A stretch of 37,151 nucleotides of DNA from positions 1 to 37,151 of the forward strand of contig JAFLRP010000156.1 of NCBI GenBank assembly GCA_022511515.1, given 5' to 3'. Source of the DNA: Acutalibacter sp. (GTDB lineage: Bacteria; Bacillota; Clostridia; Oscillospirales; Acutalibacteraceae). Shown piece by piece: positions 1 to 37,151 of this stretch. The notes below the pieces were generated by a model. The model was not told the origin of the DNA. It saw only the letters and a list, made by a program, of their open reading frames with translations, and made no database searches. A program made the translations under genes and the position numbers. Every line of letters begins with the position of its first letter. Within the stretch, counting starts at the first letter, position 1.

Positions 1-41
1 GCGCAGAACCCCCCTAGTAAACGCCGATAAAATCGTTTCAT
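1..41 (-). CDS. Start of an exported protein (partial)
   Basis: The minus strand shows an ATG at 41-39 preceded by a G-rich ribosome-binding-like stretch (GGCGGGTGATGGG). It opens a frame reading MKRFYRRLLGGFC before the window ends. The positive residues followed by a hydrophobic run look like the beginning of a signal peptide or membrane anchor. In many Clostridia the gene after ytfJ/gerW is a DacF-type D-alanyl-D-alanine carboxypeptidase, so that is a reasonable guess. The 13 visible codons cannot identify it. Confidence 0.35.
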   Translation of the reverse strand, partial: MKRFYRRLLGGFC

Positions 42-136
42 CCCATCACCCGCCTTCGCTCATAAGTATGCGAGAAAGGCAGATGGATATGCGAGACAAT
101 GTCACACTTCTCTGTGCGGCACTGCCTAAAGACATA

Positions 137-556
137 TTACTCCTTGGATTCCTCAGCAGGGACATCTTCCTGCTCAGCTTCATCGTCTTTTTTCTTTTGG
201 ATCAGTGCGGCGATCTTGTCCACCACATCGGGGATCTTCTCCAGTGCTCTGTCCACGGAGCCCACATAGGGCTCGATCTGCAGGACGCGCACGTTTCCGT
301 GAGAAATGGAAAGGAATGCGATGGGAACCACGGTAATGCCCGCTCCGCTGCCGCCAGCGAAAAGCCCGGGAGAGGGCTGTGCCTTGGAGGGCAAGTCAGA
401 GCCGCCGGAAGCGAAGCCGTAGCTCACCCGGGAAATGGGGATCACAGTGGTGCCGTCCGGCGTGGTGATGGGCTCGCCGACGACGGTGTTCACATCCACC
501 ATGTTCTTGATCTTCTCCATGGTCACGTCCATCAAATTGTTTACTTTGTCGCTCAT
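137..556 (-). CDS. ytfJ: GerW/YtfJ family sporulation protein
   Basis: A 139-residue protein of the GerW (YtfJ) family, which in Bacillus is a forespore protein needed for proper germination. The family pattern is clear: an N-terminal MxxTMEKIKNMVD helix, the segment VVGEPITTPDGTTVIPIS, a glycine-rich FASGGS...GGSGAG stretch and the GITVVPIAFL strand. The end is a charged tail rich in Lys, Asp and Glu. Its ATG overlaps the stop of the upstream DUF2953 gene as ATGA, so the two are translationally coupled. In many Clostridia scpAB, a DUF2953 protein and ytfJ occur in this order. Length is typical for the family. Confidence 0.93.
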   Translation of the reverse strand: MSDKVNNLMDVTMEKIKNMVDVNTVVGEPITTPDGTTVIPISRVSYGFASGGSDLPSKAQPSPGLFAGGSGAGITVVPIAFLSISHGNVRVLQIEPYVGSVDRALEKIPDVVDKIAALIQKKKDDEAEQEDVPAEESKE

Positions 557-1236
557 TGCTGTTCACCCTGCTTTCGCATTTGCGAAATCCTTTCTGTTTG
601 ATTCGTGGGACGCATTCCAGACTTCAGCAGTCTCATAACAACAGGAAGTCCGTGTATCAGCAGAGAAATACCTTCTCTCAGCAAGAAAATGGGAAGAATG
701 GAAAGTACGCCGGTAAACACCACCGTGCTTTCTTCGGACTGATAGTTCAGATCGACGGACACGGCCCCTTTTTTGCAGCGCATCAGTTTGAACAGAACAC
801 TGCAGGCAGAGTACACCGCTCCGGAAACCTGTCCGTATTGAATGGCGGCCGCGGCGGCGTCCTCCGCCCCTGCCAAGCATAAGTACAAATCGAACTTGCG
901 CAGCTTTAAGTGAGATAACAGCCGTTTGGTGTCAGTTGCCACCAGCTTTACAAGCTCAAAGAGAGATTGCAGAAAGCCGGAAACGCCCTGACGCTTCAAC
1001 ATCAACTTGATATCTACTTTTTTTTCTTTCTCATTTTCTTCTGTCTTTTCCTTCTTTTTCTTTGGCTTCTTTTCCGGCTCAGGTTCTTCCTTACCCGGAG
1101 CTATGTGAAATCGAAGGAAAAGATAGCGCAGCGTCAAGGAAAATTCCTGTTCAAAGCCAACATGGATCCGCAATGGGAACAATGTCAGCAGAAACAGAAA
1201 CAGGAGAACGCCGCAGATCACTAAGAAAACCGTCAT
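553..1236 (-). CDS. DUF2953 membrane protein (YtfI-like)
   Basis: A 227-residue protein with one strong N-terminal membrane segment (about residues 3-21, VFLVICGVLLFLFLLTLFPL). A beta-rich patch follows (IHVGFEQEFSLTLRYLFLRF), then a highly charged Lys/Glu linker at about residues 50-75. The remainder is helical and includes a second hydrophobic patch (LSILPIFLLREGISLLIHGL). This matches the DUF2953 family, whose genes sit beside ytfJ in Bacillus (as YtfI) and in many Clostridia. The biochemical role is unknown. The link to GerW suggests a sporulation function, which is inference from position only. The gene starts 24 bases after scpB and overlaps gerW by 4 bases. Confidence 0.85.
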   Translation of the reverse strand: MTVFLVICGVLLFLFLLTLFPLRIHVGFEQEFSLTLRYLFLRFHIAPGKEEPEPEKKPKKKKEKTEENEKEKKVDIKLMLKRQGVSGFLQSLFELVKLVATDTKRLLSHLKLRKFDLYLCLAGAEDAAAAAIQYGQVSGAVYSACSVLFKLMRCKKGAVSVDLNYQSEESTVVFTGVLSILPIFLLREGISLLIHGLPVVMRLLKSGMRPTNQTERISQMRKQGEQQ

Positions 1237-1260
1237 GCTCCATCGTCCTTCCCGGCCGTA

Positions 1261-1797
1261 TTACATTCCGTCAAATGTGAGCTCCTGCTCTTGTTCCTCT
1301 GCCTCGTCGCTGGGAGGCGGCGGAAGCTCATCCAACGAGGAAAGCTGGAAGCAGCGCAGGAAGTTTTCTGTCGTGCCGTACAGCAAAGGTCTGCCGGGCA
1401 GCTCCAGCCGTCCGCGCTCCTCTAAAAGCTCCTTCTGCACCAAGCTGCTGATGACACCGGAACAATCCACGCCTCTTACCTGTTCCACGAAAGCCTTCGT
1501 CACAGGCTGATTATAAGCCACCACTGCCAGCACTTCCATAGCCGCCTGAGAGAGCGGAATACTGCGCTTTAAGTCCAGCACATCCCGGACAGGCTGGGCA
1601 TAAGCCGGGTTGGTGCAGAATTGGGCGGAATTTTCCAGCCGCAAAAGATGAATGCCGCTAGTGGGCGTGTTGTATTTTTCTTTCAGGACATCGATGATTT
1701 CTTCAATCGCGTAGGTCCGCACGCCCAGCACCTGAGCAATACGGTCCAGCGCCACCGGTTCGCCGCCGGCAAAAAGAATCGCTTCGGTTTTCCCCAT
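1261..1797 (-). CDS. scpB: Segregation and condensation protein B
   Basis: A 178-residue ScpB, the winged-helix kleisin-associated subunit of the bacterial SMC-ScpAB condensin that compacts and segregates chromosomes. Seen features are the opening KTEAILFAGGEPV, the LLRLENSAQFCTNP region, the LSQAAMEVLAVVAYNQPVTK motif and the RGVDCSGVISSL segment. All are characteristic of ScpB. The chosen ATG overlaps the scpA stop as TGATG and has AGAGGA just upstream. A longer in-frame reading from a TTG six codons earlier has no ribosome site of its own. The C-terminus is an acidic tail, as is common in the family. Confidence 0.95.
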   Translation of the reverse strand: MGKTEAILFAGGEPVALDRIAQVLGVRTYAIEEIIDVLKEKYNTPTSGIHLLRLENSAQFCTNPAYAQPVRDVLDLKRSIPLSQAAMEVLAVVAYNQPVTKAFVEQVRGVDCSGVISSLVQKELLEERGRLELPGRPLLYGTTENFLRCFQLSSLDELPPPPSDEAEEQEQELTFDGM

Positions 1798-2525
1798 CAG
1801 TTCCTCTCTTTCCAACGGTTCTCCCCCTTTTCCAATAGTCTGATCTCACAATCGCTGCCTTCGCCCTCAACACGGATTCGGCGGCTTTTTACCAACTCCA
1901 GCACGGCAAGAAACGCCGCTACCCGCTCGGAGCGGTCCTGCTTTTCCGAAAAAAGCGCCCGGAACGACACTTTTTTTCGCTTCCACAGCATTCTCAGCAC
2001 AAAGACCACCTGAGAGGCAACGGAAACGATTTTTCTCGTGACCAGTGCCGAAAAACTTTCCGGTTTCGGCGGCAAAAGGCTTTTCCCTTTGCCCCAGGCC
2101 GACACCAGCGCCTGCATAATCTCTTTGGGCTCGTGAATGCGCTTGTAGGTCAAATCAGCGGGGAATTTCTCCTGCTCCCGCACCAAACTGTCATAGGAAG
2201 CCTGCTGTGCCAAGGCGGCGGCAGCCAGCTTGCACTGCTGATATTCCAGGAGCTGACCGGTCAATTCCAGACGGGGATCCTCTTCCTCTTCTTGTCTCGG
2301 GAGAAGAGACGACGATTTGATATGTACCAGGCGCGCAGCCATTTCCAGAAATTCGCTGGCAATGTCCATATTTTCTTCCCGCATCAGGTCGATCTGTTCC
2401 ATGTACTGATCCAGAAGCGTTGCTATGGGAATATCGTAAATGTTCAGCTTGTTTTTGGCAATGAGCATGAGCAACAGATCCAGCGGCCCTTCAAAAACCT
2501 CCAGCTTATATTGCAGCTTTTCCAT
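1797..2525 (-). CDS. scpA: Segregation and condensation protein A
   Basis: A 242-residue ScpA, the kleisin that bridges the SMC dimer. The N-terminus carries the family signature (YKLEVFEGPLDLLLMLI, then NKLNIYDIPI and QYMEQIDLM). A hydrophobic helix with EFLEMAARLVHIKSSSLLP follows. The C-terminal winged helix contains VSFRALFSEKQDRSERVAAF and FLAVLELVKSRRIRV. It lies 2 bases downstream of the M50 protease gene and is coupled to scpB, so the three are one transcript. Length is typical. Confidence 0.96.
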   Translation of the reverse strand: MEKLQYKLEVFEGPLDLLLMLIAKNKLNIYDIPIATLLDQYMEQIDLMREENMDIASEFLEMAARLVHIKSSSLLPRQEEEEDPRLELTGQLLEYQQCKLAAAALAQQASYDSLVREQEKFPADLTYKRIHEPKEIMQALVSAWGKGKSLLPPKPESFSALVTRKIVSVASQVVFVLRMLWKRKKVSFRALFSEKQDRSERVAAFLAVLELVKSRRIRVEGEGSDCEIRLLEKGENRWKERN

Positions 2526-2527
2526 AC

Positions 2528-3223
2528 TTACAGCGCTCCTGCCAAATGAAACGGGAATTGGGCGATCTGAAAAATAATACGGGCAAAGAAGTTCTGTACC
2601 GTATAGAGAGGTCCGGAAAAAGCGCCGGAAATCATCATGACAAACAGAACCATCACAAAAATATTCTGATACCGGTAATAGGTGGCAAGGGCGCGGTCTG
2701 AAAGAAAGGCGCCGATGATCCGGGAGCCGTCCAGCGGCGGCACGGGAATCAAGTTAAACGCTGCCAGAGAGATATTGACCACCACATAGTAGTACATCAT
2801 ATTGAAAAAGAACATAGTCACCCCGTTGTAGGGGGCAAAAACCTGAATCGCAACCACAATGAACGCTCCTACCAGTGCCGCCAGAAGATTGGAGACCGGC
2901 CCCGCCAGGGCGGTGATTGCCAGATCGCGCTTGGGCTTTTTGAAATACCGGGAATCCACCGGCACAGGTTTCGCCCAGCCGAAGCCGAACAGCAAAAGGG
3001 CCAGAGAACCCATGGGATCAACGCTGGCCAGCGGATTCATGGTCAACCGTCTTTCCAGCTTGGCGGTGGGATCCCCCAGCTTATAGGCCACCCAGCCGTG
3101 GGCAAATTCGTGGAGCGGAAGAATACAGAAAATCACGAATAGGATAGAAAGCACCTGAGCGAACACTGCCCAGATATCTACAGATTGTCCGTAAAGCAAG
3201 CTTCTGAAAACACTGAAAAGCAT
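2528..3223 (-). CDS. Site-2 protease family membrane metalloprotease (M50)
   Basis: A 231-residue polytopic membrane protein of the M50 site-2 protease family. The zinc motif HEFAH lies at residues 38-42 inside a membrane segment. The second metal-binding motif is NLIPVPPLDGSRI near residue 160, where the Asp supplies the third ligand. About five to six hydrophobic segments are visible. Family members cleave membrane-embedded substrates, but those placed before scpA in Firmicutes have no assigned substrate. A TGAGGGGA ribosome site precedes the ATG, and a good promoter lies at 3250-3278. It is probably the first gene of the M50-scpA-scpB-DUF2953-ytfJ unit. Confidence 0.92.
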   Translation of the reverse strand: MLFSVFRSLLYGQSVDIWAVFAQVLSILFVIFCILPLHEFAHGWVAYKLGDPTAKLERRLTMNPLASVDPMGSLALLLFGFGWAKPVPVDSRYFKKPKRDLAITALAGPVSNLLAALVGAFIVVAIQVFAPYNGVTMFFFNMMYYYVVVNISLAAFNLIPVPPLDGSRIIGAFLSDRALATYYRYQNIFVMVLFVMMISGAFSGPLYTVQNFFARIIFQIAQFPFHLAGAL

Positions 3224-3249
3224 GGATAAATCCCCTCACTTCTACCGAA

Positions 3250-3278
3250 ATTATAAACTATCTCAGAGGAAAACACAA
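3250..3278 (-). promoter_or_regulatory. Promoter for M50-scpAB-ytfJ operon
   Basis: On the minus strand TTGTGT (3278-3273) and TATAAT (3255-3250) are separated by 17 bases, a sigma-A-type promoter about 30 bases before the M50 gene. It is back to back with the rpmB promoter. Confidence 0.7.
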
Positions 3279-3317
3279 GTTTTTCGTCATTTTCCGGAAA
3301 ATCTTTTAGAAAAAAAC

Positions 3318-3346
3318 TTGCATTTTCCCATGAGGTCTGTTATAAT
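3318..3346 (+). promoter_or_regulatory. rpmB promoter
   Basis: TTGCAT (3318-3323) and a perfect TATAAT (3341-3346) are separated by 17 bases. The ribosome site AAGGAGGTG lies at 3381-3389, 5 bases before the rpmB ATG. This is consistent with strong expression of a ribosomal protein. Confidence 0.8.
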
Positions 3347-3394
3347 TCAATTTGCTATGAATTTGTGAATCACCGATTTTAAGGAGGTGCAGAT

Positions 3395-3583
3395 ATGGCA
3401 AAATGTGAATTCTGCGGCAAGGACGTTTCTTTCGGCATCAAGGTGTCCCACTCTCACAGACGCTCCAACCGGACTTGGAAACCGAACATCAAGCGTGTTA
3501 AGGCTGTTGTAAACGGTACTCCGAAGCGTGTACACGCCTGCACCCGTTGCTTGCGTTCCGGCAAAGTGACCCGTGCTGTTTGA
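3395..3583 (+). CDS. rpmB: 50S ribosomal protein L28
   Basis: A 62-residue L28 of the large ribosomal subunit. The protein begins MAKCEFCGKDVSFGIKVSHS and carries the RRSNRTWKPN segment typical of L28. Four cysteines are present as C4xxC7 and C49xxC52, the zinc-binding (C+) form found in many Firmicutes. It is monocistronic, with its own strong promoter and a near-consensus ribosome site, and is followed by two terminators. It is transcribed away from the scpAB operon. Length is normal. Confidence 0.98.
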   Translation: MAKCEFCGKDVSFGIKVSHSHRRSNRTWKPNIKRVKAVVNGTPKRVHACTRCLRSGKVTRAV

Positions 3584-3604
3584 TTCGTACCACACAAAAT
3601 TTGG

Positions 3605-3632
3605 AAGAGCCGCAAGGCTCTTTCATTTTTTT
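3605..3632 (+). terminator. rpmB terminator 1
   Basis: A 7-bp perfect stem, AAGAGCC / GGCTCTT, closes a GCAA tetraloop (3605-3622). A T-rich run continues to 3632. It lies 22 bases after the rpmB stop. Confidence 0.88.
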
Positions 3633-3640
3633 GCCGAAAT

Positions 3641-3665
3641 GAGCCGCAAGGCTCTTTTCTTTTTC
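3641..3665 (+). terminator. rpmB terminator 2 (copy of the first)
   Basis: The same GAGCC-GCAA-GGCTC hairpin recurs at 3641-3654, followed by TTTTCTTTTT. The T-run is on the plus side, so this is a second rpmB terminator. It is not one for the convergent gene that ends at 3670. Confidence 0.8.
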
Positions 3666-3669
3666 CCGA

Positions 3670-4566
3670 TTATTCCGCCGATTTTGCCGTTTCAGTTTTT
3701 CCGCTGAACGGCTTTTCTTTTGTCAGAGCCGCAAAATCGCCCTCATCAAAATTCGAGATCAAGGTTTCCGCTACGCCCATGGCTTCCCCCATCAACTCAA
3801 AAAAGCTCTGACGGGAGGACTCCTTTCCCGCAGTCCATTCTTCCTGCTGAATATTGGCGTAGTCCACGTCATCCCGCTCGATGAGCGGCACGATATGGGA
3901 TGTCACATGGTGAGGCTTGCCGTTTTCCACCAAATCGAAAATTTTCATTTTCAGCCCTGACTTGTCGGTCAGACAGGAAAAGACAAAGTGGGCGTCCTTT
4001 GCAGCACGGAGCAATTCCTCCTCTGCCACCTCCGCCCCATACACCTGAGACAACACATCCCGATACAGCTTGGCAATGCGCCGCTGTATCGCTTCATTTT
4101 TCGGGAACATATCCCCCAAAGACACCTCCGAGGGCAGCTTTCCCGCTTCGCTGCGGAGAACAATGGTGTCCAGTGCAGCTTCTATTTCTCCATGCATGGT
4201 GGTTTGCGTTTCGTTCCCCCGAATCTCCAAAAGCTGCTCTGCCAGAGCATTGATATAAGGATGAGCAGTGGAATCCAAAGCGTAGTGGCAGATAAAGCCG
4301 TAGACATAGGAACGGTAAGCCGGGTCGTCATGGCGGCGGACAAAGTCCCGCATGGCGGAAAGTGTCTTGGACGGCGGGGTTTCGTGAAGCTCGCTGCCGT
4401 AGGATTTCAGGGACCTTCCCCGCATCCATGGAAAATATCGATGGCAGAACAGGAAATCCGGTCCTTGGGCGCCCCAGTAGTAGGCGCACAGATTCAGTTC
4501 CTTCTGCTCGCTCAAATCAGACAGAACATTTTTTGCAAAAAGATGATGGGTCAAACAGGCGGGCAT
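3670..4566 (-). CDS. Zinc-dependent phospholipase C family protein
   Basis: A 298-residue protein resembling the zinc-dependent phospholipase C family (B. cereus PLC fold). Visible hallmarks are the N-terminal THHLFA, the aromatic GAQGPDFLFCHRYF segment, the GFICHYALDSTAHPYI helix with an HxxxD arrangement, and HGEIEAALDTIV, which supplies a His-Glu pair. No signal peptide is visible. It is therefore probably an intracellular member of unknown substrate, unlike the secreted toxins. GGGAGG precedes the ATG. The first 16 bases overlap the end of rluA, and the gene is the last of the nusB operon. Confidence 0.85.
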   Translation of the reverse strand: MPACLTHHLFAKNVLSDLSEQKELNLCAYYWGAQGPDFLFCHRYFPWMRGRSLKSYGSELHETPPSKTLSAMRDFVRRHDDPAYRSYVYGFICHYALDSTAHPYINALAEQLLEIRGNETQTTMHGEIEAALDTIVLRSEAGKLPSEVSLGDMFPKNEAIQRRIAKLYRDVLSQVYGAEVAEEELLRAAKDAHFVFSCLTDKSGLKMKIFDLVENGKPHHVTSHIVPLIERDDVDYANIQQEEWTAGKESSRQSFFELMGEAMGVAETLISNFDEGDFAALTKEKPFSGKTETAKSAE

Positions 4567-5456
4567 ACAGTTTCCTCCCTTTTAATGTCTCGAATTTTCA
4601 GCAGCCATGGAAAGGCATCCCGAATGTCCGAGGGAAATTCTGAAAACAGCGTGATCGAAAGTGACAGCGCCGGATTTTTGAGGTTGATCCAGCCGCAGTG
4701 CAGGGCCTGTCTGGAAATGTGCTCCCGGCTGCCGCCGTAGAGGTCATCCCCTGCCAGAGGATGGCCCGCATACGCCATGTGGGCGCGGATTTGATGGGTG
4801 CGCCCGGTGTCCAGTTTTAAGCTGAGCAGGGTATGGTTTTCAAAGGCTGTAACGGCTTCCCAATGGGTGACTGCCCTCTCCCCGCTGCCGCAGGCGCGAA
4901 GGATTTTGCTGCCGGGAGCAAGCCCAATGGGAACATCTATGGTACCGCTGCCGGAAAGCACCCCTTCGCAAACGGCGTAGTACCTTTTCTCTACAACGGC
5001 AGAGGAAACAGCGGCACGGTGTTTGCCCAGTAGTACGATGCCGCTGGTGTCTCTGTCCAGCCGGTACAGGGGACGAAACAGAAGGCGCTGCCCCGTAGTC
5101 TCATAATAGTATGCCGCGGCATTGAGCAAACTGTCCCTACCGTGACCGGGAGAGGGGTGGATCGGCATGCCCCAAGGCTTTTCCACGGCAAGATAATCCT
5201 CTGTTTCCCAAAGGATATGGAGCGGAACAGGTTCTGCGGGATAGTGCATTTCTTCCTCAGGCAGAGAGAAGGTCAACACATCTCCCTCTGCTAAAATATC
5301 GACAGTACGGCAAGGGACGCCGTTTTTCAGAATTCCGTTCTCCTGCAGCTTTTGCTTTGTCAGCATTCTGGCGGAAAGGCCCAGTTCCCGCCGGGCAAAG
5401 TCTTTTACTGTCATTCCCTGACAGCTCAGAGGAACGACGTATTTCAACACCCGCAT
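4551..5456 (-). CDS. RluA-family pseudouridine synthase
   Basis: A 301-residue RNA pseudouridine synthase of the RluA family. An N-terminal S4-like RNA-binding region lies at about residues 15-60 (VKDFARRELGLSARMLTKQK). It is followed by YLAVEKPWGMPIHPSPGH and the catalytic motif YRLDRDTSGIVLLGK, whose Asp is the nucleophile. The RTHQIRAHMAYAGHPLAGD motif comes later. The ATG at 5456-5454 overlaps the stop of the polyprenyl synthetase gene as ATGA. The frame is open upstream for another 103 codons, but that extension only re-reads the neighbouring gene. The exact RNA target (rRNA or tRNA) cannot be told. Confidence 0.92.
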   Translation of the reverse strand: MRVLKYVVPLSCQGMTVKDFARRELGLSARMLTKQKLQENGILKNGVPCRTVDILAEGDVLTFSLPEEEMHYPAEPVPLHILWETEDYLAVEKPWGMPIHPSPGHGRDSLLNAAAYYYETTGQRLLFRPLYRLDRDTSGIVLLGKHRAAVSSAVVEKRYYAVCEGVLSGSGTIDVPIGLAPGSKILRACGSGERAVTHWEAVTAFENHTLLSLKLDTGRTHQIRAHMAYAGHPLAGDDLYGGSREHISRQALHCGWINLKNPALSLSITLFSEFPSDIRDAFPWLLKIRDIKREETVCPPV

Positions 5457-6334
5457 CAGGCTTCCCGCTTTACAAGACTTTTCGCAAGCCTTTGCAGAAA
5501 ATCCGTATCTCCGGGAAAAGTCTTCAGGGACTCCAGAGCCCGCTCGGTGTAGTCCTGCACCAGCTTCTGGGCCTCTTCTACTCCTAAAAGAGACACGTAG
5601 TTTCGCTTGTTCATAGCGGCGTCCATTCCCACATTCTTTCCAAGCTTCTGAGGATCGCCCTGAACGTCTAAAATATCGTCCCGAATCTGGAACGCCATAC
5701 CTAGGCCGGTGGCATACTGCTCTGCCGCTTTCTCCATAGTTTTTCCGCTGTGAGCTGCAATACATCCCATACGGCAGGCCGCCGAAATCAAAGCGACGGT
5801 CTTCCCCATATCCATGGTGACAAGCAGGGAAAGATCCGCTTCCTTTCCCTCGGTCCGCAGGTCAATACATTGTCCGCCCACCATGCCCTTCTCCCCGGCA
5901 CATCGTGCCAGAACAAGGGCGGCATTGGCGGCAGTTTCTTTTTCTTCAGCCGACAGCGCCGTTTCAAACGCTTTGGTCAGAAGCCCGTCTCCGGCAAGCA
6001 GCGCCATATCTTCCCCATACACCTTGTGATTGGTGGGTTTGCCGCGGCGCATATCGTCATTGTCCATACAGGGCATATCGTCGTGGATCAGAGAATAGGT
6101 GTGCACCATTTCAACAGCACAGGCAAAGGGCAGCGCCAATTCTGGATCGCCGCCGCACAGCTCGCAGAACGCCAGGGTCAAGACAGGGCGAATCCGCTTA
6201 CCGCCGCACAAGAGACTGTACCGCATGGCCTCTGTGACTTTCCCGGCCGGATCGTCGGGCGAGGCTTCCGGCATATACTGCCGAAGCGACGTTTCAATCA
6301 TCTCCTGATAGCGGGTCAAGGTGTCAGTCCACAT
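5456..6334 (-). CDS. ispA: Polyprenyl (farnesyl) diphosphate synthase
   Basis: A 292-residue trans-prenyltransferase that condenses isopentenyl diphosphate with allylic diphosphates, most likely to farnesyl diphosphate for undecaprenol and quinone-type lipids. The first aspartate-rich motif is HDDMPCMDNDDMRRG, the DDx4D form of short-chain enzymes. The second is FQIRDDILDVQGD. GGKRIRPVL and KTVALISAACRMG are also present. GGAGG lies 9 bases before the ATG at 6334, which I prefer to an ATG two codons earlier that would be only 3 bases from it. It overlaps xseB by 11 bases. The pairing xseA-xseB-ispA is common in bacteria. Confidence 0.94.
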   Translation of the reverse strand: MWTDTLTRYQEMIETSLRQYMPEASPDDPAGKVTEAMRYSLLCGGKRIRPVLTLAFCELCGGDPELALPFACAVEMVHTYSLIHDDMPCMDNDDMRRGKPTNHKVYGEDMALLAGDGLLTKAFETALSAEEKETAANAALVLARCAGEKGMVGGQCIDLRTEGKEADLSLLVTMDMGKTVALISAACRMGCIAAHSGKTMEKAAEQYATGLGMAFQIRDDILDVQGDPQKLGKNVGMDAAMNKRNYVSLLGVEEAQKLVQDYTERALESLKTFPGDTDFLQRLAKSLVKREA

Positions 6335-6536
6335 CTTCATTATCCTCCGGGAGAGAAGTCAGCTCCGTAATCTTCTGCTCCGCCTCATTCAACTGCTGAT
6401 AACACCAGGCAGAAAGCTTTGCGCCCTCCTCGAAAAGCTTCATAGAACTTTCCAGAGATTCCTCTCCGCCCTCCAGCTTTGCGACGATCTCCTGAAGCCG
6501 TGTCATTGCCTGCTCATAACTCAGTTTTTCCGCCAT
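6324..6536 (-). CDS. xseB: Exodeoxyribonuclease VII small subunit
   Basis: A 70-residue XseB, the coiled-coil small subunit that assembles with XseA into exonuclease VII, which degrades single-stranded DNA from both ends. It shows the family pattern LSYEQAMTRLQEIVAKLEGG, then ESSMKLFEEGAKLSAWC and an acidic C-terminus. AAGGAG precedes the ATG. Length is typical. It lies 30 bases downstream of xseA. Confidence 0.95.
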   Translation of the reverse strand: MAEKLSYEQAMTRLQEIVAKLEGGEESLESSMKLFEEGAKLSAWCYQQLNEAEQKITELTSLPEDNEDVD

Positions 6537-6566
6537 GAAAATTTCTCCTTCCCGATGCCATTCCCT

Positions 6567-7781
6567 CTAGTTTTCACTTTCCGTCACTGTTACCGCTTTC
6601 GCCTCCACCGTGCCGTCAGACAATCTCAGCGTAAAGCTATCACCCGGAGAAAAGGATTTTGTAGTGCGCAAGACTCGCCCAGAACTGTCTGCCGCCACGG
6701 CATAGCCGCGCTGCAGGACCTTCAAGGGACTTAATGCATCCAGCCTTCCCATGAGCAGAGACAGAGACTGCTTGTCCCGCCCCAAGCTTTCACCCATGGC
6801 AGCCTTCATCTGTCCGAACCGTTCCTCCAACTGCTGCCTTATGGGAAACAAAAGCTGTTCCGGTCTGCCCAGAGGAGAATTTTGCATCAGCATGTCCATA
6901 TTTTGCCGCAATGATTCCACAGTGCGCTTTGCGGTTTCCTGAAAATAGCCGAAATAAGACAGGCAGCGCTGTTTTTCTTCCCGGATATCCGGCGTGGCAA
7001 GCTCTGCCGCCGCACTGGGGGTGGGGGCCCGCACATCGGCCACGAAATCGCAGATGGTAAAATCGGTCTCGTGACCCACGCAAGAAACGACAGGAATTTC
7101 AGAAGCGCACACGGCCCGTGCCAGTCCTTCGTCGTTGAACGCCCACAGGTCTTCCAAAGAGCCGCCGCCCCGCCCCAAAAGGATCACATCGCAGGCGCGC
7201 TTTCTGTTCATGTCTTTCACAGCCCGGATCAACTGCTCCGGGGCTCCGTCCCCCTGTACCAATACCGGAGCGAATACAATTTCCGCTGCGGGCCAGCGGC
7301 GGGCGGTGATTTGAAGAATGTCCTGCACGGCTGCCCCGGTGGGAGAAGTGATCACACCAATACGCCGGGGATACTGGGGCAGCGGCCTTTTCCGAGAATC
7401 ATCGAATAAGCCTTCTGCTTCCAGCTTTGCCTTTAACTGTTCAAAGGCAATACTCAACGCGCCGATGCCGTCGGGCTGCATTTCCTCGGCGTAAAGCTGG
7501 TACTGTCCGGAAGGCTCATACACTGATATCCTGCCCCGGACAATGACCCGCATACCGTCTGCCGGCTTGAATTTTAAAAACCGGGCCGATCCGGCAAACA
7601 TCACCGCTTTCAGCACGGATTTTTCATCTTTCAACGAAAAGTACAAATGTCCGGAACGATAGTGATCGGTAAAATTGGAAATTTCGCCGGCGATCATAAT
7701 ATTCTGCAGGCGATGGTCGCTTTCCAACATGGATTTCAGATAGAAGTTGACCTGTGAGACAGTGAGAACAGAGGACGGCAT
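6567..7781 (-). CDS. xseA: Exodeoxyribonuclease VII large subunit
   Basis: A 404-residue XseA, the catalytic subunit of exonuclease VII. It has an N-terminal OB-fold (about residues 5-100; VSQVNFYLKSMLESD, ISNFTDHYRSGHLYFSLKD) and then the catalytic core with GVITSPTGAAVQDILQI, LGRGGGSLEDLWAFNDE and GHETDFTICDFVADVRAPTP. A coiled-coil region leads to the C-terminal LQRGYA motif. It is shorter than the E. coli protein but within the Firmicutes range. Its ribosome site GGGGAGGAG overlaps the end of nusB, and the two genes are 3 bases apart. Confidence 0.96.
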   Translation of the reverse strand: MPSSVLTVSQVNFYLKSMLESDHRLQNIMIAGEISNFTDHYRSGHLYFSLKDEKSVLKAVMFAGSARFLKFKPADGMRVIVRGRISVYEPSGQYQLYAEEMQPDGIGALSIAFEQLKAKLEAEGLFDDSRKRPLPQYPRRIGVITSPTGAAVQDILQITARRWPAAEIVFAPVLVQGDGAPEQLIRAVKDMNRKRACDVILLGRGGGSLEDLWAFNDEGLARAVCASEIPVVSCVGHETDFTICDFVADVRAPTPSAAAELATPDIREEKQRCLSYFGYFQETAKRTVESLRQNMDMLMQNSPLGRPEQLLFPIRQQLEERFGQMKAAMGESLGRDKQSLSLLMGRLDALSPLKVLQRGYAVAADSSGRVLRTTKSFSPGDSFTLRLSDGTVEAKAVTVTESEN

Positions 7782-7784
7782 AAT

Positions 7785-8207
7785 TTACTCCTCCCCTGCT
7801 TTTTCCGGAAAAGCCTTGATGACGGAGGACAGCACTCCGTTGACGTAAGGGGCGTCGTCCTTTCCGCCGTACTTTTTGGCGAGCTCCACCGCTTCGTTGG
7901 CGGAAACTCCGGCGGGAATGGTGGGGTCGAATAAAATCTCATACACAGCGAGCCGCAGCAGCGCCAGCGTCACCTTAGAGATGCGCCGGATATTCCAGCC
8001 CCGGATGTGTTCGCTGATCACGTTGTCGATCTGCTCCAGATGTTCCTCTACGCCCAGCATTTCCGCTTCTGCAAAGGAATTGGGCACAAAATCTCTTGCC
8101 TCAGCGGCGGCATGGAGAATTTCATCCATTTTCTCCCCTGTCATGGCATGTTCAAACAAAATGCAGAACGCCTGTTCCCGTGCTTCTCTTCGATTCATTT
8201 TTTTCAT
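7785..8207 (-). CDS. nusB: Transcription antitermination factor NusB
   Basis: A 140-residue NusB, the all-helical RNA-binding factor that pairs with NusE (S10) at boxA in rRNA antitermination. It opens MKKMNRREAREQAFCILFE and contains LRLAVYEILFDPTIPAGVSANEAVELAKKYG and the GVLSSVIKAF end, all diagnostic. The ATG at 8207 follows GGGAAG. The frame stays open upstream, but those codons lie in the leader terminator. It heads the nusB-xseA-xseB-ispA-rluA-PLC unit and is preceded by an unusual structured leader (8221-8417). Confidence 0.95.
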   Translation of the reverse strand: MKKMNRREAREQAFCILFEHAMTGEKMDEILHAAAEARDFVPNSFAEAEMLGVEEHLEQIDNVISEHIRGWNIRRISKVTLALLRLAVYEILFDPTIPAGVSANEAVELAKKYGGKDDAPYVNGVLSSVIKAFPEKAGEE

Positions 8208-8220
8208 AGTTTCACTTCCC

Positions 8221-8255
8221 AAAACAAAACGGCCCACCAAATCCATTGGTGAGCC
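8221..8255 (-). terminator. Intrinsic terminator in the nusB leader
   Basis: On the minus strand GGCTCACCAA pairs with TTGGTGGGCC (10 bp with one G-U) around a 5-base loop, followed by GTTTTGTTTT. It sits between the leader RNA and nusB, so transcripts must read through it to express the operon. A competing pairing of ATTGGT (8270-8265) with ACCAAT (8250-8245) would break the left arm. Confidence 0.8.
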
Positions 8256-8417
8256 TGTAAAAAAACCAATCCTGCACTTTTCAAGCTTCACCACTTGAGA
8301 AACCGCTGTAAGCGGGTTCTCTGCGACGATCGCCTTGCGATCATCTGCGCTGCGGCAGAGCTTACCATGGAGCTAGTCTCTACTGGACTAAAATCACTGA
8401 CCCGACCGCAACTTATT
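8221..8417 (-). ncRNA. Structured leader RNA upstream of nusB, class unknown
   Basis: Between a clear promoter and an intrinsic terminator lies about 190 nt with strong predicted structure and no open frame of note. A nested stem is formed by GTAAGC/GCTTAC (8365-8360 with 8313-8308), CTCTGC/GCAGAG and a perfect 9-bp GATGATCGC/GCGATCGTC hairpin with an AAG loop. A small hairpin TAGTC/GACTA lies 5' of it. A GAACCCGCT/AGCGGTTTC alternative overlaps the 3' side. The arrangement is that of a riboswitch or attenuator, or of a stand-alone small RNA. I do not recognise it as 6S, SRP, RNase P, T-box or any riboswitch whose core I know by sequence. Confidence 0.6.
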
Positions 8418-8422
8418 GCGGT
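8405..8422. promoter_or_regulatory. Perfect dyad over the leader start site
   Basis: ACCGCAA-CTTA-TTGCGGT is an exact 7-bp inverted repeat immediately downstream of the -10 box and covering the predicted start point (about 8417). It could be an operator or, if transcription starts further upstream, the first hairpin of the leader. Confidence 0.45.
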
Positions 8423-8423
8423 A

Positions 8424-8452
8424 ATTATAGCATGATTGTATCGCAAAAGCAA
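8424..8452 (-). promoter_or_regulatory. Promoter of the nusB leader and operon
   Basis: Minus-strand TTGCTT (8452-8447), 17 bases, then a perfect TATAAT (8429-8424). It lies just after the end of spoIIIAH, so the nusB operon has its own vegetative promoter. Confidence 0.75.
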
Positions 8453-8463
8453 TAAAAGATTCC

Positions 8464-9066
8464 TCAGTTTGTGCCGATAATGGTGATTTTATCGGCGGTA
8501 AGGCCGGTTTGATCCATGACCACCTCTTGAATGATCAGCGTGTCCTCTGCCTGCAGTTCTCCTGCCACCACCACATTGCACTTTTCCCCGCTCAGGTACG
8601 CCACTGTCTCCTGATAGCCCTTGGCCTGCAGCAGATTCTCCACATTTGTCTCCTTCAAAATGTTCTGGGCGATGGCGGACGCCTGCTCCACCGCTTCCTT
8701 TTTGGCTTCGCTGTCCGCATCCACGTTTTCCAGCACTTCATCCAGCATATCCATGGCTTCATCTCTGGAATTCTGGCGGTTCAGCCGGGCCTCGGAAAGG
8801 GTGGAAGCGCCGGAGGAAGCAGGCTGTTTCAAATTGTCGGAAACAGTCTCTAAGTAGGCGTTATTCACCAGTTGTGCCGCTCCCAGCTCGCTGACTGTGC
8901 TGGAGGAATCTTCCACCGGCAGCTTGTTAACTCCGGCAAATTGCCAGTTCAGATAGACCGCGGCTCCCAGCGCCAAAACCATTGATGCCAAAACCAACTG
9001 CTTTTTTCCCATTCCGTTCAGAATCTTTTTCCCGGTGTCCTTTTTGGCCTTCTTACTGAATTTCAT
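8464..9066 (-). CDS. spoIIIAH: Stage III sporulation protein AH
   Basis: A 200-residue SpoIIIAH, the mother-cell inner-membrane protein whose outer domain binds forespore SpoIIQ across the intermembrane space, forming the feeding-tube channel. It has one N-terminal membrane helix (about residues 19-38, KKQLVLASMVLALGAAVYLN), then a Ser/Thr-rich linker. A ring-building-motif domain rich in acidic helices follows (EAMDMLDEVLENVDADSEAK). It ends with VMDQTGLTADKITIIG, a typical C-terminus. GGAGG sits 8 bases before the chosen ATG at 9066. It is the last gene of the spoIIIA operon. Confidence 0.93.
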   Translation of the reverse strand: MKFSKKAKKDTGKKILNGMGKKQLVLASMVLALGAAVYLNWQFAGVNKLPVEDSSSTVSELGAAQLVNNAYLETVSDNLKQPASSGASTLSEARLNRQNSRDEAMDMLDEVLENVDADSEAKKEAVEQASAIAQNILKETNVENLLQAKGYQETVAYLSGEKCNVVVAGELQAEDTLIIQEVVMDQTGLTADKITIIGTN

Positions 9067-9126
9067 TGTCAAAACCTCCGTGAAATGTTTTCTGTTTCAA
9101 ATAAGTTTATGGCGGATGCTCGGGTT

Positions 9127-9657
9127 TTAGCCATACCCGCTGTCTGTCACGCAGATCCTTGCCGAAGAAACGTCTAAGACGGTCCTTACCGCTGTCAAGA
9201 GCTTTTCCCGAATCGTCGGATCTCCCGCATATTTGCTCACGATCACCACCCCTTTTACCTTCGGCTGTATTTCTGTGATGGGCAGCGCCTGCTGCGCCCC
9301 ATCAGAATCCTTCAAGATTACGGTGCTGCGTTCCCGTTCTTCTTCCCGTTCCCGCTCATCTGCCGCATACACGTATCGGCTGCCGCTTTTCAGGGTCACC
9401 ATCACTGCCGGGTCCTCTTCTCCCGTAATGGCTGAGACAATCCGGGCAAGCTCCTGCTCCAGCCTCTTTTCACAGGTCACCGCTTCCTCCTGATTTCGTT
9501 CCTTTAACGCTTCGCTTTTCTTTCCTTCGTCAGAAGAAAACAGGGTGGAAAGATAGATGAGAAGAATTCCGCAGGCCCCCAGCAAAAGTAAGGCATTCGT
9601 TCCCTTTCCTTTGGAGAAGACCTGCTTCAGGGCGGTCTTCCACTTCTCAACGTCCAT
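9127..9657 (-). CDS. spoIIIAG: Stage III sporulation protein AG
   Basis: A 176-residue SpoIIIAG, which forms a large ring in the outer forespore membrane. It has an N-terminal membrane helix (NALLLLGACGILLIYLSTL), then a charged linker and the ring-building domain. The diagnostic end is KVKGVVIVSKYAGDPTIREK with LLTAVRTVLDVSSARICV. The ATG at 9657 gives MDVEKWKTALKQ and overlaps spoIIIAF by 11 bases. The frame is open for 31 codons upstream, but these re-read spoIIIAF. Confidence 0.94.
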   Translation of the reverse strand: MDVEKWKTALKQVFSKGKGTNALLLLGACGILLIYLSTLFSSDEGKKSEALKERNQEEAVTCEKRLEQELARIVSAITGEEDPAVMVTLKSGSRYVYAADEREREEERERSTVILKDSDGAQQALPITEIQPKVKGVVIVSKYAGDPTIREKLLTAVRTVLDVSSARICVTDSGYG

Positions 9658-10117
9658 CTGTTTGTACCTCCAGCTCAATTTCGTCTCCCAGCACATTGCG
9701 AAGTAGCACAAGTCCCCTCTGGGCATCCGTTTCATAGGGAAAGACAGCATTCACCTTAGTCAATACTATGCCGGAATCATCAAGGATATCTGTAAAAGCC
9801 TCAATTTTTTCCGCCCTGAGTCCTGCCGCGTCCAGTAACCCTTCCAAATATCGCTCTGTTTCCGCCTGAACAGCCCATTCTGTTTGCTCCTGTATATAGC
9901 CGGAAAGTTCCTCTCGGGTATTCTCCGCCGTATTTCGCGATAGGGAAATCTCCCAATTCAAGGAGAAAACGGAAGAGACCAGCGAGGAAAGGAGCGCCAA
10001 CACGGCCAGTCCCCGCACAAAGTGTATCATAGCGTTTTCCGGACACAACCTGCTCACCGCTTCGGCAGCGATAAGCACCACGCAGACCGCCGCCGTATTT
10101 TGCAAAACCGTATTCAT
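9647..10117 (-). CDS. spoIIIAF: Stage III sporulation protein AF
   Basis: A 156-residue SpoIIIAF with two N-terminal membrane segments (VLQNTAAVCVVLIAAEAVSR and MIHFVRGLAVLALLSSLVSS). An extracytoplasmic alpha/beta domain with a ring-building-like pattern follows (AEKIEAFTDI, IVLTKVNAVFP). It is part of the SpoIIIA-SpoIIQ channel. The ATG overlaps the spoIIIAE stop as ATGA. A longer upstream reading is a shadow of spoIIIAE. Confidence 0.88.
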   Translation of the reverse strand: MNTVLQNTAAVCVVLIAAEAVSRLCPENAMIHFVRGLAVLALLSSLVSSVFSLNWEISLSRNTAENTREELSGYIQEQTEWAVQAETERYLEGLLDAAGLRAEKIEAFTDILDDSGIVLTKVNAVFPYETDAQRGLVLLRNVLGDEIELEVQTDGR

Positions 10118-11232
10118 AAGCTTCCTTTCACAAACAGCACGATGGCGGCGCTTACTACTAAAACGGCGCAAATAGCGGCAAGCACTGCCAAAATCATTTT
10201 TCCCACGGAAGCGCACATCCCCAGAAATGAGGCTACTTTCGGCTGCTCGAACAGATCTCCGGCAATCTGCCCCATAGAGCAAACAAAAATCCAGACAGCA
10301 GCTTCCATAATGGTGGGAATAAAAATGCACAGGGCAGCGAACATCCCGAAAGCTCCCACCCCGGATTTCACGATGTGAACGCTGTTCTGGATAGCGGCGA
10401 CGGCGTCCCCAAACGCCCCGCCCACAATGGGTACAGCCGAGGACGCAATCAGTTTGGCCGCCTTATTGGAGGCGGCGTCCACCTGGGCGTTTAGCGTAGT
10501 CTGTATGGATAAGATGCCGGAAAAGACCGTCACTGCCAGAACCAACAGCCATTTGGCAAAATTGTACACTGAGCCTGTAAAACGCTCCAGCTTCATTTCT
10601 GAGACGGACGCGGTCAAGGCAAGGGCAAGAAACATATGGAGCAGCGGGAAAATCAGCGTCTTTGCAAGAATGGGAATGGCGTTCCCTGCCGCCAGCGTCA
10701 GCACACTGTAAGAAGTCCCTGCCGTTGGACTGCCTGAGGCTGCCATCAGTCCCCCATATGCAGGCACAGAAGCCAGCAGAAAAACAGATGCGCTTTCCAC
10801 CGTTTTCTCGGCGGTCTTCATTAACCCCAACAAAGGGTTCACAGTAATCACAGCACAGGCAAGCGTTCCGGCAAAACCATAGACGCCGCCGATGTCCGGG
10901 GAATCAAAGCAATTCGCCAGCTTTGTGAGAATCGCTATTCCCAGCAGTGCCGCCAGCGCTTTCAGCGGGGCGGAAAGCTTTTCCCGGAGCAGCTCAGACA
11001 GCAGGTCAAGCCAGTTTTTTTCATCCGGCCGATCTCCTGCCTTCTCTATTCCCAGTCGGGACAAAAGATCTCTTGTTTCTTCCTCCAAACTGTCCATCAT
11101 TTCTTCCGATCCGCTTTTCTCCAAAAGGTCATTCCGAAGTTCCTCGATTTCTGCGGCAGATGCCGCCGGAGCGGTCATAAGGAACAAAAAGGAAACTATA
11201 CAAAGGATCAGTGAAATACAGCATTTTCGCAT
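10114..11232 (-). CDS. spoIIIAE: Stage III sporulation protein AE
   Basis: A 372-residue polytopic SpoIIIAE, the multi-pass membrane component of the forespore channel. It starts with a signal-peptide-like stretch (CCISLILCIVSFLFLMTAPA, then ASAAEIEEL). An amphipathic helical segment and about seven hydrophobic segments follow, including the conserved GLMAASGSPTAGTSYSVLTL-type region and FSGILSIQTTLNAQVDAASN. The ATG at 11232 is chosen because the 132 codons before it overlap spoIIIAD in another frame. It ends 4 bases into spoIIIAF. Length agrees with the family. Confidence 0.94.
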   Translation of the reverse strand: MRKCCISLILCIVSFLFLMTAPAASAAEIEELRNDLLEKSGSEEMMDSLEEETRDLLSRLGIEKAGDRPDEKNWLDLLSELLREKLSAPLKALAALLGIAILTKLANCFDSPDIGGVYGFAGTLACAVITVNPLLGLMKTAEKTVESASVFLLASVPAYGGLMAASGSPTAGTSYSVLTLAAGNAIPILAKTLIFPLLHMFLALALTASVSEMKLERFTGSVYNFAKWLLVLAVTVFSGILSIQTTLNAQVDAASNKAAKLIASSAVPIVGGAFGDAVAAIQNSVHIVKSGVGAFGMFAALCIFIPTIMEAAVWIFVCSMGQIAGDLFEQPKVASFLGMCASVGKMILAVLAAICAVLVVSAAIVLFVKGSL

Positions 11233-11261
11233 CTCGGCTTTTCCGTCCGCCTTTCTGTCCT

Positions 11262-11651
11262 CTACAGCCGGACGATCTCCTCCAGATAGGTAAAAATTCT
11301 CGTAAACAGCGGCAACGCGGCTGTGAGGATGGCCGCCTTGGAAAACAGACCCACCGCATAGGAAAGAGCGGATTCCCCCGCGTCCTTGCAAAGCTGGGAA
11401 ACAAGCTGTCCGACGATTGCAATGCCCACAGCTTTCAGTAAGATCAACAGGATGTCCTGGGAAAAGGCGTTGCTTTGGGAAATGCTCTGAATCTGGGAAA
11501 TCACCGGCTTTAGCTGATCCAGCACCGCCAGCGCAATGAAGACACAGGCGGCAGCCGCTGCCAAAAAGGCGTATTCTCCATTGCTGCGTTTCACCAGAGC
11601 TCCAAAAATCACGGCACACAGGGCGCACACGCCCACTGCAAAAACATCCAT
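11262..11651 (-). CDS. spoIIIAD: Stage III sporulation protein AD
   Basis: A 129-residue, almost wholly hydrophobic SpoIIIAD with about four membrane helices. Recognisable motifs are IFGALVKRSNGEYAFLAAAA, QDILLILLKAVGIAIVGQL and CKDAGESALSYAVGLFSKAA, the last being strongly conserved. I use the ATG giving MDVFAVG. A GTG two codons upstream (11657) overlaps the spoIIIAC stop as GTGA and is equally possible. Coupled translation with AC is likely either way. Confidence 0.93.
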   Translation of the reverse strand: MDVFAVGVCALCAVIFGALVKRSNGEYAFLAAAAACVFIALAVLDQLKPVISQIQSISQSNAFSQDILLILLKAVGIAIVGQLVSQLCKDAGESALSYAVGLFSKAAILTAALPLFTRIFTYLEEIVRL

Positions 11652-11653
11652 CG

Positions 11654-11848
11654 TCACAACTGAAAAATGGACTTGATGGCCTGAAACAGGCTGTCTATCT
11701 CGTTGATGACCATCATCAGCACCACGATGAGCCCGGCCAGAGTGGTCATCATGGCCTGTTCTTCCCTGCCGGAACGAATCAGCAGTTGGTTCAGCACGGC
11801 CACGATGATGCCGATGGCAGCTATTTTGAAAATCAAATCCACTTCCAA
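11654..11848 (-). CDS. spoIIIAC: Stage III sporulation protein AC
   Basis: A 64-residue SpoIIIAC with two membrane helices, EVDLIFKIAAIGIIVAVLNQ and MTTLAGLIVVLMMVINEI, joined by the conserved loop LLIRSGREEQAM. I place the start at a TTG (11848). GGAAGG lies 8 bases before it, and the product then begins at the point where homologues begin. A GTG at 11875 would add nine residues that contain the ribosome site itself. Together with AD it forms the small membrane core of the channel. Confidence 0.92.
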   Translation of the reverse strand: MEVDLIFKIAAIGIIVAVLNQLLIRSGREEQAMMTTLAGLIVVLMMVINEIDSLFQAIKSIFQL

Positions 11849-11888
11849 TGGCAATTCCTTCCTTTCCGCTATCACCTCGTCGGCTGTC

Positions 11889-12368
11889 TTATATCAACAA
11901 CAAACAGAGGGTGAGCGCACCGAACAGTCCGAAACAGATATACAGCCGTGATTTTTTCTCTCTGGCCTCTCCCGCCTGGGTCAAGTGTGCCTCCAAGAGA
12001 TCGGTATACAGATTCAGATGCTCTATTTGACTTTGAGAATCGCTTTCCCCCAGCCCTTTTACAAATCCCATACACAGTTCTGCGTCCGAAGAATCCCGAA
12101 AGAGCTTTTTGCCTGCTCGCTCCAGCGCTTCCTTGGGCGAATGGAAAAAGCACTGCTCGCTGACTGCCAAACTGCACAGTTGAAAGTCCTGATTTCCGGA
12201 AATGAGCTCTCCGAGCGGGCGCAGAGTGTAGTGGATTTCCGTCCGGAAACGCCCAAGCAGCCGCTTGAATTCCAACAGCAGTTCTTCCCGCTTCCGCAGC
12301 TCACCCGACCTTTGCAGACCCAGACACAGCCCGCTCATCATGATCAACAGTGCCCCAAACAGTTTCAT
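11889..12368 (-). CDS. spoIIIAB: Stage III sporulation protein AB
   Basis: A 159-residue SpoIIIAB, a GspF-like membrane component with an N-terminal membrane helix (KLFGALLIMMSGLCLGL). A helical cytoplasmic middle follows (LLLEFKRLLGRFRTEIHYTL, PLGEL). A C-terminal helix ends the protein (RLYICFGLFGALTLCLLLI). AGGTGA precedes the ATG by about 6 bases. Its start lies 68 bases inside spoIIIAA, a long overlap for this operon. Confidence 0.92.
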   Translation of the reverse strand: MKLFGALLIMMSGLCLGLQRSGELRKREELLLEFKRLLGRFRTEIHYTLRPLGELISGNQDFQLCSLAVSEQCFFHSPKEALERAGKKLFRDSSDAELCMGFVKGLGESDSQSQIEHLNLYTDLLEAHLTQAGEAREKKSRLYICFGLFGALTLCLLLI

Positions 12369-13281
12369 TCACGTCACCTGTTCTTCTTTCGATTCTGAAG
12401 ATTTCCCCCGGATGAGAACGTCCTGTCAAAGTGATTACCGTTTTAAACGCCCCTGTTTCAAGCAGGCTTTTACAGAGAGGACGGCGAATCACATCTTCCC
12501 GATCGCCGTGGATTGAGGCGATCAGCGGCACACCGGCAAAGACAGACTGCCGCACATCCTCTAAATCGTCGCTGGAAAGCTCGTCACAGATCAGGAATTC
12601 CGGGGACAGCATCCGCAGGGCAATGTCGAAGGCTTCCCGTTTTGGGCAATTTTTCAGCACATCGGCGCTTGGGCCCAGGTCAAAGTCCCCTTCGATCTCT
12701 CCCCGTTCGTCCAGCACCGCCACCCGCCGGGCAGGAGAAAATTTTCCTGCGGAGAGAGAGCGGGTAATATCCCGCAGCAACGTGGTCTTGCCGCTGGAAG
12801 GGGCGCCGACGAGCAATACCCCGCCGGAGAGATCTACCCCGTCCAGAAAAAGCCTGTCCCCGCAGCCCTGTATTTCCCGGGAAATGCGAAACACCAGAGT
12901 CGAAATATCCCGAAAACTTTTGACTTTTCCGGTTTCCAGCACAGCCGTACCGCAAAGGCCCACTCGAAAATGGGAATCCATCAGCACATATCCTTTTTGG
13001 ATTTCCCGCTCGTGGCTAAAGACGGAATGATCGCATATTTTCAGAAAAATCTCTTGCATTTCCCCCGGAGAGACACGCAGAAGATCTTCGGTCAAGGCGC
13101 GGGTAACACCGCCTTCCTCCCGCAGATAGAAGATTCCTTCTCTGCCGCAGACCGACAGCGGCTGACCTGCTTTCAGACGAATGTCAAAGGCCATTTCTTT
13201 GATTTTTTCGGGTACTTCCAGCAAACTGCCGCCAAACAGCGGAATTTTCTCCGCCAGTCTGTCATAGGGAAAGGTGTCCAT
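12301..13281 (-). CDS. spoIIIAA: Stage III sporulation protein AA, ATPase
   Basis: A 326-residue SpoIIIAA, the secretion-type ATPase that powers the forespore channel. Walker A is GAPSSGKT (residues 159-166) and Walker B is FLICDE (229-234). The conserved DERGEI motif lies near residue 191, and the sensor-like IASIHGD follows Walker B. The N-terminal domain carries DIRLKAGQPLSV. The ATG at 13281 is preceded by AAAGGAG. A GTG six codons upstream would bury that site in coding sequence. It is the first gene of the operon. I could not make out a convincing sigma-E promoter in front of it. Confidence 0.95.
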   Translation of the reverse strand: MDTFPYDRLAEKIPLFGGSLLEVPEKIKEMAFDIRLKAGQPLSVCGREGIFYLREEGGVTRALTEDLLRVSPGEMQEIFLKICDHSVFSHEREIQKGYVLMDSHFRVGLCGTAVLETGKVKSFRDISTLVFRISREIQGCGDRLFLDGVDLSGGVLLVGAPSSGKTTLLRDITRSLSAGKFSPARRVAVLDERGEIEGDFDLGPSADVLKNCPKREAFDIALRMLSPEFLICDELSSDDLEDVRQSVFAGVPLIASIHGDREDVIRRPLCKSLLETGAFKTVITLTGRSHPGEIFRIERRTGDVNETVWGTVDHDERAVSGSAKVG

Positions 13282-13331
13282 GCTCTCACTCCTTTGCACA
13301 ATATTTATGGAGACAAGCGTTCTTTTAGAAC

Positions 13332-13363
13332 AAAAAAACAGAGAGCAAAAAGCTCTCTGTTTT
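13332..13363 (-). terminator. Terminator of the Nudix gene
   Basis: On the minus strand ACAGAGAGC pairs with GCTCTCTGT around a five-base T loop, followed by a run of seven T. It lies 23 bases after the Nudix stop and insulates spoIIIAA from upstream transcription. Confidence 0.88.
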
Positions 13364-13385
13364 AGTGGATGATTGCGTTTATCAC

Positions 13386-13802
13386 TTACCGGTGCTGTTC
13401 CCGGTAGTTCAGGAAAGCTCGGAGGGTCTCCTTGTCGTTGTCAAAGGTGATACGCTTCAGGGCATCTTCCGGCTTTTCCCAGAGGATGTCCAAAAGTTCT
13501 TCCTCCTGGGCTTTCAGCGTGTCATCGGGTTGGGCTTCCGCAGCAAAGTAGACCACGTCTTTCATCACATTGGGCTTGGGAGAAAAGGTCACAACTCTCC
13601 GAAAATCGGTATCCAGCTCCACTTTCAGCCCGGTTTCCTCCCAAATTTCCCGAAGCGCTGTTTCCGCCTCGGTTTCATCGTTTTCCACATGGCCTTTTGG
13701 AAATGCCCAATGCCCGCCGTTTTTGTGGCGGATGAGCAAAATCTCCACCTCATCCCCGACTTTTCGGGTGACCACCGCACCGCAGGATTTTTCCTGTTTC
13801 AT
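13386..13802 (-). CDS. Nudix hydrolase, diadenosine-tetraphosphatase-like
   Basis: A 138-residue Nudix hydrolase. The full Nudix box GX5EX7REUXEEXGU is present starting at GHVENDETE and ending REIWEETGL, so the metal-binding glutamates are intact. The start KQEKSCGAVV and the motif GGHWAFPKGH are those of asymmetric bis(5'-nucleosyl)-tetraphosphatases that clear Ap4A, which is the best guess for the substrate. An in-frame stop lies two codons before the ATG. The strongest ribosome site (AAAGGAGG, 13844-13837) is about 35 bases from the ATG, with a 20-base hairpin between them. It has its own terminator. Confidence 0.9.
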   Translation of the reverse strand: MKQEKSCGAVVTRKVGDEVEILLIRHKNGGHWAFPKGHVENDETEAETALREIWEETGLKVELDTDFRRVVTFSPKPNVMKDVVYFAAEAQPDDTLKAQEEELLDILWEKPEDALKRITFDNDKETLRAFLNYREQHR

Positions 13803-13816
13803 AATTTATTACTATT

Positions 13817-14050
13817 GCTTTCGCTTTAGCGAAAGCCTCCTTTCATCGGGAATTGCACAATCAATTCAAATGTTTCCCACGGGGAAACTTTGTGAAGTTC
13901 GTCGTCAGACGAACTTTTGCGAAGCAAAATTGTCGCCATCGCCTACGGCGACAAAAGTCGCAAAAACGAAAGTTTGAAAGCTCGTTTTCAAACTTTTTCC
14001 TCCTTGTCTCGAACGAAGCAACAAACAGAGAGTTCGCAAGCACTGCGAAC
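13817..14050. repeat. Array of seven adjacent hairpins
   Basis: Seven perfect inverted repeats lie within 234 bp. They are GCTTTCGC/GCGAAAGC (13817-13836), GTTTCCC/GGGAAAC (13872-13888), AAGTTCGTC/GACGAACTT (13895-13916), TTTTGC/GCAAAA (13915-13929), TTGTCGCC/GGCGACAA (13930-13954), AAAGTTTGAAA/TTTCAAACTTT (13969-13996) and GTTCGCA/TGCGAAC (14032-14050). No protein-coding gene is supported here. The 11-bp one is followed by T-runs on both sides and may end the mutarotase transcript. The function of the rest is unknown. Confidence 0.7.
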
Positions 14051-14066
14051 CCCCCGCTATAAAGTA

Positions 14067-15110
14067 TCATTTTACGGAAAACCGATAGATTGTCCGGCTG
14101 GAAAAAGGCTTGCCGGGCTGCACATAGGAAAACGGAAAATTCTCGTGATTCACCGAATCCGGATAGAATTGCGTCTCCAGGCAAAACGCCGTGTGGGGCT
14201 GCATAGGTTTCCCGTCCTTGCCGGTCAGACCCGCCACGTTATTAAATGTATACAACTGGACGCCGGGCATATCGGACCAGACCTCCATCAACCGCCCGCT
14301 GTCCGGGTCATAAGCTTCCCCGTGCTTGCGGAAGCCCTCGCCGTCCACGCAGAAATTGTGGTCAAATCCGCCGCAAAGCTGAATGAGGTGATCTTCCGCG
14401 AACATATCCTGTCCCAACGTCTTTCCCTTGGTGAAATCCAAGGGGGTACCCGCCACAGGCAGCAAGCTGCCGTCGGGAATCAGGTCGTCGGACACGGCGG
14501 TGACAGCACTTGCGCACAAGGTCAAGCGGGTGTCGTAAACCTCTTTCTGCGGGTCGCCGGACAGATTGAAGAACGAATGGTTTGTGGGGTTAAAGGGAGT
14601 TTCCTTGTCACAGATACCCTCATAGTCCAAAACAAGCTCGTTTTCCTTGGTCAGGGTGTAGGTCACGGTCATTTCCAGAGTGCCGGGATAGCCTTCCTCA
14701 CCGTCGGGACTTACATGGGTGAACACAATGGCAGGTTCTTCCCCATCCTTCACCTGAGCGTTCCAGAGGACCTGATGATACCCCAGAGGCCCGCCGTGAA
14801 GTGTGTTTCTGCCGTCATTTTTGGAAAGATGGTATGTAACGCCCTTGTAGGTAAATTCCGCATTGCCGATGCGGTTGGCGTACCGGCCCACAAAAGTTCC
14901 CTGATAGTTGGCGCCGAAGTATTCCTCCAGCGTGCGGTGACCCAGCACCACGTCGCCAAAAGCACCGTTTTTATCGGGTACCAGCAGGCTCACGATACGG
15001 CAGCCGTAATTGATGACTTTCAGGGTCAAGCCGTTCCCGTTTTTCAAGGTGAACAGCGCCGCCTCCCGCCCATCAGGCAGTCTGCCGAAGCTCTCCGACT
15101 GTACGGACAT
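14067..15110 (-). CDS. galM: Aldose 1-epimerase (galactose mutarotase)
   Basis: A 347-residue GalM, which interconverts alpha and beta anomers of galactose and glucose. Catalytic residues are visible: the general acid His in NPTNHSFFNLSG and the general base Glu in FCLETQFYPDSVNH. Other family motifs are YGCRIVSLLVPDKNG, FVGRYANRIGNAEFTYKG and LHGGPLGYHQVLW. The length equals the usual 340-350 residues. It lies 3 bases downstream of the ROK glucokinase gene, so the pair prepares hexoses for glycolysis. Confidence 0.95.
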   Translation of the reverse strand: MSVQSESFGRLPDGREAALFTLKNGNGLTLKVINYGCRIVSLLVPDKNGAFGDVVLGHRTLEEYFGANYQGTFVGRYANRIGNAEFTYKGVTYHLSKNDGRNTLHGGPLGYHQVLWNAQVKDGEEPAIVFTHVSPDGEEGYPGTLEMTVTYTLTKENELVLDYEGICDKETPFNPTNHSFFNLSGDPQKEVYDTRLTLCASAVTAVSDDLIPDGSLLPVAGTPLDFTKGKTLGQDMFAEDHLIQLCGGFDHNFCVDGEGFRKHGEAYDPDSGRLMEVWSDMPGVQLYTFNNVAGLTGKDGKPMQPHTAFCLETQFYPDSVNHENFPFSYVQPGKPFSSRTIYRFSVK

Positions 15111-15113
15111 GGC

Positions 15114-16073
15114 TCAGCCCTCCATATTGCCCAGCAGAGCAGCGCCTATGATACCGGCGTCATTGCCCAGCTCCGCGCGGCAGATCACAGTCTTCTTGGC
15201 GGAATTCATAGCGTACTGCTGCTTCTCCACAAAATCGCGGACAGGAGCAAGCAGAGTTTCGCGCTCGTTGGAGATACCGCCGCCGATGCAAAGGATGTCG
15301 GGCTGGAAGATATTGACCATATTCACAATGCCTTCGCTGAGGTAAGCGATGTACTCGTCCACGATCTTCTTGCCAATGGGGTCTCCCTTGCGCATGGCGT
15401 CGAAGGCGGTGCGTCCGTTGACGCGGTCAATGTCGCCCTCTACGATCTCCCACAGAGCGGAATCCTTGGGAGCGTCTGCCATATATTCCTTGGTGGTCTT
15501 AATCAGGCCGGTGGCGGAAGCGTAGGTCTCCCAGCAGCCGTGACGCCCGCAAGTGCAGGGACGTCCGCCCACAACGATAACGGTGTGACCCAGCTCAGCG
15601 CCGGCGAAATTGCTGCCGGAATAGATGATGCCGTCGATGATGACGCCGCCGCCCACGCCGGTGCCCAGCGTGATGGCAACTGCGTTCTGTGCGCCCTTCA
15701 AAGCGCCGGCCATGTACTCGCCGTAGGCCGCTGCGTTGGCGTCATTTTCCATGACAACGCGCTTGCCGTCCAGGCGATCAGACAGCATCTGCATCATGGG
15801 AGTATTGCGGAAAGGCAGGTTGTTGGCAAATTCAATGATGCCGGTGGTGCGATTCACCGTTCCGGGAGAGCCCAGACCTACCCACGGGACGTCGTCCAGA
15901 GTGAGATTCGCGCTTTTCAGGGCCTCTCTGGCAGTCTCCGCCATGGCGTCAGCCACCTGCTCCGCCGTGTCCACCTGGGTTTTGGAGGTAGCGCGAGCGA
16001 TGATCTGATGGTTTTCGTCCACAATGCCGACGGCAATATTGGTGCCGCCCAGATCGATTCCGAGATAATACAT
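15114..16073 (-). CDS. glk: ROK family glucokinase
   Basis: A 319-residue ROK sugar kinase that phosphorylates glucose with ATP. The phosphate-binding motif LGIDLGGTNIAVGIVD is at the N-terminus. The ROK zinc motif is CTCGRHGCWETYAS. The active-site region NDANAAAYGEY and TLGTGVGGGVIIDG are present. The ATG at 16073 follows AAAGGAG. A start 13 codons further upstream would place the ribosome site within the coding region. No DNA-binding domain is present, so it is an enzyme and not a ROK repressor. It probably shares the promoter at 16125-16154 with galM. Confidence 0.95.
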   Translation of the reverse strand: MYYLGIDLGGTNIAVGIVDENHQIIARATSKTQVDTAEQVADAMAETAREALKSANLTLDDVPWVGLGSPGTVNRTTGIIEFANNLPFRNTPMMQMLSDRLDGKRVVMENDANAAAYGEYMAGALKGAQNAVAITLGTGVGGGVIIDGIIYSGSNFAGAELGHTVIVVGGRPCTCGRHGCWETYASATGLIKTTKEYMADAPKDSALWEIVEGDIDRVNGRTAFDAMRKGDPIGKKIVDEYIAYLSEGIVNMVNIFQPDILCIGGGISNERETLLAPVRDFVEKQQYAMNSAKKTVICRAELGNDAGIIGAALLGNMEG

Positions 16074-16118
16074 AATGATAACTCCTTTATACAGATTTTC
16101 GGGTCTCCCCAATAAGTT

Positions 16119-16138
16119 AAGTACAGTATACTATACTT
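16119..16138. promoter_or_regulatory. Palindromic operator candidate of glk-galM
   Basis: AAGTACAGTATACTATACTT is a 20-bp palindrome with a single mismatched pair, and it overlaps the -10 box of the glk promoter. This is the size and position expected for a dimeric repressor site. I cannot name the regulator. Confidence 0.5.
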
Positions 16139-16154
16139 GTCCCATAAAAGTAAA
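16125..16154 (-). promoter_or_regulatory. glk-galM promoter
   Basis: Minus-strand TTTACT (16154-16149), 18 bases, TATACT (16130-16125). It lies about 50 bases before the glk ATG, and no other good promoter was seen nearby. Confidence 0.55.
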
Positions 16155-16190
16155 CGGCTTCCGAAAAATTTTTAGTGATTTTTTGGAGAC

Positions 16191-16219
16191 TTGCCTTTCC
16201 GAAATATATATGATAAAAT
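16191..16219 (+). promoter_or_regulatory. tRNA-Leu promoter
   Basis: TTGCCT (16191-16196), 17 bases, TAAAAT (16214-16219), followed 17 bases later by the mature tRNA 5' end. Confidence 0.65.
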
Positions 16220-16236
16220 ATGAGAGCTATCGAAAA

Positions 16237-16323
16237 GCCGCTATGGCGGAATTGGCAGACGCAAGGGACTTAAAATCCCTCGGTGGCAACACCGTACCGG
16301 TTCGACCCCGGTTAGCGGCACCA
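16237..16323 (+). tRNA. tRNA-Leu (anticodon UAA)
   Basis: An 87-nt class II tRNA. Acceptor arms GCCGCTA / TAGCGGC pair fully, the discriminator is A, and CCA is encoded (16321-16323). The anticodon stem AGGGA/TCCCT holds the loop CTTAAAA with TAA at 16271-16273, which reads UUA/UUG. The long variable arm CGGTGGCAACACCG is typical of leucine tRNAs. The T-loop region GGTTCGACCCC is intact. Confidence 0.97.
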
Positions 16324-16324
16324 C

Positions 16325-16358
16325 AAAATCCCTATGGAATGAATTCCATAGGGATTTT
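16325..16358 (+). terminator. tRNA-Leu terminator
   Basis: A perfect 15-bp stem AAAATCCCTATGGAA / TTCCATAGGGATTTT with a 4-base loop begins two bases after the CCA end. The stem closes with TTTT. Confidence 0.8.
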
Positions 16359-16540
16359 ATATGTCCTTTTTGATTTGTGATATATTATAATTGTATAGAG
16401 AAATGTAGATGAAAAACGAAAAATTTCCCCTCCCATTCTCTTTTCTGTAATCGTTTTGTAACAAACACCTGCAAAATTCACAACATTTCTATTCTATCTT
16501 CGTGCTTTTTTCCCCATAATGACGTTTTTGCGAAAAAGAC

Positions 16541-16570
16541 TTGCAACACACCTATCAGTTGTGGTAGAAT
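16541..16570 (+). promoter_or_regulatory. Promoter of the peptide ABC cassette
   Basis: TTGCAA (16541-16546), 18 bases, TAGAAT (16565-16570). The resulting leader would be about 170 nt before the binding-protein ATG. Confidence 0.6.
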
Positions 16571-16653
16571 CTCTCTAAAATCCACGTATTTGTGGATGGC
16601 TGGATGCAAGTGCCCCGCACTTAACTTTCACAAGGTCCTGCCAATTTCGTCAA

Positions 16654-16710
16654 TTAACCTTTCCTTGTGACGTCTCTGCTGCATATCAGAGGGCCGCAAG
16701 GAAAGGTTAA
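16654..16710 (+). promoter_or_regulatory. Long leader stem-loop before the binding-protein gene
   Basis: TTAACCTTTCCTTG (16654-16667) pairs perfectly with CAAGGAAAGGTTAA (16697-16710), and CTCTG/CAGAG pair inside. There is no T-run, so it is not a terminator. A smaller hairpin, AAGTGC/GCACTT, lies just upstream. It ends about 20 bases before the AAGGAGG ribosome site, so mRNA stabilisation or translational control is plausible. Confidence 0.5.
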
Positions 16711-16746
16711 GATAAAACATCCAAATTCTATAAGGAGGAAAAAAGG

Positions 16747-18999
16747 ATGAAAAAACTGATTGCACTGTTGCTCGCTCTTGCCATGGTTCTTACCCTGGGC
16801 GCTTGCGGCAACACCGACGCCAACACGAGCTCTGACTCTCAGGTGTCTACTCCCGTAGACAGCAGCACGCCCGAGAGCAAAACGCCCGTCGACGATGAGG
16901 TCGAGCCGACTTCTTATCAAGATCTCGACTGGGACGCCATCGACGCGATGGACTACGAGGATGCTTCTGACGCCATCTACGACCATAACCTCGGCGAGTT
17001 CTACGAGTACTACAAAGTAGCTAAGCAGGAGCTGGACGACATCGACCTGCGTACCGCTCTGATGGCTCTGGCCGAGGCCAAGATGCTGGAATCCGGCGTT
17101 TTCGCCCCCATCTACGGTGACGGCGGTAACTACGCCATCAGCCGTGTGGTACCCCGTACTGCCACCACCACTTCCTGGGGTCTGGACGAGTACAAGTGGT
17201 ACACCACTCTGGTCGCCAATGAGATCCTGACCACCGAAGACCGCAACGCCATCATCGGCATCTGGACTGAGGCTGCTGACGCCGACGCATTCTTCGCCGA
17301 TGCCAGAGCTTATCTGGATGAGCATGGCTACACCCTGACCGACACCTGGAACACCTACAGCGGCTATGACATGGAGACCTGGGATATCATCGCCACCTCC
17401 TACACTTCCGACTCTTACTTCATCGCCTGCACCGTTGGCGGCCTTCTGGAGTATGACGTGAAGAACAACCAGCAGCCCTCTCTGGCTACCAGCTATGAAG
17501 TCAGCGAAGACGGTCTGGTTTACACCTTCCATATCCGCGAGGGCGTGAACTGGGTCGATCAGCAGGGTCGTGTGATCGCTCCTGTGACCGCTAACGACTG
17601 GGTCACCTCCATGATGCACGTTGCCGATAACAACGATGCTCTGGGCTACCTGATGACCTCTACCGACGGTTGCGGCATCAAGAACTACGACGCATACATC
17701 TCCGGTGAGTGCACCTTTGAAGACGTCGGCGTTAAGGCTCTTGACGACTACACCCTGGAGTACACTCTGGAAGCCAAGTTCCCTGCTTTCGATACCATGA
17801 TGGGCTATGGCTGCTTCGCTCCTCTGAACTATGACTTCTACAAGTCTCAGGGCGGCACCTTCGGCGCTGAGGGCGACGAGTACACTCCCGGCAACTACGG
17901 CACCGGCCCCGACACCATCGCCTATTGCGGTCCCTATCTGGTGACCAACTACACTCCCCAGAACATCTGGTCTTTTGCTGCGAACCCCGAGTTCTGGAAT
18001 CCCGATGCCATCAACGTTCACAACGTGAACTTCTACTACAATGACGGCACCGACGTTCTCCGCATTTACAACAGCGTGAAGGATGGTACCTGGGCAGGCG
18101 GCGGCCTGAACGCCAATGCTGTTACCCTGGCTCAGGAAGAAATTCCCGAGGGCGAGACCGAGACCTACTTCGATCTCTACAACTACACTACCACCAACTC
18201 CGCTACCACCTACTGCGCTTGGCTGAACATCAACCGTGCGATCTTCCACGACTTCAACGATGAGACTTCCGGTGTCTCTCCCAAGAGCGAGGATGATGCT
18301 GCCCGTACCCGTTCTGCCATGAACAACCAGCATTTCCGTCTGGCTCTGGCCTACGGCTTTGACCGCGGCTCTTACAATGCTGTCAGCGTTGGCGAGGATC
18401 TGAAGTATGCCGCTCTGAAGAACTCTTATGTCACCGGTAGCTTTGCTCAGATGAAGAACGCTGTGACTGTTGATATCAACGGCACCTCCACCACCTTCCC
18501 TGCCGGTACCTACTACGGCGAGATCATGCAGGCTCAGCTGGATGCTGACGGCTATCCGATCAAGGTGTGGGATCCCACCGCTGACGGCGGCGCCGGTTCC
18601 GGCGACGGTTTCGACGGCTGGTACAATGTGGAGAATGCCCGTGCTGAACTGCAGAAGGCCATCGATGAGCTCGCTCAGGCTGGCATTGAGATCTCCGCTG
18701 AGAATCCGATCTACATCGACTCCTTCTACTTCAAAGGCAGCGAGACCAACACCAACACGAAGCAGGCTTACAAGCAGGGCATTGAGTCCGCTCTCGAGGG
18801 CAAGGTCATTGTTAACCTGGTCGGTTATGATGATTCTACTCAGATGCAGTACGCTTACTATCGTAACTCCACCGGTGCCGAAGCTAACTTCGACATTTCC
18901 CACAGCTCCGGCTGGGGCCCCGACTATGGCGATCCTCAGACCTTCTTGGATACCATCCAGCCCTTCGGCTATATGTGCAAGAACATTGGTATCTATTGA
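16747..18999 (+). CDS. Peptide ABC transporter binding lipoprotein, apparently circularly permuted
   Basis: A 750-residue solute-binding lipoprotein of family 5 (OppA/AmiA type). The signal peptide ends in lipobox LGAC with Cys20, followed by a Ser/Thr/Pro linker. Residues about 79-165 (EFYEYYKVAKQ, LRTALMALAEAKMLESG, then YAISRV and LDEYKWY) resemble the segment that normally closes family-5 proteins. The canonical N-terminal part begins only near residue 205 (ETWDIIATSY, GLLEYD, EVSEDGLVYTFHIREGVNWV). The protein stops 31 residues from the start of SSGWGPDYGDPQTFLD, where relatives such as AmiA continue for over 100 more. This fits a circular permutation. AAGGAGG precedes the ATG. It should deliver peptides to the permeases encoded next. 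Confidence 0.85.
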   Translation: MKKLIALLLALAMVLTLGACGNTDANTSSDSQVSTPVDSSTPESKTPVDDEVEPTSYQDLDWDAIDAMDYEDASDAIYDHNLGEFYEYYKVAKQELDDIDLRTALMALAEAKMLESGVFAPIYGDGGNYAISRVVPRTATTTSWGLDEYKWYTTLVANEILTTEDRNAIIGIWTEAADADAFFADARAYLDEHGYTLTDTWNTYSGYDMETWDIIATSYTSDSYFIACTVGGLLEYDVKNNQQPSLATSYEVSEDGLVYTFHIREGVNWVDQQGRVIAPVTANDWVTSMMHVADNNDALGYLMTSTDGCGIKNYDAYISGECTFEDVGVKALDDYTLEYTLEAKFPAFDTMMGYGCFAPLNYDFYKSQGGTFGAEGDEYTPGNYGTGPDTIAYCGPYLVTNYTPQNIWSFAANPEFWNPDAINVHNVNFYYNDGTDVLRIYNSVKDGTWAGGGLNANAVTLAQEEIPEGETETYFDLYNYTTTNSATTYCAWLNINRAIFHDFNDETSGVSPKSEDDAARTRSAMNNQHFRLALAYGFDRGSYNAVSVGEDLKYAALKNSYVTGSFAQMKNAVTVDINGTSTTFPAGTYYGEIMQAQLDADGYPIKVWDPTADGGAGSGDGFDGWYNVENARAELQKAIDELAQAGIEISAENPIYIDSFYFKGSETNTNTKQAYKQGIESALEGKVIVNLVGYDDSTQMQYAYYRNSTGAEANFDISHSSGWGPDYGDPQTFLDTIQPFGYMCKNIGIY

Positions 19000-19030
19000 T
19001 CCGTATCTGACCAAACGCGAATAAGCTCAA

Positions 19031-19064
19031 ACATAAGGGGGTGGGGGTTCCTACCCCCTTATGT
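19031..19064 (+). terminator. Intercistronic hairpin after the binding-protein gene
   Basis: ACATAAGGGGGT pairs with ACCCCCTTATGT (12 bp) around a 10-base loop, followed only by CTTTAAATT. This is a likely partial terminator or 3'-end stabiliser. It would leave more binding-protein mRNA than transporter mRNA, as is usual in such operons. Confidence 0.65.
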
Positions 19065-19094
19065 CTTTAAATTGCGACAGGTGAGTGATAAATT

Positions 19095-20690
19095 ATGGGA
19101 AAATATATCGTGAAGCGGCTTCTGCACGGTGCGATCTCTGCTATTATTGTGGTGCTGATCGTGATGGTTCTGATCTATTCTCTGTTGGATCGCAGTACTA
19201 TCCTTGCCGGTGACCCGAATTATTCCAAAATGCAGAGCAATGCCCGTATCAGTTATGAAATGAGCCGGTATGAGGCTTTCGGTTATGTGGATTATATCCC
19301 CTATGCCGATTATATCAACGAATTAGCAAGAAACGGTGAGCTCAGCGACGAAGACCGTTCCTCCGTAGCTCTCCTTGGCCGTACCGCGGAAAAGGACAGC
19401 GAGGAAGCGGCCGCGTATGTCAAGAAGTTCACTGAGAAATACCAGTCCCAAGGTTATGAGGTCGTGCGTCTGAAGGCAGACGCTAAAAAGAACGGCCAGA
19501 TCAAAGACGGCGGCCAGGCGGCGCTTTACGCCGTGAAGGACATCCCGCTGTTCAAGCGTGCCATTACCTATTTTACCAAGATGCTGTTCTTTGACAACAT
19601 CCATTACGTGCCGGAGGGTACAGATATCGGAGAGCGGAAACTCTCCTTTACCTGGTACGACCCGGTCTACAATCCTACGGGAACGGAAAAGGTCTTCTCC
19701 CCTGCCATTATCGGAAACGGTACGCTGCACAAGTATCTGCTGTATTTTGATAATGAGTTTCCCTTTATCCATCAGAATTTTGTCACCCTGAATTTGGGTG
19801 AATCCTATACCGTCAACCGGAACGTGGATGTGTTTACCACCATGACCGACAGCCAAGGCTCCTATGTTCTGAAGAACATGATTTACCCGGATACCGGCCT
19901 GACGGAGCAGAGTGCGGATAATCTGCACACCGCTACGTATTCCGAGGGTTCCCGGGAGATCAATGCGGTCTCTATCGAACGGTACAATGACGATTACACA
20001 AAAGTGGGCACCTTTAAGTTTGGTATGTCCAAACTGGGTTTCTCCTTTGTCATCGGCATTATTTCCACAATACTCGCCTATATTTTGGGTCTCCCCATTG
20101 GCCTGATGATGGCGCAGTTGAAAGGCGGCTTCTTTGATAAGATCTGCACTGTGTACATCATCTTCATCATTGCGGTGCCGTCTTTGGCCTACATCTTCCT
20201 GTTCAAATCCATTGGCGGCGCGGTATTCAAGCTGCCAACCCTGTTTGAGGTGGACTCCACAAACTGGCTGATGTATGTGCTGCCGATCATTTCGCTATCG
20301 CTGCCGTCCATTGCAAACCTGATGAAGTGGATGCGCCGCTACATGATCGATCAGCAGAATTCCGACTACGTGAAGTTCGCCCGCTCCGGCGGCCTGTCCG
20401 AGAATGAGATTTTTACCAAGCACATCTGGAAAAACGCCGTAATCCCCATCGTCCACGGCATCCCGGGCAGCGTGATCTTCGCCATGACAGGCGCCATCAT
20501 CACAGAGCGCGTCTACTCCGTCCCCGGCGCCGGCAATCTGCTGACCCAGGCCATCAACAAGTACGATAACGGCGTCATCGTCGGCGTCACGCTGTTCTAC
20601 GCGACGCTCTCCGTGATCTCCATTATCCTGGGCGACGTGCTGATGGCAACGGTAGACCCCAGAATTTCCTTTACTTCAAAGGCGAGGTGA
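19095..20690 (+). CDS. Peptide ABC transporter permease (OppB/AmiC-like) with large outer loop
   Basis: A 531-residue permease of the OppB/DppB family. The first membrane helix (about residues 10-30) is followed by a roughly 270-residue hydrophilic stretch (about 35-305) expected outside the membrane. The five-helix transport core comes next (FGMSKLGFSFVIGIISTILA onward). The coupling EAA region is present (YVKFARSGGLSENEIFTKHI, then WKNAVIPI). GSVIFAMTGAIITERVYSVP and GAGNLL are typical OppB end motifs. Streptococcal AmiC has a comparable insertion, while OppB of enterobacteria is about 306 residues. It ends overlapping the ribosome site of the next gene. Confidence 0.93.
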   Translation: MGKYIVKRLLHGAISAIIVVLIVMVLIYSLLDRSTILAGDPNYSKMQSNARISYEMSRYEAFGYVDYIPYADYINELARNGELSDEDRSSVALLGRTAEKDSEEAAAYVKKFTEKYQSQGYEVVRLKADAKKNGQIKDGGQAALYAVKDIPLFKRAITYFTKMLFFDNIHYVPEGTDIGERKLSFTWYDPVYNPTGTEKVFSPAIIGNGTLHKYLLYFDNEFPFIHQNFVTLNLGESYTVNRNVDVFTTMTDSQGSYVLKNMIYPDTGLTEQSADNLHTATYSEGSREINAVSIERYNDDYTKVGTFKFGMSKLGFSFVIGIISTILAYILGLPIGLMMAQLKGGFFDKICTVYIIFIIAVPSLAYIFLFKSIGGAVFKLPTLFEVDSTNWLMYVLPIISLSLPSIANLMKWMRRYMIDQQNSDYVKFARSGGLSENEIFTKHIWKNAVIPIVHGIPGSVIFAMTGAIITERVYSVPGAGNLLTQAINKYDNGVIVGVTLFYATLSVISIILGDVLMATVDPRISFTSKAR

Positions 20691-20695
20691 GCAGT

Positions 20696-21658
20696 ATGGA
20701 TTTTGAAAAATATGGCATGTCCAACGAGGAGCTGTTCTCGATCATTGACCACAGCGAATTGGAATCGGAAAAAATCACCGCGCCCCGGTATTCCTATTGG
20801 CGCTCGGTGATCCGGGTATTCTTCCGAAACAAAGTCAATATCGTCATTCTGGCTCTTTTGGTTTTTGTGATTTTGTTCGCTTACATTTATCCTGCGCTGG
20901 TTCCGTACGATCCTTACGCAAACCTGCTGGATCCCAATTCCAAGCACCTCTCCCCGGCAAAGGCTTTGCAGTATTTCGGCAACAGCATTCACTGGATCCT
21001 GGGTTCGGGCGCTTCCGGCGAGCCTACCTTTGATGCGATTTGGAACGGTTCTCGCATCTCCCTGGCCCTGGCGTTCCTCTGCGCCGGTATCAATATGACC
21101 GTCGGCGTTATCCTCGGCGCAGTCTGGGGCTTCTCCAAAAAGGTCGACGTGATCATGACCGAAGTCTACAATATTGTCGGCAATGTGCCGTTGATCCTGT
21201 TGATCTCCGTCTTTGCTATGCTGTTCTCCCCCACCTTCTGGACGATGGTATTTGCCCTGACGGTGGTGGGCTGGATCGGAATCGCCTACTTCATCCGCAC
21301 ACAGGTCATTATCATCCGCGACCGGGAGTACAACCTGGCTTCCCGGTGTCTGGGCACCTCCACCATCAAGATTGCCATGAAGAATATCCTGCCCTTTATG
21401 ACCTCCGTCATTGTGACCCTGCTGGCCACGGAGCTTCCCTCCTACATCTCCTATGAAGTGTTTCTGGCCTACATCGGCATGGGCATGAGCGACATGTCCC
21501 TCGGCCGTTTAATCTATGCCGCAGAGGGCGCCATGGTCACACCCGGCTGGGAATTCGAGTTCTGGAGCCCTGTTGCCATTTCGTCCATCATCACTGTCGT
21601 GTTGTACGTCGTCGGTCAGAACCTTGGCGACGCTTCCGACCCGAGAACTCATATGTAA
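20696..21658 (+). CDS. Peptide ABC transporter permease (OppC-like)
   Basis: A 320-residue permease of the OppC/DppC family. It has a cytoplasmic N-terminus, a first membrane helix (KVNIVILALLVFVILFAYIY) and the OppC N-terminal motif VPYDPYANLLDPNSKHLSP. The core follows with WNGSRISLALAFL. The EAA loop is YNLASRCLGTSTIKIAMKNI. The ATG at 20696 is preceded by GAGGTGA. A GTG three codons earlier overlaps the upstream stop but would bury that site. It pairs with the OppB-like protein to form the membrane channel. Confidence 0.93.
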   Translation: MDFEKYGMSNEELFSIIDHSELESEKITAPRYSYWRSVIRVFFRNKVNIVILALLVFVILFAYIYPALVPYDPYANLLDPNSKHLSPAKALQYFGNSIHWILGSGASGEPTFDAIWNGSRISLALAFLCAGINMTVGVILGAVWGFSKKVDVIMTEVYNIVGNVPLILLISVFAMLFSPTFWTMVFALTVVGWIGIAYFIRTQVIIIRDREYNLASRCLGTSTIKIAMKNILPFMTSVIVTLLATELPSYISYEVFLAYIGMGMSDMSLGRLIYAAEGAMVTPGWEFEFWSPVAISSIITVVLYVVGQNLGDASDPRTHM

Positions 21659-21670
21659 GGGGAGGACGTT

Positions 21671-23428
21671 ATGGAAGAGAAAAAAGTATTGCTTTCGATC
21701 AATGACCTTGTGGTCAAGTTCCGCGTGCGCGGCAGAATCCTGACCGCCATCCGGGGCATTTCACTGGATATTTACGAAAATGAATCCATCGCCATCGTGG
21801 GCGAGTCCGGTTCCGGTAAATCCGTCTTTACCAAGACCTTTGCGGGTATGCTGGACAGCAACGGCTTCATCGATGAGGGTTCTATCATCTTTACCGATGA
21901 CGAGCTGGCCGACACCAAGGTGAAGCTTAACCGCCGCGGCAAATCGGTCATCGAAAAGGCCAAGGCTGCTCTGGATCAGAGCGCAAAGCGGTCTCTCGGC
22001 GCGGAAACTTACAAGGAACTCCGTGAATTGAGACGCCAAAAGCATGAAAAGGAAACCCTCAGCGATGAGGAAAGCCAGAAGTTTGACGAGGAGCTGCAAA
22101 ACCTGATCGCCGACCGCACCGATGCCTTCAATTTGAAGCAGACCTTTGATCCCTCCAAAGAAAAGGACAAGATCAAGGAGACTGCACGGCAGATCGCCGA
22201 TTTTGACATAAAAATCAAGGCGCTGCAGAAGAGCAAAGACGATGCGATCAAGGCCAGAAAGGCGGCTGCTGCTCAGGATTCCGCCTATCTGGCAGAATAT
22301 GAGAAGAAGAAGGCCGCTCTGAAAGCGAAGTATGAGAAGGAAATTCAGGGCACGGTCCCCGAGGAGATTCTCAAGCACAATGAGATTCTGGCAAAGGAAA
22401 TTTGGCTTTCTGTCGGCAGATTCAATCCCATTCGCAGCCGTAAGTATGTAAAGCACCTGTTAAAGGCGCTTCATAAGGCATATAAGATGGGCGTCGATTT
22501 GAGAGACGAAACACAGTGCAATCAGGTGTTCGATACCGTGGTGTTCCGTGTTCGCTATCTGGACGAAACACCGGAGCAACTGCACGGTACCTGTATCCTG
22601 AACCTTGCGAATATCAAGGATTCCAAGGACTGGACACAGATCCGCGGCCGCCGTATCGCAACGGTTTTCCAGGACCCCATGACTTCTCTGAACCCCATCA
22701 TCACCATCGGTAAACAGATCACCAGCATCATCATCAAGCATCAGGGCTGCTCTGAGGCGGAAGCCCGTGCCCGTGCCATCGAGTTGATGCATAAGGTGGG
22801 CATCCCGAAGGCGGAACAGCGTTTTGACGACTACCCCTTCCAGTATTCCGGCGGTATGCGTCAGCGTATCGTTATCGCCATCGCGCTGTCCTGTCAGCCG
22901 AAGATCTTGATCTGCGACGAACCTACTACCGCGCTGGACGTGACCATTCAGGCTCAGATCCTCCAGTTGATCAAGGATCTCCAGAAAGAGTTCAATTACA
23001 CCACGGTCTTCATCACCCATGACCTGGGCGTTGTGGCAAATGTGGCCGACCGTGTGGCAGTGCTCTATGCTGGCCAAATCGTGGAGCTGGGCACTGTGGA
23101 GGAAGTGTTCTACGATCCGAAGCATCCCTACACCTGGGCGTTGCTCTCCTCTCTCCCCCAGTTGGCACAGAAGAACACGAAACTCTATTCCATCACCGGA
23201 ACTCCGCCTTCACTGTACAACAACATTGTGGGTGACTCCTTTGCCCCCCGCAATCCGTACTGCTTGAAGATCGACACCATCGAGGAGCCCCCCATGTTCC
23301 AGGTCAGCGATACCCATTTCGCAAAGACCTGGCTGCTGGATCCCCACGCTCCTAAAATCGAAAAGCCGGAGATCATTCAGGATATCCACCAGAAGCTCGT
23401 CAGCGAATACAACATTAAGGAGGCGTAA
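21671..23428 (+). CDS. Peptide ABC transporter ATPase (OppD-like) with ~225-residue insertion
   Basis: A 585-residue ATP-binding subunit; OppD proteins are usually about 330-360 residues. Walker A is GESGSGKS (residues 44-51). Near residue 80 the normal fold is interrupted. Residues about 80-310 are strongly charged and helix-rich ([51 protein letters not shown]). The Q-loop [11 protein letters not shown] then resumes (Gln334), followed by signature YSGGMRQR, Walker [13 protein letters not shown] and the switch His in FITHDLG. The C-terminal OppD region lacks the usual cysteines: [11 protein letters not shown] replaces the cysteine-rich form of relatives. It hydrolyses ATP to drive peptide import. 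Confidence 0.93.
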
Positions 23429-23430
23429 CC

Positions 23431-24750
23431 GTGGCTGATAATACTGTAAAAACAAATAAGGCTGCCAGTGCCTCTCATTTCCCCGAGCATGGCCCGGTGG
23501 ACGAAAACGGCAGAGAAATTCTGCTTTCCCTGAAGGATGTGGACATCACTTTCGGCAAGGGAGATAACAAGGTCAAAGCTGTTCAGCATGCGACCTTTGA
23601 TATCTACAAGGGCGAGACCTTCTCTCTGGTAGGTGAATCCGGCTCCGGAAAGACCACCATTGGACGTGCTGTTATCCGCGTAAATCCTCTTGCCAGAGGC
23701 GAGATCCTTTACAAGGGCGTGCGCATTTCCGGCAAGATCCCCCGCTCCCTGGACCGTGAAGTCATCCGCAATGTGCAGATGGTTTTCCAGGATCCCGCCG
23801 CGTCTCTGAACGAGCGCGCCACGGTGGATTACATCATCTCCGAGGGTCTTTACAACTTCCATCTGTTTGAGAACGAAGCCGACCGTGTCCGCAAGGTGGA
23901 AAACATGATCAATGAGGTCGGTCTGCTGCCCGAGCATCTGACCCGCTATCCTCACGAGTTTTCCGGCGGCCAGCGTCAGCGTATCGGTCTGGCACGCGCC
24001 ATGGTCATGGAACCGGAGCTGGTCGTGGCCGACGAGCCCATCTCTGCTCTGGACGTTTCCATTCGCGCGCAGGTGCTGAATCTGCTGAAGAAGTTCCAGA
24101 CGGAGCAGAACATCACCTATCTTTTCATTGCTCACGATCTTTCCATTGTCCGCTTTATTTCGGACCGTATCGGCGTTATCTACAAGGGCCGTATCGTGGA
24201 GGTCGCAAGCTCTGAGGAGCTGTTTGCGTTCCCGCTCCATCCCTACACTCACTCTCTGATTTCCGCTATTCCGATTCCCGATCCGAAGCTGGAAAAGAAC
24301 AAGGTGCTCTATACCTATGATCCCTCGATTCACGATTACAGCACAGATGAGCCGGAATTCGTAAATATCGGGCACGATCATTGGGTCTATGGCAACAAGA
24401 AGGAGATTGAAGAATACAAGGCGATCCGTGAAAAGGGCGAGCCCCTGCAGCCCATCACCATTGCTGCAGACGGACAGCACGTTTCCTCTCCCGTAGACGA
24501 GGAAACTGCTGAAGAACGCGCCGCAAATGAGGAGTTTCTCAAGACCCCGGTGCACGATACCGGCGCTTGGTGGCTCAAGGTGCTCTCTTTCCTCCTCCCC
24601 ATTCTCGGTCTGATCGCTGCCCAGGTGTTTAGAAAGAAGAATTATATTCGCAACTACCGTGCCTGTTTTAGAGGCGCGATTGCCGGCTTGATCACCTTAG
24701 GCGTCATTTCAGCGATCTTCTGTCTCCTGCTGGTTCTGGCTGTGGTGTAA
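23431..24750 (+). CDS. Peptide ABC transporter ATPase (OppF-like) fused to a two-helix membrane tail
   Basis: A 439-residue ATP-binding subunit of the OppF type. Walker A is GESGSGKT, the Q-loop is [11 protein letters not shown], and the signature is FSGGQRQR. Walker B is [12 protein letters not shown], and the switch His lies in FIAHDLS. After the usual end ([16 protein letters not shown]) comes a linker rich in Glu. Residues 380-439 then hold two hydrophobic helices ([17 protein letters not shown] and [19 protein letters not shown]). Such helices are not part of normal OppF. The GTG start follows AAGGAGG. The tail could tether the ATPase to the membrane or contact the permeases. Confidence 0.93.
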
Positions 24751-24751
24751 C

Positions 24752-26041
24752 GTGGCACGCAGCATCAGAAGCAGGCGCGCACTCCGAAAGCACGGCGATC
24801 CGGGCGTGCCGAAGATACAAAAGATCGAACTATCCAATAAACATCTTGCGCTACGTATAGCAGCAGCAGCGGCGTTTCTCGTTATCGGCGCCGCTGCGCT
24901 TGCGTATGCGTTTCAAGGATTCTTCTCTCCCAGCGAGGATTGGACGCAGATTTCCGCAAATTCTTCTGAGCTCAACTGCTCCGCCGACTTTACGCTGTTG
25001 TACCGTCTGGGCGCCGCCGGCAAATCCGCTTCTGCGGAGAACCGGGCGCTGACATCAATTTATACAGATGCCGCGGTAAAGGCGTATCGGCTTTTTAACG
25101 CAGAAGATCATTTCGAGGAGATTACCAATGTTTTCGATATCAACGAAGCGCCCAATTCTGTGCTGACGGTAGACCCTGTGCTGTATGACGCCTTTTCTAC
25201 CCTGGAAAAATGCGACAGCCGGGCGCTGTATCTTGGACCGATCTATGACCGCTACGAAAATCTGTTCTTTTGTGAAGACGATTTCCAAACGGTCTACTTC
25301 GACCCCTATCAGGATGACGCCATCCGGGCAGAGTTTGAGGAGGTTGCTGCCTTTGCGGGGGATAGTGATGCCGTAGAACTGGAATTGCTGGGAGAAAATC
25401 AAGTCCGCCTGCGGGTTTCCGAAGAATATCTAGCCTATGCCGAGAAGAATGAAATTTCTCATTTCATCGATTTCTTCTGGCTGAAAAACGCATTTATTGT
25501 CGACTATTTTGCTTCAACGCTGCGTGATCAGGGTTATACCTACGGCAGTATTTCCAGCTTTGACGGGTTTTCCCGCAATCTGGATTCGGAGAGCGACACG
25601 GTCTACGGCTACACGCTGTTTGACCGAATCGACAGCCTTATCTATCCTGCGGCAGAGATGACGTATCAAAAGGCCAGGAGCATTGTCTGTCTCCGGGATT
25701 ACCCCATCGACGATGAAGATTCCATGCTTTGGTACACATTTCAGAATCAGGAAGTACGTGCACCCTATATTGACTTGGCAGATGGTTTGCCCAAGGCGGC
25801 ATTGAAAAATCTTGTGGCCTATTCCGAAACATCATCCTGTGCTGAAATTGCTTTGAAGCTTTTACCGATCTACGCAACCGATCAGTTCGATTCGGCAGCA
25901 CTGGGGCAGCTTGCCGCAATGGGCGTCCATTCCGTGTGGTTTCAGGGAACAACTCTTCTCCACTCGGAAAGTGATCTCATCCTCAACAATTTATATGAGG
26001 ACGGGACGGTGCGCTTCACAGCGAAAATGGCACTAGATTAG
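24752..26041 (+). CDS. Membrane-anchored degenerate ApbE-like protein
   Basis: A 429-residue protein with a basic N-terminus, one membrane helix (about residues 33-55) and a large outer domain. The outer domain follows ApbE (FAD:protein FMN transferase) in order. There is an early helix with TNVFDIN and VDPVLYDAFSTLE, and then LGPIYDRY. HFIDFFWLKNAFIVDYFAST stands where ApbE has DLGGIAKGYAVD, and APYIDLADGLPKAALKN stands where ApbE has HILDPRTG. TSSCAEIALKLL corresponds to the ApbE ADALATA helix. The glycines and the Mg-binding Asp/Thr pattern are mostly lost, so it may be inactive. The GTG start lies 1 base after the OppF-like stop with no clear ribosome site, suggesting coupling. Fold assignment is inference. 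Confidence 0.75.
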   Translation: MARSIRSRRALRKHGDPGVPKIQKIELSNKHLALRIAAAAAFLVIGAAALAYAFQGFFSPSEDWTQISANSSELNCSADFTLLYRLGAAGKSASAENRALTSIYTDAAVKAYRLFNAEDHFEEITNVFDINEAPNSVLTVDPVLYDAFSTLEKCDSRALYLGPIYDRYENLFFCEDDFQTVYFDPYQDDAIRAEFEEVAAFAGDSDAVELELLGENQVRLRVSEEYLAYAEKNEISHFIDFFWLKNAFIVDYFASTLRDQGYTYGSISSFDGFSRNLDSESDTVYGYTLFDRIDSLIYPAAEMTYQKARSIVCLRDYPIDDEDSMLWYTFQNQEVRAPYIDLADGLPKAALKNLVAYSETSSCAEIALKLLPIYATDQFDSAALGQLAAMGVHSVWFQGTTLLHSESDLILNNLYEDGTVRFTAKMALD

Positions 26042-26056
26042 TGTTAATTTGAAAGC

Positions 26057-26091
26057 AAGATCCTGAACGCATTGCGTTCAGGATCTTTTTT
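26057..26091 (+). terminator. Terminator of the ABC cassette
   Basis: A perfect 14-bp stem AAGATCCTGAACGC / GCGTTCAGGATCTT with an ATT loop and a T-run. It lies 16 bases after the last gene of the cassette. The stop codon of the convergent small gene is inside this stem. Confidence 0.92.
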
Positions 26092-26278
26092 GTATTTCTT
26101 CGAGCTTCTCTCTGCAAATTTCCCCTGTCGGTCCCCAGTATCGGATGCCTGCCCTCTGCCCTAACGGCATCCGGTCAAATTCCTTGCCGGGGAAATAATA
26201 ACCCGCCGGCAGACGGCCTCTCCTTTGCTCTGGAAAGTGATGCGGCAGGCATTCTCTTTGAAGCGGCAAATAGTCCAT
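26078..26278 (-). CDS. Small protein of 66 residues, unknown
   Basis: I do not recognise this family. The frame has a good ribosome site, GAGGTGAT about 4 bases before the ATG. It encodes a compact, charged protein with an aromatic and glycine-rich middle (AGYYFPGKEFDRMP, AGIRYWGPTGE) and a helical lysine/glutamate end. There is no signal peptide or membrane helix. Its TGA stop lies inside the terminator stem of the convergent ABC cassette. The ribosome site and plausible composition favour a real gene. Confidence 0.55.
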   Translation of the reverse strand: MDYLPLQRECLPHHFPEQRRGRLPAGYYFPGKEFDRMPLGQRAGIRYWGPTGEICREKLEEIQKRS

Positions 26279-26378
26279 TTTATCACCTCAAAAACAGTGT
26301 GCCGCAGCATCGCGAAAACATACCACCGCAGGGTCAAAATTTCTTATCAAACGGTTTGTGAAGTCCCTACTTTACCTA

Positions 26379-26406
26379 TTGACTTTCCGCAGAAATATTC
26401 TATAAT
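26379..26406 (+). promoter_or_regulatory. Promoter of the SLH-domain protein gene
   Basis: TTGACT (26379-26384), 16 bases, TATAAT (26401-26406), close to consensus. The leader is about 115 nt and contains a CCGTACGG/CCGTGCGG hairpin (26483-26504). A GGAGGAACC ribosome site precedes the ATG. Confidence 0.75.
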
Positions 26407-26528
26407 GAAACTGTATAGGTAGGTGTTCCCGAAGGGGAGCAGGTCTATCTGTTGTTTCATACACTAGTGGGAAAACTCTGCCGTACGGCTGACACCGTGC
26501 GGGAACTCATGGATCAGGAGGAACCGAT

Positions 26529-29500
26529 ATGAAAGGAAAAAGGCTGAAATTACTGTCCGTCGTGGCTGCGGCATCCCTTGTTTTGACAATGATTGCCACT
26601 GCCTTCCCCACTTCCCTTGCGTCTGCTGCCGACAGCGCCTACGCACAGCGCAGCGCTGACTACACCGTGACTGCTCAAAAGGGCGAGGACGGCGAGGTGA
26701 TCCCGCTCCGGACCAATAAGGAAAGCTCTTCTGACGTGGCTTTGGACTTTGGTACCATCACCTATGGCGAGACCAGCAACGTCTCCTATACGCTGACCAT
26801 TACCAGCAATGAATCTGCCGACACGGAGAACACCGTGATCGGCCAGGCCGACGCATACTATGAGGCCGGAGAGATCGCCCTATATCTGGGCGAATCAAAA
26901 TATTGGAATATCCAGGCTCCTGCCATGGGCGGTACGCTGAAAAACAGCGAGAGCTTAAAGGTGGAGCTCACTCCCAAGGAGAATCTGCCCAGCGGCGTGC
27001 TGGAGGATCACTTAGCGATTTTCGAGACCCGCACCCGCACCGGTTGGACCTGCAAACTCACCATGACGGTAAACAAGAAAGAGGTCATCGTCAGTCTGGA
27101 TAAAACCACCGATCATGTGGAAAAATTCTACGGCGAAACTCTCTCCTCCGGTGCGATCCGTTACACCCTCAGCGATCCTTCTGTCTCCGCGGAGGATTTG
27201 GGACTTCTTATCTCCAGCGAGGGCTTTGCCGCTGACGCTGCGGTTCAGGCCGAGCCGTACCCCATTACGGTAACGGCTTCCAGTGATACTGCCGTCCATT
27301 ACGATATGAAAGTCGAAAATCCCGATATTGGCGTAGTTGTCAAGCCTGCCGCGCCGGTGGGCACTGTCTATGCCACCGGTATTCGGGTGGGCAGATCCCT
27401 CGATACCTCCGTCCTTTCCGGTGCGTTTACAAATCCCTATACCGGCAAGGCCGTCGATGGTACATTTGCCTGGGACGGCGAGGACCAAGTGCCTGAAACT
27501 GCCGGAAATATTGAAAGAAATTACACCTTTACTCCCACTGACGACAAGAATTATATTCCGGTCTCCGGAACTGCCGTGATCACGGTGTCTAACCTTGACA
27601 ATCCCAATCTCCGTTTGACGGATGGGTCAAAGACCACCGTTGTGTACGACGGTGACCGTCACGGCTTGGAATTTGATTCCGATATTATCGAGGAAACTAT
27701 CACCGTAAAATACCGGGAACAGGGCGCTGGTGATGAGCAGTGGACAGAGACCCCTCCCTCGTCAGTCGGCGTCTACGAAGTGCAAGCTACCGTGGATTCC
27801 AAGGACGACTATGCCTCCGACACGGCAGGCGCGTTGTTGACCATTCTGCCCCGGGAGATCGCATTGCGGATCGCCAAGGATGACGTTGTCTACAGTCGTC
27901 TTTACAACGGCAGCGCAGATGCTACTGACTGTATCAAGCGCCATGAAACCGACGACGGTTACCTCTATTTCCAGATCACGAACCGTGTGGCCGGTGAAGA
28001 CGTCAACATCAATCTGAATGATCCCAGCGTTGTTTCCGCCTGGTTTGACGATCCCAATGTGGGCAGAAACAAGACCGTTACCATTACCGTGTATGCCAAT
28101 GAAAATACGCTGGTGGGTGAGGATGCCGGAAATTACAAGTTCTCCGCTGATAAAGTGGACTTCACTACTGCGGACATCTTCCAGTTCCCCGTCACGCTGC
28201 AGGCCGATTCTGTTACCAAGTTCTACGGACAGACAGTGGAGCTGAATGCCAAGCGCTCCTCTGACGAAGAAAATGCTGCCTTCAGCAGTGTGACCTACAG
28301 AGTTTCCGAAAAACTGTTTGGCTTTGACACCGCTGCAGATGTCCGGGCGGTCCTGAGCAGCGAAGGCGCCGCAGCAGCCGCCAATGTGGGCGAGTATGCG
28401 ATCAGTGCCACAAATTCCGGCAGCAACTACTCCATCGATTCCGTCGAGGGCAATGTGATCGTCACGAAAACTACACCCCAGCCGGACAGCATTACCGTCG
28501 GGAAAGGCCTGCTCGGCAGCACGCTGAACACGGTTTCCCTCACCGGCACATTCACGAATCCCTACAGCCGCACGGCTGTTTCCGGTTCTCTCAGTTGGCA
28601 GGACCCCTCCGCCACGCTGAGCAATCCCTCCGCGGAATATGCTTGGACCTTTATGCCCAACGACAGCAAGAATTACGTTTCTTTCAGCGGCACAGTGACT
28701 GTGGAATCCACTGAAGCGCCTACTCCGACCCCCTCCCCCACCGCTACTCCCACTCCGACTCCCACACCTTCCACTGAACCCAGCACGGAGCCGTCGACCG
28801 AACCCACAACATCTCCGACCACCGATCCGACAACGGAGCCTACCACGTCTCCGACCACCGATCCGACAACGGAGCCCACTACGTCTCCGTCTACCGATCC
28901 CACAACAGAACCTACAACTTCTCCGACCACCGATCCCACAACAGAACCTACAACTTCTCCGACCACCGATCCTACAACGGAGCCCACAACTTCTCCGACC
29001 ACCGATCCTACAACGGAGCCCACAACTTCTCCGACCACCGATCCCACAACAGAACCTACCACGTCTCCGACCACCGATCCTACAACGGAGCCTACCACGT
29101 CTCCGACCACCGATCCGACGGCAAAGCCTACTACTTCCCCATCCACTGAACCTTCCACTCCTCCTGCTCAACAGCCCGATCCCGGAGAATCCGAAGGGCC
29201 TGAGGAGCCCGATGAGCCTGAGCTGCTGCCCGTTCCGGATTTCCCGGACGTGCCGAAGACCGAATGGTATTATGAGGCGGTACAATATGTGGCTGCCCAC
29301 GGTCTGATGGTCGGCGACGGCAACGGATTCAAGCCGGAAAAGGTCTCCACCCGTGCGGAAGTGGTACAGGTATTGTACAATATGGCCGGAAAGCCCGCTG
29401 TGCCGGCAGGTTCCAAATTTACGGACGTACCCAGCAAGGAATGGTATGCAAAGGCCGTCAATTGGGCAGCGGCAAACGGGATCGCCGCCGGTCACGGCAA

Positions 29501-29777
29501 CGGTAAGTTTGCCCCCAACGATCCGGTGACCCGCGAGCAGTTCGCCAAGTTCCTGCACAATTACGCCGTGTGGGCCGGTGAGATCGACATGAAGGAAAAC
29601 GGCGATCTCTCCAAATTCCCCGATGCCGGACGCACCAGCGACTGGGCAGAACCGGCCATCAAGTGGGCCGTAGGCCACGGGCTGATTTCCGGTACCGGTA
29701 CGGGACTTGTTCCTCTGGGCAAGGCCAACCGCGCACAGATGGCGTCGATCCTGATGCGGCTGGATAAAATGAAATAA
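26529..29777 (+). CDS. Secreted wall protein with MBG-like repeats, Thr/Pro linker and three SLH domains
   Basis: A 1082-residue exported protein. The signal peptide is followed by a cleavage-like SLASAAD. The ectodomain repeats a beta-sandwich pattern resembling MBG domains, for example EKFYGETLSSGAIRYTLSD and TKFYGQTVELNAKRSS, each leading to a strand that ends before an ITVTA/ISATN-type stretch. A Thr/Pro-rich linker (about residues 728-883) includes nine 12-residue repeats. Three S-layer-homology domains end the protein, starting at F905 (FPDVPKTEWYYEAV), F964 (FTDVPSKEWYAKAV) and F1030 (FPDAGRTSDWAEPA). SLH domains bind pyruvylated wall polymers. It is probably a surface structural or adhesive protein. 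It has its own promoter and terminator. Confidence 0.92.
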   Translation: MKGKRLKLLSVVAAASLVLTMIATAFPTSLASAADSAYAQRSADYTVTAQKGEDGEVIPLRTNKESSSDVALDFGTITYGETSNVSYTLTITSNESADTENTVIGQADAYYEAGEIALYLGESKYWNIQAPAMGGTLKNSESLKVELTPKENLPSGVLEDHLAIFETRTRTGWTCKLTMTVNKKEVIVSLDKTTDHVEKFYGETLSSGAIRYTLSDPSVSAEDLGLLISSEGFAADAAVQAEPYPITVTASSDTAVHYDMKVENPDIGVVVKPAAPVGTVYATGIRVGRSLDTSVLSGAFTNPYTGKAVDGTFAWDGEDQVPETAGNIERNYTFTPTDDKNYIPVSGTAVITVSNLDNPNLRLTDGSKTTVVYDGDRHGLEFDSDIIEETITVKYREQGAGDEQWTETPPSSVGVYEVQATVDSKDDYASDTAGALLTILPREIALRIAKDDVVYSRLYNGSADATDCIKRHETDDGYLYFQITNRVAGEDVNINLNDPSVVSAWFDDPNVGRNKTVTITVYANENTLVGEDAGNYKFSADKVDFTTADIFQFPVTLQADSVTKFYGQTVELNAKRSSDEENAAFSSVTYRVSEKLFGFDTAADVRAVLSSEGAAAAANVGEYAISATNSGSNYSIDSVEGNVIVTKTTPQPDSITVGKGLLGSTLNTVSLTGTFTNPYSRTAVSGSLSWQDPSATLSNPSAEYAWTFMPNDSKNYVSFSGTVTVESTEAPTPTPSPTATPTPTPTPSTEPSTEPSTEPTTSPTTDPTTEPTTSPTTDPTTEPTTSPSTDPTTEPTTSPTTDPTTEPTTSPTTDPTTEPTTSPTTDPTTEPTTSPTTDPTTEPTTSPTTDPTTEPTTSPTTDPTAKPTTSPSTEPSTPPAQQPDPGESEGPEEPDEPELLPVPDFPDVPKTEWYYEAVQYVAAHGLMVGDGNGFKPEKVSTRAEVVQVLYNMAGKPAVPAGSKFTDVPSKEWYAKAVNWAAANGIAAGHGNGKFAPNDPVTREQFAKFLHNYAVWAGEIDMKENGDLSKFPDAGRTSDWAEPAIKWAVGHGLISGTGTGLVPLGKANRAQMASILMRLDKMK
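28806..29129 (+). repeat. 36-bp coding minisatellite, nine units
   Basis: Nine in-frame 36-bp units encode TTSPTTDPTTEP with small changes: unit 3 has TSPSTDP, and the last ends TAKP. Units differ mainly at silent third positions. The neighbouring units before and after are partial versions (PSTEPSTEP). Confidence 0.93.
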
Positions 29778-29791
29778 AGCAAACAACTAGC

Positions 29792-29828
29792 AACGCCCGG
29801 GAAGCATTCAGCTTCCCGGGCGTTTTCT
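29792..29828 (+). terminator. Terminator of the SLH-protein gene
   Basis: AACGCCCGGGAAGC pairs with GCTTCCCGGGCGTT (14 bp) around ATTCA, followed by TTTTC. Confidence 0.9.
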
Positions 29829-29840
29829 GTATCCCTGTAA

Positions 29841-29875
29841 AAAATATCGGGAGCGCTCCGAAAGGAACGCCCCCG
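29841..29875 (-). terminator. Terminator of the isomerase gene
   Basis: On the minus strand a GGGGGCG...GCGCTCCC hairpin with a TTTC-type tip lies at 29874-29849. It contains two mismatches and is followed by ATATTTTTT. It converges with the SLH-gene terminator. Confidence 0.75.
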
Positions 29876-29898
29876 TACCTTTATGTGCATTTTGATGC

Positions 29899-30870
29899 TT
29901 AGGCCCAACGGACCGTGGTCATCTTGTCCTCAAAGGTGATGGCACGGTTCAGAACATCGCAAGCCTTGACCAGACCCTCGTTCTTGCTCATCAGGCTGTC
30001 CTCATGCTCGATGGACAGTACATAGTCGTAGCCCACCAGGCGAAGCTGGCTGACGAAATCCTTCCAGAACAGCTCGTCATGGCCGTAGCCGATGCTGCGG
30101 AAAATCCAGGAACGGTTAATCTCGTCGGTATAGGGGATCGTATCCAGCGTGCCGTTGATGGCGGCGTTGGTAGGATCGATCTTGGCGTCCTTTGCATGAA
30201 CATGGAAAATGGCCTCGCCGCCCAACTCACGGATGACCTTCAGGGGATCCATGCCCTGCCAGAACAGATGGCTGGGATCCAGATTCGCGCCGATTTCAGG
30301 ACCGACAGCCTCACGGAGCTTCAGCAGAGTGCGGGTATTGTGCACGCAGAAGCCCTGATGCATCTCAAAGGCGATCTTGTTCACGCCATGTGCCTTTGCA
30401 AATTCCACGAAGTTCTTCCAATAAGGGATCAAAACCTCGTTCCACTGCCACTCCAGGACTTCCAGATACTCGCCGGGCCAAGCGCAGACCACCCAGTTGG
30501 GATTCTTGGCTTCGGGGCAGTCGCCGGGACAGCCGGAGAAGGTATTGATCTGATGGATACCCAGCTTTTCCGCCATGAGAACGGCGTCGTGCAGATCGTC
30601 ATCAAACTGCTTGGCGATCTCCTTGTTGGGATGAATGGGGTTGGCATGACAGCTCAAAGCACTGATCTCCAACCCGGATTCTTTGATCGTGTTCACAAAC
30701 TCCTGGAACTTGGCTTCGTCGTGCAGCAGCACGGTGGGGTCACAGTGATCCTTTCCGGGATAGCCGCCGCAGCCGATCTCCACCATCTGGGCGCCCAGAG
30801 ACTTAAAATAAGCCAGCGCCTCCTTCAGGGGAGTTTCGCCGATCACATTGGAAAGTACGCCCAATTTCAT
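29899..30870 (-). CDS. Sugar phosphate isomerase/epimerase (xylose-isomerase-like TIM barrel)
   Basis: A 323-residue TIM-barrel protein of the xylose-isomerase-like (AP endonuclease 2) superfamily, related to IolE/IolH-type enzymes. It starts MKLGVLSNVIGETPLKEALA. Metal ligands are expected at E in FEMHQGF, D and H in GANLDPSHLFWQ, H in FHVHAKD and E in LSIEHEDS. A CPGDCPEA loop with several cysteines is notable. The substrate cannot be assigned, as no sugar operon surrounds it. It has its own promoter and terminator. The upstream region carries a 40-bp tandem repeat. Confidence 0.9.
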   Translation of the reverse strand: MKLGVLSNVIGETPLKEALAYFKSLGAQMVEIGCGGYPGKDHCDPTVLLHDEAKFQEFVNTIKESGLEISALSCHANPIHPNKEIAKQFDDDLHDAVLMAEKLGIHQINTFSGCPGDCPEAKNPNWVVCAWPGEYLEVLEWQWNEVLIPYWKNFVEFAKAHGVNKIAFEMHQGFCVHNTRTLLKLREAVGPEIGANLDPSHLFWQGMDPLKVIRELGGEAIFHVHAKDAKIDPTNAAINGTLDTIPYTDEINRSWIFRSIGYGHDELFWKDFVSQLRLVGYDYVLSIEHEDSLMSKNEGLVKACDVLNRAITFEDKMTTVRWA

Positions 30871-30936
30871 AAGTAAAGCACTCCTTCGTATCGGGTTGGC
30901 AAAAAAATTACCAAACCCTGAATTGTATTTGGTTAT

Positions 30937-30965
30937 ATTATACAGAGAGAACCCGCAAATTGCAA
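30937..30965 (-). promoter_or_regulatory. Promoter of the isomerase gene
   Basis: Minus-strand TTGCAA (30965-30960), 17 bases, TATAAT (30942-30937). The leader is about 60 nt, with a GAAGGAG ribosome site. Confidence 0.75.
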
Positions 30966-31003
30966 TCCCCTTTTTTGGCCGTGAAGCGAGTTTTCACAAG
31001 AAA

Positions 31004-31077
31004 GAAATGATCGACCCGACCGCAGCTTTTGCACGTATGAAGGGAAATGGTCGACCCGACCGCAGTTTTTGCACGTA
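31004..31077 (-). repeat. Two-copy 40-bp tandem repeat
   Basis: Positions 31004-31037 and 31044-31077 are 34-bp copies that differ at two positions, offset by exactly 40 bases. Each contains the core GACCCGACCGCAG (plus sense) followed by a T-rich run and TGCACGTA. Copy 2 includes the inverted repeat GGTCG-ACC-CGACC. They lie 40-110 bases upstream of the isomerase promoter and downstream of the leuD terminator. Confidence 0.75.
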
Positions 31078-31102
31078 CGATCTGTACTCGCCGGCTTCAT
31101 GC

Positions 31103-31134
31103 AAAAAAAGTCCTCCGACAAATTGCCGGAGGAC
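31103..31134 (-). terminator. leuCD terminator
   Basis: Minus-strand GTCCTCCG (31134-31127) pairs with CGGAGGAC (31117-31110), followed by seven T. It lies 7 bases after the leuD stop. Confidence 0.9.
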
Positions 31135-31141
31135 AGATTCC

Positions 31142-31627
31142 TTACTTTTTTGCAAGGGATTCCAGCAGACCTCCGCTGGAAATGATATTTTTGATAAAGG
31201 GTGGGAACGGATGGGCCTGATAGGTTTTTCCGGTAGTTTCGTCGGTGATGACACCGGAATCAAAATCCACGGAAACCGTGTCCCCTGACGCGATTCCTTC
31301 CGCCGCCTCGGGACATTCCAAAATCGGCAGGCCGATATTGATGGAATTCCGATAGAAAATGCGGGCAAAGGTGGAGGCGATGACACAGGAGACACCGGAA
31401 GCTTTCAGCGCGATGGGAGCATGCTCTCTGGAAGATCCGCAGCCGAAATTTTTCAGGGCCACCACAATATCTCCGGGCTTTACGTTCTTCACAAAATCCT
31501 TATCAATGTCCTCCATGCAGTGAGCGGCAAGCTCGCTGTGAGTGGCGGTGTTCAGATAACGGGCAGGGATGATCACGTCGGTGTTCACATCGTCCCCGTA
31601 TTTGTGGACAGTTCCTTTTGCGTTCAT
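31142..31627 (-). CDS. leuD: 3-isopropylmalate dehydratase small subunit
   Basis: A 161-residue LeuD of the short (archaeal/clostridial HacB-like) type. With LeuC it isomerises 2- and 3-isopropylmalate in leucine synthesis. The swivel-domain motifs are visible: [38 protein letters not shown], and [22 protein letters not shown] precedes the ATG. It follows leuC by 20 bases. Homoaconitase-type substrates cannot be excluded from sequence alone. Confidence 0.94.
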
Positions 31628-31647
31628 ATGTTATGCTCCTTTCACAC

Positions 31648-32907
31648 TCAAAGCTTTGCCGGGTCGGTCAAGTATCCCGTAATGGCGCTGGCGGCGGCAA
31701 CGGCCGGAGAGGCCAAAACCACCTCGGACTCGGGATGCCCCATGCGCCCCACAAAATTGCGGTTAGTGGTGGAAACAGCTCTCTCCCCCTCCGCCAAAAT
31801 ACCCATATACCCGCCGAGACACGGACCGCAGGTGGGCGTGCTGAACACAGCGCCGGCTTCGATAAAGATCTCCGCCAATCCTTCCCGGATACATTGGAGA
31901 TACACATTCTGGGTGGCGGGAATAACAATGCAGCGCACGCCCTTTGCCACCTTTTTGCCCTTCAAAATAGCGGCGGCGGCGCGCATATCCTCGATCCTGC
32001 CGTTGGTACAGGAGCCGATGACGCTCTGATCGATTTTTACGTCGCTTACCTCATCGATGGTCTTGGTATTCTCCGGGAGGTGGGGCATGGAAACGGTGGG
32101 ACGCAGGGCGGCGAGATCGATCTCTACCACGCGGGTGTATTTCGCGTCGGGGTCGGCCTCATACACCGCAATATTTCCCTGATAGCGGTCCTTGCAGTAT
32201 TCCAGAGTTTTCTCATCTACCGGGAAAATGCCGTTCTTTGCCCCGGCCTCGATGGCCATATTGGCGATAGTAAAGCGCTCGTCCATGGAGAGTGTGGAAC
32301 ATCCTTCTCCGGTGAATTCCAGAGATTGATACAGTGCGCCGTCCACACCGATTTCCCCAATCAAATGGAGAATCACATCCTTGCCGCTGGCAAAGCCGGT
32401 AAGCTTGTTTTTCAGAACCACTTTGATCGCAGAAGGAACCTTAAACCATGCTTTACCGGACATGAGTCCTGCCGCCATATCGGTGGAACCCACACCGGTG
32501 GAGAATGCGCCCAAGGCGCCGTATGTACAGGTGTGGGAATCTGCGCCGATAACGCAATCGCCCGGGCTGACCAGCCCCTTCTCCGGCAACAAGGCATGTT
32601 CTATGCCCATTTCCCCTACGTCAAAGAAATTGACAATGTCGTACTTGTTGGCAAACTGCCTCGTCTGCTTGCACTGCTGCGCCGCCTTGATGTCCTTATT
32701 GGGTACAAAGTGATCCAGTACCAGCGCTATTTTCGTGGGGTCGAACACTGAGGTTGCGCCGGCCCGCTCAAACTCGTTAATGGCCACCGGAGACGTGATG
32801 TCGTTGCCCAGTACCAGATCCAAATCGGTCTCGATAAGCTGTCCGGCTTCTACAAAATCCAACCCGGCGTGAGCCGCCAAAATCTTTTGGGTCATTGTCA
32901 TTGCCAT
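31648..32907 (-). CDS. leuC: 3-isopropylmalate dehydratase large subunit
   Basis: A 419-residue LeuC of the short HacA-like type, an aconitase-superfamily enzyme with a [4Fe-4S] cluster. The cluster cysteines are seen in [13 protein letters not shown] and [33 protein letters not shown] and the start [13 protein letters not shown] are also diagnostic. A consensus AGGAGG lies before the ATG. No leuA or leuB is in this window, so the rest of the pathway must be elsewhere. Confidence 0.94.
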
Positions 32908-32948
32908 ATGGTCATTCCTCCTGTTTTTGCTGATAATTTCAGCGGCTC

Positions 32949-33716
32949 CTATTCCCCGGAAACGGGCTTTTCACCGGTCAAAAGCCGCTGGTAAAAAACG
33001 AGACTGTCCTGATAATATGCCATATCTTTTTCGTTCTTCTCAATGGAAGTGCCTTCCGCCTGCCGGAAAGAAAAGCGAAGCTCATGATAAAGCTGCTGCA
33101 GAGCTTCACTGCCGAAAGCGTCGGTCTCGCTTGTCACCGGCACAAAACCGGAAATCGCTTGAAACTCATCCCAGGGAAGCATGGCGTTTTCATAATCGAC
33201 AGCGTCGCTCGGCATAACGGAGCCGTCTGCGTATTGGAAAAAGCCGCTGAGGTCCGCCTTTACATATTCAAAGGCTTCCGCATTGTGAATGTAAATCATG
33301 CTTTCATTTGAGATAATATCCGCGGCAAACCGTGCTATTGCCGCCTGCTGCTGCTGAAAAGCATCGGAAGTGGACGGCATCGTAGTGGAAAACACGTAGC
33401 AAATGACATCCACCACCACTTGACCGTCGCCGTTTCGGTCATCGGCATATTGCTCCAAAACCCGCTCCAGTTCCTGCCGTCCGTTTTCCGGCATGGTGTA
33501 GGAAGTCATGAGCGCCACGGTGTAATCCGGCTTTGTCTTGCCCAAAATCGAATGCAGCAGACTGACAACCACAGCGCAAAGAAGCAGAGCCGCAATCAAG
33601 TGTCCCTTGTGGTAATACCACCAGTTTTTCCGCTTGTCCGCCGGCGTCTCCGCCCGAATGATATTGTCATGGATGGTATCTTCCCCGGCATTGTGCAGTA
33701 AGGTTTCTCTTGCCAT
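32949..33716 (-). CDS. One-helix membrane protein of unknown function
   Basis: A 255-residue protein I cannot assign. A charged cytoplasmic N-terminus is followed by one membrane helix (about residues 40-58, [19 protein letters not shown]). The outer domain begins with a beta-strand pattern ([16 protein letters not shown]). It contains a calcium-loop-like [13 protein letters not shown] (about residues 92-104) and a helical C-terminus ending in a coiled stretch. Similar one-helix proteins with a DxNxDGQ loop occur widely in Clostridia without known roles. AAAGGTGA precedes the ATG. It lies between the FNT gene and leuC on the same strand and may be cotranscribed with either. Confidence 0.8.
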
Positions 33717-33744
33717 AGCGCATCACCTTTCTCAAACTACAGAT

Positions 33745-34359
33745 TCATTTATTGTCCTTGCTTTTAGCCGCCAAGCGGGCCGCAATAGCCCCCACGCTGT
33801 TGGCGGCGGAGACCATCAGTAAAAACAGCATGATTTGGGGCAGTTCCCCCACAGAGGATATCCCGAACACGCAATAGCACATATCCGCAATGCTGTGTTC
33901 AAAGCCGCATAGAATGAACACTGACACGCAGAGGAAAAGCCCGATTACCTTTCCAAAACCATGGGCATTGGCACGGTAATTTTCCACTGCGGCATACATG
34001 AGTATCCCGCAGAAGAAACCGAGAATCAGCACGGAAGGCCAGTCCAGTGAGAGCTTTGCCGACAGCATCTCAGCGGCGGCAGTGTGCAGGGCGGGCTTTG
34101 CCAAGCGGATCAGCCCGGAGCCAACGATGCAGCCCAGCAGATTGCCCAGCCAGATCACAAGGCAGTTGGGATGATTTTTGTTGTCCAGCACATAGCCGAT
34201 TTTCCCGGTAAAGAGGTTCAAACCAAAGGAGCAGATCACAAAGAGTCCCACAGAAAACAGCAGTGCTCCCGCCACCTTGTTTTCACTGACCAAATAGACC
34301 GTAGCGCCGATACTGATGGCAAATCCCGCCGCTGCGGATTTCCGCAATACCTCTATCAT
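33745..34359 (-). CDS. Formate/nitrite transporter family channel, short form
   Basis: A 204-residue protein with about six membrane helices belonging to the FNT family of small-anion channels (formate, nitrite, hydrosulfide). The central-pore His lies in CGFEHSIADM, corresponding to the family motif GFEHxxANM with Asp in place of Asn. FTGKIGYVLD matches the family's cytoplasmic loop region. The usual FNT protein is 260-280 residues. Here the first cytoplasmic helix and tail are absent, and the protein starts directly at AAAGFAISIGATVYL. Substrate cannot be predicted. Confidence 0.85.
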   Translation of the reverse strand: MIEVLRKSAAAGFAISIGATVYLVSENKVAGALLFSVGLFVICSFGLNLFTGKIGYVLDNKNHPNCLVIWLGNLLGCIVGSGLIRLAKPALHTAAAEMLSAKLSLDWPSVLILGFFCGILMYAAVENYRANAHGFGKVIGLFLCVSVFILCGFEHSIADMCYCVFGISSVGELPQIMLFLLMVSAANSVGAIAARLAAKSKDNK

Positions 34360-34406
34360 TTCCCAATTCCTCGCAAATGAATGTTATTGTCGATATAGAT
34401 AGGTAT

Positions 34407-34435
34407 ATGATAGCACAAAATCGCCTGCTTTTCAA
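34407..34435 (-). promoter_or_regulatory. Promoter of the FNT-family gene
   Basis: Minus-strand TTGAAA (34435-34430), 17 bases, TATCAT (34412-34407). The -35 box lies in the loop of the terminator hairpin of the preceding gene cluster. Confidence 0.65.
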
Positions 34436-34444
34436 GTCAGGCGA
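34416..34444 (-). terminator. Terminator of the kinase-like gene cluster
   Basis: Minus-strand ATCGCCTG pairs with CAGGCGAT (8 bp) around a 9-base loop, followed by TTTTG. It overlaps the last codons of the kinase-like gene. Confidence 0.6.
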
Positions 34445-35208
34445 TTCAGGATTTCCTTTCTGACGGTTTCCCAATTACCGGCAGAAATGTCAAATATTTT
34501 GTATTCCTCCGAAAGGCCGCGCAAAACGGTCCTGTCGTTTTCATATCGGCTTTCCCAAAAACGAAATTGTTCCTCCGTGGGCACGTTCTGACCGCGGTCG
34601 CGGTGGGCCTTTTCCAGTTGTTTCCGGATATGATCGGTCTTGATGTAGAAAATGTGCCGTTTGATATCGCCTAAAGAATCCAGCAACGCCGTGATGTGGG
34701 GAACTGCCCCTTCCCCATCAACCCCATAGTTCCGCATCATGTCGTTGACGGGGTGGTGCAGCAGAGAACCGTCAAAAAGAAAGAAATCACAGCTTTCGTC
34801 CAATGTGGAAACCCACTGCCGCCAAACCTCCCGATAGGCGGCGGAATACTCTTCCAGCAGCACCAACTGCTTAGGCTTATAACAGAATTCGTGAAGGGTT
34901 AATTCGGACAGCAAGGGCTCTTCAAACAGAGGCATATCCTCATCAAAATACCGCACCAATTTCGCTTTTCCGGCAGGAGTCGTATTTGCCCGGATAGTAT
35001 CAACAGCCAAGGGATAGTCTCTGCAGAGCTTCTCATATTCTTCCGGCAAAAGATAGGCGGTGCAGTAAAAATCGATGGGGTTCGTGTAGTCGAACTCCAC
35101 GTAATCCCGGACGGAATAGCCCCGCTCCCGCAGGTCCTCCGCCAGCATCTTTACCATGGTGGATTTCCCCACACCGGATACGCCTTCGATAAACACAATT
35201 TCAGGCAA
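34432..35208 (-). CDS. P-loop kinase-like protein
   Basis: A 258-residue P-loop NTPase resembling nucleotide kinases. Walker A is GVSGVGKST, close to the N-terminus after strand EIVFIE. A second strand, FFLFDGSLLHHP, may supply the Walker B or substrate-site Asp. The AHRDRG region near residue 210 may be a lid. The substrate is unknown, and it is not a recognisable dTMP or adenylate kinase. I prefer the TTG start at 35208 because GGGGGAG lies 6 bases before it. A GTG at 35232 overlaps the upstream stop and is the alternative. Confidence 0.75.
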   Translation of the reverse strand: MPEIVFIEGVSGVGKSTMVKMLAEDLRERGYSVRDYVEFDYTNPIDFYCTAYLLPEEYEKLCRDYPLAVDTIRANTTPAGKAKLVRYFDEDMPLFEEPLLSELTLHEFCYKPKQLVLLEEYSAAYREVWRQWVSTLDESCDFFLFDGSLLHHPVNDMMRNYGVDGEGAVPHITALLDSLGDIKRHIFYIKTDHIRKQLEKAHRDRGQNVPTEEQFRFWESRYENDRTVLRGLSEEYKIFDISAGNWETVRKEILNRLT

Positions 35209-35228
35209 AAGACTCTCCCCCTTCAGAA

Positions 35229-35795
35229 TCACCGCTTGACAAAGGGAAATTTCCCCTCCAAAAAGTGACGGTATTCCGGCTGGTTCACCGCGTTTTCATA
35301 TTCCTTCGGCACGGTCCTTTGAATCCACTCTAACTGCGCTTGGCTGTTCTCCTCATACCGCAGGATCGTGATCAGCCCTGCCCGTTCCGCTTCCAAAATC
35401 GCTTCATAGGCGTCGGGAACAAATTCACAATGGGTGACCAAAGTCGGCTCCCGGGAAACGGCGGTATCCGGAATCTCCAAGGAAAAATCGGCGGCTTCTA
35501 TCTCCTCTGCAGAGTAGATGTATCCCGACACCCCCTGATAGGTATCTTTCAAAGCGTTGGGATAATATTCCTCAATGCGCTGGACACCGTCTTTGTTGAA
35601 GCCGTAAGGCCCCCACTTTGTCCATTTCCCGGAATGGACAAAGCCGGTTTCCTTGCAATATTTCTCCACCGCGTTGCTCAGGTACACCAGTACATTTTCC
35701 CGCTTTTTGGAAAAGTAGATCAGCGGTTCGTTATGATTGGAGATATGCGGCTCCAGTATTTTGATGCCCCCTACGGGCGAAGCGTGATAATACAT
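35229..35795 (-). CDS. Protein of unknown function with ART-like N-terminus
   Basis: A 188-residue protein I cannot assign with confidence. It begins MYYHASPVGGIKILEPHISN and continues with PLIYFSKKRENVLVYLSN. This layout (Y-H-x-S, a glycine, then a strand ending in YFS) recalls the first half of Arr-like ADP-ribosyltransferase folds. The remainder (VSGYIYSAEEIEAAD, EPTLVTHCEFVPDAYEAILE) is mixed alpha/beta. The ATG at 35795 starts 1 base after the GNAT gene stop. The frame is open upstream only as a shadow of that gene. It overlaps the kinase-like gene if that gene starts at its GTG. Confidence 0.7.
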   Translation of the reverse strand: MYYHASPVGGIKILEPHISNHNEPLIYFSKKRENVLVYLSNAVEKYCKETGFVHSGKWTKWGPYGFNKDGVQRIEEYYPNALKDTYQGVSGYIYSAEEIEAADFSLEIPDTAVSREPTLVTHCEFVPDAYEAILEAERAGLITILRYEENSQAQLEWIQRTVPKEYENAVNQPEYRHFLEGKFPFVKR

Positions 35796-35796
35796 C

Positions 35797-36348
35797 TTAC
35801 AACACCCCGTTTCTGTTCCATTGGAGAACGGTCTTGTACCCCAGTTTTTTGTACCAATCTGCCACATAAGTATAGTGAATATAGCTGTAGTCAAACCCTT
35901 CGTCCTTCAGGATTTGGGTCACTCGCTTGACCATGGTCAGACCGATGCCTTTGTCACGATACTCAGGAAGTGTTCCCACGCAGCCCGGACCGCCGACCTT
36001 TATCACCTGTCCGCCTGCGCTGTGCAGACCCAGATCATCCACCGTGCAGAAGCTGGCGATTTTCCCGTCGAGATAGCCGCAGTACACTCTTGTGGTTTCC
36101 TTGAAATACTGGGGCCAATCCTCGTCCACTTTTTCCACAGCCGCTTGCAGGTCTTTCAGGTTGTCCTCGAAAAAGCCAAAGGAGATGTTGTCCCCCAGCC
36201 ACTTCCCATATTTACGGGGATCGAACTCGCCGAGCGGCAAAATCATCTCGTCAAAGACGTATTCCTCCGGCATATCTCGAATACCGTCCTTTTCAAAAAA
36301 TCCCGGATGTAAAGACTGAAACAATTCGATATAGTCCTGTTTGATCAT
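35797..36348 (-). CDS. GNAT family N-acetyltransferase
   Basis: A 183-residue acetyl-CoA-dependent N-acetyltransferase. The acetyl-CoA pyrophosphate-binding segment is visible as VGGPGCVGTLPEYRDKGIGL, corresponding to strand 4 and the Q/RxxGxG/A loop. The usual C-terminal motif DWYKKLGYKTV, for the strand 5 tyrosine region, follows. The N-terminal third is helical and may form the acceptor site. The acceptor substrate is unknown. The ATG overlaps the stop of the upstream membrane-anchored protein as ATGA. Confidence 0.87.
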   Translation of the reverse strand: MIKQDYIELFQSLHPGFFEKDGIRDMPEEYVFDEMILPLGEFDPRKYGKWLGDNISFGFFEDNLKDLQAAVEKVDEDWPQYFKETTRVYCGYLDGKIASFCTVDDLGLHSAGGQVIKVGGPGCVGTLPEYRDKGIGLTMVKRVTQILKDEGFDYSYIHYTYVADWYKKLGYKTVLQWNRNGVL

Positions 36349-36830
36349 TGATTTTCCTCCAAGTCCCTTCCGTCGCCTGAAATGTATGGGATCAACTCAT
36401 AATCCAAATACTTGTATTTCCCGGCTGCCCAGTCTAAGATATCGGCATAATCTACGCCGTCCTCGCCGGTGTATGTCTGTCCGTTGATCGAAAGGTTCTT
36501 TTCGCCGAACAGCACCACAATCTCCTCGCCGTTCAACACCGCAGCTTTGGGATTGAAAACGAGCCGATAGACCCACTCCCCGCTGAATTCTTCCTCCGAG
36601 GGCTGCAACAGAAGGGAATCAAAGGTTCTCAGCGTTCCGATTTCACTGGTGATCAGCTTGTAGCCCGTGCCCCCGGCAAACTCCATGGTCGCGGCGGCCG
36701 CGTGTGAAACGCTGGGCCTTTCCGGTTCCCTTTCGGTCGGTTTCGCCAGTGTAAAACGCAAGATGACTGCAAGGACCACGATCAATATTCCGCCTATCAT
36801 CAGCGCCCACATTTTGCGCTTATTTTTCAT
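36345..36830 (-). CDS. Membrane-anchored protein of unknown function
   Basis: A 161-residue protein with a basic start (MKNKRKMW), one membrane helix (about residues 8-27, ALMIGGILIVVLAVILRF) and an outer domain. The outer domain has GTLRTFDSLLL, WVYRLVFNP and EIVVLFGEKNLSINGQTY. It does not match a family I know. It could be a small regulatory or substrate-sensing protein. The ATG at 36830 overlaps the end of the upstream acetyltransferase gene by 11 bases. Confidence 0.75.
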   Translation of the reverse strand: MKNKRKMWALMIGGILIVVLAVILRFTLAKPTEREPERPSVSHAAAATMEFAGGTGYKLITSEIGTLRTFDSLLLQPSEEEFSGEWVYRLVFNPKAAVLNGEEIVVLFGEKNLSINGQTYTGEDGVDYADILDWAAGKYKYLDYELIPYISGDGRDLEENQ

Positions 36831-37151
36831 TGCAAATGCCCCCGTCCAACACATATCTCATTTCCACCTGATTTTCTTCCACCTCGCCGGTTTCACGAAA
36901 TCCAAAGGAAGCGTACAGGTCTCTGGCAACAGAGTTCGACGATATGTAAGCCGTGTACACTTCCCTCACATGGAAACGCTCAACCAAAAATTGAACGGCC
37001 AGCCCCAGCGCTTCTCTGCCGTAGCCCCTGTTTTGATAGCGTTCATCGATCAGGAATTTCCACAGGGTGTACTGATTTTTCCGCTCGTAATACCCCAGCA
37101 TGACAAAGCCGACCATCACGCCGTCCGCATAGATGGCAAAGGGGTACGCCG
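36820..37151 (-). CDS. GNAT family acetyltransferase, N-terminus beyond window
   Basis: At least 109 residues are visible and the frame stays open to the window edge (AYPFAIYADG precedes the first internal Met), so the gene is cut at its 5' end. Acetyl-CoA loop RGYGREALGLAVQFL follows WKFLIDERYQN. The closing SNSVARDLYASFGFRETG is typical of spermidine/spermine-type GNATs (BltD/PaiA relatives). The acceptor is unknown. It is the first visible gene of the five-gene overlapping cluster. Confidence 0.88.
   Translation of the reverse strand, partial: AYPFAIYADGVMVGFVMLGYYERKNQYTLWKFLIDERYQNRGYGREALGLAVQFLVERFHVREVYTAYISSNSVARDLYASFGFRETGEVEENQVEMRYVLDGGICNEK

Follow-up and report, generated by a model that had tools for sequence, protein, structure and literature searches.

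Among the oligopeptide-binding lipoproteins of ABC importers, the Ami/Ali proteins of Streptococcus pneumoniae, AmiA, AliB, AliC and AliD (PDB 8a42, 8qlj, 8qlh and 8qlc), are the closest described relatives of the protein considered here. According to the structural report (PMC11192437), AliD consists of Domain I (residues 29-63, 191-296 and 583-617), Domain II (64-190), Domain III (297-582) and a helix named alpha19 (622-652). The free N-terminus of the peptide is held by a Trp/Asp pair (W504/D507 in AmiA, W500/D503 in AliB) and its C-terminus by the backbone nitrogen of AmiA Gly590, at the border of Domains I and III (PMC11192437). The authors suggest that the basic face of alpha19 could orient the protein on the membrane. 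Enteric OppA (PDB 1b05 and others), which shares the SBP_bac_5 fold and has the canonical domain order, is without this helix in the account of the same source.

A tethered ABC binding protein that is circularly permuted in nature has been described in another fold class: TpMglB-2 (Tp0684), a glucose-binding lipoprotein of Treponema pallidum assigned to "Type Ic / Cluster Bc" that also has Gram-positive relatives (PMC4990184). In that protein, strands of the N-terminal side have moved towards the C-terminus and a fourth crossing between the lobes is needed; its authors already suggested that tethering may favor such topologies (PMC4990184). A permuted binding protein as such is therefore already known, from the sugar-binding class. 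For a peptide-binding one, no report was found by title or abstract in the literature searched, a body that leaves aside most subscription papers and all preprints.

The window analyzed here is a stretch of 37,151 nucleotides from Acutalibacter sp. (contig JAFLRP010000156.1 of assembly GCA_022511515.1). Its solute-binding protein (SBP) gene very probably encodes a naturally circularly permuted oligopeptide-binding lipoprotein of the Ami/Ali type (cluster C, SBP_bac_5) that serves an ABC importer. Comparisons with the pneumococcal proteins support a placement of their C-terminal ~110 residues, alpha19 included, between the tether and the normal N-terminus of the window protein. The features on which the argument draws are collected in Table 1.

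Order of segments in the binding protein

Table 1. Features of the SBP gene, its product and the downstream transporter genes, in window coordinates.
Feature	Residues	Position	Strand	Basis or remark
SBP gene (open reading frame)	750 aa	16747..18999	+	ggagg ahead of start
Signal peptide and lipobox (...LTLGAC), Cys20 predicted to be lipidated	1-20	16747..16806	+	sequence
Low-complexity tether	21-70	16807..16956	+	sequence; little conserved in alignment A1
Moved segment, homologous to Ami/Ali C-terminus (AmiA chain 516-622, AliC 514-617)	71-182	16957..17292	+	direct, profile and rotation tests
Putative counterpart of last part of Domain III (AliD ~536-582)	79-125	16981..17121	+	segment-profile alignment; limits from PMC11192437
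Gly126, aligned with AmiA Gly590	126	17122..17124	+	segment-profile alignment; at least 90% conserved in A1
Putative counterpart of third piece of Domain I (AliD 583-617)	126-158	17122..17220	+	alignment; limits from PMC11192437
Putative counterpart of C-terminal helix alpha19 (AliD 622-652), now internal joint to old N-terminus	163-195	17233..17331	+	alignment
Core, normal mature N-terminus to GWGPDYGDP...NIGIY end (Domains I-a, II, I-b, most of III)	199-750	17341..18996	+	Pfam SBP_bac_5 and profile alignment
Trp723 and Asp726, counterparts of AmiA W504/D507 and AliB W500/D503	723-726	18913..18924	+	core-profile alignment
Stop codon, new C-terminus		18997..18999	+	last core position shared by 30 of 31 permuted proteins
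OppB/AmiC-type permease, long stretch ahead of conserved permease domain	531 aa	19095..20690	+	
OppC/AmiD-type permease		20687..21658	+	
OppD-type ATPase	585 aa	21671..23428	+	
OppF-type ATPase, C-terminal membrane-like tail	439 aa	23431..24750	+	

To a domain search, the window protein looks ordinary: Pfam reports a single SBP_bac_5 domain (PF00496, residues 243-737, 136.2 bits against a cut-off of 32.4, E 2e-39), and neither Pfam (up to E 1) nor NCBIfam (up to E 0.01) assigns a family to the segment in front. Such a result would suit the reading of residues 71-182 as an added domain of unrelated origin, with the C-terminus merely truncated. An earlier note on this DNA had proposed instead that residues ~79-165, behind the lipobox linker, are of the type that normally ends these proteins, that the normal N-terminal part starts only near residue 205, and that a simple truncation would not explain the displaced segment.

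A search of the PDB sequences, in which the pneumococcal Ami-system proteins were the best relatives, bears out this order of parts. Residues 82-175 were aligned with AliC 520-615 and residues 205-749 with AliC 18-506, and the alignment with AmiA likewise fell into two swapped parts. When residues 61-200 (140 aa) were searched alone, the two best matches were again C-termini, those of AliC (520-615, E 7.5e-4) and AmiA (519-611, E 0.0094), followed by weaker matches to AliD (E 0.24) and to an unrelated Cas1 (E 0.61). The identity of the moved segment to its relatives in the PDB is low.

Profiles gave a sharper picture. An alignment of the window protein and 15 relatives of 42-73% identity (A1) was divided into the segment (A2, 112 residues of the window protein, 71-182) and the core (A3), so that each represents 16 of the 31 permuted proteins found in the survey described below. 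Against the PDB, the A2 profile matched AmiA 516-622 (E 8.7e-10), AliC 514-617 (E 4.6e-9), AliB 508-611 (E 5.3e-6) and AliD 511-611 (E 1.4e-5); apart from these four, no chain came below E 0.26, the value of the one other chain listed. The A3 profile matched the same four proteins from near the mature start to about chain position 500, with E-values of 1.8e-99 (AmiA 16-501) to 1.6e-95.

The comparison was also made in the reverse direction, with a profile (A4) of the C-termini of 16 of the 39 unpermuted proteins, whose limits were set by the A2 matches, so that it is not wholly blind to A2. Compared with each other, the A4 and A2 profiles aligned over 96 columns with a probability of 98.6% and an E-value of 1.3e-15. 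In a search of the whole genome of the window, the best A4 match was the N-terminal segment of the window protein (E 3.2e-8), and the runner-up, at E 0.395, lay at the C-terminus of an ordinary SBP. A4 recognized the N-terminal segment in all 31 permuted proteins, the weakest with E 8.7e-5, and gave no match to the same proteins reversed.

Finally, proteins were rotated in 5-residue steps from just before the segment and scored against a full-length profile of 14 unpermuted proteins (625 positions). For all 8 of the 31 permuted proteins sampled, the best single-domain score rose by 30-73 bits when the start lay near that of the core, and the end of the model match moved from 487-498 to 606-610. 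For the window protein the score rose by 37 bits (323 to 360) and the model span grew from 6-487 to 6-606; the matches of the 7 others started at model positions 2-8, and one of them, L049, rose from 433 to 506 bits. None of the 5 controls (2 ordinary SBPs and 3 unpermuted proteins that belong to the profile itself) gained by rotation.

The reverse profile, the reversed-sequence controls and the rotation scan together exclude chance. Since profiles in both directions recover Ami-type C-termini and rotation improves the score, an unrelated domain ahead of a truncated protein is extremely unlikely, and a simple truncation is insufficient. Homology is found on both sides of the cut, in swapped order and with the old termini joined, and after rotation it extends over Domains I to III and alpha19. 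The window protein is thus homologous to the Ami/Ali proteins over nearly its whole length, but it departs from the canonical order of Domains I-II-I-III-I in that it opens with what is usually the last part of Domain III, followed by the third piece of Domain I. Enteric OppA matches only part of the core.

Cut site, peptide pocket and lipid anchor

The cut appears almost free of loss. In AliC, the core match stops at chain position 506 and the segment match begins at 514; the permuted C-terminus lies one position past the former, and the segment profile begins 5 positions before the latter, so that 6 of the 7 AliC residues between the matched parts are accounted for. Because the two boundaries nearly abut, almost nothing was lost at the cut. 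The early stop after SSGWGPDYGDP, to which the earlier note had drawn attention, is shared by the other permuted proteins: 30 of the 31 end exactly at the last core position, and the exception, L113, is cut short where its locus ends.

Residue numbers were transferred to the pneumococcal chains with offsets of 26 for AliB and 21 for AmiA, taken from the ligand residues W500/D503 and W504/D507 in PMC11192437, and with a putative offset of 25 for AliD, derived from the construct length. With the AliD domain limits given there, the cut and the new termini would lie within Domain III (lobe 2), in the stretch that corresponds to AliB residues ~526 to 534, and not in the "lobe I/II region" where the earlier note had put them. 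At the other junction, the alpha19 counterpart is followed directly by the first strand of Domain I, so that the old C- and N-termini would be joined there. The chain would therefore pass from the lipid anchor through a tether of ~50 aa to the end of Domain III, the third piece of Domain I and alpha19, and from there to the start of Domain I, Domain II, the rest of Domain I and the rest of Domain III.

This arrangement would leave the two lobe crossings of the Ami/Ali proteins unchanged and should therefore preserve both the bilobed fold and the peptide pocket. We infer a single bilobed fold that would bind peptides and hand them over to OppB, OppC, OppD and OppF. Alternatively, the N-terminal segment of one molecule might fill in the lobe of another, so that the protein would be an obligate dimer. 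The link through the alpha19 counterpart is indeed short, and AliC has been crystallized as a domain-swapped dimer (PMC11192437); AliC, however, swaps at a different hinge (residues 290-294, according to the same source), and no sequence feature of the window protein demands a dimer, which makes such a swap very unlikely.

In the single bilobed fold, Trp723 and Asp726 would hold the N-terminus of the peptide, and Gly126, in the moved piece, would lie near its C-terminus, so that both contacts described for the pneumococcal proteins are kept in the window protein. The W..D pair is present in 30 of the 30 complete permuted proteins and in 36 of the 37 unpermuted Ami-type proteins (26 of 37 with a stricter pattern).

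The alpha19 counterpart, on the other hand, differs from the helix of the Ami/Ali proteins in two respects. It is internal in the window protein and not C-terminal with a basic exposed face, and its mean net charge is -2.2 in the 31 permuted proteins (-6 in the window protein) vs. +0.6 in the 37 unpermuted Ami-type proteins, a loose contrast, with values of zero or less also in 15 of the 37 unpermuted proteins and above zero in 5 of the 31 permuted ones. The lowered basicity fits an altered orientation on the membrane but is only suggestive of it. A GTG motif occurs in this stretch, which joins the old ends, in 18 of the 31 permuted proteins, the window protein not among them, and in none of the 37 unpermuted ones.

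The position of the cut in Domain III, together with the new order of segments, implies that the lipid anchor should have moved as well. In the Ami/Ali proteins the termini and the anchor are in Domain I; in the window protein, going by the AliD limits, they would be in Domain III. The anchor has thus probably shifted from lobe 1 to lobe 2, so that the protein would be tied to the membrane by its opposite half and the anchor would pull on lobe 2 instead of lobe 1. The lipidation site itself is well conserved, with A19 and C20 invariant in the 16 permuted proteins aligned in A1. The cysteine lies a median of 60 aa from the fold in the permuted proteins (29 of the 31 were measurable) and of 12.5 aa in unpermuted Ami-type proteins. 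A long tether as compensation for the moved anchor is not supported, as the median in 14 ordinary SBPs of the same genus is also as high as 45 aa.

Operon, distribution and ancestry

The SBP gene stands beside genes for two permeases and two ATPases of the Opp/Dpp type: oppB begins 95 bases past its stop codon and is followed by oppC, oppD and oppF. The order SBP-OppB-OppC-OppD-OppF is complete in 21 of the 25 permuted loci besides the window, and the other 4 run off the end of their contig. In six pairs of permuted genes, with segment and core treated apart, dN/dS was 0.035-0.372 in all 12 comparisons, synonymous change being near saturation in one pair. As shown by the conserved operon and these low ratios, the SBP gene is under purifying selection and is a working gene; its product is most likely the binding protein of an oligopeptide importer and would bind peptides. 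A frameshift, an assembly error or a pseudogene might be suspected, given that the window comes from a draft genome of 210 contigs, but the same order recurs in 31 distinct proteins of many genomes, with the same end in 30, and the dN/dS values and the closely following oppB also speak for an intact gene; the probability of an artifact is next to negligible.

Several features of the operon were observed in passing. Between the SBP gene and oppB, a hairpin of 15 pairs (19031-19064; -38.2 kcal/mol and z -4.7 for a 98-base stretch) resembles an attenuator, which would give more SBP than permease. The window OppD contains ~230 residues, apparently charged and helical, inserted before the conserved second half of the ATPase, and is close to the mycoplasma OppD model NF043079, with a score of 726.6 bits (cut-off 740); the Streptococcus-type ATPase of locus L079 (360 aa) is without this insert. 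L079 has the same transporter gene order, with an unpermuted SBP. In the OppF of the window and in 20 of the 21 OppF proteins of other permuted operons, two transmembrane-like stretches follow an HDTG motif; this tail is missing in L079 and in L073, from genome G120, which stands on the permuted clade's deepest branch. To our knowledge, a C-terminal transmembrane-like tail is unusual for such an ATPase.

A survey of relatives, as the earlier note had advised, returned 113 distinct matched proteins, the classification covering matches with a returned locus. The segment stands in front of the core in 31 of them (the window protein included), behind it in 39 (3 with weak E-values of 0.005-0.015 and 2 of them fragments of open reading frames) and on both sides in none; in the remaining 43, no segment match was found at the thresholds used. 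Full-length permuted matches were obtained in 9 of 28 same-genus relatives, in 10 of 398 genomes of the family at E 1e-60 and in 5 of 391 genomes of the class at E 1e-70, the window's own genome being counted in the last two. In a phylum sample of 398 genomes, 3 were matched: that of the window, G469, whose protein is permuted, and G1106, whose copies are unpermuted. G469 holds, besides permuted L051, a distant relative (L058) in which a weak segment match (E 0.015) lies behind the core. Matches were also obtained in 14 of 200 genomes from the class to which G1106 belongs, and the full-length Ami-type proteins in the returned loci were unpermuted. One further family (f51) had matches at E 1e-60 or better in 6 of 150 genomes; the five matched genomes new to the survey were all permuted, and the match in G1462 was in two pieces. 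Six more loci came from metagenome-assembled genomes labeled Oscillospiraceae, Oscillibacter, Lachnospiraceae or Clostridia.

Two candidates for further permuted relatives were rejected. L119 (715 aa), with a core match from residue 198, has a frame that overshoots a normal start near residue 147. The Mycoplasma OppA model NF043077 (MMSYN1_0169) matches parts of the core, but the core starts at position 46 of its 896, which would leave little room for the segment in front. Searched in 299 genomes of the phylum, with no mycoplasma identified among them, this model gave nothing past the family cut-off, and its two matches (L058, weakly, and L059) have the segment behind the core.

Two trees, both of which rest on ~330 residues from the start of the core, place the permuted proteins in one clade. 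In the first (80 proteins, rows shorter than 500 aa omitted), the 26 permuted proteins had a support of 100/98 and were sister to Streptococcus-type Ami proteins (99/88), other unpermuted Ami-type proteins lying outside. In the second (70 proteins; 13 named unpermuted proteins, all but 15 of the 43 other SBPs, and rows shorter than 540 aa omitted), all 31 formed a clade (98/94) with the same sister relation (96/59), which was starred in the first tree but not in this one. Since the permuted clade is nested beside unpermuted Ami-type proteins, the unpermuted order looks ancestral, and a single origin suffices for the sampled set. L049 (G120) and L113 (G1462) form the deepest branch of this clade, and their segments have the two highest scores against A4 among the permuted proteins (66.1 and 55.3 bits, respectively); they would be a good place to seek traces of the rearrangement.

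The most likely origin would be a tandem duplication involving two AmiA-type genes, with in-frame fusion and subsequent loss of both outer parts, a route that would account for the join and leave the signal peptide in place. A related proposal is that pieces of two genes were fused, a C-terminal fragment of one AmiA-type paralogue having come to stand before a truncated second one, so that no single protein was ever permuted. Unpermuted Ami-type genes are in fact sometimes adjacent, with one such pair on contig C11 of G1337 and another on C1 of G1245, and mean column identity is a little lower in the moved segment (60%) than in the core (64%). The nearly seamless junctions, and the one order and one clade of all 31 proteins, argue against such a fusion, which is hardly distinct from the duplication route and which we regard as unlikely. 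Neither a tandem fusion nor a protein with both copies of the segment was found among the 113 matched proteins.

Relation to TpMglB-2 and significance

TpMglB-2 and the window protein are both naturally permuted, tethered binding proteins of ABC importers, but they differ in fold class, ligand and direction of the rearrangement. As described in PMC4990184, TpMglB-2 belongs to the Type I, cluster B sugar-binding fold, whereas the significant matches of the window protein's core are of the SBP_bac_5 type. In addition, the window protein has its C-terminal part moved to the front, and its lobe crossings would stay at two, unlike the outcome in TpMglB-2.

The permutation described here can be traced to one clade, in which it is conserved and linked to an operon. 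It also has a practical consequence, as standard domain searches hide such cases behind a plain SBP_bac_5 label, and it would be wrong to take the protein for a truncated one that begins with an unknown domain. Permuted and ordinary Ami-type proteins provide a ready-made pair with which to ask whether the position of the anchor affects the delivery of peptides. It is possible, if doubtful, that the permuted proteins represent a subclass of cluster C that was fixed once in Clostridia because re-anchoring from lobe 1 to lobe 2 alters the docking of the open and closed forms on OppB/OppC. If so, they would be, with TpMglB-2, the second independent case of a permuted tethered binding protein, which would suggest that anchoring geometry is under selection.
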